A DNA stretch of 51,099 nt from Gemmatimonadaceae bacterium (GTDB lineage Bacteria; Gemmatimonadota; Gemmatimonadetes; Gemmatimonadales; Gemmatimonadaceae), in contig CANGXD010000011.1 in assembly GCA_947457545.1 (NCBI GenBank), positions 1 to 51,099 of the forward strand, read 5' to 3'. Numbering within the stretch: position 1 is the first letter of the stretch; the number at the start of each line of letters is the position of its first letter. The notes under the pieces are model-generated. The model was given only the letters and a program-made list of their open reading frames with translations. It was not told the origin of the DNA and made no database searches. Positions 1-51,099 of the stretch are shown here, piece after piece. Made by a program: the position numbers and the translations under genes.

Positions 1-930
1 GGTCGCTGGCTCGACGATGACGGGGAGCTCCGGAAGGTGCGCGTCCAGCTGCCAGCGGCGCAGCGTCAGTCTGTGGCCGATCTCGGCGCGCTGCCGTTGC
101 AGGTGCCAGGTCCGGATGCACGTCTGCAGGCCGTGCCCTTCGCGCAGGTGGCGACGGCCACCGCGGTCAGCGCCCCCACCAAGATCGAACATGAAGACGG
201 GGCCGCGACCGTTACCCTCACGGCGAACGTTCTGGGGCGCCCGCTGGGAGATGTGGCGAGCGGCATCGATCGAGTGCTGTCATCCATGTCGCTCCCGCCC
301 GGAGTCACGGTGGCCTACGCCGGCGACGTGAAGGACCAGCAGGAAGTGTTCAGCAATATTCTGCTGGCGCTCGTCGCGGCCGTGGTGGGGATGTATTTCG
401 TGCTCGTGCTGCAGTTCAATTCGTGGATCGAGCCGTTGGCCATTCTCACCTCGTTGCCCCTCTCGGCGGTTGGCGTCGTAGGTGCCTTGTGGATGACCGG
501 CATGACCATCAACATCATGTCACTCATCGGTGTGATTCTGCTGTGCGGTGTGGTGGCGAAGAACGCCATTCTACTGCTGGACTATGCCAAGCAACTACGC
601 GAAGGAGGATGGACGCTGACGGACGCCTTGGTGGAATCAGGAGCGACGCGCCTGCGACCGATCGTGATGACCACCGTCGCGCTGGTCGCCGGTATGGTGC
701 CGGTCGCGATTGGCAGCGGTGAAGGCGCGATGTTCCGGGCGCCGTTGGGTGTGGCGGTGATCGGTGGAACGGTCACCAGCACTGCGCTCACGTTACTGGT
801 TGTTCCGGTCGTGTACGCGCTGCTCGATGGTGTACGGCAGCGGGTCAGCGGCCGGTCTCTCTCCCCTTCCGGACAGGCGTTGCATCACGCGACGTCACAC
901 GGACCCATGAACACCGAGGGCCTGGTGTGA
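1..930 (+). CDS. RND efflux transporter permease, C-terminal part (5' truncated)
   Basis: The reading frame is open from base 1, so the gene starts upstream; about 309 C-terminal residues of an inner-membrane pump of roughly 1000 residues are present. The segment holds the end of the periplasmic porter domain, then the second membrane bundle with several hydrophobic helices. The hallmark stretch GVVAKNAILLLDYA and the region around RLRPIVMTTVALVAG are typical of AcrB/MdtB-like drug or metal exporters (known family features). These pumps use the proton gradient to move hydrophobic compounds or metals out through a tripartite complex. The stop overlaps the start of the following kinase by 4 bp, so pump and two-component system are probably co-transcribed. 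Substrate cannot be told from this fragment. Confidence 0.93.
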   Translation, partial: GRWLDDDGELRKVRVQLPAAQRQSVADLGALPLQVPGPDARLQAVPFAQVATATAVSAPTKIEHEDGAATVTLTANVLGRPLGDVASGIDRVLSSMSLPPGVTVAYAGDVKDQQEVFSNILLALVAAVVGMYFVLVLQFNSWIEPLAILTSLPLSAVGVVGALWMTGMTINIMSLIGVILLCGVVAKNAILLLDYAKQLREGGWTLTDALVESGATRLRPIVMTTVALVAGMVPVAIGSGEGAMFRAPLGVAVIGGTVTSTALTLLVVPVVYALLDGVRQRVSGRSLSPSGQALHHATSHGPMNTEGLV

Positions 931-2060
931 CCTTACCTCTCGAGTACGGGCCGAACGCTGCACCCGCGCGCCCGCGGACCGTGTTGTCGCGCATCTCACA
1001 GGGTGAGCTGCTCACACTGCTGGCGGTGGGGATCTTCGCCGAGTTGCTCACGGTGGGGTGGATTGTCGCGGTCCTCAACCGGGACAACAGCCCGTACTCG
1101 TGGCAGCAGGCCTTTGGGCTCGTTGCCGTGGACTTCGTGTCGCTGGCGTGGCTTCCCGTGCCACTCTTCGCGTGGTACGACCGGTTTCCCTTAGGGGGTG
1201 CGAAGCATGTGCGTCATGCGGTGCTACGTGCACTGGCTGCCGCGCTGCTGCTGTTCGTGTCGTCGTCGATCTCCACAATGGCGCTGCGTTTTGCCGGCGA
1301 TGCCTTCGGTGTACGCCCCGAAGTATTGGCCGTCATGGCGCCGGGTTACCCGGAGCAACTGTTCTGGGCGGCCTGCGCCGTGTTCGGGGTATCGATTGCG
1401 TATCTGGTGTTGCGGCGCTTGCATGGCGCACGTGACCTGGAGCAGCGCAACGCCGAACTGCAGCGGCTGACGCTCGAAGCTCGGCTTAATGCGCTTGCCG
1501 CCGAATTGCAGCCGCACTTTTTGTTCAACGCGCTGAACAATCTCGCGGAACTGGTGCACCACGATCCGGCGCGGGCGGAGGCGATGCTGTTGCATCTGTC
1601 GTCGCTGCTGCAGGCGACGCTCACGACGAGTCGGCAACGCACGGTCCCCTTGGCGGAGGAGCTGCAATTGCTCGACGACTACCTGGCGATACAACGCATG
1701 CGATTCGATGACCGCTTGCAGGTCACGTCCCATATCGAGCCGTCGGTGATGACGGCGCGTATTCCGCCCATGTTGCTGCAACCGCTGGTAGAGAATGCGG
1801 TGGTACACGGCATCGAGGGCCGCGTCGGCGCGTCCCAGCTGCACATCACTATTCGCGCCAACGCGGGCATGGTGGAGGTGGAGGTCGACGATGACGGCCC
1901 GGGTCCCGGCGGCTCGGCGCATCGCGGGACCGGCACCGGCCTGCGGAATGTGCGGGGGCGACTGGCGGCGCTCTATGGAGAGGTCGCGACCGCAGACCTC
2001 ATGACACTTCCCGGAGGCGGTGCGCGCGCCGTGCTGCGTTTTCCGATGGAGAACGCATGA
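927..2060 (+). CDS. LytS/YehU-type sensor histidine kinase
   Basis: A 377-residue membrane histidine kinase of the His_kinase (PF06580) family. Residues about 25-165 contain four hydrophobic segments; a short coiled stretch follows (about 168-190). The phosphoacceptor motif LQPHFLFNALNN places the conserved His at residue 197. The ATPase part shows the N box (LLQPLVENAVVHG) and a glycine-rich GTGTGLRNVRGRL segment. The start is GTG at 927, overlapping the pump stop (GTGA); its own stop overlaps the next gene as ATGA, implying translational coupling in a three-gene operon. It presumably phosphorylates the LytTR regulator immediately downstream. The signal is unknown; location suggests envelope stress or a pump substrate (inference). 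Confidence 0.93.
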   Translation: MTLPLEYGPNAAPARPRTVLSRISQGELLTLLAVGIFAELLTVGWIVAVLNRDNSPYSWQQAFGLVAVDFVSLAWLPVPLFAWYDRFPLGGAKHVRHAVLRALAAALLLFVSSSISTMALRFAGDAFGVRPEVLAVMAPGYPEQLFWAACAVFGVSIAYLVLRRLHGARDLEQRNAELQRLTLEARLNALAAELQPHFLFNALNNLAELVHHDPARAEAMLLHLSSLLQATLTTSRQRTVPLAEELQLLDDYLAIQRMRFDDRLQVTSHIEPSVMTARIPPMLLQPLVENAVVHGIEGRVGASQLHITIRANAGMVEVEVDDDGPGPGGSAHRGTGTGLRNVRGRLAALYGEVATADLMTLPGGGARAVLRFPMENA

Positions 2061-2857
2061 GCGTGATGCACACGTCGCCGGTGCTGCGGGCAATGATCGT
2101 CGATGACGAATCACTCGCGCGCCAGCGTCTCAAACGACTGCTATCGCAGGACAGTCGCGTGCAGGTGGTCGGTGAAGCCGCCGATGTCCCCACGGCACGC
2201 CTGCAGTTGCCGGCGCTCAAGCCCACGTTGTTGTTTCTCGACGTGTCGATGCCGGGCGAAGACGGTTTCGCGCTCTTGCAGGACCTGCCCCCGGAGCTCC
2301 GGCCGTTCGTGGTGTTCGTCACGGCGCACGCCGACGCCGCTGTACGGGCCTTCGATGCCCGGGCCACCGATTTTCTGGTCAAGCCGGTGCGGGTCGAGCG
2401 TCTCACGGAATCCGTTGGCCGTGCCTTGGAAGCGATGGAATCGCGAGCGACCGCGCAGCCGCTGTTCGACGAGGAAATCCGGGCGGAACTGGCCCGCCTC
2501 GTGCGCGGGGTCGCGGGACACCGCGATACGCCAACGTCGCTGGTGCATTTCGCTGTCACCGTGGGGCGGCGCACCCGCTTCGTGAAGATCGATGAGGTCG
2601 ACTGGTTCGAAGCGGATGGCAACTATGTGCGCCTGCATGTGGGGCGCGAGACGCACCTGGTGCGCACGACCATGCAGAAGCTCGAGCAGAACCTGGATCC
2701 GCTCCGGTTTGCACGCATTCACCGGTCGTACATCGTACCGCTCGACCGGGTGCAGGAGCTGGTGCAGCTCAGCACGGGAGAATACGAACTGCGGCTGCGC
2801 ACCGATGTGGCGCTCCCGGTCATGCGGAGTTACCGGGACCGACTGCCGCTGGGGTGA
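2057..2857 (+). CDS. LytTR-family DNA-binding response regulator
   Basis: A 266-residue response regulator. The receiver domain (about 10-125) has the acidic pair DD16-17, phosphorylated Asp62 in LFLDVSMPG, and Lys109 in FLVKP. The C-terminal half (about 160-266) is a LytTR DNA-binding domain, recognisable from VGRRTRFVKIDEVDWFEADGN-like and FARIHRSYIVPLDRV segments. LytTR domains bind direct repeats in the major groove and usually act with LytS-type kinases, as here. The ATG overlaps the kinase stop by 4 bp. A perfect hairpin terminator follows 9 bp after the stop codon. The target may be the upstream RND pump (inference). Confidence 0.95.
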   Translation: MSVMHTSPVLRAMIVDDESLARQRLKRLLSQDSRVQVVGEAADVPTARLQLPALKPTLLFLDVSMPGEDGFALLQDLPPELRPFVVFVTAHADAAVRAFDARATDFLVKPVRVERLTESVGRALEAMESRATAQPLFDEEIRAELARLVRGVAGHRDTPTSLVHFAVTVGRRTRFVKIDEVDWFEADGNYVRLHVGRETHLVRTTMQKLEQNLDPLRFARIHRSYIVPLDRVQELVQLSTGEYELRLRTDVALPVMRSYRDRLPLG

Positions 2858-2866
2858 CGAAAGACA

Positions 2867-2897
2867 AAACGGGCCGCCAATGATTGGCGGCCCGTTT
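2867..2897. terminator. Perfect 14-bp stem terminator between convergent genes
   Basis: The arms AAACGGGCCGCCAA (2867-2880) and TTGGCGGCCCGTTT (2884-2897) are exact reverse complements with a 3-nt loop. The T-rich end on either strand makes it plausible as a bidirectional intrinsic terminator for the LytTR operon (+) and the S41 protease gene (-). Confidence 0.85.
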
Positions 2898-2924
2898 GCG
2901 ATACGTGTCGAACCATCCCGCGCG

Positions 2925-4532
2925 TTACATGCCGCTCCGGCGCGCCACACCCGGCTTGGCGGTCGGCGTGCTGGCGGCGGCGGTGAAGAGATCCTTCTGG
3001 GTGTTGCCCTGGCGCATGATTTCCATGGCGCGGCGCAGCTGGTTGTCGTCCTTCAGGCTGCGGCGGCGCACAAGTGTATCTCCGAAGGCGATCTTGGCCA
3101 CGCGGTCTTCGATGCTCCGGTCGACATCGCTCGAGCCGGCGTCCCACACGGCCTTGTCCAACTTGACCGTGTCGGCAATGAGGCGGCGGTACACTTCGTC
3201 ACGCCACGCCGGCTGCACTTCGAAGTTGGGCGCGACCTTCCCCTTCTGCTGCTCAGCGACAGCGGCCACGTGTGCGAGATACTTGCCGTACACCGGCAGC
3301 AGCGCACGGCGGAGCTGCTGCTCGGCGGTCGAGAGCGTATCCGACTGCACGATCACGTCGGGGGTGATGGCACCGCCGCCGTAGACGGTGCGGCCGCTGG
3401 CCGACTTGAACACCGGACGCGCCTTGCGCACCGAGTCGGTCTCGAGGCTGTCGGGCATGACTTCGACGAACTGCCCTTCCGCGTTGATCTTGCGATCCTT
3501 CTGAATGGAGCGCCCCGACGGCGTGTACCACTTGCCCGTCGTGATCTTGAGTGCATAGCCACCATCGAGGTTGTACACGCTCTGCACGAGTCCTTTGCCG
3601 AAGCTCGTCGTGCCCACGACCAGCGCGCGATCGTAGTCCTGGAGCGCGCCGGCCACGATCTCCGACGCAGACGCCGAACCGCCGTCGACCATCACGACGA
3701 GCGGAATGGCGGGCGCGAGCGGATCCTGTTGCGACACGAACTTCTGGAACTCCGCGCGTCCACGCACCGACAACAGCTCCTTGCCCTTGGGGAGGAACAG
3801 GTTGGACATGGAGAACGCCTCTTCGAGGATACCGCCCGGGTTACCGCGCAGGTCGATGATGAACCCCTTCGCGCCCTTTTTGCCGAGCGCGATGACGGCA
3901 TTCGCGATGTCTTCGGTGGTCTGCTCGGAGAAGCGTTCCAGCGGGATGTAGCCGGTCCGTTCGTCGAGCATCATGCTGTAGCGCACCGCCGGGACATGAA
4001 TTTCCGCGCGCTTGAAGCTGAGTTTGACGGGCTGCGCCACGCCGATGCGCAGGAACTGCACCGTGACCGGCGTGCCGATGGGGCCGAGGAGCTTGTTCTG
4101 TACCTGCTGCGTGCTGAAGCCGCGCGCGCTGGTGGTGTCGACGAGGGCAATCTTGTCCCCTTCCAGCACGCCGCCCTGTTCTGCGGGGGAGCCGGGGAAG
4201 ACTTTGTTCACCGTCACGTAGTCGCCCACCTTCACGATCTCCATGCCGATACCGGCGTAGCGACCGTTGGTGTTGCGCGAAAACTCTTCGAGCTGCTTGG
4301 GGGTGAAGAGCTCGGTGTAGGGATCGTTGAGTTCCTTCACGAGCCCGCGCGCGGCCTTTTCGTACAGCATCTGCGCGTCGAGGGTGTCCACGTACCGGAG
4401 GGCGACGAAGGTCAGCACCTGGTCGAGGAGTTGCGCTCCGCCCCGTGTCGAGCGCGCCTGCAGGGCGAAGCCCGAGGCGAGCAAGGGAAGGAGCACGAGG
4501 CTGGCCAGGACGGCCTTGCGGTTACGGGTCAT
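2925..4532 (-). CDS. S41 family C-terminal processing protease
   Basis: A 535-residue exported serine protease of the CtpA/Prc type. The N-terminus (MTRNRKAVLASLVLLPLLAS) is a signal peptide or anchor. A PDZ domain lies around residues 85-165 (YAGIGMEI, then VFPGSPAEQGGVLEGDKI). The protease core follows: GFIIDLRGNPGG, the nucleophile Ser in GGSASASEIVAGAL near residue 290, and the general-base Lys in GTTSFGKGLVQS about 25 residues later. A roughly 150-residue C-terminal extension rich in charged residues follows. Such enzymes cleave exported proteins near their C-termini in the periplasm and are gated by the PDZ domain. It is transcribed convergently with the LytTR operon, and I see no obvious operon partner upstream (80 bp gap). 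Confidence 0.94.
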   Translation of the reverse strand: MTRNRKAVLASLVLLPLLASGFALQARSTRGGAQLLDQVLTFVALRYVDTLDAQMLYEKAARGLVKELNDPYTELFTPKQLEEFSRNTNGRYAGIGMEIVKVGDYVTVNKVFPGSPAEQGGVLEGDKIALVDTTSARGFSTQQVQNKLLGPIGTPVTVQFLRIGVAQPVKLSFKRAEIHVPAVRYSMMLDERTGYIPLERFSEQTTEDIANAVIALGKKGAKGFIIDLRGNPGGILEEAFSMSNLFLPKGKELLSVRGRAEFQKFVSQQDPLAPAIPLVVMVDGGSASASEIVAGALQDYDRALVVGTTSFGKGLVQSVYNLDGGYALKITTGKWYTPSGRSIQKDRKINAEGQFVEVMPDSLETDSVRKARPVFKSASGRTVYGGGAITPDVIVQSDTLSTAEQQLRRALLPVYGKYLAHVAAVAEQQKGKVAPNFEVQPAWRDEVYRRLIADTVKLDKAVWDAGSSDVDRSIEDRVAKIAFGDTLVRRRSLKDDNQLRRAMEIMRQGNTQKDLFTAAASTPTAKPGVARRSGM

Positions 4533-4612
4533 GCGGGTCTCACGAAAGGGAGGAACTGAAGACTACCACTATGTACGTACGTCGCCAGCCCGCCGCTGTT
4601 CCCAATCAGACC

Positions 4613-5515
4613 TCAGGTCTCATCCCTTGGCCGCGACCCCAGCACATAGTCCACATGCCATTCCTTCTCGTACTGCCGGATGGCGATGTCGCGCACCAGC
4701 CCAGCCGACAGCAGCATTTCATGCGCCGGCTGCAGGACGCGGGTCAGGTGGCTCGGGTACCGCTGGCTGAGCGGCATCTGCTCGGCCAGCCGCTCGAGCG
4801 TAATGCGCCAGGACAGGCGCCCGTCGGACCGGGCGACTTCGAGAATGCGGTACAGTCGACGGGCGACGGGGCTGGACAGGGCGTGGTACCGGGCGGCCGA
4901 CAGCGTAATGACGTGACGGGCAGCGAGGTTGGCGCGCAACGTGGCCGACAGCGTCACCCGGGCGTCACCTGGTTCGCCCGCGGCCAAATTGCCGAACAGG
5001 TGGAGCTGCTCACGGTCGGCCACGCGCCGACGCTGGACCGACACGGTGCTCAGCACGGTGAAGCTGATATCGGCCGGGCCCGTGGGTGCCGACCAGTACG
5101 CCCCTTCGGTGCTCTCGAGGGTCGTGCGCTCGAGGCGGGTAAGGGCGGCGCGGAGCTGCTCGTAGGTGCGCCCGTCGGCCCGTCGTCCCATGGAGCGCAG
5201 GAACGAGTGCAGGGTGAACGTCACCGCGCCGTCAGCGGGCGAGCCGGCCTCGTGATAGCGGTGCAGCAGTTCGACGTAGACATCCTGGTCGAACGTGCCC
5301 GGGAGCCGATCGCCGGGAGCAGGGATGACGCGCCAGCGCCCGCCGTTCTCGGTCGTGAACGAGACGGGCGCATCATCGGCTGAATCACTGAGCCGGAAAA
5401 GCGGGAGCTCCTCGAGCGAACGGTCGAGGACCACTCCGCGCACGGCGGGACGCTTGCGAGCGGCGAGAGTCACGGCGGGGAAGTTGATGAGGCGAGGGAG
5501 GATGCGCCAGTGCAA
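4613..5515 (-). CDS. RepA-like replication initiator protein (orphan)
   Basis: A 300-residue protein resembling the plasmid 'replication initiator protein A' (RPA, PF10134) family. Visible family-like features are LEELPLFRLSD near residues 34-44, the central ARRLYRILEVARSDGRLSWRI-type winged-helix region, and a C-terminal KEWHVDYVLG strand. It has no signal peptide or membrane helix. The ORF begins with TTG at 5515; GTG codons near residues 25-28 sit closer to the conserved part, so the start is uncertain. RPA proteins bind iterons to start plasmid replication, but I see no iterons or partition genes beside it. It could be a domesticated regulator or the remnant of an integrated replicon (inference). 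Confidence 0.7.
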   Translation of the reverse strand: MHWRILPRLINFPAVTLAARKRPAVRGVVLDRSLEELPLFRLSDSADDAPVSFTTENGGRWRVIPAPGDRLPGTFDQDVYVELLHRYHEAGSPADGAVTFTLHSFLRSMGRRADGRTYEQLRAALTRLERTTLESTEGAYWSAPTGPADISFTVLSTVSVQRRRVADREQLHLFGNLAAGEPGDARVTLSATLRANLAARHVITLSAARYHALSSPVARRLYRILEVARSDGRLSWRITLERLAEQMPLSQRYPSHLTRVLQPAHEMLLSAGLVRDIAIRQYEKEWHVDYVLGSRPRDET

Positions 5516-5757
5516 CCCCTATTGGCGACTCCACATCGACCGTAACGCCGAGACCGATCGCGGTCGGTTAGCCAAGGAGTCGAACGCCGTCAGTGCAACT
5601 TGCCGAAAGAGCAACAGGTTCTGCGGTGCGAGGGTAATCGAGTTTTCTTAGTCCGTCTGTTCGCCTCGCGTAATCGGTGCAGGCCGTCGAGTACACCGGT
5701 AATACTCGGGGTCTAATCCATTGATTCCAGTCAAAAAAACGCTCATGTAACGCTGTG

Positions 5758-5786
5758 TTGCACAACGGCGCTTGAACCGATATCAT
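5758..5786 (+). promoter_or_regulatory. Candidate sigma-70-like promoter for the C-tract lipoprotein gene
   Basis: TTGCAC at 5758-5763 and TATCAT at 5781-5786 are separated by 17 bp. The -10 matches five of six consensus positions, the -35 only three. Transcription would begin near 5793, about 50 nt before the ATG at 5843. Supported by pattern only. Confidence 0.4.
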
Positions 5787-5830
5787 CGCCTCGCGGAAAA
5801 TTACGCCGCGAAATAAATCATCATATTTTT

Positions 5831-5835
5831 GAGGA
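5831..5835 (+). promoter_or_regulatory. Ribosome binding site deciding the start at 5843
   Basis: GAGGA lies 7 nt upstream of the ATG at 5843, whereas the ATG at 5898 that opens the long reading frame has no purine-rich element ahead of it. This favours translation from 5843 and therefore a frame change across the C tract. Confidence 0.6.
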
Positions 5836-5842
5836 ATATCGT

Positions 5843-7034
5843 ATGCGTCACCGTCTAACTGCGGCCATCGGCATCTGTCTTTTGTCAGCTTGCGCCGATG
5901 AAAGCAGTAGTGTCACCCCCCCCCCCGCTTTCCGAACTGACAAGTCGCTCGGAAAGAGAACCGCGCGTTCGTGCTCTCCCCGGCGGAACCGTCGAAAGGC
6001 TGGACGCCACGGGGAAGGTCGTTGGTGTACTCCGAAGGGATCCTAAGGACCACCCGTCAGAAGCAAGAAGTGCCCGGCGCCTCATCGCCGATATGCCACG
6101 AATCACCAACGAGGTTCGGGCAGCCATAAAGGCGAGCTCGCAGACAAGTGATCACAGGCTCCTCAACACGGTTCTTCTCGTGACCGAGCAACGAACCCCC
6201 AGCGAGGTTCTCGACGTCCTAAGCTCATTGCCGATCGCCAAGAATAGTGCATGGGTATTCACCGATGCCGGCATGCAGGAGCTGCGTACCTACAGTTACC
6301 TAGGAAAACCAGTCGTGCGAGTCCACGGCACTCCGATTTCCGCACGCGCGCTTGCTTCCGGGAACTTGGACGGGTCGTCCACAAGTCTAGGACCCATCAC
6401 TTCGACCAAGCAGTCTCTCGGCTACGATCACATTCGACCCGACGCATCCATCTCCACGGAGCTTCCGCCGAATTTTCTCCCCGTTGAGTTTCCTGACGAT
6501 GCAATGGAGGAGGTGCCTCATGATCATCCCCAAGCTGCTTCGCCCGCACAGATCGAACAAGCAATTGTCGCGATGATCGTTCTCGAAAGCGGCGTTAGTG
6601 CAATGCTTGAAGCCGAGTCTCAGGCGCAAGCTTCTTTCGAAGCATGGCTAAGTACTCAGACTTCAGCGGGACGCGGACCGTTACACAGCACGTTCGAGTT
6701 CTTCTTTCAGAGTGTCAGCAATACTGCCGACGAAAACTGCATCTACCAAGGCCTTCAGGCCACTTCGGCATTGGTGATGTCAATCGGAGGCGCGGTAGCC
6801 TCGCAGACCGCGCTTAATGGCCATCTGGCGGCCGGAACGGCCGCGACGCTGAAAGGTATGGGAGTCGCTCTCCTGACCTACAGTGCCTACATCGGAGCAG
6901 CCGTTGCAGCATACGCTGTGTACAAAGCGACAGAGTGTCGCTTTAACCGGCGCAATGGAGGACCGGCCAGTCAGGTGGCGCTGCCCTATGATTCTGAGCT
7001 GACCGGTACTCTTCGCTGTTCAGTCGCCGCGTAG
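5843..7034 (+). pseudogene. Putative lipoprotein split by an 11-C homopolymer (phase-variable or frameshifted)
   Basis: Frame one starts at ATG 5843 behind a good ribosome binding site and encodes MRHRLTAAIGICLLSAC, a lipoprotein signal with a lipobox ending in Cys17. It runs into C11 at 5916-5926 and then a stop near 6046. The long frame, 5898-7034 (378 codons), has a weak start inside the signal region. Deleting one C joins the two exactly into a protein of about 396 residues. The body is unrecognised: a polar N-terminal two thirds, then a hydrophobic alanine/glycine-rich region (roughly residues 290-350 of the long frame) and four cysteines overall. GC is lower than in neighbours. It may be phase variable, a true pseudogene or a sequencing slip. 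The next gene follows 17 bp later and is probably co-expressed. Confidence 0.65.
5916..5926 (+). repeat. C11 homopolymer tract
   Basis: Eleven consecutive C residues sit inside codons just after the lipobox. The tract separates the signal-peptide frame from the body frame; C10 or C13 would restore one continuous reading frame, C11 does not. Confidence 0.9.
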
Positions 7035-7051
7035 TGGGATAGAGGAGACAG

Positions 7052-7339
7052 ATGATCGACTCGTTCTTTTCAAGTCTCGGCCTTTTCGGAGCTATTCTCG
7101 GCGGCTTCGGCTTCATCGTCTACCTGTTGGCGAAAGGAAAAGGCGACGGATTCCCGACCTCTCTCATGGCGGTTGCAGTTTTGGGCAACGCTGCCTTCGC
7201 AATCACGCGGTACGCCGGATTCGCCCGCACAGGGTGGCCACTGATCGTCGCGCAGATCACCGCACTAACCTCAGGCGGCATTTTTCTGGTGATTGTATAC
7301 CGACGCTGGCGAGAGGATAAACTGAACCGCCGAGACTAG
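7052..7339 (+). CDS. Small three-helix membrane protein, function unknown
   Basis: A 95-residue protein with three hydrophobic segments (about 5-27, 36-55 and 60-83) and a basic C-terminal tail (YRRWREDKLNRRD), which predicts a cytoplasmic C-terminus. The ATG at 7052 has a GAGGAG-like ribosome binding site directly upstream. It begins 17 bp after the stop of the C-tract lipoprotein gene, so the two probably form one transcript and may work together (inference). I do not recognise a family. A hairpin that could terminate the transcript follows at 7347-7379. Confidence 0.75.
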   Translation: MIDSFFSSLGLFGAILGGFGFIVYLLAKGKGDGFPTSLMAVAVLGNAAFAITRYAGFARTGWPLIVAQITALTSGGIFLVIVYRRWREDKLNRRD

Positions 7340-7346
7340 GTGGCAG

Positions 7347-7379
7347 AGCGGGCGCCCTTGCATGACGAGTGCGCCCGCT
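7347..7379 (+). terminator. Hairpin after the small membrane protein gene
   Basis: AGCGGGCGC (7347-7355) and GCGCCCGCT (7371-7379) are exact reverse complements with a 15-nt loop. The downstream tail is only weakly T-rich (TCAACTCCCTATATTTT), so termination is plausible, not certain. Confidence 0.6.
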
Positions 7380-7447
7380 TCAACTCCCTATATTTTCTCT
7401 GCGGCTTGTCTTTGGCTGAGGGGAAGCCGTTTACCAGCGCCGACGCC

Positions 7448-8371
7448 TCAACAGCACGCGCCGAGGCAGTCGATCAACTCGTCGCGTAACGGAGCGGCCC
7501 GCTCCGCGAACGCCTGCTGACGACGCTGGTATTCGTCGCGCCCTTCGGCGGTTTCAATGCGCACGGGCTCGAATCCCATGGCCCGCAGGTCGTACGGGCC
7601 GGCTTCCATGTCTAGCACGCGGAGGTCGGACGCCAACGTGAAGCACGCAAAGAGCAGGTCACTCCCTATCCACGGCATCGCGCCGAATGCCCAGCGATAG
7701 AGGTCCATATTGGCGTGAATGCACCCGGGCTGTTCGCGGTCGTAGCGCGTGGCATATGCGAGCGGCAAGCGATTGAGCGGCTTGGCCTCGGGGGCAAAAA
7801 AGCGGAAGGCGTCGAAGTGGCTGCACGCCACCGGCCGGCTTTCCACCAGCGCGTCGACTTCATGTTGCGGCAGTCGCAGCGGCGCGATGTGCGCGTGACG
7901 GATGTCGTGGCCACGGTACACCATGGCCCACTCGTGCATGCCGAAGCAGCCGAAGTTGGGGGCGCGCTCGCGGGTGGCGAGGAGCATCTCGCGCACGCCG
8001 GAGAGTTTGGTGCGCACGTCGTGCGACATGGCGCGGAGGTCGCGCTGAATGACGCCGTTGGCAGCCACGTACACGGGCGCGTTGAAGCGTTCGCGCGCCG
8101 GTGCGCTGTCTTCGAGCGCCTCGTGCGGCGCCGGGTGCCACGTCTCGAGCTGCCCCGCCGAGTACGGGTAGTACTGGAAGAGGAAGTCGTACACCGGATG
8201 CGCTTCGCCGCGCGCCCGACGTTCACGCCGCGGACGCGCCCACGGCTGCACACGATCATAGTGTTCCGCCGCGCGCGCCTGCCATTGTGCGGTGCTCAGA
8301 ACCGTCAGAGCATCTCCGGTTCCATCGTCTCCTCGACGACTTTGCCGTTCACCAGCTTCACGTGATAGCAC
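7448..8371 (-). CDS. Conserved uncharacterised protein (family often labelled '3-methyladenine DNA glycosylase')
   Basis: About 290-300 residues. Conserved blocks include HPVYDFLFQYYPYSAGQLETWHP, NFGCFGMHEWAMVYR, CSHFDAFRFFAPEAKPLNR, EQPGCIHANMDLYRWA and LDMEAGPYDLRAMGF (each given only as family hallmarks). I associate this pattern with a family common in actinobacteria that carries the name 3-methyladenine DNA glycosylase in databases without obvious glycosylase motifs; the true function is unknown. The start is uncertain: GTG at 8371 would overlap the upstream gene by 67 bp, while homologous sequence seems to begin near VLSTAQW, where only CTG codons are available (about 8306-8308, touching the upstream TGA). 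Last gene of the fic-containing run. Confidence 0.8.
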   Translation of the reverse strand: MLSREAGERQSRRGDDGTGDALTVLSTAQWQARAAEHYDRVQPWARPRRERRARGEAHPVYDFLFQYYPYSAGQLETWHPAPHEALEDSAPARERFNAPVYVAANGVIQRDLRAMSHDVRTKLSGVREMLLATRERAPNFGCFGMHEWAMVYRGHDIRHAHIAPLRLPQHEVDALVESRPVACSHFDAFRFFAPEAKPLNRLPLAYATRYDREQPGCIHANMDLYRWAFGAMPWIGSDLLFACFTLASDLRVLDMEAGPYDLRAMGFEPVRIETAEGRDEYQRRQQAFAERAAPLRDELIDCLGACC

Positions 8372-9126
8372 TTCGCGCCCGCGCGTGTGGCAACGACCCG
8401 CTTGATGGTGTTGTCTTCGAAGTAGAGCCCCGCGTCGTTGTCGCACGCGTATCCCGGCTGCATCTCGCCGCTGCCGATGAGCTTCTGGTACAGCGGACGA
8501 CGTCCGGCTTCGGCGTCGTAATGCGGCGAGTGGCTGCCCTTGAGGAAGCCCATGCACTTCACGATGGAGAGCGCCTTGGGGCGCGAGTCGGTGGTGCCTT
8601 CGTCGAACCAGCAGAGTGAGCCGGCGCTGGCGCCGCCAAGGACGATGCCGCGATCCCACGCCTGGCGGAGAATGACGTCGATCCCCTGCGCCTTCCAGAT
8701 GGCCTGCTGATTGAGGGTGTTGCCGCCGCTCACGACGATCGCGTCCATGCTGAGCAGGACTTCATCCCACCCCTGCGTTTGCGACAGGCTTTCGATGAAG
8801 CTGTTCTGCACGAACGGCTCGACATTCAGCGGCGCACACGACTGATAGAACGCCAGCGAGCCGGCGGGGCTGTCCGCGCTGGCCGTGGGCAGATAGCAGA
8901 TGCGCGGCCGAGTCTTGCCGGTGAGCTGCGCCATGTAGCCAATGAACTTCGTGCGAAAGCCGCCGCCGGCGATGAGAATCTTGCGCGTGGCGCGGGCGTC
9001 GGGGGCAGCCAGGTTGGAGTCGGTCATGTGCGGGGCGGGCTCGGCTGGAAGCGATTGGGCGAAGGTGGGCAATGCGGCGGCGGCGGCGAAGGTGCCACCA
9101 GTGGCGACGAAATCTCTGCGGTTCAT
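8305..9126 (-). CDS. S51-family peptidase (cyanophycinase/peptidase E-like), Tat-type signal
   Basis: A 273-residue serine peptidase of the S51 family. The core starts at KILIAGGGF (about residue 49); the nucleophile is Ser167 in LGGASAGSLCW, the family's nucleophile elbow. Cyanophycinases and related enzymes hydrolyse Asp-containing dipeptides or polymer. The N-terminus MNRRDFVATGG followed by an alanine-rich segment resembles a twin-arginine signal, so the enzyme may be exported; an internal ATG at residue 34 would instead give a cytosolic form. The ATG overlaps the SEC-C gene stop by 1 bp. No cyanophycin synthetase is present in the window, so the substrate may be other beta-aspartyl or Asp peptides (inference). 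Confidence 0.85.
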   Translation of the reverse strand: MNRRDFVATGGTFAAAAALPTFAQSLPAEPAPHMTDSNLAAPDARATRKILIAGGGFRTKFIGYMAQLTGKTRPRICYLPTASADSPAGSLAFYQSCAPLNVEPFVQNSFIESLSQTQGWDEVLLSMDAIVVSGGNTLNQQAIWKAQGIDVILRQAWDRGIVLGGASAGSLCWFDEGTTDSRPKALSIVKCMGFLKGSHSPHYDAEAGRRPLYQKLIGSGEMQPGYACDNDAGLYFEDNTIKRVVATRAGAKCYHVKLVNGKVVEETMEPEML

Positions 9127-9923
9127 CAGCGCACCTCGTTTTGTGGTTCGTCGGGGAGTTCATCCATCGGGTCAGCGTCGTCGGCGTAGAGCGTATCGGC
9201 CAGCGTATGCCATCGCCGTGCGGTGCGGGCCTGCCACGCAGCGTCGGTGAGCACGGCGTCGGGCACCGGATCGCTACCCGCTTCTGCCAGTAGTTCCGAC
9301 ACGAACTGCATGCCGTCCTGCCGAATGAGCGTGTCTTCGTGCATCCCTGCGAACACGTGGATGCCATCACTTTCCAGCACGTAGGCACACACGAACTCAG
9401 AGGGCGACAGCATGTGTGTCAGATCTGGTTCGTGTACGAACACTGTGCGGCCCGTGAGCTTGTCCGTGACCGTGGTGCCTACCCCTTCCTCGACGGTTTC
9501 GGCTTCCCAGATTCCCATGCGGAGGCCAAGTCCGGCCGTGACGAACGCCTGGTCGTCGGCGGTGGCGCGCTTGCCCGCGTCGTCCAGCCATGCGGCGGCG
9601 ACGGGTTTGCCAAGCTTGCCCGGGACGTACGAGAACAGCACCCAGCCGATGTAGATGTCCCCTTCGAGGTCGCTCAGGTCGTCTTCGCGCGCGATCCCCC
9701 ACGCGTCGAGCGCCCCGTCTATCCAGTCACCGCCCATCTTTTTCGTGGCCCAATCCAGGATCTCCTGGCCCACCCGCTTTTGCCGCTGCAGCAGCACTTC
9801 GGCGCGCTGCCATTCGGCGCGTACGTCCGGCGGAAGCGCCGCCACTTCAGGGGGCACGGCGGCGCCGTGGCACTTCTTGAACTTCTTGCCGGAGCCGCAG
9901 GGGCAGGGGGCGTTGCGATCCAT
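9126..9923 (-). CDS. SEC-C metal-binding domain protein
   Basis: A 265-residue soluble protein that opens with the SEC-C zinc motif CPCGSGKKFKKCHG (residues about 7-20), placed N-terminally rather than at the C-terminus as in SecA. The remainder is acidic, with no motif I can name, and ends in a low-complexity tail. SEC-C modules bind zinc and mediate protein contacts. It lies between the dehydratase (39 bp upstream) and the S51 peptidase (1-bp overlap), which indicates co-transcription. Molecular role unknown. Confidence 0.85.
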   Translation of the reverse strand: MDRNAPCPCGSGKKFKKCHGAAVPPEVAALPPDVRAEWQRAEVLLQRQKRVGQEILDWATKKMGGDWIDGALDAWGIAREDDLSDLEGDIYIGWVLFSYVPGKLGKPVAAAWLDDAGKRATADDQAFVTAGLGLRMGIWEAETVEEGVGTTVTDKLTGRTVFVHEPDLTHMLSPSEFVCAYVLESDGIHVFAGMHEDTLIRQDGMQFVSELLAEAGSDPVPDAVLTDAAWQARTARRWHTLADTLYADDADPMDELPDEPQNEVR

Positions 9924-9962
9924 GATGATGGCGTGGGTGAGCGCAGGGGGGGCAGCGGAAAG

Positions 9963-10964
9963 CTAGAACGGCGTTCCGATAAGCGCACCGAAGGTAGTCG
10001 CGTCGATGTTGCCACCGCACACGACGAGCCCCACGGTTTTGCCGGCCAGCTGGTCGCGCAACGGATACAGCAATGCCGCCAGCGCCGCCGAGCCGGCGGG
10101 CTCGGTCACGAGCTTGGCGGCGCGGAAGGTGAGGCGCATGGCGTCGCGGATTTGGTCGTCGGTCACGAGCACGACGTCATCGACGAACTGCCGGTTGAGC
10201 GCGTACGAGTAGGGCTCGCAGCGTGGGGCGCCGAGTGAGTCGGCGATGGTGCGCACTTTGTCGATGCTCTGCGGCGATCCGGCGGCGAAGCTGCGGTACA
10301 TGGTGTCGGCGCCTTCGGGCTCGACCACATAGACGGCAGTGTGTGGCGAGAGCTGCTTGACCGCGCACGCCACCCCGCCCGTGAGTCCACCGCCACCGGC
10401 GGCCACGATGACGGCGTCGAGCTGGGCGCCTTCGTGTTGTAGCTGCTCGACGAACTCGAGCCCCACGGTGGCCGTGCCGAGTGCGGTGCGCGGCCCTTCG
10501 TAAGGGTGCACGAAGGTGCGCCCTTGGGTGGCGACGATCTCGTGGACGCGGGTGAAGGCATCGTGCACCGTGTCCACCAGCTCCACCGTCGCGCCCAGTT
10601 CTTTGCAGAGCGCAATGCGATAGGGATTGGCCGTGCGCGGCATGACGACGGTCGCGGTGGTGCCGAGTTCGCGCGCGCAGTAGCCGAGCGAGATGGCGTG
10701 GTTGCCGGCCGACACACCGGTGACGCCGCGCGCGAGTTCGTCCGCGGTGAGGTCGAGCATCACGGTGAGTGCGCCGCGTGGCTTGAAGCTGCCCGTGCGC
10801 TGAAAGAGCTCTTCCTTGAGCCACACGCGCGTGTGCGGCGCGAGCCGGGCGGCGACGGCGTCGTCGACCAGTTCGCGCACGGGGGTGGTGACCACGCGCG
10901 TACCCAGCCGGGTGCGCGCGGCGCGGATGTCGTGGAGCGAAGGGACGGACATGGGGGTGGTCAC
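9963..10964 (-). CDS. PLP-dependent threonine/serine dehydratase
   Basis: A 333-residue fold-type II PLP enzyme. Lys61 in RTGSFKPRGA forms the Schiff base, and the phosphate-binding glycine loop is VAAGGGGLTGG. At this length it lacks the C-terminal regulatory ACT domains of biosynthetic IlvA, so it resembles the short catabolic/ammonia-lyase type that converts L-threonine or L-serine to 2-oxoacid and ammonia. Its start lies 2 bp after the fic stop, and a serine-biosynthesis operon sits about 4 kb away. Racemase-type members of this fold look alike, so substrate is not proven. Confidence 0.88.
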   Translation of the reverse strand: MTTPMSVPSLHDIRAARTRLGTRVVTTPVRELVDDAVAARLAPHTRVWLKEELFQRTGSFKPRGALTVMLDLTADELARGVTGVSAGNHAISLGYCARELGTTATVVMPRTANPYRIALCKELGATVELVDTVHDAFTRVHEIVATQGRTFVHPYEGPRTALGTATVGLEFVEQLQHEGAQLDAVIVAAGGGGLTGGVACAVKQLSPHTAVYVVEPEGADTMYRSFAAGSPQSIDKVRTIADSLGAPRCEPYSYALNRQFVDDVVLVTDDQIRDAMRLTFRAAKLVTEPAGSAALAALLYPLRDQLAGKTVGLVVCGGNIDATTFGALIGTPF

Positions 10965-10966
10965 GG

Positions 10967-12124
10967 TTAGTTCTCGTCAATGAGCAGCGCGATGTAGGGC
11001 GCGTATCGAAAGCGACGATTTCTTGAAAAGCCGGTCATTTCTTCGAGGATGCCGGTCTTTGTCAATTTGGCGACCAGATTGTTGGCCGACACAAACTGCG
11101 CCCCCGTTATCTCCATCACGTTGGCAATGGTGACGATCGGCTTGGTGAACAGCGCTTCGAGAAGGCGGTGCCCGTTCGCAGCGGCGCGACCGGTCTGTTC
11201 CGTGATAAGCGCGCGATGCGCTTCCCGGAGTTGCACGATACGCCGCGCGACATCGGCGGCATCGGTGGCCACTTCGATAACACCGCGCAGGAAGAAGGCC
11301 AACCACCCTTCCCAGTCACCGTGATCACGCACCGCCTGAAGTCGATCGTAATACTCTGCGCGGTGTGCCTTGAGGTAATGCGAAAGATAGAGCACCGGCT
11401 TCTGCAGGATCTGCATCTCAACAAGCAGGAACGAAATGAGCAGTCGGCCAATGCGACCATTCCCATCAAGAAAGGGATGAATGGTCTCAAACTGCACATG
11501 CGCCAGCGCGATGCGCACGAGTGGAGGAATCGCGTCTGTGGCGTGCAAAAACTGCTCGAGATGTCCCAACGCCGGTGGTACCTCGTGCGGCGGTGGCGGC
11601 ACGAAGGTCGCTCGTGAAAGTGGCGCGCCACCGGGGCCAATCCAGTTCTGGCTCGTCCGGAGTTCGCCGGGCTGCAAGCGACCACCGCGCACTCCCTCGA
11701 GCAGGATGGTGTGAATCTCCTTGATGAGACGCGTTGAAACGGGAAGCTCGCGGAGGCGCTGCAGCCCGACATTCATCGCGCGGACATAGTTGATGACCTC
11801 ATCTACGTCGCGCGGCAGCAATTCGTCCAACAGCTCGGCTTCAGCGCGTAGCAGGTCCTGCAGAGAGCTTTGCGTGCCTTCGATCTGGCTCGAAAGTACG
11901 GCCTCGCGCCGAACGTACCCGAAGACGAGCAGATCAGGGTTTGGGAGAGTCAGGATAGACCCGTCGAGTCTGCCCAGCGCACGATCAGCGGCCGAAAGAA
12001 GCACGGGCAGATCCCCGTCCAGCCTGATTGGCGGGACCGGAGGGAGCGGGGCTGGAACGAACGCACGGTACCCAGTGGGCTGGCTCACGTAACGGCCAGC
12101 TCTTCCTTCCTGAAGCTGCTGCAT
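10967..12124 (-). CDS. Fic family AMP transferase with N-terminal self-inhibitory motif (class II)
   Basis: A 385-residue Fic protein. The catalytic motif HPFLDGNGRIGR lies at residues 216-227 with all signature residues (His216, Asp220, Arg224). An inhibitory-helix motif of the form (S/T)xxxE(G/N) is seen at 78-83 (SSQIEG), as expected for class II Fic enzymes, whose glutamate blocks the ATP gamma-phosphate site. The C-terminal ~90 residues look like a winged helix (TIANVMEITGAQFVSANNLV), common in this subgroup. Such enzymes AMPylate protein targets; the target here is unknown. ATG 12124 has GGAGG 5 nt upstream. The upstream region is AT-rich with direct repeats, and the dehydratase follows after 2 bp. 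Confidence 0.93.
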   Translation of the reverse strand: MQQLQEGRAGRYVSQPTGYRAFVPAPLPPVPPIRLDGDLPVLLSAADRALGRLDGSILTLPNPDLLVFGYVRREAVLSSQIEGTQSSLQDLLRAEAELLDELLPRDVDEVINYVRAMNVGLQRLRELPVSTRLIKEIHTILLEGVRGGRLQPGELRTSQNWIGPGGAPLSRATFVPPPPHEVPPALGHLEQFLHATDAIPPLVRIALAHVQFETIHPFLDGNGRIGRLLISFLLVEMQILQKPVLYLSHYLKAHRAEYYDRLQAVRDHGDWEGWLAFFLRGVIEVATDAADVARRIVQLREAHRALITEQTGRAAANGHRLLEALFTKPIVTIANVMEITGAQFVSANNLVAKLTKTGILEEMTGFSRNRRFRYAPYIALLIDEN

Positions 12125-12129
12125 TGCTA

Positions 12130-12134
12130 CCTCC
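12130..12134 (-). promoter_or_regulatory. Strong ribosome binding site of fic
   Basis: The minus-strand sequence GGAGG ends 5 nt before the ATG at 12124, supporting this start over downstream alternatives. Confidence 0.7.
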
Positions 12135-12159
12135 GCATAATACCGCTCAAAATTGACTT

Positions 12160-12215
12160 TGTGTGATAAGCAGAATGTAATATAAATGACTAAATCGTCT
12201 TGTGTTATGCGCAGA
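12160..12215. repeat. 15-bp direct repeats upstream of fic (possible operators)
   Basis: TGTGTGATAAGCAGA (12160-12174) and TGTGTTATGCGCAGA (12201-12215) match at 12 of 15 positions and start 41 bp apart, near four helical turns. A shorter related AAGCAGA recurs at 12225-12231. The region 12125-12273 is much more AT-rich than its surroundings and must hold the fic promoter. Confidence 0.45.
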
Positions 12216-12273
12216 GTTTAATACAAGCAGATAAACTGCGGCTCCACCGCACGGCGGTAGGTATGCCCGCTAC

Positions 12274-13008
12274 TCACGCCAACGTGATCACCTGCCCGCT
12301 CACGTTCCGGGCGAGCGGACTAGCCAGGAACGCCACCACGTCGGCGACAGACTCGCGCTCTACGTACTCGGTCTTGTCGCCCATGTCGGCCACGTTGCTG
12401 GCGGTGCGGATGGCGGTGGGGGCGACGGCATTGGCACGGACGCCGTGTGCCTTTTCGTCGAGTGAGAGGGTGCGCATGAGGGTGAGCACCCCGCTTTTGG
12501 CGGCGGCGTAGGCGGCCATTCCCGACGGGTTACCGCCGGCGGTTGCGGCCACCGAGCCGAAGAAGACGAAGCTCCCCTTCGCGTCGCGCACGGCGGGGAG
12601 AAAGGCACGGGTGGTGGCGAAGGCGGTGGAGAGGTTGATGGTGAACTGCTTGGCCCACGCCTCGGGGTCGGCCTCGTCGAGCGGGCCCGTCATGCCGAAA
12701 CCGCCAGCCACGCAGACCACGGCCCGCACCCCTTTCACGCCTTCGGCGCGGTGCGCCCAGATGACCTCGGCCGCCGCGCTGACGGCGCTGGCGGGATCGG
12801 CGAGGTTGGCGGCGTGTGCCGAGACGTTGGCGAATCCTGCCGAGGTGAGTGCCTCGGCGCGCGCCGTGACCTGATCGAGCGACAGATCGAGCAGCGCCAG
12901 GGAGGCGCCGCGCTGGGCGAAGCCGAGGGCAATGGCTTCACCCACTTGGCCGGCTCGGCCGACGCCGGTGATGACAACGAGTTGGCCGGCAAAGTCGAGA
13001 CCGTTCAT
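12274..13008 (-). CDS. Short-chain dehydrogenase/reductase (SDR)
   Basis: A 244-residue classical SDR. The Rossmann nucleotide loop is TGVGRAGQVGEA near residues 14-25, and the catalytic YxxxK appears as YAAAK after the serine-containing FFGSVAATAGG segment. The NAPTAIRT-type loop after the active site is also in place. Asp after the second strand (LALLDLSLD) favours NAD over NADP (inference from family rule). Substrate unknown. It is followed by the regulatory gap ahead of fic and is probably transcribed alone. Confidence 0.92.
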   Translation of the reverse strand: MNGLDFAGQLVVITGVGRAGQVGEAIALGFAQRGASLALLDLSLDQVTARAEALTSAGFANVSAHAANLADPASAVSAAAEVIWAHRAEGVKGVRAVVCVAGGFGMTGPLDEADPEAWAKQFTINLSTAFATTRAFLPAVRDAKGSFVFFGSVAATAGGNPSGMAAYAAAKSGVLTLMRTLSLDEKAHGVRANAVAPTAIRTASNVADMGDKTEYVERESVADVVAFLASPLARNVSGQVITLA

Positions 13009-13125
13009 GGGTGTCGGGGAATGCAGGTGGATAGCGCGACCTTCGAGGCGAGGAGCACGGTTCGTGCAACGTCGTCACCGTGCCAACATGATCGCCCAAT
13101 TACGCCCTAAATCAGGCTTCTGACC

Positions 13126-13521
13126 ATGCCCCGTTCCACCCGCCTTTTTGCTACGGTTGCGCTCGCCGCGGCCACCGTGACCAGCAGTGGCTGCTTTCTC
13201 GTTGCCGCCGGCGCCGGCGCCGGTGCCGCCGTGGCGTACACCAATCGCGGGGCGACCGCGAACATCGAGGGGACGGTCCCCGTGGTGTTCGACCAGGCGG
13301 TGCGCGCGTTCGGCACGTTGCAGATAACGGAGACCGGCCGCGCGACAGAGAACAGCGGCGACCTGCGTCGGTTGGTGGGCACGCTCGGCGAACAGGAAAT
13401 CACCGTCGAGGTGAAGCGTTCGAGCGAGAGTGTCGCCGCGGTGGAAGTGACCGCGAAGAAGAACGTGGTGGATTACGACAAGGATCTGGCGAAGCGCGTG
13501 CTGGATGCGATGACGAAGTAG
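13126..13521 (+). CDS. DUF3568-type small lipoprotein
   Basis: A 131-residue exported protein. The N-terminal MPRSTRLFATVALAAATVT is followed by SSGC, a lipobox ending in Cys23, then a glycine/alanine-rich stretch and the YTNRGATANIEGTV start of the conserved domain. The remainder (DQAVRAFGTLQI to the KDLAKRVLDAM end) is typical of the DUF3568 family, small envelope proteins of unknown role. It is alone on the plus strand between two minus-strand genes. Confidence 0.8.
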   Translation: MPRSTRLFATVALAAATVTSSGCFLVAAGAGAGAAVAYTNRGATANIEGTVPVVFDQAVRAFGTLQITETGRATENSGDLRRLVGTLGEQEITVEVKRSSESVAAVEVTAKKNVVDYDKDLAKRVLDAMTK

Positions 13522-13539
13522 CGGCAGCACTCGCTGCCG
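13522..13539. terminator. Hairpin between convergent genes
   Basis: CGGCAGC (13522-13528) and GCTGCCG (13533-13539) form a 7-bp perfect stem with a 4-nt loop immediately after the DUF3568 stop and 4 bp before the convergent ADP-ribosylglycohydrolase stop. No T tract follows on the plus strand. Confidence 0.5.
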
Positions 13540-13542
13540 TAG

Positions 13543-14628
13543 TTACCCCACAAACCGCTCCACCGCTTCATCGATCAATGTGAACAGCCGGCCGTCATCG
13601 TCGCCGTTCACGCGCCCCAGCAGTCCGTCGCGCCAATCGGTGGGAATCCACGACGTGCCGTGCGCGGCGCCCATCGCGGCGCCAACGATGGCGGCGATGG
13701 TATCGTTGTCGCGCGTGTCGTTCACTGCCACCAGCATCGCTTCACGCGGGTCGTGGCCGTGCTGTGCCACGATGTGCAGCACCGTGGGCATCGTCTCCAG
13801 CAAAAAGGCGCCGCTGTTCCAAATGGGGCCGGTGCTGCGCACAGTCGCGCGGCGCGCGATGGCGCTCTTCACCTGCGCATCGAGCAGCTGCGACAGACTG
13901 CCGCGCCACTCGTGCAACGGGCCCAGCGTCACGCGAGTGTCGTACTCCTGATCGCTGTCGAGTACGCGGAGCACTTCCGTGTACGTCTCCAGCCACTCAG
14001 CGGGCGTCTCGGGGAGGTCGCCGTTGAGCAAGCGCCACAACAACGCCACCCACGCCACGCTGCTGGCAATCGCGAGCGAGTCGTTGTGCGTGACCGCGGC
14101 ACTGATGGCGGCGTCGATCCAGAGCTGCGTACCACCCTTGTGCAGATGCGGCAGCACGGTGGGCGCAATACGCATGATGGCGCCGTTGCCGGCACTCTGC
14201 TGCGTGGCTTCCCACCAGGGCACACCGGTGCGCAGCGCATCGCAAAAGTCACGCGTCGCGCGGCCAATGCCGAAGATGCGGTCGTTGGCAATGCGGAACG
14301 CGAGTTCATCGGGATCGAGCGTCCCGTCGGCAAGCAGCTGTTCGATGGCGCGACAGGTAAGCTGCGTGTCGTCGCTCGGCGTGCCGGCGCGCGCGCCGCC
14401 CGCGTAGCGCGTGGGCAGGTAGGTGGTAATGCGCCCGTGTTCGAGATCGCGCTCGGTGGGGAGCATGTTCTCCGTGCGATTCCCCAGCGAGTCGCCAATA
14501 GCCACGCACAGCAGCATGCCGCGGACCCGGTCGGCCAGGTCCGGCGCGTCGATGGGCGGGGCAGGGGGCAACACGGCCAATCGGGCCGGGTCGAGGCGGG
14601 GGATCCAGCGGGAGTCGTCGAGCATCAT
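13543..14628 (-). CDS. ADP-ribosylglycohydrolase family protein
   Basis: Hydrolase of the ARH/DraG family, which removes ADP-ribose from proteins or related conjugates using two Mg ions. Metal-binding signatures are present: GDSLGNRTE and PSDDTQLTCR near the N-terminus, and NDTRDNDTIAAIVGA near the C-terminus. The tandem ATG ATG at 14628 is chosen as start; an upstream GTG at 14679 would add 17 residues without an evident ribosome binding site. It closes the serine operon, separated from the aminotransferase by about 60 bp. Whether it acts on that pathway or just shares the transcript is not visible. Confidence 0.88.
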   Translation of the reverse strand: MMLDDSRWIPRLDPARLAVLPPAPPIDAPDLADRVRGMLLCVAIGDSLGNRTENMLPTERDLEHGRITTYLPTRYAGGARAGTPSDDTQLTCRAIEQLLADGTLDPDELAFRIANDRIFGIGRATRDFCDALRTGVPWWEATQQSAGNGAIMRIAPTVLPHLHKGGTQLWIDAAISAAVTHNDSLAIASSVAWVALLWRLLNGDLPETPAEWLETYTEVLRVLDSDQEYDTRVTLGPLHEWRGSLSQLLDAQVKSAIARRATVRSTGPIWNSGAFLLETMPTVLHIVAQHGHDPREAMLVAVNDTRDNDTIAAIVGAAMGAAHGTSWIPTDWRDGLLGRVNGDDDGRLFTLIDEAVERFVG

Positions 14629-14689
14629 CTCTCTGCGTGCGGTCTCTAGGGTTGACCGTAGAATAGCAGGTTCCCGCACCTATCGGTCT

Positions 14690-15784
14690 TTACCCCAACA
14701 ACTCCTCGATCCCTTCCGCCGTCGCCTCGAGGACCGCTTCCAACCCTTCCATCGTGTGGTCACCCATGTGGCCAATGCGGAATGTGCTGTTCTTGAGTTT
14801 CCCGTACCCACCGCCAATGACGAAGCCGCGTTTCGCGACGGCCTTCACGATCGCGTCGCCGGTGAGCACGGGCGGCACCGTCACCGCGGTCACGGTATGG
14901 CTGCGATGGTCATCGGGCGCGTAAATGCCGAACGGCTCGCCCACCCGCTGCCGCAGCTCGTGCACCCAGCTGTGCGTATGCTCCGCCATTTGCGTGTGAC
15001 GCTCCCACCGGCGCTCGATCGTTTCGCGCGCGATGTAACCACCCTGCACCGCCGTGGCGTACAAGAGCGACAGCGCCGGCGTGTTGGGCGTCTGGTTCTT
15101 GTGGATGTACTGCTCGAACTCCACGAGGTCGTAGTACAACCCGCGCGCGCCGGCCTGCCCGGCGGTGGCGATGAACTGTTCACTGGCCACGCCAAAGGCC
15201 AATCCCGGCGGCAACGCGAGCGCCTTCTGCGAACCCGTGAGGACGAAGTCGAGCTCCCACGCGTCGGTCTCGACTTGCACGCCGGCCAGGCCGGTTACGC
15301 TGTCGACGAGCACCGCGCAGTCGTAGCGATGCGCGAGCTGCGCGAGCTCGGGCAAACTGGTGAGCGTGCCGGTGCTCGTTTCGCTGTGCACGACCGTGAG
15401 CGCCGCATACGGGCGCGCCTTGAGTGCGGTCTCCACCTCATCGAGCGACACGGGGCGCGTCCAATCGCCACCAATGACGGTGGACTCACGGCCGCAGCTG
15501 TGCGCGATGTTGGCAAAGCGCTCGCTGAAGGCGCCGTTCACCAGGCACAGAATGGCGCCCGGGCGCGCGCAGCGAATGGCGGCTTCCATGAGCCCCGTGG
15601 CGCTCGAACTGCTCACATAGACGGGGCGCTGCGTGCGGAAGATGGGCTTGAGCCCCGCCTGCACGCGCGCAAAGAGCGCTTCGAACACGGCGCCCCGGTG
15701 CGGCAGCATGGGCTGCACCATGGATTCGAGCACCTCTCGGCGGACTTCGGTGGGGCCGGGAAGAAAAAAGGTGCCGAATGCCAT
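14690..15784 (-). CDS. Class V aminotransferase, likely phosphoserine/serine-type
   Basis: A 364-residue fold-type I PLP enzyme of class V. The PLP lysine is Lys187 in LTGSQKALALPPG; the N-terminal FLPGPTEVRREV and the SSSATGLMEAA segments are typical of alanine-glyoxylate/serine-pyruvate aminotransferases. No canonical SerC is seen here, but the gene is clustered with serA and a SerB-like phosphatase, and class V enzymes of this type serve as phosphoserine transaminase in some archaea and bacteria (known). I infer that it transfers the amino group from glutamate to 3-phosphohydroxypyruvate. A serine-glyoxylate aminotransferase is the alternative. Confidence 0.88.
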   Translation of the reverse strand: MAFGTFFLPGPTEVRREVLESMVQPMLPHRGAVFEALFARVQAGLKPIFRTQRPVYVSSSSATGLMEAAIRCARPGAILCLVNGAFSERFANIAHSCGRESTVIGGDWTRPVSLDEVETALKARPYAALTVVHSETSTGTLTSLPELAQLAHRYDCAVLVDSVTGLAGVQVETDAWELDFVLTGSQKALALPPGLAFGVASEQFIATAGQAGARGLYYDLVEFEQYIHKNQTPNTPALSLLYATAVQGGYIARETIERRWERHTQMAEHTHSWVHELRQRVGEPFGIYAPDDHRSHTVTAVTVPPVLTGDAIVKAVAKRGFVIGGGYGKLKNSTFRIGHMGDHTMEGLEAVLEATAEGIEELLG

Positions 15785-15816
15785 GGGAGTCTACATAAAG
15801 GGGGAGTCGACGGTCG

Positions 15817-16548
15817 CTACACGCGCGACGGATGTGACTCGAATAATAAGTCGTACAGCGCGTCGAAGCTGTCGGCCTCGGCGTCGGCCACGGCCACGAC
15901 GTTTTCACGACGCGCCACGCCGGTGTAGGCATAGAAGTTGTCCACCACACCGCGCACTGCGGCGTCGGTGCTGCCGTCGCCCACCATGGCAATGGGGGTG
16001 CGGAGCTGGAGCTGCTGCACCACCCGCGGCTTCCCCTGCTGCGTGGCCAGCGGCTGGTCGCCATCGAGCAGGCTGTAGGTGCCGTCGGTGTCCTGCGCAA
16101 CAGAAACGGCATGCACGCGATCGGCACGCACCCCAAGCTGCAGTGCAAACGGAATGATGGACGGACGCAGACCACCGCTGAGCAGATGCACCTGCACCCC
16201 GGCACCATGCAACGCACCAACCAAACTCTTGGCGCCGGTCTGCATGGCCTGCTGATACGCATCGGCCAACATCATGAGCTCACCCGCCGTGGGACGGATG
16301 CGCGAGAGACGCCGCGTGTAGACCGCTTCGATGGGCATCTCACCGGCCATCGCGCGGGCCGTCAGCTCTTCGCTTTCGGCCGCGATCTCGGGGCCGCGCC
16401 GTGCGGCCAACCAGTCGATGCCTTCGATATCGGCCAGTGTAGAGTCGACATCGAAAATGACGGTTTTGAAGAGCGGCTTGCCAGCGCGGTCGTCGTCATC
16501 TCGGCGAGACATGGGCATACGGTGCTTCCGGTTTCCGGTGAGTTCCAC
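15817..16548 (-). CDS. serB: HAD-family phosphoserine phosphatase-like protein
   Basis: A 243-residue HAD-IB phosphatase. Motif I is DVDSTLAD (residues 33-40), motif II the LLSGG segment and motif IV MVGDGSTDAAV. Length and motif spacing match SerB without an N-terminal ACT domain. The last step of serine synthesis, removing phosphate from phosphoserine, is the likely role given serA upstream and the aminotransferase 32 bp downstream. The first ~25 residues are polar and not conserved-looking, so a later ATG (for example residue 13) may be the true start. Confidence 0.85.
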   Translation of the reverse strand: MELTGNRKHRMPMSRRDDDDRAGKPLFKTVIFDVDSTLADIEGIDWLAARRGPEIAAESEELTARAMAGEMPIEAVYTRRLSRIRPTAGELMMLADAYQQAMQTGAKSLVGALHGAGVQVHLLSGGLRPSIIPFALQLGVRADRVHAVSVAQDTDGTYSLLDGDQPLATQQGKPRVVQQLQLRTPIAMVGDGSTDAAVRGVVDNFYAYTGVARRENVVAVADAEADSFDALYDLLFESHPSRV

Positions 16549-16636
16549 GGCGTGACGCCGAGTGTCCAGCTTGCTTGTTCATGCAATCTGGTAGGCGGTA
16601 CACGAACGCGCTGTAGGAACGGTCCGTCCGGACTGC

Positions 16637-18037
16637 TTAGCCCAATACGTTTCCTGGGGCAAGCAAGCCGTACGGGTCGAACTCCCGCTTGAGTGCCCGC
16701 ATGACCCGCTGCTGGGCGTCGCTCGCCTGGAGCGGGAGCCACCGACTCTTGAGCTTCCCGATGCCATGCTCAGCCGCCACGGTACCCCCCATGGCGATCA
16801 CTTCACGCAGGGTGGCATAGACCACCTGCTCGATCTGCCGGAGCTGGTCGGCGTCCTGGGCAATGAAATTCTGATGCGGATGTCCGTTGCCGGCGTGCCC
16901 GTAGGCGATGCCGCGCGGAATGCCGGCGTCGTCCGCAAAGCGGCGCGCCACCTGCAGCGCTTCGGCCAGTCGCGGGTACGGGACCGCCCAGTCGGTGCTC
17001 ACCTTACGCCCGCCGAAGGGACGCCGGGCGGCGCCGCGCTCGTTCATGGTGGCGGGAACGGCGTGACGCATGCGACGGGCCTCGTGCTGCGAGGCGGGTG
17101 AATCGTACACGCGGATGTCTTCGGCCATGGCGTTGTGCGCCTCGGCCAGGGCCAGCCACTCGTCGAGCGGGAGCTCGGCGTCGTGCGCTTCGACGGCGCC
17201 GGTTTCCTCGACGTACACCATGGCCGTGGCACCGGTGGCCCAGCTGCTGCTCCCCTCGGCGTCGCGCGCGATGTCCATGGCGCCCTGGTCGAAGAACTCG
17301 AGGCAGCGCGGATGCACGACGGTGCTGCGCCGGGCCGCGACGACAAAGGCCAAGGCATCGGCTTCGTGTGCGAAGGGCACGATGAGCCCCAGCAGCTGCG
17401 ACGGCAGCTGGTAGAGCGCAAACTCCGCTTCGACCACCACGCCCAGTGTGCCTTCGCTGCCTACGAACCATTCGACCGGATCGTGCGCAACCGGATATCC
17501 CACGGTGTTCTTTTCGAGCGCGGGGCGCCGCAGTTCGAGCGTGTCGCCGTTGGCAAGCAACACGGTGAGCGCGCGTACGTGCGGGCCGGTGGCACCATAC
17601 CGAAGCGACCGCGCACCGCTGGCGTTGCAGGCAATCGCGCCGCCAACGGTGCTCTCTTCTTCGCTCGTGGGGTCCGGCGTAAAGAGCAGTCCCGCTGCCT
17701 CGGCCGCACGACGCACGTCGGCCACGATAGCGCCCGCGCCCACGCGAATGGTGCGCGTGTCGGTGTTGACCTCGTGGATACGCGACAAATTGCGCAGCGA
17801 CAGCAGCAAACCGTGGTCCACAATGGACGCACCGGTGGTGCTGCTTTGTGCGCCGGCTGGCGTGACGTGCGTACGGTTGGCGGTGGCTTCGCGCAACAGC
17901 TCGGCCACTTCGTCAATCGTCGTGGGCCGCGCGATGGCGTCGGCGGTCATCTCCAACCCCGAGGCGTCGCGCGCGAAGGCGAGACGCACATCGGCGTCGG
18001 TGGAGATGGTGGGCAACTGAAATGGCACGCCGCTCAT
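16637..18037 (-). CDS. FAD-linked oxidase (GlcD/D-lactate/D-2-hydroxyglutarate dehydrogenase type)
   Basis: A 466-residue VAO-family flavoenzyme. The FAD-binding PCMH domain spans about 30-215 (VTPAGAQSSTTGAS, then STVGGAIACNASGARSLRYG). The C-terminal FAD-oxidase domain carries the metal-binding GHAGNGHPHQNF and the AEHGIGKLKSRWL end motif. These enzymes oxidise D-2-hydroxyacids such as glycolate, D-lactate or D-2-hydroxyglutarate. It sits 15 bp after serA and before serB, in the same direction. SerA enzymes can reduce 2-oxoglutarate to D-2-hydroxyglutarate, and a flavin dehydrogenase that reoxidises it pulls serine synthesis forward (known in Pseudomonas); that role here is an inference. 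Confidence 0.88.
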   Translation of the reverse strand: MSGVPFQLPTISTDADVRLAFARDASGLEMTADAIARPTTIDEVAELLREATANRTHVTPAGAQSSTTGASIVDHGLLLSLRNLSRIHEVNTDTRTIRVGAGAIVADVRRAAEAAGLLFTPDPTSEEESTVGGAIACNASGARSLRYGATGPHVRALTVLLANGDTLELRRPALEKNTVGYPVAHDPVEWFVGSEGTLGVVVEAEFALYQLPSQLLGLIVPFAHEADALAFVVAARRSTVVHPRCLEFFDQGAMDIARDAEGSSSWATGATAMVYVEETGAVEAHDAELPLDEWLALAEAHNAMAEDIRVYDSPASQHEARRMRHAVPATMNERGAARRPFGGRKVSTDWAVPYPRLAEALQVARRFADDAGIPRGIAYGHAGNGHPHQNFIAQDADQLRQIEQVVYATLREVIAMGGTVAAEHGIGKLKSRWLPLQASDAQQRVMRALKREFDPYGLLAPGNVLG

Positions 18038-18052
18038 GACCGCACCGCGCCG

Positions 18053-19654
18053 TTATTCGTCGCGGAAGTGTACGACACTCGCCGTGATGACGTCGGGGAG
18101 TTCGAGCAGCGCCTTACGTGTCACTTCGCTTACTTCGCCGTCGACCGACACGGCGGCGAGTGCATCGCCACCCTGCGCGAGTCGCGCCTGATGATATTCG
18201 GCGATGTTCACCGACTGCTCGCCGAGTAGCGTACCCACGCGTCCGATGACACCGGGGACGTCGTGGTTGGTGAGAATGAGCAGCGTCTGTCGCGGGTTCA
18301 CGTCGATGTGGAACGACCCAATCTGCGTGAGGCGCGGCGTGCTCCCTTCAGGGGCCACACCGCTCACTGCCAACTGCTGCATGCCGCCGGCGAGCGCAAC
18401 TTCCACCGTACGCGCGCCGAGTTCGGCCGACTCGCCGACGCTGAGCTCGAGGCCACGGGCTTCGGCGAGTGAACGCGCGTTGATGAGATTGAGACGATCG
18501 GTTTCGATGACCCCTTCGAGCACACCCGCGGCGACGGCCGCGAGCAATGCCCCGGTGCCATGGGCGAGGTCGGGGCTGACGCGCAGCGCCACACGACGCA
18601 CCGCGCGCATGCCCTGGTCGGCAAGGACGGCGCGCGCCACCGCGGCCGCACGGCGCGCGACGAGCATGGCGGGCTGCAGATCACTCCACTCACCGGCGCC
18701 ACCGGCGACGTTGATGCTCTTGCTGAGATCGTTGCGCAGCAGCGCGTCGCGTACCGCGAGGCACACGTCGCGCGATACGTTGCGCTGCGCTTCGACGGTG
18801 TTGGCGCCAAGGTGCGGGAGCAGCAACAGATTTGGAGCCTTGCGCAGGGGGGAGTCTTTCGCGAGGGGCTCGGCGCTGAATACGTCGAGCACGGCGCCGC
18901 GCAGCTGATCGCCTTCGAGCGCGGCGAGCAGCGCCGCTTCGTCGACGATGCCACCGCGCGCCATGTTCACGACCACCGAGCGATTGGGGAGGCGCGCGAG
19001 TTCGCGCTTGCCGATCATCCCCTTCGTTTCGTCGGTGAGCGGGACGTGCATGGACAGGATGTTCGCTTCGGCGAGCAGCGCATCGAGCGACGGCGCGCGG
19101 CGTACGCGCAGGGCGGTGAAGCGTTCATCGGCGATGTACGGATCGAATGCCACGACCGTCATGCCGAAGGCATGCGCGCGCAACGCGACTTCACTGCCAA
19201 TGCGTCCGAGTCCGACGATGCCGAGCGTTTTGCCCTTGAGTTCGCGTCCGAGGAAGCTGTTGCGATCCCAGCCGCCATTGCTCATCACCTCGGCCGCGCG
19301 CGGCAACTGACGCAGCAGACCGATGGTGGCACCGAAGAAGAGTTCGGCGACGGCGACGGTGTTGCCCGCCGGCGCGTTGATGACGGCGATGCCCAACGAC
19401 GTCGCGACATCGAGTGCGATGTTGTCGATCCCGACGCCAGCACGGCCGACGACTTTGAGTTTGGTACCGGCCTTGAGGAGTTCCGCGCTGATGCGGGTGG
19501 CGCTGCGTCCCACGATGGCATCGTACTCGCCGATGCGCGCGAGCAGTTCGTCCTTGGGGAGCGTGGGGACTTCATCTACCTGCAGCAGTGGCTCAGCGGC
19601 GAGGAGCGCGAGCCCTTCCTGATCGACTTCGTCTGTAACAAGAACGCGGAACAT
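18053..19654 (-). CDS. serA: D-3-phosphoglycerate dehydrogenase
   Basis: A 533-residue type I SerA. The Rossmann motif is GIVGLGRIGSEVA near residue 147; the catalytic Arg is in NMARGGIVDE, the Glu in VLDVFSAEP and the His in LLLPHLGANT. The C-terminal portion contains the allosteric-substrate-binding (ASB) domain (about 320-450) and a regulatory ACT domain (about 455-533, LILTNHDVPGVIGRVG). Length matches the long actinobacterial/Bacillus form, often feedback-inhibited by serine. It lies 15 bp downstream of a MerR-like regulator and begins the oxidase-serB-aminotransferase series, so the pathway is probably one operon. Confidence 0.96.
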   Translation of the reverse strand: MFRVLVTDEVDQEGLALLAAEPLLQVDEVPTLPKDELLARIGEYDAIVGRSATRISAELLKAGTKLKVVGRAGVGIDNIALDVATSLGIAVINAPAGNTVAVAELFFGATIGLLRQLPRAAEVMSNGGWDRNSFLGRELKGKTLGIVGLGRIGSEVALRAHAFGMTVVAFDPYIADERFTALRVRRAPSLDALLAEANILSMHVPLTDETKGMIGKRELARLPNRSVVVNMARGGIVDEAALLAALEGDQLRGAVLDVFSAEPLAKDSPLRKAPNLLLLPHLGANTVEAQRNVSRDVCLAVRDALLRNDLSKSINVAGGAGEWSDLQPAMLVARRAAAVARAVLADQGMRAVRRVALRVSPDLAHGTGALLAAVAAGVLEGVIETDRLNLINARSLAEARGLELSVGESAELGARTVEVALAGGMQQLAVSGVAPEGSTPRLTQIGSFHIDVNPRQTLLILTNHDVPGVIGRVGTLLGEQSVNIAEYHQARLAQGGDALAAVSVDGEVSEVTRKALLELPDVITASVVHFRDE

Positions 19655-19669
19655 TGAGTTTGCCAGGAG

Positions 19670-20200
19670 TTACACGCCGAGCTGACGGCGCATGGTGTCG
19701 CGCAGGGTGACGAGTGTGTCGTCCTGCGCGGCGGGTGAATCGTCACGAACGTGCAGTTCGATACCATCGGCAATGCTGATGCGGCGCCAGGCCGCGACCG
19801 GATTGCCATTCTTCTGCACGGGGTCCTGCGAGATGGCGAGTGCGGGAGCGAGCGACGCCGCCACGCGACGTTCGAGCGCGTCGCCGGTGGTCTCCTTCAT
19901 CTCGATCTTGATGGCGTCGAGCGTTTGTCCTTCTCGCTGACGGATCTTGATCGCGAGCAGCTGCAGGAGATGGCGATAGCCATACGTGGCTGCGGTGCCC
20001 GCGCCTTCGGGGCGATCGAGCAACCCGTTGGCGACGTAAAAACGCACCGCGCGCGCGCTCGGCATCGCACGGGCCGACGCGTTGGTCGGCTTGACGCCGG
20101 CGGAATCGACGAGCGCCGCGGCATGCGCGGCTAGCCCGCGGGCATTCCACGGGGCGTGGCGCGCATGAGCGCGCAGAAGCGGAACAGGAGACTCGGCCAT
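19670..20200 (-). CDS. MerR-type HTH regulator ahead of serA
   Basis: A 176-residue soluble protein. Residues about 45-105 resemble a MerR winged helix (ARAVRFYVANGLLDRP, then YGYRHLLQLLAIKIRQREGQTLDAI). The first ~40 residues are alanine/histidine rich. The ending is short, without cysteine ligands, so it is not a metal sensor of the classical kind. It precedes serA by 15 bp and is likely its operon partner, so it may control serine synthesis (inference). Confidence 0.78.
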   Translation of the reverse strand: MAESPVPLLRAHARHAPWNARGLAAHAAALVDSAGVKPTNASARAMPSARAVRFYVANGLLDRPEGAGTAATYGYRHLLQLLAIKIRQREGQTLDAIKIEMKETTGDALERRVAASLAPALAISQDPVQKNGNPVAAWRRISIADGIELHVRDDSPAAQDDTLVTLRDTMRRQLGV

Positions 20201-20297
20201 GGACGGGCAAATATACGTCTTTAGGCCGAGCCTTGCGGGGGCGGAAGTTTCGTCACGCTGTCACGATGCGCTACACCGGCCATGGGCGCGCGCCGAG

Positions 20298-21236
20298 TCA
20301 GACCGTGGCCGCCAGACGGTCGGCGAAGGCCGTGATGGCGATGTTGAAGTCGAGCGGCGCTTCTTCGTGCGGCAGGTCGCCCGCATTGAAGGGCATGAAC
20401 TCGGCGCTGGGCGCGGCGGCGAGCACCGTTTTGGCTTCGCGGTACGGCGTCTGCGACGCTTCGGTGCCCCAGGCGATGACGAGGGGGCACTGGAGACGGC
20501 CAACGGCTGCGCGGATGTCGTGGTTGAGACGCATCCCCACGAAGGCCGACGGCGCATACCGGGAGTTGGGCTGGTTGGCGCTCAGCCAGTAGAGCTCTTC
20601 GGCGGTGCGGTCGAGACCGAAGGCGTAAATGTCCTTGAGGAAAAAGCGGATGCTGGCGCGTGAGACGAGCGCGCCAAAGAGCGCCTTGCCGACGACGGGC
20701 GTGCGAAAGAGCCCCTGAACGACCGTGCCGGCGCCGCCGCCATAGTTCACGAGTCGCGAGACACCGGCGGGACCCACCGCAACGACGGCGCGTACGAGCT
20801 CAGGGTGGGTGTCGGCGATCGCCACGGCGTACGTGGCACCGAGCGACGACCCCACGAGTAGCGACGGCTCTCCGACCACATCACGCAGAAAATCGTGGAT
20901 GAGGTCGAGGTAGAGCGTCGCCGTGTAGTGGATGGGCGGACGGTCGGACGCGCCGAAACCCAGCAGGTCGATGGCGTAGCAGGTGTGCTGCTCCGCCAGT
21001 GCCGGGACGTTCTGGCGCCACTCGGCGCTCCATGCCGCAGCATGGATGGAGTGAATGAAGACGAGGGGGTCGCCGTGACCGCGAACGACGTAGGCCACCT
21101 GCCAGCCCCGCCACGCATAGAAGCGGCGTTCCCCTCCAAGCGGATTCGGGAGGGTACTCATGTTGGGCCGGCCGGAAGGCGTCGAAATGTTTGGCATGCT
21201 GCGCGAAAGGCTGTGCATGCCGCGTCCTGAATGCAC
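20298..21236 (-). CDS. Alpha/beta hydrolase
   Basis: A 312-residue (from the first possible start) alpha/beta-hydrolase-fold protein. The nucleophile elbow GSSLGA holds Ser131; the oxyanion strand is VFIHSIHAAAWSAEW, and the DLLGFGASDRP loop is typical of epoxide hydrolase and haloperoxidase-like members. The catalytic acid and the His are not assigned. The N-terminal ~25 residues are not conserved-looking, and ATG at 21161 (MSTLPNPLGG) may be the true start. Substrate unknown; no clear operon partner. Confidence 0.88.
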   Translation of the reverse strand: MHSGRGMHSLSRSMPNISTPSGRPNMSTLPNPLGGERRFYAWRGWQVAYVVRGHGDPLVFIHSIHAAAWSAEWRQNVPALAEQHTCYAIDLLGFGASDRPPIHYTATLYLDLIHDFLRDVVGEPSLLVGSSLGATYAVAIADTHPELVRAVVAVGPAGVSRLVNYGGGAGTVVQGLFRTPVVGKALFGALVSRASIRFFLKDIYAFGLDRTAEELYWLSANQPNSRYAPSAFVGMRLNHDIRAAVGRLQCPLVIAWGTEASQTPYREAKTVLAAAPSAEFMPFNAGDLPHEEAPLDFNIAITAFADRLAATV

Positions 21237-21384
21237 AAATCGCGCTCATCGATGTCGACTCGCTTGGCCGCCCGTGTGACACTCCCCAGTATCACCCACC
21301 ACCCACCGGAACGACCAAGCGATTTTTGTCGACGCGATTGCGCGATTGTGCCCGCCCCGAGGGGACGGTGTTCAGGACTGCTGA

Positions 21385-21801
21385 TTACTGCGTCACGCTG
21401 ATTTCGAAAGCGGTTTTGACGCCGACCGCCGCCGCATGATTGGCGATGGTGGCGAGATCCACCGGCTTTTCGAGGAAATGCAGGGCACCAAGTCTGAAGG
21501 ACGCCTGCCGATTGGAATCGTCGGGATACGCCGTCAGCACCAAGACCATTGCATCGGGAGAGAGCATGCCGGCGAGCGCCATCACCTGCAGCCCACCGTC
21601 GCGCTTTCCACCAAGGCGGAGATCGGTCACGATGAGGTCGAAGCGCTGAGTCCGCAGCTTTTCCAATGCCTCAGGAAGAAGCTCGGCGGAGGTCACAACG
21701 TTCCCATCAACTTCGAACAGCTCGACAAGGATGTCGCGGATGCTCTGCTCGTCCTCTACGACGAGCACCGACTTTACAGCAGCTTCGGTCTTCATGCCCA
21801 T
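21385..21801 (-). CDS. Stand-alone response-regulator receiver
   Basis: A 138-residue CheY-like receiver with no output domain. Acidic residues in VLVVEDEQS, phosphoacceptor Asp60 in LIVTDLRLGG and Lys in FLEKPVD are all present. It follows, after 291 bp, the NtrC/kinase pair on the same strand, and could shuttle phosphate or act by protein contact. The intervening region carries nested inverted repeats described separately. Confidence 0.9.
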   Translation of the reverse strand: MGMKTEAAVKSVLVVEDEQSIRDILVELFEVDGNVVTSAELLPEALEKLRTQRFDLIVTDLRLGGKRDGGLQVMALAGMLSPDAMVLVLTAYPDDSNRQASFRLGALHFLEKPVDLATIANHAAAVGVKTAFEISVTQ

Positions 21802-21901
21802 CCTTGGTGCGAGAAGCGGGCCGGTTTGGCATAGCTTGCTGTAAAGTGTTTCTTGGCAATATCTTAAATCATTTGTGAATCACAAAGATGCTCGTTTGGA
21901 T

Positions 21902-22040
21902 CTGTACGGTTTTCGGCATATCTGATCAAATCGACCGAAAACCGGCCAGTTGATTCCGTACAGGCGGTTCTCCTCGCCTCCGTTTCTCCTTGCCTCCCGG
22001 GCGGTGGTTAACAGCCTGGCTGGGAGGAACGGAGGTATAG
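21902..22040. repeat. Nested inverted repeats in the 291-bp gap
   Basis: Two structures are visible. First, GGTTTTCGG (21908-21916) pairs with CCGAAAACC (21935-21943), and CTGTACGG (21902-21909) with CCGTACAG (21956-21963). Second, further right, CCTCCGTT and CCTCCC pair with GGGAGG and AACGGAGG around 21976-22035. The gap has no ORF I trust. Confidence 0.6.
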
Positions 22041-22059
22041 AGGTCACGGAGGAAAACAC

Positions 22060-22085
22060 TAAAGAACTCCGGGTAGAGTTCTTTA
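22060..22085 (-). terminator. Terminator after the NtrC-type gene
   Basis: TAAAGAACTC (22060-22069) and GAGTTCTTTA (22076-22085) form a perfect 10-bp stem with a 6-nt loop, 7 bp past the minus-strand stop at 22093. The minus-strand tail GTGTTTTCC is moderately T-rich. Confidence 0.7.
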
Positions 22086-22092
22086 ATGCCTC

Positions 22093-23397
22093 TCAAAGCC
22101 CGAACTTTTTCAGTTTTTCGAGCAGGGTGGAGCGCGCGATGCCGAGGGCGCGGGCGGCGGCGGAGCGGTTGCCGTCGTGGGCGGCGAGGGCCAGGCGAAT
22201 GGTGTCGCGTTCGGCTTCTTCGAGGGTGCGGAGCTGATTCGCCGGCTCGCTGCTGGCGGCGGCGACGGGACCGCCGAGGAGGCCAAGGTGGACGACGTCG
22301 ATGGGGGCGTGCTCGGCGAGGATGGCGGCGCGCCAGAGGGTGTTCTTGAGCTCGCGGATATTGCCGGGCCAGCGGTACGCAACGAGGGCGTCTTCGGCGG
22401 CGCGAGTGAGGGTGGCGCCCTTCATGAGGAAGGCGCGCGCCATGGGGAGGATTTCGTCGGGGCGGGCGCGGAGCGGCGGCAGGGTGAGAGTGAGGACCTG
22501 TAGCCGGTAATAGAGGTCGGCACGGAACCGGCGGTCGGCGACGGCGTCGGCGAGCGGCTGGTGGGTGGCGCCGATGACGCGCGCGTTGGAGCGGAGGGTG
22601 GTCGTGCCGCCGAGTCGCCGGAAGGTCCGTTCTTCCAGCACCTTGAGGAACCGCGGCTGGACGTCGGTGCTCATCTCGGCGATTTCGTCGAGAAAGATGG
22701 TGCCCTCGCCGGCGACTTCGAGGAGGCCACGCTTGGCTTGGCGGGCGTCGGTAAAGGCCCCACGTTCGTGCCCGAACAGTTCGCTCTCAAAGAAGGTTGT
22801 TGAGAGCGAGGCGCAGTTGATCTCGACGAAGGGCGATTGGTCTCGTGCCGAACGATCGTGAATCTGGCGTGCGACGTAGCCCTTGCCGGTCCCGGTTTCG
22901 CCCTGGAGCAGGACGGGGGCGTCGGCGTTGCGGGCGGCGAGGTTGATGAGGTCGTCGAGCGTGGGGGCGAGGGCCGGGGCGGACGACTCGTCGGCGCGGG
23001 CATGCGCGCGGAGGACGGCGACTTCCTGTTGCAGGCGGCCGCGCTTGGCGGCGCGTTCGACGGCGCCGGCAAGCGCCTCGAGGTCCATGGGTTTTTCGAG
23101 CAGATCGACGGCGCCGTGCTGCATGGCGTTGACGGCGGTTTGCACGTCGGCGTGGCCGGTGAGCACGATGACGGCGAGCTCGGGGTCATCGGCGCGCAGG
23201 GCGTCGAGGGCGACGATGCCGTTGGCGTCGGGGAGGCGCAGGTCGAGGAGGACGACGTCGGGGGCGTGCTCGTTGGCGAGCCGACGTCCCTCGGTGGCGG
23301 TGGCGGCGCCGCGGGCGGTGTGGCCGAACGTCTCGAAGAATTCGACGAGGGTTCCGCGAACGGTTTCGTCGTCGTCGATGACCAGAATAGAGAGCAC
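22093..23397 (-). CDS. NtrC-family sigma-54 activator with GAFTDA variant
   Basis: A 434-residue response regulator: receiver (Asp52 in LLDLRLPD, Lys102), AAA+ domain (Walker A GETGTGKG at 166-173, Walker B FLDEIAEM), and a C-terminal Fis-type HTH (GNRSAAARALGIARSTLLEKLKKFGL region). The sigma-54-contacting loop reads GAFTDA at 213-218; the consensus is GAFTGA, so the fifth residue is changed. Such substitutions occur in some natural activators but can weaken open-complex formation (known). It lies 48 bp after the PAS kinase, its likely partner. Target promoters are unknown. Confidence 0.92.
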   Translation of the reverse strand: MLSILVIDDDETVRGTLVEFFETFGHTARGAATATEGRRLANEHAPDVVLLDLRLPDANGIVALDALRADDPELAVIVLTGHADVQTAVNAMQHGAVDLLEKPMDLEALAGAVERAAKRGRLQQEVAVLRAHARADESSAPALAPTLDDLINLAARNADAPVLLQGETGTGKGYVARQIHDRSARDQSPFVEINCASLSTTFFESELFGHERGAFTDARQAKRGLLEVAGEGTIFLDEIAEMSTDVQPRFLKVLEERTFRRLGGTTTLRSNARVIGATHQPLADAVADRRFRADLYYRLQVLTLTLPPLRARPDEILPMARAFLMKGATLTRAAEDALVAYRWPGNIRELKNTLWRAAILAEHAPIDVVHLGLLGGPVAAASSEPANQLRTLEEAERDTIRLALAAHDGNRSAAARALGIARSTLLEKLKKFGL

Positions 23398-23445
23398 TTA
23401 TGCGCCAGTTTTAGGACAGGAAAGCTACAGCGCGCGACATCGTGC

Positions 23446-24963
23446 TCAAGTCGCCGCCGTCGCCGGCAGCGTGAGGGTGAGCGTCGTCCCCTGCTCGTGC
23501 TGGCTGTCGATGCTGATCGTGCCCCCGTGTTCGTCCATGATGCGCTGGCACAGCGCGAGGCCGATACCCGTTCCACCCGTCTTGGTGGAATAGAAGAACT
23601 CGAAGACGTGGGGGAGGACTTCCGCGGGAATGGCGGGGCCGCCGTTGGTGAGGCGGCAGCGCCAGCCGCCAACGGACGACACCTGGCTCGCGAGCACCAG
23701 TTCGGAGCCTTCGGGGGCGGCGTCGCAGGCGTTCACGAGAATATTGCGGAACACCTGCCCGAGCTGCTCGACGTCGAGCATGCTGCGGACGGGGGAGGCG
23801 GGACGCAGGCGGCGGATGGTGAGCTTGTGTGTATCGAGGCGTGCGCGCTCACCCTCGAGAATGTCATCCCAGACGACTTCGGGGTCGGCGGGCTGGAGGT
23901 GTACGGCGTTGGGCCGGCCGAACTCCAGGAGCGACGTCACCATCCTGTTGAGCCGTTCGACCTCGCGCAGGATGCGCCCCACGTTCTTTTCGACGACCGG
24001 GTCTTCGCGGGAGCGGAAGAGGAGCAGCTGCGCGGCGGACGAGATGCCGAAGAGCGGGTTGCGCAGTTCGTGCGCGACGCCGGCGGCGACCTCACCGATG
24101 GCTTCGAGGCGACGCTTGGACTCCACCCGGCGTACGAGCCAGGCGCGTTCGATGGCCACCGCCGTCTGGGCCGCGATGACGGCGAGCACGCGCTCGGTCT
24201 CCTCGATCGCACTTTCCGATTCCAGTGGTTCGGCGTACAGCGTGAGCGCGCCCAGTACCCCTTCGGCGCTCACGAGGGGGGCGGTGATTTCGAGCCCGTT
24301 GGGGGTGGCTTCGCGCACCACGTTGCTGGTGGCGAGCGCGTCGAGCCAGGCGCGCGAGAGGCGCAGCTCGATTTCGTCGGGGGTGTAGGCGGCGTATCCC
24401 TGCCGGTGCGCGATCTCGAAGCGTCCCGTTTCGTCGTCGGCGATGGCGATAACGAAGCCGGTGGAGGGGATGGCGCGCTTGAGCTGCAGCGCGACCTCCT
24501 CGTAGACCCGGTCGAGCGAGATCGCTTCGGCGAGCGCGATGCCGGTGTTGATGAGCGCTTCCCGCGAGCGGTGATTCGGCGTGATATCCACCGTCGCGAA
24601 GACGAAGCCGGTGACTTCCTCGTCTTCGCGGATGGCGGTGACCTGCATGAGGAAGACGCGTTCCTCTTCGGGCGAGCTGCAGGGAAACTCCCAGCGGACG
24701 GTGTTGACCTGGCCGTCCTTGAGCATCTCCATGGCGCGCTCGATCTGGTGGCGCGACGGGTCGTCGGCGACGCTATCAAAAACAGAGCACCCGATCACGG
24801 CCGATTCCGGCGCGATAGCGGGTGCTCCGTTCTCCACCGCAAACCGCGACCAGGCGTGATTGGTCGCGGTAATGCGCCCTTCGAGATCGACCGACCAGAT
24901 CGTGAAGGGGAGGGCGTCGAGCAGCCGTCGTGCAATCGACGGCTGCTCGGTGGTGTTGCTCAC
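23446..24963 (-). CDS. PAS/GAF sensor histidine kinase
   Basis: A 505-residue soluble kinase: an N-terminal PAS domain (about 10-135, FTIWSVDLEGRITATNHAWSRF region with a PAC-like strand), a GAF domain (about 140-285), HisKA with His298 in GVAHELRNPLFG, and a HATPase_c domain (FRNILVNACDAAPEG, then GTGIGLALCQRI). No membrane helix is visible, so the stimulus is probably cytosolic. The adjacent NtrC-type activator is the expected partner. It is encoded directly after the H1-like gene (gap of 7 bp), so both may share a transcript. Confidence 0.93.
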   Translation of the reverse strand: MSNTTEQPSIARRLLDALPFTIWSVDLEGRITATNHAWSRFAVENGAPAIAPESAVIGCSVFDSVADDPSRHQIERAMEMLKDGQVNTVRWEFPCSSPEEERVFLMQVTAIREDEEVTGFVFATVDITPNHRSREALINTGIALAEAISLDRVYEEVALQLKRAIPSTGFVIAIADDETGRFEIAHRQGYAAYTPDEIELRLSRAWLDALATSNVVREATPNGLEITAPLVSAEGVLGALTLYAEPLESESAIEETERVLAVIAAQTAVAIERAWLVRRVESKRRLEAIGEVAAGVAHELRNPLFGISSAAQLLLFRSREDPVVEKNVGRILREVERLNRMVTSLLEFGRPNAVHLQPADPEVVWDDILEGERARLDTHKLTIRRLRPASPVRSMLDVEQLGQVFRNILVNACDAAPEGSELVLASQVSSVGGWRCRLTNGGPAIPAEVLPHVFEFFYSTKTGGTGIGLALCQRIMDEHGGTISIDSQHEQGTTLTLTLPATAAT

Positions 24964-24970
24964 CGGGACA

Positions 24971-25951
24971 TCACCGGCGCTTGGCGCCCTTCTTTACGGC
25001 CTTCTTTGGGGCGGCCTTTTTGGGCGCTGGCTTGGCCGCCTTCTTGGGCGCGGCCTTTTTGGGTGCTGGCTTGGCGGCCTTCTTGGGGGCCGCCTTCTTG
25101 GGCGCCGGCTTGGCCGCCTTCTTGGGGGCGGCCTTGCTTGGCGCGGCCTTCTTTGGAGCGGGCTTCGCGGCCGCCTTCTTGGGCGCGGCCTTCTTGGCTG
25201 CCTTGGCTGGAGCCTTGGCGGGGGCCTTGGCCGGAGCCTTCGCCGGCGCCGCCTTCTTGTCCGCCTTGGCCGGGGCCTTGGCGGTCTTGGCCGGCGCCTT
25301 CGCCGGAGCCTTGACGGGCGCCGCCTTTACCGGGGCCGCTTTGGCGACGACCGGTTCGGCCTTGGGGGCTTCGGCGACCGCTTCGACCTTTTCCGCCTTC
25401 GGGGCCTTGGGTGCCTTCGGGGCCTTCGGCGCCTTGGGCTCCTTTGGCGCCTTCACCGCCTTGGGCGGCGCGGCGGGCATGTCGTCGTCGCCGATGTCGA
25501 GGTCATCGATCGCGTCGATGGAATCGAGCGAATCGACGGACTCGTCGTCGTCGAGGATGAGATCATCGCCGTCATCTTCGAGCGAGGGCTCGGGGATGTC
25601 GATCTTGGGCTCAGCCTTCGGGGCCTTCGACTTGGGCGCCGGCTTGGGCGCGCCCGGGTTCTTGGGCGGACGGCCGGGACCACGACGCACGATGGGGCGA
25701 CCGAACAGATCGTCCTCGTCGTCCTCGTCGTCGACCATGCCGTCTTCTTCGTACCCGTCGTCGTCCTCGTCGTCGTCGTCGTCCTCGTCGTCGTCCTCGG
25801 CGCTATCCCACAGGGAGTCGCCATCGTCCGACGGAAGGCCGTAGCCGTCGTCATCCTCGTCTTCGTCGTACGACGAGCGTCCGTAGCCCCTCAGATCTTG
25901 CATCTCGTCACCGATCAGATGGAGCTTCTCCAACTCGTCGCCACGCGGCAT
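24971..25951 (-). CDS. Histone H1-like protein with acidic N-terminal half and AT-hook
   Basis: A 326-residue low-complexity protein. Residues about 25-85 are almost all Asp/Glu. A short basic stretch with an AT-hook-like RRGPGRPPK follows (about 88-97), then a second acidic block (about 120-158), and the last ~165 residues repeat Lys/Ala/Pro units such as AKPAPKKAAPKKA, very like the tail of eukaryotic H1 and bacterial AlgP/HctB proteins. The basic tail should bind DNA non-specifically; the acidic part may modulate that or contact another protein (inference). The ATG has AGGAGG 5 nt upstream. The tandem coding repeats are visible as a DNA repeat at 24985-25310. Confidence 0.85.
   Translation of the reverse strand: MPRGDELEKLHLIGDEMQDLRGYGRSSYDEDEDDDGYGLPSDDGDSLWDSAEDDDEDDDDDEDDDGYEEDGMVDDEDDEDDLFGRPIVRRGPGRPPKNPGAPKPAPKSKAPKAEPKIDIPEPSLEDDGDDLILDDDESVDSLDSIDAIDDLDIGDDDMPAAPPKAVKAPKEPKAPKAPKAPKAPKAEKVEAVAEAPKAEPVVAKAAPVKAAPVKAPAKAPAKTAKAPAKADKKAAPAKAPAKAPAKAPAKAAKKAAPKKAAAKPAPKKAAPSKAAPKKAAKPAPKKAAPKKAAKPAPKKAAPKKAAKPAPKKAAPKKAVKKGAKRR
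24985..25310 (-). repeat. Coding tandem repeats of the H1-like tail
   Basis: The DNA encoding the Lys/Ala/Pro tail repeats short units such as CCTTCTTGGG and GGGCGCGGCC with a period of several tens of bases. This makes copy-number change by slippage possible. Confidence 0.6.
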
Positions 25952-26023
25952 GACGCCTCCTCTTCAGGCCTTAAGGAACTCGATAGACGCGCACGCGAAA
26001 GAGTGCACGTATTTCACTTGCTC

Positions 26024-26052
26024 CTAGTACACAGAAGCGGAACCATAGTCAA
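26024..26052 (-). promoter_or_regulatory. Candidate promoter of the H1-like gene
   Basis: On the minus strand TTGACT (complement of 26047-26052) and TACTAG (complement of 26024-26029) are 17 bp apart, giving a start near 26017 and a leader of about 65 nt. The 14-bp repeat element begins only 7 bp upstream of the -35. Confidence 0.4.
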
Positions 26053-26058
26053 GCCCTT

Positions 26059-26461
26059 ACTGCGGTTTGGGTTCCTACGGTAGGGGAACTACGCGAGGGG
26101 AACTACGCGAGGAGACCAACGGGAGGGGAACGACGGGAGGGCGACCACGACCCCGCGACCACGACCCCGCGACCACGACCCCGCGACCACGACCCCGCGA
26201 CCACGACCCCGCGACCACGACCCCGCGACCACGACCCCGCGACCACGACCCCGCGCCCCCGACCCCGCGACCACGACACCGTGACAACGGCCACGACCCA
26301 AACCACGCCTCCGAACCTGCCTCGTTGAGGTCTCGGCAGGAGTCTTCGTCACGGGGTCGTGGGTGTGGCCCGTAGTCGCCCTCCCGTCGTTCCCCTCCCG
26401 TCGTTCCCCTCCCGTTGGTCTCCTCGCGTAGTTCCCCTACCGTAGGAACCCAAACCGCAGT
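26059..26461. repeat. 403-bp element: 87-bp inverted arms around a 14-bp tandem array
   Basis: The left arm (26059-26145) and right arm (26375-26461) are reverse complements over 87 bp apart from swapped copy numbers of two 14-bp units. The left arm has two GGGAACTACGCGAG and one GGGAACGACGGGAG; the right has one and two. Between them lies the array. Apart from the outer edge the left arm itself runs in the same 14-bp register as the array. The right arm touches the final base of the HD-GYP stop codon. Open frames exist on both strands but only because stops are rare in this GC-rich repeat; I call it non-coding. Confidence 0.9.
26143..26282 (+). repeat. 14-bp tandem array (GACCACGACCCCGC units)
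   Basis: Eight perfect copies of GACCACGACCCCGC run from 26143 to 26254, followed by two imperfect copies to 26282 and decayed sequence after that. Since 14 is not a multiple of 3, a gain or loss of one unit shifts any frame read across it. Confidence 0.9.
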
Positions 26462-27591
26462 CAAAGGCGGGGAAGTCCTTCTACTCCGCGCGCAATCACG
26501 ACGGTGAGCGCCTGGTAGACGCGGGGCTCGAGCAGGCGCTCCACCTGGGTGCCGAGGTATTCCAGCGTGGTGCCGGCGCTCATGGGATCGCGGTAGGCGC
26601 GCTTGGAGGTGAGGGCGTCGAAGGCGTCGGCGGCGGTCAGGATGCGGCCGCCGAGGGAGATGTCGGTGCCGGCACGGCCAAAGGGGTAGCCGCCGCCGTC
26701 CCAGTGTTCGTGGTGGTCGCGGATGAAGTGCAGCGCTTCACCCAGGTGATGCAGCGGCTGCAGAATCTCGAGGCCGATTTGCACGTGGTCCTTCACGTGC
26801 GCGAACTCCTCGGCGGTGAGCGGGCCGTTCTTGTTCAGCACCGATTCGCGGATGCCGATCTTGCCCACGTCGTGCAAGCGGCCGGCGGTGTGCACCAGCT
26901 CCACCATGTAATCCGGCTCGCCCAACTCGGCGGCGATCGCGGCGCCCAGTTCGGCGACGCGCTGCGAGTGGCCTCGCAGGTAGAGGTCCTTCGCTTCCAT
27001 GGCGTTGATGAGCGTCTCGGCGACGCTCACGGTCATTTCGCGCAACGCGCCCTTCTCGCGCTCGAGCTGCAACGTCCGCAGCGCAACCTCTTCGCGGATC
27101 ATGCGGTCGACGGCCCGGCGCTCCATGGTGCGCATGCGGCGCAGCATGGCGCGTTCGACCGCCGCCTGCAGATCGGGGAGCTCCACCGGCTTGGTCAGAT
27201 AGTCGAACGCGCCATTGGAGAGCGCCTCGGTGGCGCTGGTGGCGTCGTTGACCGCGGTGAGCATGATGATGCCCAGATCCTGGTCGGCGAGCAGCGCCTT
27301 CGGGACGACTTCGAGGCCGCTCAGGCCCGGCATGCGCAGGTCGCACAGCATGAGCGAGAAGCGCTGGCGTTGCAGCGCCTCGAGCGCGGCGGTGCCGCTC
27401 TCGGCGACTTCGACCTCGAAACCGCGCGTGCGCAGGAAGCGGCTGAGCGCGAGGCGGATAGTGGTTTCGTCGTCGACCACCAGAATGCGCCGTAACGAAT
27501 GGTCGACCGATGCCGCGACGGCCGCTTCGATGGCTTGTACTGGTCCGCTCTGGTGAAGCGATGACAACGAATGGTCCATGGAGATAATCAT
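26461..27591 (-). CDS. HD-GYP response regulator (c-di-GMP phosphodiesterase)
   Basis: A 376-residue protein: a receiver (about 33-150; Asp in LMLCDLRMPG, Lys in YLTKPVE), a coiled linker, and an HD-GYP domain (about 195-376). The HD motif is in GRLHDVGKIGI and the GYP motif in HHEHWDGGGYP, both intact, so it should hydrolyse cyclic di-GMP. Its ATG overlaps the stop of the large kinase upstream by 4 bp (ATGA), which makes that kinase the likely phosphate donor. The stop codon abuts the 14-bp repeat element. A second ATG four codons in is equally possible as start. Confidence 0.95.
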   Translation of the reverse strand: MIISMDHSLSSLHQSGPVQAIEAAVAASVDHSLRRILVVDDETTIRLALSRFLRTRGFEVEVAESGTAALEALQRQRFSLMLCDLRMPGLSGLEVVPKALLADQDLGIIMLTAVNDATSATEALSNGAFDYLTKPVELPDLQAAVERAMLRRMRTMERRAVDRMIREEVALRTLQLEREKGALREMTVSVAETLINAMEAKDLYLRGHSQRVAELGAAIAAELGEPDYMVELVHTAGRLHDVGKIGIRESVLNKNGPLTAEEFAHVKDHVQIGLEILQPLHHLGEALHFIRDHHEHWDGGGYPFGRAGTDISLGGRILTAADAFDALTSKRAYRDPMSAGTTLEYLGTQVERLLEPRVYQALTVVIARGVEGLPRL

Positions 27592-30500
27592 GCGCTGGTC
27601 GCCGGAAGCACGATAGTCACGGTCGTCCCGACGTCGGGTTCCGAATCTACGGCAATGGTACCGCCGTAGGCGTTGATGATGCCGTACGCCACACTCATGC
27701 CGAGTCCGGTGCCTACGCCGGCGGCCTTCGTGCTGTAGAACGGTTCGAACATGCGCCGCCGGATTTCGGCGGTCATGCCGGTCCCGGTATCGATGGCCAT
27801 AATCTGTACCACATCGCCATTGCGTGCCGTTCGCAGGGTGAGCGTACGCTCCACGGTCGTGTGCATGGCATGCTCGGCGTTGCTCACGATATTCAGCAGC
27901 ACCTGCTGCAGCTTCTGCGGGTCGCCGCTCACCAGCGGACGTGAGTCGTCGAGTTCGAGCGAAACGGTGACCTTGGCGTTGCGCAACGGATACGAACGCA
28001 AGCGCACCGTTTGTTCGATGACCGTGTTGATGTCGACCGGGCCGGTCCCGCGTTCGGTTTTGCGCGCAAAGAGCAGCAAGTCGTTGATCACGCCTTTGGC
28101 GCGATCGCTTTCCTGCTTGATGAGCGCGACCGATTCACGCTGCTCGCTGCCGAGTTCTTCTTCGAGGAGAATCTGCGCGAATGCCGAGATGCCGGTGAGG
28201 GGATTGTTGATTTCATGGGCGACACCGGCCACGAGTTCCCCGAGCGCGACCATCTTTTCCGTGTTGCGCAGCTGCTCTTCGAGGCGGCGGTCCTGACTGA
28301 CGTTGCGCACGCTTACGACCTGGCCGAGAATGTCGCCATCGTGACCGGTGAGCGGGCTGACGGTGACGGCGGCCGGAAACTCGGTGCCGTCTTTGCGGCG
28401 GTGTACGTCGTTGGAGAGTTGAATGCCCGACTCGACGACCCCGCTGTCCACCTCCTGCCCCTGCCGTGTGTCTTTCCCCACGACAAGCTGTTCGAAGCGC
28501 ATGTCCATGAGCTCCGCTTGCGACCATTCGTATTCGCGCGCTGCGGCCGGGTTGGCGTAGCGCACCCCGAGCCGGTCGAGAATGAAAATGGGGTGATTGA
28601 TGGTCGTGAGCGCGGTCGCGAGCAGATGTTCACGTTCACGGGCAAGACGCTCTTCTTCGTCGAGCAGCAGGGCATCGAGCGCCAGCGCGAGCGACGAGGA
28701 TAGCCGTTCGAGCGTAATGCGATCGCGGCGCAACAGCGGCGCCTGCTTGGGTGCGGAGACGACCAGGACACCCAGCATGCGGTCGCGGGCGAGCAAGGGC
28801 AGCACGAACGCCCATTCATCAGGGAGCCGTTCGAGCAGCTCGTCGGGGGTGTCGCGGTGTGCCTGCTCACGCATGGACGTGAGCTCCACCGGCTTGCCGT
28901 CGCGTGAGAGTGTGGCGAGTCGGTGCGCGCCACCGGGGTGCCGTCCGCGCAGAATATCGAGTGTGCCGCTGCACGCGATGTACTCCATCACGCCGTCGCG
29001 TGCCCGGGCGACACCGATCGCTTTCCCAATGGAGGGGACGTTGCGATCGAGTACCGCCAACAGCTCGACCGCACCGTCTTCGACGCTGCTGGCTTCGAGC
29101 GTGGCGCGTGCGAGATCGGCAGCGCCCTCGGCGCGTTGCCGCTGCAGGTCTTGCAGCGCGAACAGGCGTGCGGTCTCGACGGCGGTGCCGGCGTGTCGCG
29201 CGATGATCGTGATCAGGTCGAGATCCTGCTTATCGTACGGGCGGGCGGCGGTCGCCAACAACCGAATGACACCGGCGCTGCGATGGCCGAAGCGTACCGC
29301 GGCGCAAATTTCGGTGGATCCCAGCGGCGCATCGACGCCAGCCTCGAGGTGACAGGCCAACCGCGAGATGCCGGTATCCGCCGTCATCCGCGCCAGTGTG
29401 AGATCGGGGAGCGGCGCGAGCTCGCTGCTCACCATGCTGCCGTTTTCGAGACGCACGACGCGCCGGAGTTCGCCGTCGGCGATGGTGAAGATGTCGCAAC
29501 TGCGACTGGGCAACACCTGCTCGACCGCTTCGGCAATGCCATGTGGCAAGTTGTCTTCGCTGGCGAGCTGTGTGAGCTGCTGCTGGGCGCGCGCGAGGAC
29601 GGTGAGGCGATCGGCACGCCGCTCGAGTTCGTCGACGTACATGGTGTTGCGGAACGCCAGCGCAAACTGCGCAGCGATATCACCAAGCAGGCGTTTCTCG
29701 TCGTCGTCGAAGACATGTGCCCCGGCGAAGCGCACCGACAGCAATCCCTGCGGCCACTCCTCGATCATGAGCGGCAACAGCGCGACCGAGAGGACGCCCT
29801 GTTCGCTGAGTGACGCGTAGAGGGCCGCGCTGTCGGGATGGTTCGAGAACTCACTGATGAACACCGGCTCGCCGGCCTGCACCACGTCGCCAAGGGCGGT
29901 GCGCCAGAAGTTCGTGGCGATCGCCTCGACGTTGACGTTGCGCACGCCCCACTGTGTTTCGAAGCGCGCGGTTCTCAGGCGCGGATCCGCCTCGTACACG
30001 GCAAAGCCAACGGCGTGGAGTTCCGTGACCAGGACCGACGCGAGACTCGTGTACAGCGCTTCCCGTGTGGGCGCGTTGGCAAAGGCGCGGGCTGATGCCG
30101 CCAGGATGGCATTGGCGCGTGCGGTGCGCGCGGCGTCCTCGGCGTTGCGCTGCGCTTCCGCGGTGGCGAGGCTGGCTTGCTGCAGGAGTTGCTGCGTGCG
30201 CATGACCACGGCGCCCTGCGCGGCGAGGAACTCCAGCGCCGACAGCTGCTGCTCATCGAAGTGCGCGTTGGCAGGATTGACGGCGACGAGCAGTCCGATG
30301 ACCACATTGTCGAGCAACACGGGGGCGACGGCCAGTTGCCGTACGCCCAGCGGCTCGGCGACGAACTTGAAGATGCGCGGGTCGTTCGGCGCGTCATTCG
30401 TATATTCGGCGCGCCGCTGTTCGATGGCATCGCGGAAGAACGACGGTCCCTGCTTGAGCGGGAGCCGCTGCCCGTTGAAGACCTTGGTGGTCCCGCTCGG

Positions 30501-30809
30501 CGCGAGCACTTCGTAGTGTTCGGTGTCGACGAGCCGCAGGACGGCGGTCCCTTCGGCAGCGAAGATGGCGCGAGCCGTGTCGGCAAGATGCGCGAAGAGC
30601 TGCGCGTCGGTGAGCTGCTGCTCGGCCAGATCACGCGCAAAGCGTGTCAGGAGCGAGAGCACCGAGGGCGACGTGTCAGATGGGGCGCTGCTGCTGGTGA
30701 CCGGTGTATCGATCACAGTCACGGTCTGCCTGCCCTTGGGACACAGCGCCCGCATCATCGCTGGGCGAAAAAGGGGCAGACACCGAGGGAACGGCGCCCA
30801 CCCCTTCAC
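27588..30809 (-). CDS. Large multi-GAF/PAS sensor histidine kinase
   Basis: A kinase of up to 1073 residues. From the N-terminus I see several GAF-like domains (about 60-205, 235-390, 405-560 and possibly 570-725), a PAS domain (about 735-850, with FILDRLGVRYANPAAAREYEW), HisKA with His865 in GVAHEINNPLTG, and a HATPase_c domain (LQQVLLNIVSNAEHAM, then GTGLGMSVAYGI). No membrane helix is evident. The N-terminal 30-50 residues are of doubtful extent; the listed GTG is the longest option and an ATG near 30758 is an alternative. It probably drives the HD-GYP regulator, coupled by ATGA. Confidence 0.92.
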   Translation of the reverse strand: MKGWAPFPRCLPLFRPAMMRALCPKGRQTVTVIDTPVTSSSAPSDTSPSVLSLLTRFARDLAEQQLTDAQLFAHLADTARAIFAAEGTAVLRLVDTEHYEVLAPSGTTKVFNGQRLPLKQGPSFFRDAIEQRRAEYTNDAPNDPRIFKFVAEPLGVRQLAVAPVLLDNVVIGLLVAVNPANAHFDEQQLSALEFLAAQGAVVMRTQQLLQQASLATAEAQRNAEDAARTARANAILAASARAFANAPTREALYTSLASVLVTELHAVGFAVYEADPRLRTARFETQWGVRNVNVEAIATNFWRTALGDVVQAGEPVFISEFSNHPDSAALYASLSEQGVLSVALLPLMIEEWPQGLLSVRFAGAHVFDDDEKRLLGDIAAQFALAFRNTMYVDELERRADRLTVLARAQQQLTQLASEDNLPHGIAEAVEQVLPSRSCDIFTIADGELRRVVRLENGSMVSSELAPLPDLTLARMTADTGISRLACHLEAGVDAPLGSTEICAAVRFGHRSAGVIRLLATAARPYDKQDLDLITIIARHAGTAVETARLFALQDLQRQRAEGAADLARATLEASSVEDGAVELLAVLDRNVPSIGKAIGVARARDGVMEYIACSGTLDILRGRHPGGAHRLATLSRDGKPVELTSMREQAHRDTPDELLERLPDEWAFVLPLLARDRMLGVLVVSAPKQAPLLRRDRITLERLSSSLALALDALLLDEEERLAREREHLLATALTTINHPIFILDRLGVRYANPAAAREYEWSQAELMDMRFEQLVVGKDTRQGQEVDSGVVESGIQLSNDVHRRKDGTEFPAAVTVSPLTGHDGDILGQVVSVRNVSQDRRLEEQLRNTEKMVALGELVAGVAHEINNPLTGISAFAQILLEEELGSEQRESVALIKQESDRAKGVINDLLLFARKTERGTGPVDINTVIEQTVRLRSYPLRNAKVTVSLELDDSRPLVSGDPQKLQQVLLNIVSNAEHAMHTTVERTLTLRTARNGDVVQIMAIDTGTGMTAEIRRRMFEPFYSTKAAGVGTGLGMSVAYGIINAYGGTIAVDSEPDVGTTVTIVLPATSA

Positions 30810-30897
30810 TTAGCGTACCACCAATCGGTGCGAGTGGCAATCAGGGGATCGCTGATGGCCGGGCGTTCATGTGGCGACCGGCGATCCCGGGGTACCG

Positions 30898-31674
30898 TTA
30901 CTTCTTCTGCGCGTCGGCGACGGCGCGGTCGATTTCCGCCCGGTGGACCTGATAGTCCTCCAGTTGGCTCGCGAGCTGCGGGGCGAGCGCCTTGAGGAGT
31001 CGGGCGTCGAACTTGCGCGCGGAGCTCTCGTCGTTGGTGAGACGGGCCGCCCGGGCGGCGAGGAGGAGGCCGAGGAGGTTGTCCGGCTGGCTCTGCAGAA
31101 TGGTGTCGGCCTGCGCCTTGGCCACGACTGGCGTGTTGGTCACTTCGGCAATGCGGCCGTAGTGATAGCGCTCGTCGGCCGTGGGGCTTTCGAGCATTTC
31201 ATGCGAGGCCAGCGCCATGGGGGCGAAGAAGGCGACCGAGTCGACCTTGCCGAACTCCGCGTATTCCATAATGCGGGTGTACAGGCGGTTCGCGCGCTCG
31301 CTGGGGGTGAGATTGGCGATGTTGGGCGCGGCCCCGCCACCCGCTCCGCCGGCGAACGGCGCGCCCTGCGGCGCGGCAGCCGGGCCGTCGATGGCCTGAG
31401 TGGGGAGGGAGTTGGCCGACCCGTCGATGGCCGAGCCCTTCGCGGAGCCAAAGTTCTTGCCGGCGACCATGGCAATGAGCGCCAGGAGCGCGACGAACGC
31501 CACCCCCCACGGGAGTACGGCGGCGACGCCACCTGGCTGGGCGGTCTTCGCGGTGACGGGCAGGCCTTGGCCGAGTGGGGTGCCACAGCGATGGCAGAAG
31601 CGGGCGCCGGCTGACAGCGCGGCGCCACAGGCGGCGCAGAACCCAGCGCCGGCGGAAGTATTCGGAGGAGTCAT
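30898..31674 (-). CDS. Membrane-anchored zinc-ribbon protein
   Basis: A 258-residue protein. Residues 13-30 form a zinc ribbon with Cys13, Cys16, Cys27 and Cys30 (CAACGAAL and FCHRCG). One hydrophobic helix lies at about 48-70 (VLPWGVAFVALLALIAMVAG), then an Ala/Gly/Pro linker, then a helical region of about 120 residues that looks TPR-like (YHYGRIAEVTNTPVVAKAQA, LLGLLLAARAARLTN). Function unknown. The start is only 27 bp from the divergent glnA start. Confidence 0.82.
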   Translation of the reverse strand: MTPPNTSAGAGFCAACGAALSAGARFCHRCGTPLGQGLPVTAKTAQPGGVAAVLPWGVAFVALLALIAMVAGKNFGSAKGSAIDGSANSLPTQAIDGPAAAPQGAPFAGGAGGGAAPNIANLTPSERANRLYTRIMEYAEFGKVDSVAFFAPMALASHEMLESPTADERYHYGRIAEVTNTPVVAKAQADTILQSQPDNLLGLLLAARAARLTNDESSARKFDARLLKALAPQLASQLEDYQVHRAEIDRAVADAQKK

Positions 31675-31701
31675 GTGCGTTGAAAGTTAGTACCTTATGG
31701 C

Positions 31702-33069
31702 ATGGCCACGCCAAGCCGTTCCCTCGTCCCCACCAACCTGTCCGGTGCGACCGCCGCGGACATCCTCGAACTGGCCGAAGCGCAGCAGGTGCGCTTTCTG
31801 CGGCTCCAGTTCACCGATATCCTCGGCGTCATCAAGAACGTGGAAATCCCCAGTTCGCAATTCCGAAAGGCGTTGCAGGGGGACATCATGTTCGACGGCT
31901 CGAGCATCGCCGGCTTCGTGCGGGTGGAAGAGTCGGATATGCTGCTCGCCCCCGATCTGAGCACGTTTCAGATATTTCCGTGGGGCGACCCGTCGGCTCG
32001 TGTGGGCCGTCTGATCTGCGACATCAACATGCCCGACGGCACGCCGTTCCATGGCGACCCACGCGGGGTGCTCAAGCGGCAGCTGGCGCGGGCCGCCGAG
32101 CAGGGCTTCGTGATGAACGCCGGTATGGAAGCCGAGTTTTTCCTTTTCAAGCCCACCGAAGACGGGCGTCCGGCCACGCATACGCATGACGTGGGGGGCT
32201 ACTTCGATCTGGCGCCCATGGACCTTGGCGAAGATGCCCGCCGGGCGATCGTCGATGCGCTGGAGCAGATGGGCTTCGAAGTGGAAGCGTCGCACCACGA
32301 AGTGGCGCACGGCCAGCACGAAATCGACTTCCGCTATGCGGATGCGCTGAAGACGGCCGACAACATCGCGACGTTCCGGTTTGTCGTGAAGCAGGTGGCG
32401 CGCCAGTTCGGACTGATCGCGTCGTTCATGCCCAAGCCGGTCTTCGGACAGAATGGCAGCGGCATGCACACACACCAGAGTCTGTTCCGCAATCATCAGA
32501 ATGCGTTCTGGGATCCGTCGGGCGACTGGGGGCTGAGCAAGACGGCGCTGCACTACATTGGCGGCTTGCTCAAGCATGCGCGCGGGATGACCGCGGTCAC
32601 GAACCCGCTCGTGAACAGCTATAAGCGGTTGGTGCCGGGGTTCGAGGCGCCGGTGAATGTCGCGTGGAGTATGCGCAACCGTTCGCCGATGATCCGGGTG
32701 CCGGAGCGGCGCGGCTCGGGAACACGGCTGGAACTGCGTACTCCCGATCCGGCGGCCAATCCGTATCTGGCGTTGACGGTGATGCTCGCGGCCGGCCTCG
32801 ATGGATTGTCCACCGAAGCGGATTGGCGCGAACCGATCAATACGAACATCTGGGAGATGTCGTATCGCGAGCGCCGCCGTTTGCGCGTGGACGATCTGCC
32901 GCAGTCGCTGCACGACGCCTGTGACGAGCTGGAGAAGGACGAAGTGATCTGCGACGCATTGGGTGAGCACATCACGCAGCAGTTTCTCGCCGCCAAGCGG
33001 GCGGAGTGGAACGAGTACAACCAGCGGGTCACGCAGTGGGAGTTGGATCAGTACCTGGCGCGGTACTGA
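31702..33069 (+). CDS. glnA: Glutamine synthetase, type I
   Basis: A 455-residue GSI that makes glutamine from glutamate, ammonia and ATP. Signatures include the beta-Grasp start DILGVIKNVEIP, FDGSSIAGFV, the metal-binding EAEFFLF, the NGSGMHTHQSLF active site, and the RRGSGTRLELRTPDPAANPYL end. At this length, and with no NLYDLPPEE-like adenylylation loop that I can see, it resembles the shorter GSI-alpha type (Bacillus, Thermotoga) controlled by feedback, not by adenylylation (inference). The ATG has an in-frame neighbour ATG 5 bp upstream in another frame. It is transcribed divergently from the zinc-ribbon gene. Confidence 0.97.
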   Translation: MATPSRSLVPTNLSGATAADILELAEAQQVRFLRLQFTDILGVIKNVEIPSSQFRKALQGDIMFDGSSIAGFVRVEESDMLLAPDLSTFQIFPWGDPSARVGRLICDINMPDGTPFHGDPRGVLKRQLARAAEQGFVMNAGMEAEFFLFKPTEDGRPATHTHDVGGYFDLAPMDLGEDARRAIVDALEQMGFEVEASHHEVAHGQHEIDFRYADALKTADNIATFRFVVKQVARQFGLIASFMPKPVFGQNGSGMHTHQSLFRNHQNAFWDPSGDWGLSKTALHYIGGLLKHARGMTAVTNPLVNSYKRLVPGFEAPVNVAWSMRNRSPMIRVPERRGSGTRLELRTPDPAANPYLALTVMLAAGLDGLSTEADWREPINTNIWEMSYRERRRLRVDDLPQSLHDACDELEKDEVICDALGEHITQQFLAAKRAEWNEYNQRVTQWELDQYLARY

Positions 33070-33152
33070 GCGAACGTTTGGTCTGGTTTCGTAGTATTCA
33101 GCAGGTGCAGCTGCCGGCAGTCGGTAGCCGTTTTCGTCAGACTGGAGTCAGC

Positions 33153-33917
33153 GTGGATCGTCGAGGATTTCTGCAGAGCGGAGCCGGCGCCGTTGCCGGC
33201 GTCGCGTTGTCGGGGCTGGTGCCGCTGTCGGCGGCGAGTGCCATGAGCACCGGGATGAAGGGTGACACCACGTCGCCATTCGCGCTCGATGCGGTGCTGA
33301 GCCAGAAGTATCCGTTCACGCTGCCCGCGTTGCCGTATGCCCCCGCCGCGGTCGAACCGGCGGTGGACGCGCAGACCATGACCATTCATCACGACCGACA
33401 TCATGCGGCGTACGTGACGAATCTCAACAAGGCGCTCGAAGCGCAGCCAACGCTGCACGCCGTCACGTTGGGCGAACTGCTCATGGGGCTGCGCCGGTGG
33501 CCGGCGGCGGTCCAGACTGCGATCCGCAACAACGGCGGTGGGCACGCCAATCATGCGCTCTTCTGGAATCTGCTGGCGCCGGGAGCCAAGAGCGCGGCGG
33601 CGCCCACCGGGCAGTTGGCCGACATGATCACGCGCGACTTCGGCACGTTGGCGGCGGTGAATACTGCGCTCAAGACGGCCGCGGTCGGGCAGTTCGGCAG
33701 CGGGTGGTCGTGGCTGGTGAAGACGGCCACGAACCGATTGGCAGTGCGCGGACTCCCCAACCAGGACTCGCCATTACTCGAAGGCGAGTTGCCGATCGTG
33801 GGGATCGATGTGTGGGAGCACGCGTACTACCTCAAGTATCAGAACCGCCGCGCCGATTACGTCGACGCGATTCTTGCGCGCATCAACTGGAACGTCGCTT
33901 CGGCGCAACTGGGGTGA
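33153..33917 (+). CDS. Iron/manganese superoxide dismutase with Tat-like signal
   Basis: A 254-residue Fe/Mn SOD. The GTG at 33153 follows GGAG by 5 nt. The N-terminus MDRRGFLQSG plus an alanine/glycine-rich hydrophobic run ending near SAASA is a twin-arginine-type signal. The enzyme body starts near FTLPALPYAPAAVEP. Metal ligands: His79 in TIHHDRHHAAYV, His134 in GGHANHALFW, and Asp and His in GIDVWEHAYYLKY. The mature enzyme should convert superoxide in the periplasm. It is loosely linked to glnA (83 bp upstream). Confidence 0.9.
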   Translation: MDRRGFLQSGAGAVAGVALSGLVPLSAASAMSTGMKGDTTSPFALDAVLSQKYPFTLPALPYAPAAVEPAVDAQTMTIHHDRHHAAYVTNLNKALEAQPTLHAVTLGELLMGLRRWPAAVQTAIRNNGGGHANHALFWNLLAPGAKSAAAPTGQLADMITRDFGTLAAVNTALKTAAVGQFGSGWSWLVKTATNRLAVRGLPNQDSPLLEGELPIVGIDVWEHAYYLKYQNRRADYVDAILARINWNVASAQLG

Positions 33918-33966
33918 GTGCACGCGCGGTGCGTGAGCAGCGTGACGCTCTCACTCACCCCGTGCG

Positions 33967-35247
33967 ATGGGTTATTGTGCGCCTATGGCACGAGTAGTCA
34001 TTACGACGTGGGGATCATTCGGCGACGTCAATCCGTATCTCGGATTGGCGACGGCGCTGCGGGCGCGGGGGCATGTGCCGGTCATGGCCATGCCCTCGTT
34101 TTATGGCGCCACCGTTCGCGACGCCGGCTTCGAGTTCGCGGCGGTGGAGCCTGATGCCGACCCGGCGCTCGATCCGGCGCTGGTGCGCAAGGTGATGGAT
34201 CCCCGGCGCGGCACCGAAGCCATCTTCCGCGAGATTCTGCTGCCGCATTTGCCGGCGGCGCACGCCACGCTCATGGCTGCAGTGCAGGGCGCCGATTTCA
34301 TGGTCACGCATCCGGCGGCGCTGGCCGCGCCCATCGTGGCTGAGCAGACAGGGATCCCATGGCTGTCGACGGTGCTCTCTCCGCTCAACTTCATGTCGGC
34401 CTACGATCCCATTCTGCCGCCGCCGGCAACCTGGGTGCGTCATCTGCCGTGGTGGGTGCTGCTCAAGACGGCGCCCTGGGTCGCTGATGCGGGGCGTCAA
34501 GTGACGTCGCGTTGGATGGAGCCGTTGCAGCAGTTCCGCGCCTCGCTGGGATTGCCGCGCGCCATCAATCCGATCTTCGATGGGCAGCACTCGCCGTACG
34601 GCACGCTGGCCATGTATTCGAAGGTGTTCGGTGGACCGTTTGCGGACTGGCCGAAGCAGGTCACGATTACGGGACAGCTCCGCTACGACGCATCGCATGG
34701 CGCCACCCTTTCTCCGGATGTCGAACGGTTTCTCGATGCCGGCGATGCCCCAGTAGTCTTTACGCTCGGCAGCTCGGTGGTGCTCATTGCCGAGCAGTTC
34801 TGGGATGAGTGTCTCGACGCCACGCGCCGCATGGGGTGCCGGGCGATTCTGCTGGCGGGGCCGGTACAATCGGCGCGGTTGCAGTCACGCGTATCGTCGC
34901 ACGTGCTCGTCGTGGATGCGGCGCCGCACTCGCTGTTGTTTCCGCGTGCGGCGGCCATCGTGCAACCGTGCGGCATTGGCACGACAGGCACGGCGTTGGC
35001 ATCGGGACGTCCGCAACTGGCCGTACCGTACACCAACGATCAACCCGACAACGCGTGGCGGCTATGTCGATTGGGTGTTGCACGCATGATGTCGCCGCGG
35101 GCGTACCGCGGCCGTGCGGTGGCGCGCGAGCTCACGACATTGCTGTCGGCGCCGGGATACCGACAGCAGGCGGAGGCACTTGCCGCAGTCGTTGCCGGTG
35201 AGCGCGGCGCTGAGCTGGCGTGCGACCGAATCGAGGCGTTGCTGTGA
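33967..35247 (+). CDS. GT-B glycosyltransferase (GT1/MGT-like)
   Basis: A 426-residue (420 from the ATG at 33985) transferase. The N-terminal domain begins VVITTWGSFGDVNPYLGLATALRARGH, the acceptor side of this superfamily. The C-terminal domain has FTLGSSVVLIAEQF and LAVPYTNDQPDNAWRLCRLGV. The usual donor-site motif HHGGxGT is here QPCGIGTTG, so the conserved His pair is missing, which is unusual. Related enzymes glycosylate lipids, sterols or natural products. The likelier start is ATG 33985. Confidence 0.86.
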   Translation: MGYCAPMARVVITTWGSFGDVNPYLGLATALRARGHVPVMAMPSFYGATVRDAGFEFAAVEPDADPALDPALVRKVMDPRRGTEAIFREILLPHLPAAHATLMAAVQGADFMVTHPAALAAPIVAEQTGIPWLSTVLSPLNFMSAYDPILPPPATWVRHLPWWVLLKTAPWVADAGRQVTSRWMEPLQQFRASLGLPRAINPIFDGQHSPYGTLAMYSKVFGGPFADWPKQVTITGQLRYDASHGATLSPDVERFLDAGDAPVVFTLGSSVVLIAEQFWDECLDATRRMGCRAILLAGPVQSARLQSRVSSHVLVVDAAPHSLLFPRAAAIVQPCGIGTTGTALASGRPQLAVPYTNDQPDNAWRLCRLGVARMMSPRAYRGRAVARELTTLLSAPGYRQQAEALAAVVAGERGAELACDRIEALL

Positions 35248-35253
35248 GCGTGT

Positions 35254-35297
35254 GAACTGCCCGCACGGAGGAGTGGTTGCCTTCGTGTGAGCAGTTC
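35254..35297. terminator. Compound hairpin between convergent genes
   Basis: GAACTGC (35254-35260) pairs with GCAGTTC (35291-35297), and the inner CGCACGGAGG (35262-35271) with CCTTCGTGTG (35280-35289) through 10 pairs including two G-T. It sits between the glycosyltransferase and the convergent Ig-like gene. Confidence 0.6.
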
Positions 35298-35325
35298 CAA
35301 CGAGGCGTTGTCGATGGCGCCGGGG

Positions 35326-36084
35326 CTACTGTTGCAGCTGCAGGTTGAGATTCCAGACGTCGTAGGTGCCGCCAATGCGGAAGGCGAGTTGCGGGCCGGA
35401 CGGAGAACTCTCCAGTCGATGTGTGAGCCCACCGACCTTTTCGGACAAGAGTGCGGCACTCCCGTCGAGCCAGTTGTATTGCAGCTGTCCCTGATCGCGC
35501 AGGAAGTTGCGCCGGATGAACCGGTCGGTCGTGCGCCCGTTGCTGATGGTCCGCTCGTATACACCGATCTGCAGCTCGATCCGATACGCATCATTCAGTG
35601 CGACGTTCCCGCTCTCGAACTTTTCAATGAGCTGTACCGTGCTGCCATCTTCACGCGTGACTGTTTCGTCGAAGACCACGACGGGGAGCGCCGTCCCGTT
35701 GTAGCTGGTAATGCGATAGCCAGTGGCCGTTCTGATCACGTCAACTGCGGCGCGCGCGGTGAGCGTGCCGTAGTTGACGGTGACGATTGCGGACCCAACA
35801 GCGACCGCCGTAAGGACCCCTTGCGCCGACACTCTCACGACGGCGGCGTTGCTCGATGTGTACGTCAAAGGCCGGTTGTACAGCAGGCGGCCATCGGCAG
35901 TACGCAGCTGGGTGCCCAGTGGCTGACTGAAGCCCACGGAGAGGTCTACCTGTGGAGTCGTCACCGAGAGCGACGCAGCGGTCGTCTCCGGTTCGACCAC
36001 GCGAGTGGGTTCACTGCAGGCCGCGCTCGAGAGCAGCAGCACCGACATCATGACTGTTCGCGCGAACATGGACATATTCCTCAT
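35326..36084 (-). CDS. Ig-like (BIG2-type) lipoprotein
   Basis: About 252 residues. The N-terminus MRNMSMFARTVMMSVLLLSSAAC is a lipoprotein signal ending at Cys, and the following ~90 residues (LTYTSSNAAVVRVSAQGVLTAVAVGSAIVTV) resemble a bacterial Ig-like group 2 domain. The C-terminal ~130 residues are beta-rich and not recognised. ATG 36084 is one of three close ATGs (36084, 36075, 36069); GAGGA is best placed for the third. Function unknown, envelope location. It is divergent from the nuclease gene. Confidence 0.8.
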   Translation of the reverse strand: MRNMSMFARTVMMSVLLLSSAACSEPTRVVEPETTAASLSVTTPQVDLSVGFSQPLGTQLRTADGRLLYNRPLTYTSSNAAVVRVSAQGVLTAVAVGSAIVTVNYGTLTARAAVDVIRTATGYRITSYNGTALPVVVFDETVTREDGSTVQLIEKFESGNVALNDAYRIELQIGVYERTISNGRTTDRFIRRNFLRDQGQLQYNWLDGSAALLSEKVGGLTHRLESSPSGPQLAFRIGGTYDVWNLNLQLQQ

Positions 36085-36192
36085 CGTGTTGTTCGTCGTG
36101 GCTTCGTAACGGCACTCCACTCGCTGTACCTCCAGGGTGCGCGCGGCGTCACGGTGTTCCGTACGCCTGCACCCGCTCTCGGGATTCCATAC

Positions 36193-37113
36193 ATGCGCTT
36201 TCCATCGTGGCTTGGTACCAGTGCTCTCTCGTGTGCGACTGGTCTCGCGCTGGTGCTTTCTGTCCCAACACCAGTGAATGCCTGGGGTGATGCGGGTCAC
36301 CGCATTATCGGGCTGGTCGCCGCGACGACGTTGCCATCCGACATGCCGTCGTTCTTCCGCGATGCCGCTCCGCGCCTGGCCTACCTCAATCCGGAACCGG
36401 ACCGGTGGAAGGATCGCGCGGAGCGTCAGCTCGATCCCGCGCTCGAAGGGGGCACGTCACCTGATCATTTCATCGACAGCGACATGGTGACGCCTGCACA
36501 GCTTGCGGGCGCCCTCGCGGCGCGCGATCGCTGGGGGTATGCCGACTCCGTGCGGGCAGCCGGCGTATCGCCGCAGGTCATGGGATTTCTCCCGTTCGCC
36601 ATTCTCGAATACACCTCGAAATTGCGCGGAGATTTCCGCTTGTGGCGCATTGCGCCCGATTCGACGGTGCGGGCCTGGATAGAGCAGCGCATCATCGAGG
36701 ATGCCGGCATTCTCGGACACTTCGTGGCCGATGGATCCAATCCGCACCACACGACGAAGCACTACAACGGATGGACGGGGGACAACCCCAACGGCTACAC
36801 CACCGACAATCGCTTTCACGGACGATTCGAATCGCAGTATGTGCAGGCGCACATCCGCGAAGGTGACGTGCGGGCGGCGCTGACGGCACCAGCGCAGGCA
36901 TTTCCCGGCATACGACCGGCGGTATTGTCGTATCTGGCACGCACGAATCAGTTCGTCGACACGCTCTATGCGCTCGAAAAGGTCGCCACCTTCCGGCCGG
37001 AAACGACCACGCCGGAGCAGAAGGCTTTCGCGGTGTCGCGCATGGCCGCCGGGGCCGCGATGTTGCGCGACCTCTGGTATACCGCGTGGGTTACGAGCGC
37101 GCGGGGGGAGTAA
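36193..37113 (+). CDS. S1/P1-type nuclease, secreted
   Basis: A 306-residue protein. After signal peptide residues 1-30, the mature N-terminus is W31GDAGH, the Trp that coordinates zinc through its free amino group in this family. Other zinc-site motifs are SPDHFIDSDM and GHFVADGSNPHH. The family degrades single-stranded DNA/RNA and contains zinc-dependent phospholipase C-like members, so the substrate may be nucleic acid or phospholipid. The ATG at 36193 was chosen because it gives a clean signal peptide. The gap to the divergent Ig-like gene (about 110 bp) must hold promoters for both. Confidence 0.86.
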   Translation: MRFPSWLGTSALSCATGLALVLSVPTPVNAWGDAGHRIIGLVAATTLPSDMPSFFRDAAPRLAYLNPEPDRWKDRAERQLDPALEGGTSPDHFIDSDMVTPAQLAGALAARDRWGYADSVRAAGVSPQVMGFLPFAILEYTSKLRGDFRLWRIAPDSTVRAWIEQRIIEDAGILGHFVADGSNPHHTTKHYNGWTGDNPNGYTTDNRFHGRFESQYVQAHIREGDVRAALTAPAQAFPGIRPAVLSYLARTNQFVDTLYALEKVATFRPETTTPEQKAFAVSRMAAGAAMLRDLWYTAWVTSARGE

Positions 37114-37168
37114 GTACTTTCGCGAGTTGCCATTGCGCAATACTCCAAGCGAAACGTAAGGTTCAGGA

Positions 37169-37750
37169 ATGTTTTCCTGGCTGAAGCAGACGTTTGGAAT
37201 ACGCGCCCCACTCGTGGTATGCGGAATCCCCGTGGTGCTGCGTAATTCGCGAGACGACATCGCGGACCAGGAGGTGCTCGATCGGTTGCGCGACGCGCTC
37301 GAGCTCATTCGGGAATACGCGCCACGTCGGTTGCAACACTTGCAGCGCGACGTGCGCGCCATTCGCGTCGAGCGCTTTCCCACGCGCGGCGCCTTTCTGC
37401 CGCAAGAGCAGGTGGTACTCACCGAGCTCACGTTCCTCGCACGGCGCGATATCTCGGCGGCACCGGTAGCGTCGAGCATTCTGCACGAGGGCGTCCACGC
37501 GCGGGTGCACGCCTTTCGCGCGCGCGTGATGCGGGGATTTCCTTCGGCGCCGGATATGGCTCGGGAGGAACGGCTCTGTCGGCGCGCTGAGCTGGCGTTT
37601 GGCCGGTCGTTACCACCTGCACTCGGCGCGCCGGTCGTAGAGCGCGCCATGCAGTCGTTGGCATTGGCTGATCGCGATGTAGCACCGGTGGTCGACTGGC
37701 AGTTGGCGCGTGAACGTCAAGACGCCGCCGATCGCGACACGCCGCGCTGA
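37169..37750 (+). CDS. Small HExxH-containing protein, probable metalloprotease
   Basis: A 193-residue protein with the zincin signature HEGVH at 106-110 in SSILHEGVHARVHAF. Preceding helices are polar and a Glu that could be the third ligand is not assigned. The N-terminus has a hydrophobic 13-22 stretch that is short for a membrane anchor. AGGA precedes the ATG closely. I know no named family for it. It follows the nuclease gene by 55 bp and precedes the MBL gene by 30 bp, so the three may be co-expressed. Confidence 0.75.
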   Translation: MFSWLKQTFGIRAPLVVCGIPVVLRNSRDDIADQEVLDRLRDALELIREYAPRRLQHLQRDVRAIRVERFPTRGAFLPQEQVVLTELTFLARRDISAAPVASSILHEGVHARVHAFRARVMRGFPSAPDMAREERLCRRAELAFGRSLPPALGAPVVERAMQSLALADRDVAPVVDWQLARERQDAADRDTPR

Positions 37751-37780
37751 ACGCGCGCCTTTCCGTCGTATCATTACCGC

Positions 37781-38761
37781 ATGGATTCTTTACGAACCTC
37801 GCGACGCGGGTTCCTGCTGTCGGCCTCCGGATGTGTCGCGCACGTGCTGTTCAGTGCAGCGTGCGCGCCTCGCAGCACGCGGGCGCGGTGGACGGCGCCG
37901 ATCAACCCCACAGTGCGCACCGCGCCGTTTGCCCGTCTCGATGCCATCGGTGCCGGTGCGTGGGCCCTCGTGTCGACGCCTCTCGGCGGTGATCGCACGA
38001 CCTTCGCCAACGGGGGCATCATTGCCGGCCGCACCGGGGTCGTGGTGGTCGAGGGGTTCTACCGAGACGCCGGCGCGGCGTGGTTGGCGCAGCAGGCACG
38101 TGAACTGACGGGACGATGGCCGACGCACGTCGTGCTCACGCACTATCATGTGGATCATGCGAGCGGCGTGAGTGCGTATGCCGACAACGCCGTACGCCCG
38201 CAGTTGCACGTCACAGCGCCGACGCGCGCGGCGGCGCTGGGCGGGACTCCGGTGGCGCCGGCGCGCAGTGAGGCGCTGACGCGAGCCTTTGCTGATGTCG
38301 TTCTCACGCGAACCGACCGAGAGACGCGCATCGATCTGGGCGATCGCGTCGTCAGGCTCGAACCCGTGCACGGGCACACGAGCAGCGATCTCATCGTGCA
38401 CGACCAGGACGCGGCGATCACCTTTAGCGGTGATCTCGTGTGGAACGGCATGTTTCCCAACTATGTCGACGCGCAGCCCGTGGCCCTGCACGCGCAGGTC
38501 GACCGGTTGGTGTCGATGGTGTCCAAGCGTCAGCTACTGGTGCCGGGTCACGGCGCCGTGGCCGATGCAGAGGCGATGCGGCGCTATCGGGGATTGCTGG
38601 AGAGTCTCGAGCAGGCCGCACGCGCGGGATTTTCCGCGGGCCGTTCTCCACAGGAAGCGGCCGCGTCGTACGTCGTACCGACGGCACTCGGCGAGTGGAT
38701 GGCCGGCAAACCCGCTGTTGAACGCGCCATGCAGGCGTGGTGGAGAGCGCTCCGTGTTTGA
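37781..38761 (+). CDS. MBL-fold metallo-hydrolase, exported
   Basis: A 326-residue metallo-beta-lactamase-fold enzyme. HYHVDH at 121-126 is the HxHxDH metal motif, and the later His and Asp ligands are in EPVHGHTSSDLIVHDQD and ITFSGDLVWNGMFPNY. The N-terminus SRRGFLLSASGC has a twin-arginine-like pattern with a Cys that could be a lipid anchor. Family members hydrolyse beta-lactams, lactones, thioesters or glutathione adducts; the substrate is unknown. The nitroreductase start overlaps its end by 8 bp. Confidence 0.88.
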   Translation: MDSLRTSRRGFLLSASGCVAHVLFSAACAPRSTRARWTAPINPTVRTAPFARLDAIGAGAWALVSTPLGGDRTTFANGGIIAGRTGVVVVEGFYRDAGAAWLAQQARELTGRWPTHVVLTHYHVDHASGVSAYADNAVRPQLHVTAPTRAAALGGTPVAPARSEALTRAFADVVLTRTDRETRIDLGDRVVRLEPVHGHTSSDLIVHDQDAAITFSGDLVWNGMFPNYVDAQPVALHAQVDRLVSMVSKRQLLVPGHGAVADAEAMRRYRGLLESLEQAARAGFSAGRSPQEAAASYVVPTALGEWMAGKPAVERAMQAWWRALRV

Positions 38762-39407
38762 ACCATTGGTCCACGAACGGCTGGCACCCGACGAGTCAGC
38801 GGCCCGCGCCGCGGACTTCGATGCGCACATGCAGCGTCGGCGAACCACACGGCATTTTTCGCCCGATGCTGTACCACGGGAATGGATTGCGCATGCGATT
38901 CGCGCGGCGGGGAGTGCGCCGAGCGGCGCGCATCAGCAGCCGTGGACGTTCGTGGCGGTGAGTGACCCGCTGCTCAAGCAGCGCATGCGCGACGCGGCCG
39001 AAGCAGAAGAGCGGCGATTCTACGCCGAGCTGATTACCGATGAGTGGCGCGAGGCGCTGGCGCCGCTAGGCACGGACACGGTCAAGACACATCTGACGGA
39101 CGCGCCGTGGGTGGTGGTGCTCTTCCGTCAGTCGTACGGGTTTCACGCCGACGGTCGGAAGCGCACGCACTACTACACGCAGGAGTCGTGTGGGATTGCG
39201 GCGGGGATGTTCATTACGGCCGTGCACACGATGGGGCTGGTGACGCTCACCCACACCCCGAGTCCCATGGGCTTTCTCGGGGAGCTTCTCGAACGGCCCG
39301 CGAACGAAAAGGCCTTTCTCGTCATGCCGGTGGGGTATCCTGCACCGGGCGCTTGTGTACCGTCGCTGACGCGGAAGGACGACGCCGCGACGGTGGTGTG
39401 GCGATAG
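38754..39407 (+). CDS. Nitroreductase-family flavoprotein
   Basis: A 217-residue FMN enzyme of the nitroreductase superfamily. FMN-contact motifs are RRRTTRHFSPD near residue 30, the PSGAHQQPWTFVAV loop and the ESCGIAAGMFITAVHTMGL helix. GTG at 38754 follows GGAGA by 7 nt and overlaps the MBL stop by 8 bp, indicating coupling. Iodotyrosine-deiodinase-like members share the layout. Likely a cytosolic reductase of nitro or quinone compounds. Confidence 0.85.
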   Translation: MFEPLVHERLAPDESAARAADFDAHMQRRRTTRHFSPDAVPREWIAHAIRAAGSAPSGAHQQPWTFVAVSDPLLKQRMRDAAEAEERRFYAELITDEWREALAPLGTDTVKTHLTDAPWVVVLFRQSYGFHADGRKRTHYYTQESCGIAAGMFITAVHTMGLVTLTHTPSPMGFLGELLERPANEKAFLVMPVGYPAPGACVPSLTRKDDAATVVWR

Positions 39408-39411
39408 CCCG

Positions 39412-39954
39412 TCAGTTCGCGAGCGCGACCAGTCGCTGCAGCGTGGCCAAGTCTTCGGTTTTGGTGGACAGCGACATCCACTCGCGAAGCCGTCCATCGG
39501 CGCCGTAGACGGCGGCGATGAGGGGCGTGCGGTCACCACGCATAGGGCGGCCGATGATGCCATCCCAGTCGAGCGCGACGGCGGCGCTGCTGTCTTTGGG
39601 GAACATGCCGCGAATGAGGCCGCGCAGTATGCGGGGCGCGCCGGCGAGGTCAGCCACGGGCGTTACTGTGGGACCGCTGGTCGTGAGCGCGGCGCGGAGG
39701 CGCTGCGTCCACCGTTCGGCGGCGGCGGCGCCATTGCGGCCGGCCACGATGATGATGGAGGCGCGCCGACTGATGCTCGAGTCGGTGACGAGCCGGTTGA
39801 ACTGATCGAGAAGCCGATAGGCGGGCAGCTGCTCTGGCACTTTCGCGCCGCGGCTGGCTGCGCGCGTGGCCGCTTCCCGCGAGTCCTGCGCGGAAAGGGA
39901 CAGCGGAGCCGCAAGCAACGTCGCCGCAACGACGTGCCGGAGAAAAGGAAGCAT
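39412..39954 (-). CDS. Secreted thioredoxin/peroxiredoxin-like protein
   Basis: A 180-residue protein with a clear signal peptide (MLPFLRHVVAATLLAAPLSLSAQ). The body, LPAYRLLDQFNRLVTDSSI... and AVALDWDGIIGRPM, resembles thioredoxin-fold YtfJ-like proteins that have lost the catalytic cysteines; I see no CxxC. A periplasmic role is likely; no function is assigned. The convergent nitroreductase ends 5 bp away. Confidence 0.7.
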   Translation of the reverse strand: MLPFLRHVVAATLLAAPLSLSAQDSREAATRAASRGAKVPEQLPAYRLLDQFNRLVTDSSISRRASIIIVAGRNGAAAAERWTQRLRAALTTSGPTVTPVADLAGAPRILRGLIRGMFPKDSSAAVALDWDGIIGRPMRGDRTPLIAAVYGADGRLREWMSLSTKTEDLATLQRLVALAN

Positions 39955-40222
39955 CGGATCCTCGAGGGAAATAACGGGCGATCAGTCTGTACAGGACGAC
40001 CAAGACGCCACGTCGTCATATTCCCGGTACACTGTGTCAGGGCAATTCGTTCGCCCCCGCTGCGTGATGAACTTCCCGACGCCAATTTTGGTTCTTGGCA
40101 ATTTCGCCGTTTTCCAGTGTCTGGATACTGCCAGGTGGTGGCGTGCTCAGGGGGACGGTGGTCGCAGCAATCGTTCTCATTTCCGGCGCGAGCGCGTCGT
40201 GTACAGGAGTCATCGGCGCGTG
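39955..40222. other. 268-bp divergent promoter gap
   Basis: Gene-free region between the secreted thioredoxin-like gene (-) and the HTCS sensor (+). No named motif or convincing structure was found in it. Confidence 0.5.
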
Positions 40223-43200
40223 ATGACACGGAGTCGTTTGGGCGTGCTGGCCGCGCTGTTGGTCGCGACTGGGGCGCTTGGGAACGCCCAGCAACCCGCA
40301 GCCGCAGCGCCGACGTCGCCATGGTCGCACGATGTATGGACGGCGGCGGACGGACTGCCCGGCGGACGCATCGTGTCGATGGCCCAGAGTGCACAAGGGT
40401 ATCTCTGGGCGATCACGAGCTCCGCCATCGTGCGCTTCGACGGCGCACGCTTCACCGTGTTTCGGGCGGACAACAGCAGCGGGTTTCCCGCGAGCCCGCT
40501 GACGGCGCTGGTGGCCACCCGCAATGGTAATGTGTGGGTGAGCAGCGAAGCCGGTGATGTGGTGCGTGTGCGGGACGGCCGATTGACCCCTTTCGACTTC
40601 ACGCGCGGACTAACGGCACCATTCCGGTATGCCATTACCGACGACGGCAGCGGTCAGGTGTGGCTCTCGAACGGCGTGGGGTTGTATCGCGTGGACGGCG
40701 ATCGGGCGGTACGCGAGAACTCCCCCATGTCGTGGAAACGCCTCGGGCCTTTGCTGGGTCGCCGCGACAGCACGTTGTACGCGGTGGTCGGTCCGACCGA
40801 CGCACGCGGTGCCGGGGCGCTGCAGCGGCGCAGTGCGACTGGTGCGTGGTCGCCGCTGGTGTTGCCTGACGTGTCGGCACCCACGACCATCACGCAAATG
40901 TACGAAGATGCGCGCGGGGTCCTGTGGGTGCTGAGCAACAACGGTGTGTGGAGCGGCCGTGATGCATTGCGTCGCGTCGCCATTGTGCCGCAGTCACTGC
41001 CTTCGGCGATGCGCTTCATCGACGGTGACGGCGCGTCGGACGTATATGCCGCCAGCGTTGCCGGCACGTACCGCATGACGGCCGACAGCATCGCGCCTCT
41101 GGCGCTGGGCGCAGCCATGAGCAGCGCCGACAGTGCGTCGCCACCGCTTTGGGTCTCTGCATCGAGTGTCTGGTTCGCTCGCGACAGTCGCGTCTGGCGA
41201 GACGGTCGTGCGGAGCTGACGCTCTCGCCGCCACACAGTGCTGTGCCCGCCGAGGCGTATCGCATTGTCTCAGCGCTGCCAGATCGCGAGGGTGGGTTCT
41301 GGTTGGCGACCGAGGCCGGAGGATTGCACAGATTCCAATCCACGGCGAATGCCGCCGCGCCACGCCCATTACGACCAGTCGTGGAGCAGCTCGTCGCGAG
41401 TGATTCGCGCGTATTGCCCGACGGCGATGACGCGGTCCTCAATGTGGTGCAACGCAGCGTGCAGATTGACTACACGGCACCCTCCTTCACGAATCCGTCG
41501 GCGGTGCAGTTCCGCTATCGGCTCGACGAGTACGATCGCGATTGGGTTCGCGCCGGCGCACGCCGCACGGCCTTCTATACCAAGTTGCCGCCGGGTCGCT
41601 ACACCTTCTCCGTTCAGACGGCGCGTGCTGATGGCGCGTGGACTGGTGAGGTCGCGACGTTGGCGTTCCGTGTCTCACCACATTGGTGGGAGACGACGCT
41701 CTTTCGTGTGATGATGTTGGTGCTGGCCGTCGCCGGTGGCGCTCTCGTGATGTTTCGGCGGGTAAGAGTCTTGCGGACCCAGACGCAGGAACTCGAGAGC
41801 GTCGTCGCCGACCGGAGCGGCACGTTGCGGCAGCGCGAGCAGGAACTGGCGCGACAGAACACGCTGCTCGAAGCGCAAGCCAGTCAGCTCCAGGCGCTCG
41901 ATACGGCGAAGACCCGTTTCTTCGCCAATGTCTCGCACGAGTTGCGCACTCCTCTCACGCTCACGATCGGACCGCTTGAAGATTTGCAAGCGCGTGGGGG
42001 GCGTGATGCGCAGGAGGAGCGCTGGATCGAGATTGCGCTGCGCAATTCGCGGCGGCTGTTGCGGTTGGTGAATCAGATTCTGGACGTGGCGAAGCTCGAA
42101 GCAGGGCAAATGGAACTGCGCCCGCGCCCGCTCGACTTGTCGCTCTTCGTCCGCGGTATCATCGGGGCTTTCGCGTCGGTGGCCGAGCGCAAGCAGATCA
42201 CGCTGACGCTCGAAGCGCCGCAAGTTCTCAAGGGAATGTTCGACGCCGACGCCATCGAGAAGGTGTTGACCAACCTGCTCTCGAATGCCGTCAAGTTCAC
42301 GCCCAACGGAGGCGCTGTTCGTCTCAAGGTCGAGCGCTCCATCGTGGATGAGCAGGCGGCTGTCACCATTCGTGTCATCGACACCGGTCCCGGCATTCCG
42401 GCCGCCCAACTGGCGCTGGTGTTCGAACGGTTCTATCAGGTGGACGAAACCGATGCGCGTTTGCAGGCCGGCACCGGGATCGGTCTGGCACTGGTGAAAG
42501 AGCTGGTGGAGTTGCATGGCGGACGCATCACGGCGGACAGTGATCCGCGCGGCACGATGTTCACGCTGGAGATTCCGTACGGCGTCGTGGAGGACGCCCC
42601 GGCGCGCGAGCCCCGCGCCGATCAGGTGACCGGCCCCAATCGCATTCCGCTGCGTCCTACGCTCGAGCAGCCGATTGGGTTCGACAGCGACGAAGGCGTG
42701 GATGACAGCGAAGACGTACCGACGATGCTCGTCGTCGACGACAGCGATGACTTGCGCGCGTACATCCGCGATCACTTTCACAAACAGTATCGCGTGTTCG
42801 AGGCCACCGATGGCGCTGAGGGCATTGCCGTTGCGCAGCGCGAGCTGCCCGACATCGTGGTCTCCGATGTCATGATGCCCGGCACCGATGGGTTTTCGCT
42901 CGTGCGGGCGCTGCGGGACAGTCCGGAGACGGACTTTCTGGCCATCGTCCTGTTGACCGCGCAGGCGGAAGACGAGAAGCGGTTGACGGGCCTCAAGATC
43001 GGCGCCGACGACTATCTCGTGAAGCCGTTCGACATGCGTGAGCTCGACGTGCGCGTGGCCAATCTCATTGCGGCGCGGCGACGGTGGCAGGAGCGCGTGC
43101 CACGCCGCGACGGCGAACAGACGGCGATGACGGTCGAGTCGACGATCGTCCCCCTCCGGCACGACACACCCGAGGCGGCGCCGATTCCGCCGCTCAGTGC

Positions 43201-43537
43201 CATCGATGAACAGTTCCGCGAGCGGGTGCTATCGGTGATCGATGCGCGACTGGCCGATCAGGATTTCGGCGTGGCGGAGCTTGCCGACGCGGTGGCGCAG
43301 GATCGTTCGCACTTGTTCCGCCGCGTGAAGCAGGCGTTCGGCACGTCGCCGTCCAACCTGCTGCGCGAACGGCGACTGGAGCTGGGCGCGCGCTTGTTGC
43401 TGTCGGAACGCGGCACGGTGGCGGATGTGGCGTACGCGATCGGCTTCAACAGCGTGTCGTACTTCTGTCAGTGTTTCCAGCGGCAGTATGACGTAACGCC
43501 AGCGACCTATCGCGTGTCGGCAGGGCGTCCGAGGTAG
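40223..43537 (+). CDS. HTCS-type hybrid sensor: propeller, kinase, receiver, AraC HTH
   Basis: A 1104-residue one-protein signalling system. After a signal peptide (MTRSRLGVLAALLVATGALG) comes a periplasmic propeller of about 360 residues with short Reg_prop-like repeats (GYLWAITSSAIVRFDG, GNVWVSSEAGDVVRV). A Y_Y_Y domain follows (VQFRYRLDEYDRDWVRAG), then one membrane helix near residue 500, HisKA with His572 (NVSHELRTPLTL), HATPase_c (GTGIGLALVKELVEL), a receiver with Asp882 and an AraC-type HTH (about 1000-1100). In Bacteroidetes such proteins sense polysaccharide fragments and control utilisation genes. The periplasmic part here looks shorter than usual. No carbohydrate gene lies next to it, so the ligand is unknown. 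Confidence 0.93.
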   Translation: MTRSRLGVLAALLVATGALGNAQQPAAAAPTSPWSHDVWTAADGLPGGRIVSMAQSAQGYLWAITSSAIVRFDGARFTVFRADNSSGFPASPLTALVATRNGNVWVSSEAGDVVRVRDGRLTPFDFTRGLTAPFRYAITDDGSGQVWLSNGVGLYRVDGDRAVRENSPMSWKRLGPLLGRRDSTLYAVVGPTDARGAGALQRRSATGAWSPLVLPDVSAPTTITQMYEDARGVLWVLSNNGVWSGRDALRRVAIVPQSLPSAMRFIDGDGASDVYAASVAGTYRMTADSIAPLALGAAMSSADSASPPLWVSASSVWFARDSRVWRDGRAELTLSPPHSAVPAEAYRIVSALPDREGGFWLATEAGGLHRFQSTANAAAPRPLRPVVEQLVASDSRVLPDGDDAVLNVVQRSVQIDYTAPSFTNPSAVQFRYRLDEYDRDWVRAGARRTAFYTKLPPGRYTFSVQTARADGAWTGEVATLAFRVSPHWWETTLFRVMMLVLAVAGGALVMFRRVRVLRTQTQELESVVADRSGTLRQREQELARQNTLLEAQASQLQALDTAKTRFFANVSHELRTPLTLTIGPLEDLQARGGRDAQEERWIEIALRNSRRLLRLVNQILDVAKLEAGQMELRPRPLDLSLFVRGIIGAFASVAERKQITLTLEAPQVLKGMFDADAIEKVLTNLLSNAVKFTPNGGAVRLKVERSIVDEQAAVTIRVIDTGPGIPAAQLALVFERFYQVDETDARLQAGTGIGLALVKELVELHGGRITADSDPRGTMFTLEIPYGVVEDAPAREPRADQVTGPNRIPLRPTLEQPIGFDSDEGVDDSEDVPTMLVVDDSDDLRAYIRDHFHKQYRVFEATDGAEGIAVAQRELPDIVVSDVMMPGTDGFSLVRALRDSPETDFLAIVLLTAQAEDEKRLTGLKIGADDYLVKPFDMRELDVRVANLIAARRRWQERVPRRDGEQTAMTVESTIVPLRHDTPEAAPIPPLSAIDEQFRERVLSVIDARLADQDFGVAELADAVAQDRSHLFRRVKQAFGTSPSNLLRERRLELGARLLLSERGTVADVAYAIGFNSVSYFCQCFQRQYDVTPATYRVSAGRPR

Positions 43538-43559
43538 GCTGGTCTCGCTGAACTGCTCT

Positions 43560-43580
43560 CACGGAGGCGCGGAGGAAAGG
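43560..43580 (+). repeat. CACGGAGG-type dispersed motif
   Basis: The stretch GAACTGCTCTCACGGAGG at 43550-43567 matches GAACTGCCCGCACGGAGG at 35254-35271 in 16 of 18 positions and is continued by CGCGGAGGAAAGG. Both copies sit between convergent genes. Confidence 0.55.
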
Positions 43581-43594
43581 TGGCCGCAGAGCCG

Positions 43595-45349
43595 TTACCG
43601 CAGTGCGAGGCAGCGTTGCAGCATGGCTTGGAGTTCTCCACTGGTGAACGGCTTGGAGAGAATGCCGGTAATCATGGAGTTCTGCGCCGTTTGATCGTCT
43701 TCGAGCTCGAGGTTGCCGGTCATGAGGACGATGGGGAGCTGCGGTGCGCGCAGGTGGACAGCCGAGGCCAGCTCCCAGCCCGACATGGAGGGCATGGACA
43801 GGTCGGTGAACAGGGCGGCGGGCGGCGGGGAGAGCGCGTCGAACTGGCGGAGTAGCTCGGTGGGCGACGAGAAACGCGTGACCTGATAGCCCAGGCGTTC
43901 CAGCAGGCGCGCTGTGGTGAGCAGCACGGCGGGCTCGTCGTCGACCACGATGACGTGTGTTGCGGGAGCCGCGAGCGTGGCGGTGGCAATCGCTGGTGCC
44001 GGGCTCATGCCAGTAGCTGGGCCCGATACCGTCGGCAGTAGAGCCGTGAGCCGTGTCCCTTCTCCCGGCCTGCTCTCGGCGCGCACGACGCCACCGATCG
44101 CGGTGATCGTCGCGTGGACAGTGGCGAGGCCGAGGCCGGTGCCTTGTCCGGGGCGCTTGGTTGTGAAGAACGGTTCGAAGATATGTGCGAGTGTCTCGCG
44201 GCTCATACCGACACCGGTATCGGTGACGGTCAGTACGGCCACGCGATCAGCGCCGGACAGCGCGGCATCGTCGCCAACGTCGCGCCGCGCTTGCTCCGAG
44301 ACAGTCACCGTGATCAGCCCGCCGTCCGGCATGGCCTGCGACGCGTTGGTCACCACGTTGAGCAGTACCTGCTGCAGTTCACCAGGTTCGGCGAGGATAT
44401 GTACCGCGTCCTGCACGGTGGTGCGCAACTCGACGGATGGTGGCAACACGGCTCGGATAAGGCGCTCGCTTTCGAGCGCGAGCGCGCCCAGATCCACGAT
44501 CTCCCGATTTCCCTGTGCCGGTCGCGCAAAGCTGAGGATACGACGCACGAGCGTGCGCGCCCGACTGGTACTCAGCAGAATGTTGTCGAGGCGGGCACGG
44601 GCAGCGTGATCGTCGGGCAACATGCGGCGCGCATCTTCCGCGTCGCTGAGGATGGGCTGCAGGAGATTGTTGAAGTCGTGGGCAATCCCCCCGGTGAGTG
44701 TCCCCAAGGCGGCCAACCGTTCGCGACGATCGGCCTCCAGCTCGGCGGCCTGACGGGCATTGGCTTCGCGTCCGAGTCCATCGAAGAGGTAACCGGCCGC
44801 GATCGCCACGAGCGCGCCCAGCAGGACGACCGTGGATGAACTCACCCACCACATGAGGAACGCGTTGGGGGTCGACGCCGTCCACGGCATGAGGTTGGAC
44901 GGGATACTCACGCCGAGTGCCACCAGCAGTACGGAGAGTACACCCACCGACCAGATTCCTGCGCGTACGCCGAGCAGGACGCTCGCAAAAATCGGGAAGC
45001 TCAGCAGCCACGGAAATCCGGCGGCCGTGAAGCCGAAGTTGAACAGAAAGAATGTGCCGAGCAGCAACGGACACACGACGAGGCTGCTGGCGCGGAGCGT
45101 GTACGGAAGCCGGTTGCCGAGAGTGAGCAGGATGATCGCGCCATACACGACGCTGTCCACGACGATGACGCTGGCAACGCCGTTGATGATGGCGGCGCTG
45201 ACGCCTACCGCGTACGCAAATGCGCCCAGCACACATACGCCGAGTAGCATGGCCGCGAGGATTCGTCGTCTCCACGCTTCGATCGGTGTTCCCACCGGCG
45301 GAGCGATCCAATCGAGTGTCCGGCGGAGTCGCTCGGTAGCGGCGTACAC
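43595..45349 (-). CDS. Membrane hybrid histidine kinase with C-terminal receiver
   Basis: A 584-residue protein. Six or so hydrophobic segments span residues about 25-190, then a coiled linker, HisKA with His224 in GGIAHDFNNLLQP, a HATPase_c domain (VLLNVVTNASQAMP, then GTGLGLATVHATI) and a receiver with Asp516 in LFTDLSMP. The HDFNNLL phospho-box is the subclass used in hybrid kinases of proteobacteria. The start is GTG at 45349, just after the aldo/keto reductase stop; no strong ribosome binding site is evident. The final output protein is not in the neighbourhood. Confidence 0.9.
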   Translation of the reverse strand: MYAATERLRRTLDWIAPPVGTPIEAWRRRILAAMLLGVCVLGAFAYAVGVSAAIINGVASVIVVDSVVYGAIILLTLGNRLPYTLRASSLVVCPLLLGTFFLFNFGFTAAGFPWLLSFPIFASVLLGVRAGIWSVGVLSVLLVALGVSIPSNLMPWTASTPNAFLMWWVSSSTVVLLGALVAIAAGYLFDGLGREANARQAAELEADRRERLAALGTLTGGIAHDFNNLLQPILSDAEDARRMLPDDHAARARLDNILLSTSRARTLVRRILSFARPAQGNREIVDLGALALESERLIRAVLPPSVELRTTVQDAVHILAEPGELQQVLLNVVTNASQAMPDGGLITVTVSEQARRDVGDDAALSGADRVAVLTVTDTGVGMSRETLAHIFEPFFTTKRPGQGTGLGLATVHATITAIGGVVRAESRPGEGTRLTALLPTVSGPATGMSPAPAIATATLAAPATHVIVVDDEPAVLLTTARLLERLGYQVTRFSSPTELLRQFDALSPPPAALFTDLSMPSMSGWELASAVHLRAPQLPIVLMTGNLELEDDQTAQNSMITGILSKPFTSGELQAMLQRCLALR

Positions 45350-45350
45350 G

Positions 45351-46424
45351 TTAGCGGGCGGTGTTGAGATTGTAGCGCATGATGCCGGCGTGTGGCCCCG
45401 AGAGGTCGCGTTCGAGCGTGTATACGTCGCCACGTGGTCCCGGTGCGGCGTCGAGATGCGCACCAAGCGCCGCGCGATCATGCGGCGTGAGCGTCAGCGA
45501 CAGTGCCGCGCACGTCGCGGGCAGATGGCCGGTATGGCGCGCGCCAACGATGACGCCCGCGACACCGGGCACATCGAGCGTGGCACGAATGGCGACGGCA
45601 CCGATGGTGGTGGCGTGCGCGTTCGCGATGGTGTGCATGGTGTGCAGCAGCGCCTGAAACGCGTCCCACCCGCCGAACTCGTCGATGATGAGCTTGTACT
45701 TGACCAGCGAGCGGTTCTCGAGTGGTGACAGGGGTTCGGCAGCGCCCAGCCAGCGCTCGTGAAAAAATCCGCCGGCGAGCGCGCCATAGCAGAGGAACCC
45801 GATGTCATGTGCGGCGCAGAGCGACGCCATGGCGCCCAGCGGTCGGCGGTCGAGCAACGAGAGTTGCACCTGATGCGACGCAATCGGGATGCCCGCCTCG
45901 AGCATGGCGCGCACACGAGGCACATCGAAGTTGGTGAGGCCGACCTGTCGGATTTTGCCGGCGGCGCGCAGGTCATTGAGGTAGCCGGCCGTTTCGAGCC
46001 ATCCCGACACGGCGTAGTCCCACCAGTGCAACTGCACCAGATCGAGCGTGTCCACGCCCAGTCGTTGCAGCGATCGATCGACGAGGGCGTGTATCTGCGC
46101 GCGCGTCAACGTGGGGAGCGCGTCGCGATCGGGGACGCACTTGGTGTGCACCCGGATGGTGGGGGCATCAGGGCTGCGCGTGGTGCGCCACGCGCGGAGA
46201 AAGTCGCCGATGAGTTCTTCGACACCGGTATAAATGTCGGCGCAGTCGAAGGTGGTGATCCCCGCGTCGGCAAAGGCCATCATGTCGCCGACGGCGGCGT
46301 CGCGCGCCACCTGCCCGTGTCCGCCGGCGAGCTGCCACCCGCCTTTGATGAGGCGGGAGATCTCGTAGCCGGGCGCCAGTGTGTATGTCGGGACGGTCAC
46401 CGGGGAGGAGGGCCGCTCACCCAT
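45351..46424 (-). CDS. Aldo/keto reductase
   Basis: About 357 residues from ATG 46424. The TIM barrel carries the catalytic set: Asp and Tyr in FDCADIYTGVEE, Lys in VHTKCVPDR and His in LVQLHWWDY; the C-terminal NADP site is in IGAVAIRATLDVPGVAGVIVGA. The conserved YEISRLIKGGWQLAGGHG start matches the fold. Its ATG overlaps the upstream small gene by 8 bp. Substrate unknown. Confidence 0.9.
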   Translation of the reverse strand: MGERPSSPVTVPTYTLAPGYEISRLIKGGWQLAGGHGQVARDAAVGDMMAFADAGITTFDCADIYTGVEELIGDFLRAWRTTRSPDAPTIRVHTKCVPDRDALPTLTRAQIHALVDRSLQRLGVDTLDLVQLHWWDYAVSGWLETAGYLNDLRAAGKIRQVGLTNFDVPRVRAMLEAGIPIASHQVQLSLLDRRPLGAMASLCAAHDIGFLCYGALAGGFFHERWLGAAEPLSPLENRSLVKYKLIIDEFGGWDAFQALLHTMHTIANAHATTIGAVAIRATLDVPGVAGVIVGARHTGHLPATCAALSLTLTPHDRAALGAHLDAAPGPRGDVYTLERDLSGPHAGIMRYNLNTAR

Positions 46425-46779
46425 GGTGATCCGGATCGGCCGGGAGCGGAACGAGCGTGACGTCGCCATGCCGGAACGTCGTCGTGCCGATGCGCGTGAT
46501 GCGGAAGCGGCCTCCGCAGTACGGGTCGGGGCAGGCGACCTCGGCGTCGGTGGTCATCCAGTCGTTCGGATGGGTGGGTCGCTGTTTGGCGGGGAGCAGC
46601 GGGAGCAGCGCTGCCAGCGGATAGAGCGGAAACGTCTGCCCCGGGGGGAACTCGAGGTTCTCGCCGCGCAGCGTAAAGGAGTCCCCCTCGCGGTGGTTGC
46701 ACACCATGGGGCGGTCGGTAGCGACCACCTCGACGCGGAGGTCGAAGAGCGTGAAGGCGTCATTCCGTAGACTGGACAT
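46417..46779 (-). CDS. Small cysteine-containing protein (TIGR04076-like)
   Basis: A 120-residue protein with conserved-looking VEVVATDRPMVCNHREGDSF and FPLYPLAALLPLLPAKQRP segments; the later CPDPYCGGRF stretch contains a CxxxxC pair. It resembles the TIGR04076 family of short proteins often found beside aldo/keto reductases; the match is from memory and not certain. It overlaps the reductase start by 8 bp and is probably in one operon. Confidence 0.65.
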   Translation of the reverse strand: MSSLRNDAFTLFDLRVEVVATDRPMVCNHREGDSFTLRGENLEFPPGQTFPLYPLAALLPLLPAKQRPTHPNDWMTTDAEVACPDPYCGGRFRITRIGTTTFRHGDVTLVPLPADPDHHG

Positions 46780-46823
46780 GCGGAAAGGTTACCACCCCAC
46801 GCGAAGAGGCGATACAGTACATC

Positions 46824-47084
46824 ATGACCCGTCTTGTGACCGTGTGCTTCGTGGCGATTGCCGGCGTGACCGGCTGGTGGCTTTTTCGCGGCGTGCCCGA
46901 ACCGGTCACACGGGCCATGGATGACGCGCTGTACGAGCCGTGCCCGTCCCGGTATGCCACGGCCCGCACGGGCCAGGACTCGGCGCTGGTGGACGGCTAC
47001 ATTCTCAAGCCGCGCAGCCGGTTTTCGAGGGCCATTACCTGCGGCAGTGAACGGGCCCGGCACCAGCCGCCGGCCGCCCGGTAG
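46824..47084 (+). CDS. Small exported or membrane-anchored protein
   Basis: An 86-residue protein with a hydrophobic N-terminal helix (TRLVTVCFVAIAGVTGWWLF) and a polar tail of about 60 residues with two cysteines. No family recognised. It stands alone between divergent and same-strand genes with normal composition, so its coding status rests on the signal-like start. Confidence 0.5.
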   Translation: MTRLVTVCFVAIAGVTGWWLFRGVPEPVTRAMDDALYEPCPSRYATARTGQDSALVDGYILKPRSRFSRAITCGSERARHQPPAAR

Positions 47085-47234
47085 CGCCCGGAGGCGCTAC
47101 TCGTCCCCGAATTCGTGCGCCAGAGCTAGCGTTCGGGGGTACTGCTGCGTTGAATCACCGGACGTGCTGTTTTCCGTACGGCCGGTGTCCACTTCCATAA
47201 AGGGGCGCCATGCCCCGGACCCTGACGCTTCCGT

Positions 47235-47984
47235 ATGCCTCATTCGACTTCCCAATTCCGCTCCCGTGTCGCCATCAGCGGCGCGCGATTCGCGGCGTCG
47301 CTGTTCACGGTTTCTCTGCTGGCCGGCTGTGCCAGCGCCACTGGCCGTGTTTCTGCCGACCCGCGCTTTCAGACCGGTGACGCCGGTGCGATCGCCCGCG
47401 CGCGCGCCGACAGTGTGCGCTACCCGTATGTGAAGGCGGACATCGACTTCATGACGGGGATGATCCATCACCACGCGCAGGCCATCTATATCTCGCGCTG
47501 GGCGGTCTCGCATGGGGCCGACGCCGCGGTGCAGCGGCTCACGGCGCGCATCATCAACGCGCAGACCGACGAAATCGCCATCATGCAGTCGTGGCTCAAG
47601 GATCGGCTGCAGCCGGTGCCCGTCGTGGATACGGCGGGGACGGTGACCATGCCGGCTGCTGCCGGTGGGCACGATATGCACGCCATGATGGGGCACGACA
47701 TGTCGGCGATGGGCGGCATGATGATGCCCGGGATGCTCAGCGATGCCCAGCTCAAGGAGCTCGATGCGGCGCGCGGCGCCGATTTCGACCGGCTGTTTCT
47801 GACGTTCATGATCCTGCACCATCGCGGTGCGGTGACCATGGTGAAGGATCTGTTTACCCACGACGGGGCCGGTCAGGACGAGACCGTCTTCAAGTTTGCC
47901 AACGATGTCGAAGTGGACCAGAGCACCGAGATCAAGCGCATGTTCACCATGATGCTCGAGCGCGGCTGGATTCCCCCGCAGTGA
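47235..47984 (+). CDS. DUF305 domain protein, exported
   Basis: A 249-residue protein. A signal peptide with a Cys-containing LLAGC (possible lipoprotein) is followed by the DUF305 domain with DFMTGMIHHHAQAI and a second FMILHHRGAVTMVKDL pair, the His-rich helices characteristic of the family. A Met/His-rich loop (GHDMHAMMGHDMSAMGG) between them suggests copper binding (known for some DUF305 relatives, inference here). The TGA overlaps a possible start of the LVIVD gene (TGATG). Confidence 0.88.
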   Translation: MPHSTSQFRSRVAISGARFAASLFTVSLLAGCASATGRVSADPRFQTGDAGAIARARADSVRYPYVKADIDFMTGMIHHHAQAIYISRWAVSHGADAAVQRLTARIINAQTDEIAIMQSWLKDRLQPVPVVDTAGTVTMPAAAGGHDMHAMMGHDMSAMGGMMMPGMLSDAQLKELDAARGADFDRLFLTFMILHHRGAVTMVKDLFTHDGAGQDETVFKFANDVEVDQSTEIKRMFTMMLERGWIPPQ

Positions 47985-48016
47985 TGTTTTCCCTCTCCAC
48001 CATCCTCCCGGACCAC

Positions 48017-50005
48017 ATGCACTACCCATCTTCACGCGTTGCGACGGCCGCTCTGGCCGGCGTGATGGCGACGCTCGCCGCCTGCAGCCCGGCCAAGAAG
48101 CCGGAGACGGCTCCGAACCCGGCCGTCGATCCGCGAAACAACCTCAAGGCGGGTCTCTTCGACGCCGGCGAGTTCACGTCGAACATCAAGGTGGTCGGCA
48201 AGGCGGTTTCGCCGAACGGCTTCCTCGGCATCACCAACTCCGACCTCGCCTTCACGGGCAACTACGTCATTCAGGGCAACTACAACGGCCCGGTGGTGTG
48301 GGACATCAGCAACCCGTCGAGCCCCAAGCTCGTCGTGGCCTACGAGTGCCCGGCGTCGCAGAACGACGTGTCGGTGTACAAGAACCTGATGTTCATGTCG
48401 GCCGAAGCGCAGAACGGCCGCATCGACTGCAAACCCGGTGGCGTACGCGAAGCGGTGAGCAAGGAGCGCATGCGCGGCGTGCGCGTGTTCGACATCAGCA
48501 ACATCAAGGAGCCCAAGCTCGTCGCGAACGTGCAGACGTGCCGCGGTTCGCACACGCATACGGTGCTCGAAGACCCGAAGGACCGGACCAACGTGTACAT
48601 CTACGTGTCCGGTTCATCAGGTATCCGCCCGGGTACGGAGCTCGCCGGTTGCGAAGGTGATCTCGCCGCCGCCGATCCGAACTCGTCGCGCCTGCGCATC
48701 GAAATCATCAAGGTGCCGCTGGCCGATCCGAGCAAGGCGGCGGTCGTAGGCCGTGCCAACATCTTCACCGGCCTCGAAGCCCCGCCGAGCCATGGCTTGT
48801 CCGATGCCGACAAGGCCGCGGCGTCGGCGCAGCTCGCGGCGCAGCGTGCCGCGGGTGCGTTCATCGCCAAGAACCCGCAGTCGGGTGCCGACGCGGTCGC
48901 GCCGCCGCAGCTCGTGCGTCGTATGCTCGACGACGCGGCCAAGGCGCGTGGCGCCACGGCGGTGACGACGGCCGACAGTGCGACGGTGCGCAGCGGTCTG
49001 CAGGCCGCGTGGAACCAGATGTACGCCAACGCCGCCGGCGCGCCGGCTGGTGGTGGTCGTCGCGGACCGGAAGGCTCGCAGTGCCATGACATCACGGTGT
49101 ACCCGTCGCTTGGCCTGGCCGGCGGCGCCTGCGAAGGCCATGGTCTGCTGCTCGACATCAGCAACCCAGTGAACCCGGTGCGTCTCGATGCCGCGGCCGA
49201 CTCGAACTTCGCCTACTGGCACTCGGCCACGTTCAACAACGATGGCACGTCGATGCTGTTCAGCGATGAGTGGGGCGGTGGCAGCTCGCCCAAGTGCCGC
49301 GCCGGCGACAAGGCCGAGTGGGGCGCGAACGCGATCTTCGATATCGTGAACGAGGGCGGCAAGAAGAAGCTCAAGTTCCGCAGCTACTACAAGATTCCCA
49401 CGTACCAGACGTCGAACGAAAACTGCGTGGCGCACAACGGCTCGCTGATCCCGATTCCGGGACGTGACGTCATGGTGCAGTCGTGGTACCAGGGTGGTAT
49501 CTCGGTGTTCGATTGGACGGACACGCAGAACCCGAAGGAAATTGCCAGCTTCGACCGCGGCCCGGTGGACGGCTCGCGCATGGCGATGGGTGGTTCGTGG
49601 TCGGTGTACTGGTACAACGGCAACATCGTGAGCTCCGAAATCGCGCGCGGCATGGACGTGGCGCAGCTGACGCCGAGCCAGTACATCTCGCAGAACGAGA
49701 TCGACGCGGCGAACACGGTGAAGTGGGACCAGCTCAACGCGCAGGGCCAGCCGAAGATCGTGTGGCCGCCCAGCTTCCCGTTGGCCAAGGCGTTCACCGA
49801 CCAGCTGGAGCGGAAGGGATGCGCGGCGTCGTCGGTGACGGCGCTCCGGACGCAGATTGCGGCGGCCGAGAAGGCGAGTGGCATGGCGCGTAACACGGCG
49901 CTCGACGCCGCGGTGACGGCGGCCGAAGGCGCTCGCGGCTGCGACAGCAAGAAGACGGACCTGCTCAAGAAGGCGCTGCAGGACCTCCGCGCCCCCGCGA
50001 TGTAA
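48017..50005 (+). CDS. LVIVD-repeat propeller lipoprotein
   Basis: A 662-residue lipoprotein from ATG 48017, with MHYPSSRVATAALAGVMATLAAC ending at Cys. It carries LVIVD repeats (VVWDISNPSSPKLVVAYE, VRVFDISNIKEPKLV, LLLDISNPVNPVRL, ISVFDWTDTQNPKEI), a beta-propeller family of surface proteins, with an Ala-rich insert and a helical C-terminus. It may start at ATG 47984, overlapping the DUF305 stop as TGATG, which would couple the two. Exported copper- or polymer-related functions have been suggested for such pairs, without proof here. Confidence 0.88.
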   Translation: MHYPSSRVATAALAGVMATLAACSPAKKPETAPNPAVDPRNNLKAGLFDAGEFTSNIKVVGKAVSPNGFLGITNSDLAFTGNYVIQGNYNGPVVWDISNPSSPKLVVAYECPASQNDVSVYKNLMFMSAEAQNGRIDCKPGGVREAVSKERMRGVRVFDISNIKEPKLVANVQTCRGSHTHTVLEDPKDRTNVYIYVSGSSGIRPGTELAGCEGDLAAADPNSSRLRIEIIKVPLADPSKAAVVGRANIFTGLEAPPSHGLSDADKAAASAQLAAQRAAGAFIAKNPQSGADAVAPPQLVRRMLDDAAKARGATAVTTADSATVRSGLQAAWNQMYANAAGAPAGGGRRGPEGSQCHDITVYPSLGLAGGACEGHGLLLDISNPVNPVRLDAAADSNFAYWHSATFNNDGTSMLFSDEWGGGSSPKCRAGDKAEWGANAIFDIVNEGGKKKLKFRSYYKIPTYQTSNENCVAHNGSLIPIPGRDVMVQSWYQGGISVFDWTDTQNPKEIASFDRGPVDGSRMAMGGSWSVYWYNGNIVSSEIARGMDVAQLTPSQYISQNEIDAANTVKWDQLNAQGQPKIVWPPSFPLAKAFTDQLERKGCAASSVTALRTQIAAAEKASGMARNTALDAAVTAAEGARGCDSKKTDLLKKALQDLRAPAM

Positions 50006-50018
50006 GTCACGGTCGTTC

Positions 50019-50066
50019 AAAAAACAGAGCCGGCGTGCCTCTCGGGGTGCGCCGGCTTTGTTTTTT
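50019..50066. terminator. Strong terminator hairpin after the LVIVD gene
   Basis: A 17-bp stem (50019-50035 against 50050-50066) with one G-T pair and a 14-nt loop; it ends in six T's on the plus strand and begins with six A's, so it may act in both directions. Confidence 0.9.
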
Positions 50067-50143
50067 GGTGACCCGACTGAGCATTACTGCCACACATTCA
50101 TGCGAAATCATTGCTTTCATTAGTAGCGGGAAGGATTTGCCAG

Positions 50144-50734
50144 TTATGTCTCTTTAGTGCCCTTTGTCTGTCGTGATGAGGACTTCTTGTTGAACTGTCC
50201 AATACGTCGCGCCAGCTCGGCTCGTGAGGAAACGCCGAGCTTCATGAACACCCGTTCGGTGTGCCGACGGACGGTGTGCACCGAAATGCCAAGGCTCTGG
50301 GCAATGAGCGGCGAGGCCTTTCCCGTGGCGACGAGCCCGGCGATCTGGCGTTCACGCCCGGTAAGTCGGCGGTCGTCGTACCACTGTTCTGCATGCGGGA
50401 CGGCATTGGCATTGGCGTCGGTATCGTCGACGGTCGAGGGCTCGGCGAGGACCACGATGAATTGGAGATCGCCTGTACTGCTCCGAAGCGGGAGGGCGGT
50501 CATATCGACCGGCATGCCATCCGTGAGGTGGAGCGCGAACTCACTCGGGGTCCCAAGCATGGGGGCGGTCCGGGAATGATCTCGGGCCAGCTTGGACAGG
50601 GCATCGACGATGTGGCTGTCGTCGTCGTGGAGGACGCGTCGCGCTTCGGGGGAGCGGGTGAGTACCTGCCCGTCGCGATTGAAATGGAGAAAAGGGACGC
50701 GACAGGTGAGGAGCGAATCGATGAGGGTGCGCAT
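50144..50734 (-). CDS. LuxR-type HTH regulator
   Basis: A 196-residue protein. A PAS-like N-terminal part (about 10-110, FLHFNRDGQVLTRSPEARRVL) leads to a GerE/LuxR HTH (about 128-185, LTGRERQIAGLVATGKASPLIAQ, then VHTVRRHTERVFMKLGVSSRAELARRI). No receiver Asp is visible, so it may sense a ligand or be a non-phosphorylated regulator. It is divergent from the BTAD-type gene, and an 8-bp inverted repeat lies between them. Confidence 0.9.
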   Translation of the reverse strand: MRTLIDSLLTCRVPFLHFNRDGQVLTRSPEARRVLHDDDSHIVDALSKLARDHSRTAPMLGTPSEFALHLTDGMPVDMTALPLRSSTGDLQFIVVLAEPSTVDDTDANANAVPHAEQWYDDRRLTGRERQIAGLVATGKASPLIAQSLGISVHTVRRHTERVFMKLGVSSRAELARRIGQFNKKSSSRQTKGTKET

Positions 50735-50819
50735 GGCAGGAGCTGGAGGAGGCAGGCGGGTGAGCGCCGAGCGTCATTGACAGCCCCATCATCGGTTTTG
50801 CCGATCAATTTCCAGTCGT

Positions 50820-50848
50820 TGGTCAATCAACTCGGGCGGAATTGACCA
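50820..50848. promoter_or_regulatory. Possible operator between divergent regulators
   Basis: TGGTCAAT (50820-50827) and ATTGACCA (50841-50848) form an exact inverted repeat with a 13-bp spacer in the 165-bp divergent gap. Confidence 0.4.
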
Positions 50849-50899
50849 GACTCCTGCATATTTCAGTGGTGATCTAAAGGATCAGTACGCCTTACAACG

Positions 50900-51099
50900 A
50901 TGGATTCGGTCAGGTTGTCCGATTTTTCGGCTGCAGCAGGTCTCGCGCTTCAATTGATTGGTGGGGTGCAACTGGTGGCCGACGGGGCACCGGTCACCGG
51001 GCGCGCCTCCCAGCGTCGACGGATGGCGCTGCTGGCGTATCTGGCCCGGAGCCCGGAACGTCGGGCGCACCGCGACCGGCTCATGGGATTGCTCTGGAC
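50900..51099 (+). CDS. BTAD/SARP-type regulator, N-terminal part (3' truncated)
   Basis: The ATG at 50900 opens a frame that runs off the window (66 residues). The part seen, LIGGVQLVADGAPVTGRASQ, then RRRMALLAYLARSPERRAHRD and LMGLLW, fits the winged-helix start of BTAD/SARP-type activators, which usually carry TPR or AAA domains later. The rest is outside the window. Confidence 0.85.
   Translation, partial: MDSVRLSDFSAAAGLALQLIGGVQLVADGAPVTGRASQRRRMALLAYLARSPERRAHRDRLMGLLW

Follow-up and report, generated by a model that had tools for sequence, protein, structure and literature searches.

The STRR of cyanobacteria are heptamer repeats, built of 7-nt tandem units. The 23S rRNA-intervening-sequence protein (IVP, PF05635) is a four-helix bundle, and IVPs are not known to have enzymatic activity. 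For the intervening sequences (IVS) of 23S rRNA, excision by RNase III has been reported and it was proposed long ago that they are mobile, and both the function of the IVP/S23 protein and the origin of IVS are old questions (PMC4990558, accessible portion). Heptamers of the TAACTGA type have been described (PMC4679880, accessible portion), and the inverted GGGAATC heptamer pairs of Xanthomonas are generally not associated with mobile elements (PMC4692102, accessible portion). The accessible texts of these two reports draw no link to IVP genes, and neither contains the terms S23, four-helix or 23S. Repeats have also been counted across Gemmatimonadota: Gem. phototrophica has 90, two sister species have 19 and 20, respectively, and individual duplications were suggested as their source; the accessible part of that study contains no connection of the repeats to IVP genes (PMC11237797). 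At the level of titles and abstracts, preprints and most subscription journals aside, we found no report that links IVP genes to inverted short repeats.

The window analyzed here is a stretch of 51,099 nucleotides from a Gemmatimonas genome (G000; 4.63 Mb in 321 contigs). It contains a palindromic element flanked on both sides by protein genes, and the features are as follows.

26059..26461, no strand: whole palindromic element of 403 bp without an IVP gene (arm pairing, copy search, Pfam-negative ORFs)
26059..26145, plus strand: left arm, consisting of the cap ACTGCGGTTTGGGTTCC followed by 14-bp units (pairing and repeat analysis)
26141..26289, plus strand: interior array of 14-bp units GCGACCACGACCCC, 10.6 copies (repeat analysis)
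26290..26370, no strand: asymmetric core, the corresponding core being inverted in the relative G006 (orientation scores between species)
26375..26461, minus strand: right arm, the reverse complement of the left with unit counts swapped (pairing and repeat analysis)
26461..27591, minus strand: gene of a response regulator with an HD-GYP-type HD domain, the final base of the element being part of its stop codon (ORF and domain search)
24971..25951, minus strand: downstream gene, named H1-like in the preliminary description (no Pfam match at E 0.001)

Re-reading and pairing confirmed what the preliminary description had given for the element, namely its coordinates, its reverse-complement arms with swapped counts of 14-bp units and the identity of the outer 39 bp of both arms. 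The left arm holds GGGAACTACGCGAG at 26084 and 26098 and GGGAACGACGGGAG at 26126, and the right arm, read on the minus strand, holds GGGAACTACGCGAG once (26423) and GGGAACGACGGGAG twice (26381 and 26395), with one GAGACCAACGGGAG per arm between the GGGAACTACGCGAG-kind and GGGAACGACGGGAG-kind units. Positions 26059-26149 pair with 26371-26461, so that the arms match over 91 nt at 91%, and the 14-bp period extends from the left arm into the interior array. When folded as RNA, both strands form one long stem, with energies of -250.8 kcal/mol (z -16.4) for the plus strand and -306.3 kcal/mol (z -16.2) for the minus strand, and none of 100 shuffles was as good in either case. Such folding is far beyond chance. 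Two ORFs running over the element (26067-26375 on the plus strand and 26075-26464 on the minus strand) matched no Pfam family at E 1, and an Rfam search of the window returned no match.

Searching the genome and its relatives for the arm sequence, as had been suggested, revealed a multicopy family. G000 contains 57 matching pieces, which we counted as about 14 elements, four of them on contig C218 alone. While 14 of 61 genomes showed some match, strong matches (below E 1e-50) were confined to G000, G006 and G017, all of one genus. Phages gave no match to the element, plasmids gave one weak and partial match, in Haladaptatus, and no viral contig contained one exact 20-base pattern of the element. 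On C218 (L031, 1212-4920), small gene modules that look toxin-antitoxin-like by eye lie in alternation with the four elements, and G017 and G006 lack most of this stretch or differ over it.

Close orthologues of the HD-GYP gene were present in 18 of 30 genomes surveyed. The element lies at the identical position in three of these 18 species (G000, G006 and G017), and the other 15 have no element of the window family there; for two of the 15 the available flank was short. Because three separate assemblies carry the element at the same site, we ruled out that it is a unique assembly artefact. In one of them, G006, the match to the HD-GYP gene beside the element (C16:45665-46790; L105, L169) consists of two pieces that overlap, a pattern that a frameshift or an error in sequencing might produce. 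For most elements of G000, the orthologous site in G006 or G017 is occupied too, and the flanks are mostly 90-95% identical. Searches with joined flanks found element-free sites for A (the window site) and D in G028, for F in G025 and G015 and for G in G025; for the IVP-bearing locus J an element-free counterpart was found in G020. These outgroup sites have diverged too far for the insertion point to be located at base resolution, and none is a base-exact empty site. At site G, the three species have an element of 14-bp units and G028 has an unrelated palindrome (L304, about 1715-2015). Since nearly all copies are common to the three sister species, no recent jump was seen among them.

The preliminary description had suggested that the palindrome could form a hairpin in RNA or a cruciform in DNA, or be a site of mobility or recombination. 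In outline this was borne out, considering that the element is multicopy, that 15 of 18 species lack it at the orthologous site and that its core is inverted in a relative. Its membership, as a gene-less copy, in a family that carries an IVP gene was not visible from the window, and the swapped unit counts are probably not its defining feature.

That membership emerged from one longer copy in each of G006 and G017 (L107 and L119), whose caps, arms and interior array are of the same kind as those of the window element and which encloses an ORF missing from the window copy. Aligned with the window element, the left ends of the longer copies agree at 119/132 and 112/133 positions, and the counterpart of the interior array adjoins their left arm. 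The enclosed ORF, of 126 aa in the G006 copy, scored 74.7 bits against PF05635, and among solved structures it matched 2gsc (XCC0516) with an E value of 1.3e-8. In the case of G000, contigs C6 and C90 each carry a part of the longer copy; its IVP gene was found at C6:202-513, and the genome has two PF05635 matches in all. When a profile of ten IVPs was compared with solved structures, it matched only 2gsc and 2rld, plus a designed protein at E 0.032, and no retroelement accessory protein was among the hits. On this and the evidence given below, we consider it rather probable that the palindrome of 403 bp belongs, as a MITE-like copy without an ORF, to a repeat family whose longer copies carry an IVP gene in the hairpin loop, and that it was likely spread by the IVP in trans.

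The many copies and the lack of an ORF would also fit an ordinary MITE of a DDE transposase that recognizes the ACTGCGGT ends, and conserved ends (ACTGCGGTYKGGGT) are indeed present in 6 of 10 genomes. However, no target-site duplication was seen by eye in the element flanks inspected, and a palindrome family of G028 that has its own gene-bearing copy has quite different ends, so that we regard a DDE transposase as very improbable.

The G028 family provides a second pair of gene-bearing and gene-less copies. On the single 4.72-Mb contig of this genome the family occupies 40 loci, one of which holds an IVP gene within arms 85-87% identical to those of a gene-less copy. Pairing was examined for 22 of the 40 loci; 16 scored at least 29, which is clear pairing, and six scored less. 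The 40 loci span 0.22-1.85 and 3.17-4.60 Mb of the contig, with none between 1.85 and 3.17 Mb; few repeats have been described in a 600-kb region at the terminus (PMC11237797, accessible portion). A third pair was found in G006 and G017, where a further class of palindromes matches the arms of the IVP elements L224 and L229 at 69-82%. Palindromes of this class contain terminator-like GC hairpins followed by T runs.

The layout of a gene between inverted iterated units is also that of the single Y1_Tnp gene found in each of G000, G006 and G017 (L284 at G000:C31, L285 at G017:C127 and L286 at G006:C1), and the palindrome could accordingly be REP-like and mobilized by a Y1 (RAYT-type) transposase, a gene that six of the ten Gemmatimonas tested do not have. 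However, the units around Y1_Tnp are of a different, GGGGTCAGAGTC type, and neither a ACTGCGGT cap nor a 14-bp unit lies within about 1.5 kb on either side of the gene. Furthermore, G028 has no Y1_Tnp match despite its 40 palindrome loci, and G015 has Y1_Tnp, yet among the matches listed none from that genome to the window family goes beyond E 1.6e-6. A Y1 transposase is thus quite unlikely as the mobilizing enzyme.

To see how general the arrangement is, we aligned locally the 600 bp on each side of IVP genes and took an inverted-repeat score of 40 as the cut-off. In the genus Gemmatimonas, 110 PF05635 matches were found and 72 were fetched, seven of which had too little flank (including L242, at a contig end), leaving 65 testable loci. 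Of these, 50 lie between inverted repeats scoring at least 40, and 26 score at least 100; L107 and L119 were known before the test, and without both the count is 48 of 63. The 65 loci fall into at least 12 groups of shared sites, and the survey counts are not independent because many loci are common to several species. Most of the 15 loci without repeats are at one conserved site. None of 232 control positions 2.2-5 kb away reached 40, and flanking inverted repeats were found at none of 27 cold-shock genes (three of 30 loci having been dropped) and at none of 24 loci from the HD-GYP search. Two of 300 random draws scored above 90, because the draws came from loci that hold elements. Two IVP copies of G006 (L199 and L217, on C4 and C24) are 100% identical over the matched stretch and lie in long repeat-rich regions on different contigs.

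The same arrangement extends beyond the genus. In a sample of the phylum, for which the strongest PF05635 matches were taken first and three of 29 loci were set aside because their flanks were too short, 18 of 26 IVP loci had inverted repeats, as did eight of nine on cyanobacterial plasmids, a set in which L287 and L295 are near copies and a control position of L289 also scored 45. The commonest best arm period was 7 nt in all three sets, although it is not universal. Period 7 was found in 18 of 50 loci in the genus (period 14 in eight and 15 in seven), in 12 of 18 in the phylum and in 6 of 6 on cyanobacterial plasmids, where the period analysis took seven of the nine loci. On plasmids of Pseudanabaena galeata (L289) and Anabaena sp. 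90 (L291), the IVP gene is between cas6 and cas4, and on the Nostoc edaphicum plasmid pNe_5 (L292) an IVP gene with GGGAGTA arms lies on the opposite strand between the ribonucleotide reductase beta and alpha genes.

As previously described, the right arm meets the stop codon of the HD-GYP gene: the stop reads TCA at 26461-26463 on the plus strand, and base 26461 is part of both gene and element. For 12 of 13 elements, an open frame has its 3' end no more than 40 nt away, and for nine of the 12 the distance is at most 3 nt; 221 of 1246 random intervals come within 40 nt of such an end. The test used open frames of at least 100 codons and not annotated genes. This preference could mean that the palindrome is a structure serving the host at 3' ends, such as a terminator or an mRNA-stabilizing hairpin, that was spread by ordinary recombination, with IVP genes as passengers that landed in hairpins. 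The terminator-like hairpins in the third-pair palindromes of the same genomes point in the same direction, as does the fixation of most copies across three species. The window element itself, however, has no terminator-like site, and the palindromes that hold IVP genes across the phylum and in cyanobacteria are unrelated and differ in arm sequence from one to the next, which the passenger view would not explain. Overall, we judge a host-serving origin unlikely and favor the reading of the palindrome as a gene-less member of an IVP-carrying family.

Comparison of the three species showed that the interior of the element changes orientation. At the window site, the core of G000 scored 39 forward and 202 in reverse against G006, and 205 forward and 36 in reverse against G017; hence it is reversed in G006. 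At site F, the core is reversed between G000 and the other two species, and at the remaining sites it is forward or ambiguous, the comparisons of sites E and G that involve G017 being ambiguous. The loops of IVP elements flip as well. L206 in G017 and L222 in G006 have flanks running the same way and a reversed gene, with a protein identity of 94%, and more distant IVP pairs (46-65%) look alike in flipping. We excluded as unreliable those flip calls, such as L225-L203 and L230-L231, for which the flank match continues through the gene.

Inversion of the core at two sites, together with the gene modules that alternate with the elements on C218, might suggest an invertible regulatory switch or an integron-like recombination site. 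However, a scan of 25900-26600 for promoters of the sigma-70 type found none, which leaves unsupported both a promoter-like site for such a switch and the candidate -35 of the H1-like gene that had been placed beside the left arm. Integron attC boxes follow the consensus RYYYAAC...GTTRRRY, and the ends of the element, GTT...AAC, are by eye the reverse of this. Considering also that a segment between long inverted repeats can flip without a dedicated enzyme, a switch or integron-like site is extremely improbable.

The arms themselves probably bear traces of exchange. The unit GACCAACGGGAG is in the right arm in all three species and in the left arm in G000 only, and it was therefore likely copied across the hairpin in G000. 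Likewise, the swapped unit counts of the window element would fit tandem slippage combined with copying between arms. We also considered co-evolution of arms as a general signal and rejected it, since it is weak in the window family, where arms of the same element in G000 are only slightly more alike than those of different elements (128.5 versus 117.7), though it is present at IVP sites, where in 25 of 41 loci the comparison with the locus's own arm scored higher than all cross comparisons (mean 142 versus 93).

What we observed of the gene-less IVP-family copy is thus the caps, arms and array common with IVP copies, the roughly 14 copies, the sharing of sites between relatives and absences elsewhere, the location at 3' ends and the inversion of the core. 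As for mechanism, the IVP, alone or with a host enzyme, may bind the stem of short repeats and promote copying or insertion. Insertion beside stop codons would be tolerated through folding of the transcript into a long stem, which RNase III would probably cut as in the IVS of 23S rRNA; by this analogy, the sites next to stop codons and between plasmid genes (cas6-cas4 and ribonucleotide reductase) suggest that the folded RNA stem makes insertions harmless. Unit numbers would then change by slippage, the arms would copy from one another and recombination between them would flip the core, which together would give the swapped counts of the window element. No mobilizing enzyme was found for the element. 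As a partner, reverse transcriptase was rejected, as nine of ten Gemmatimonas tested, including G000, G006, G017 and G028, have no PF00078 match, and G004 has one weak match with a stop.

More broadly, and tentatively, as a possibility falling a little short of probable, PF05635 may be the core of a widespread mobile DNA, consisting of hairpins of 7-nt repeats with a non-enzymatic four-helix-bundle gene as the sole gene and spreading mostly gene-less; the IVS of 23S rRNA would be one niche of it, and many heptamer arrays of cyanobacteria and others would be its remains. If so, many puzzling palindromes of short repeats in bacteria would be tied to one gene family. The link between IVP genes, inverted short-repeat stems and gene-less copies would offer a testable answer on the function of IVP/S23 and the origin of IVS, and it may supply a cause for bursts of repeats. 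For elements whose inverted arms have a 7- or 14-nt period and are common with an IVP-bearing copy in the genome group, we propose the term IVP hairpin element, and the window element has both properties.

Among the known systems most similar to it, the window element shares with the IVS of 23S rRNA a long terminal inverted stem, a size of about 0.4 kb and an IVP gene in the loop of gene-bearing relatives (PMC4990558, accessible portion). Unlike IVS, it lies between protein genes and not in 23S rRNA, its stem is made of short tandem units, and its family has gene-less copies, several per genome. Like MITEs, it is short, ORF-less and multicopy, has inverted ends and is accompanied by a gene-bearing copy in the same genome, whereas its partner protein is an IVP and not a known transposase and target-site duplications were not seen in the flanks inspected. 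The layout of a gene between inverted iterated units recalls REP/RAYT systems and the Y1 gene of these very genomes, although the units differ and the palindromes of G028 occur without a Y1 match. Finally, 7-nt units are shared with the GGGAATC heptamers of Xanthomonas, which often form inverted pairs (PMC4692102, accessible portion), and, as tandem units, with the TAACTGA arrays (PMC4679880, accessible portion).
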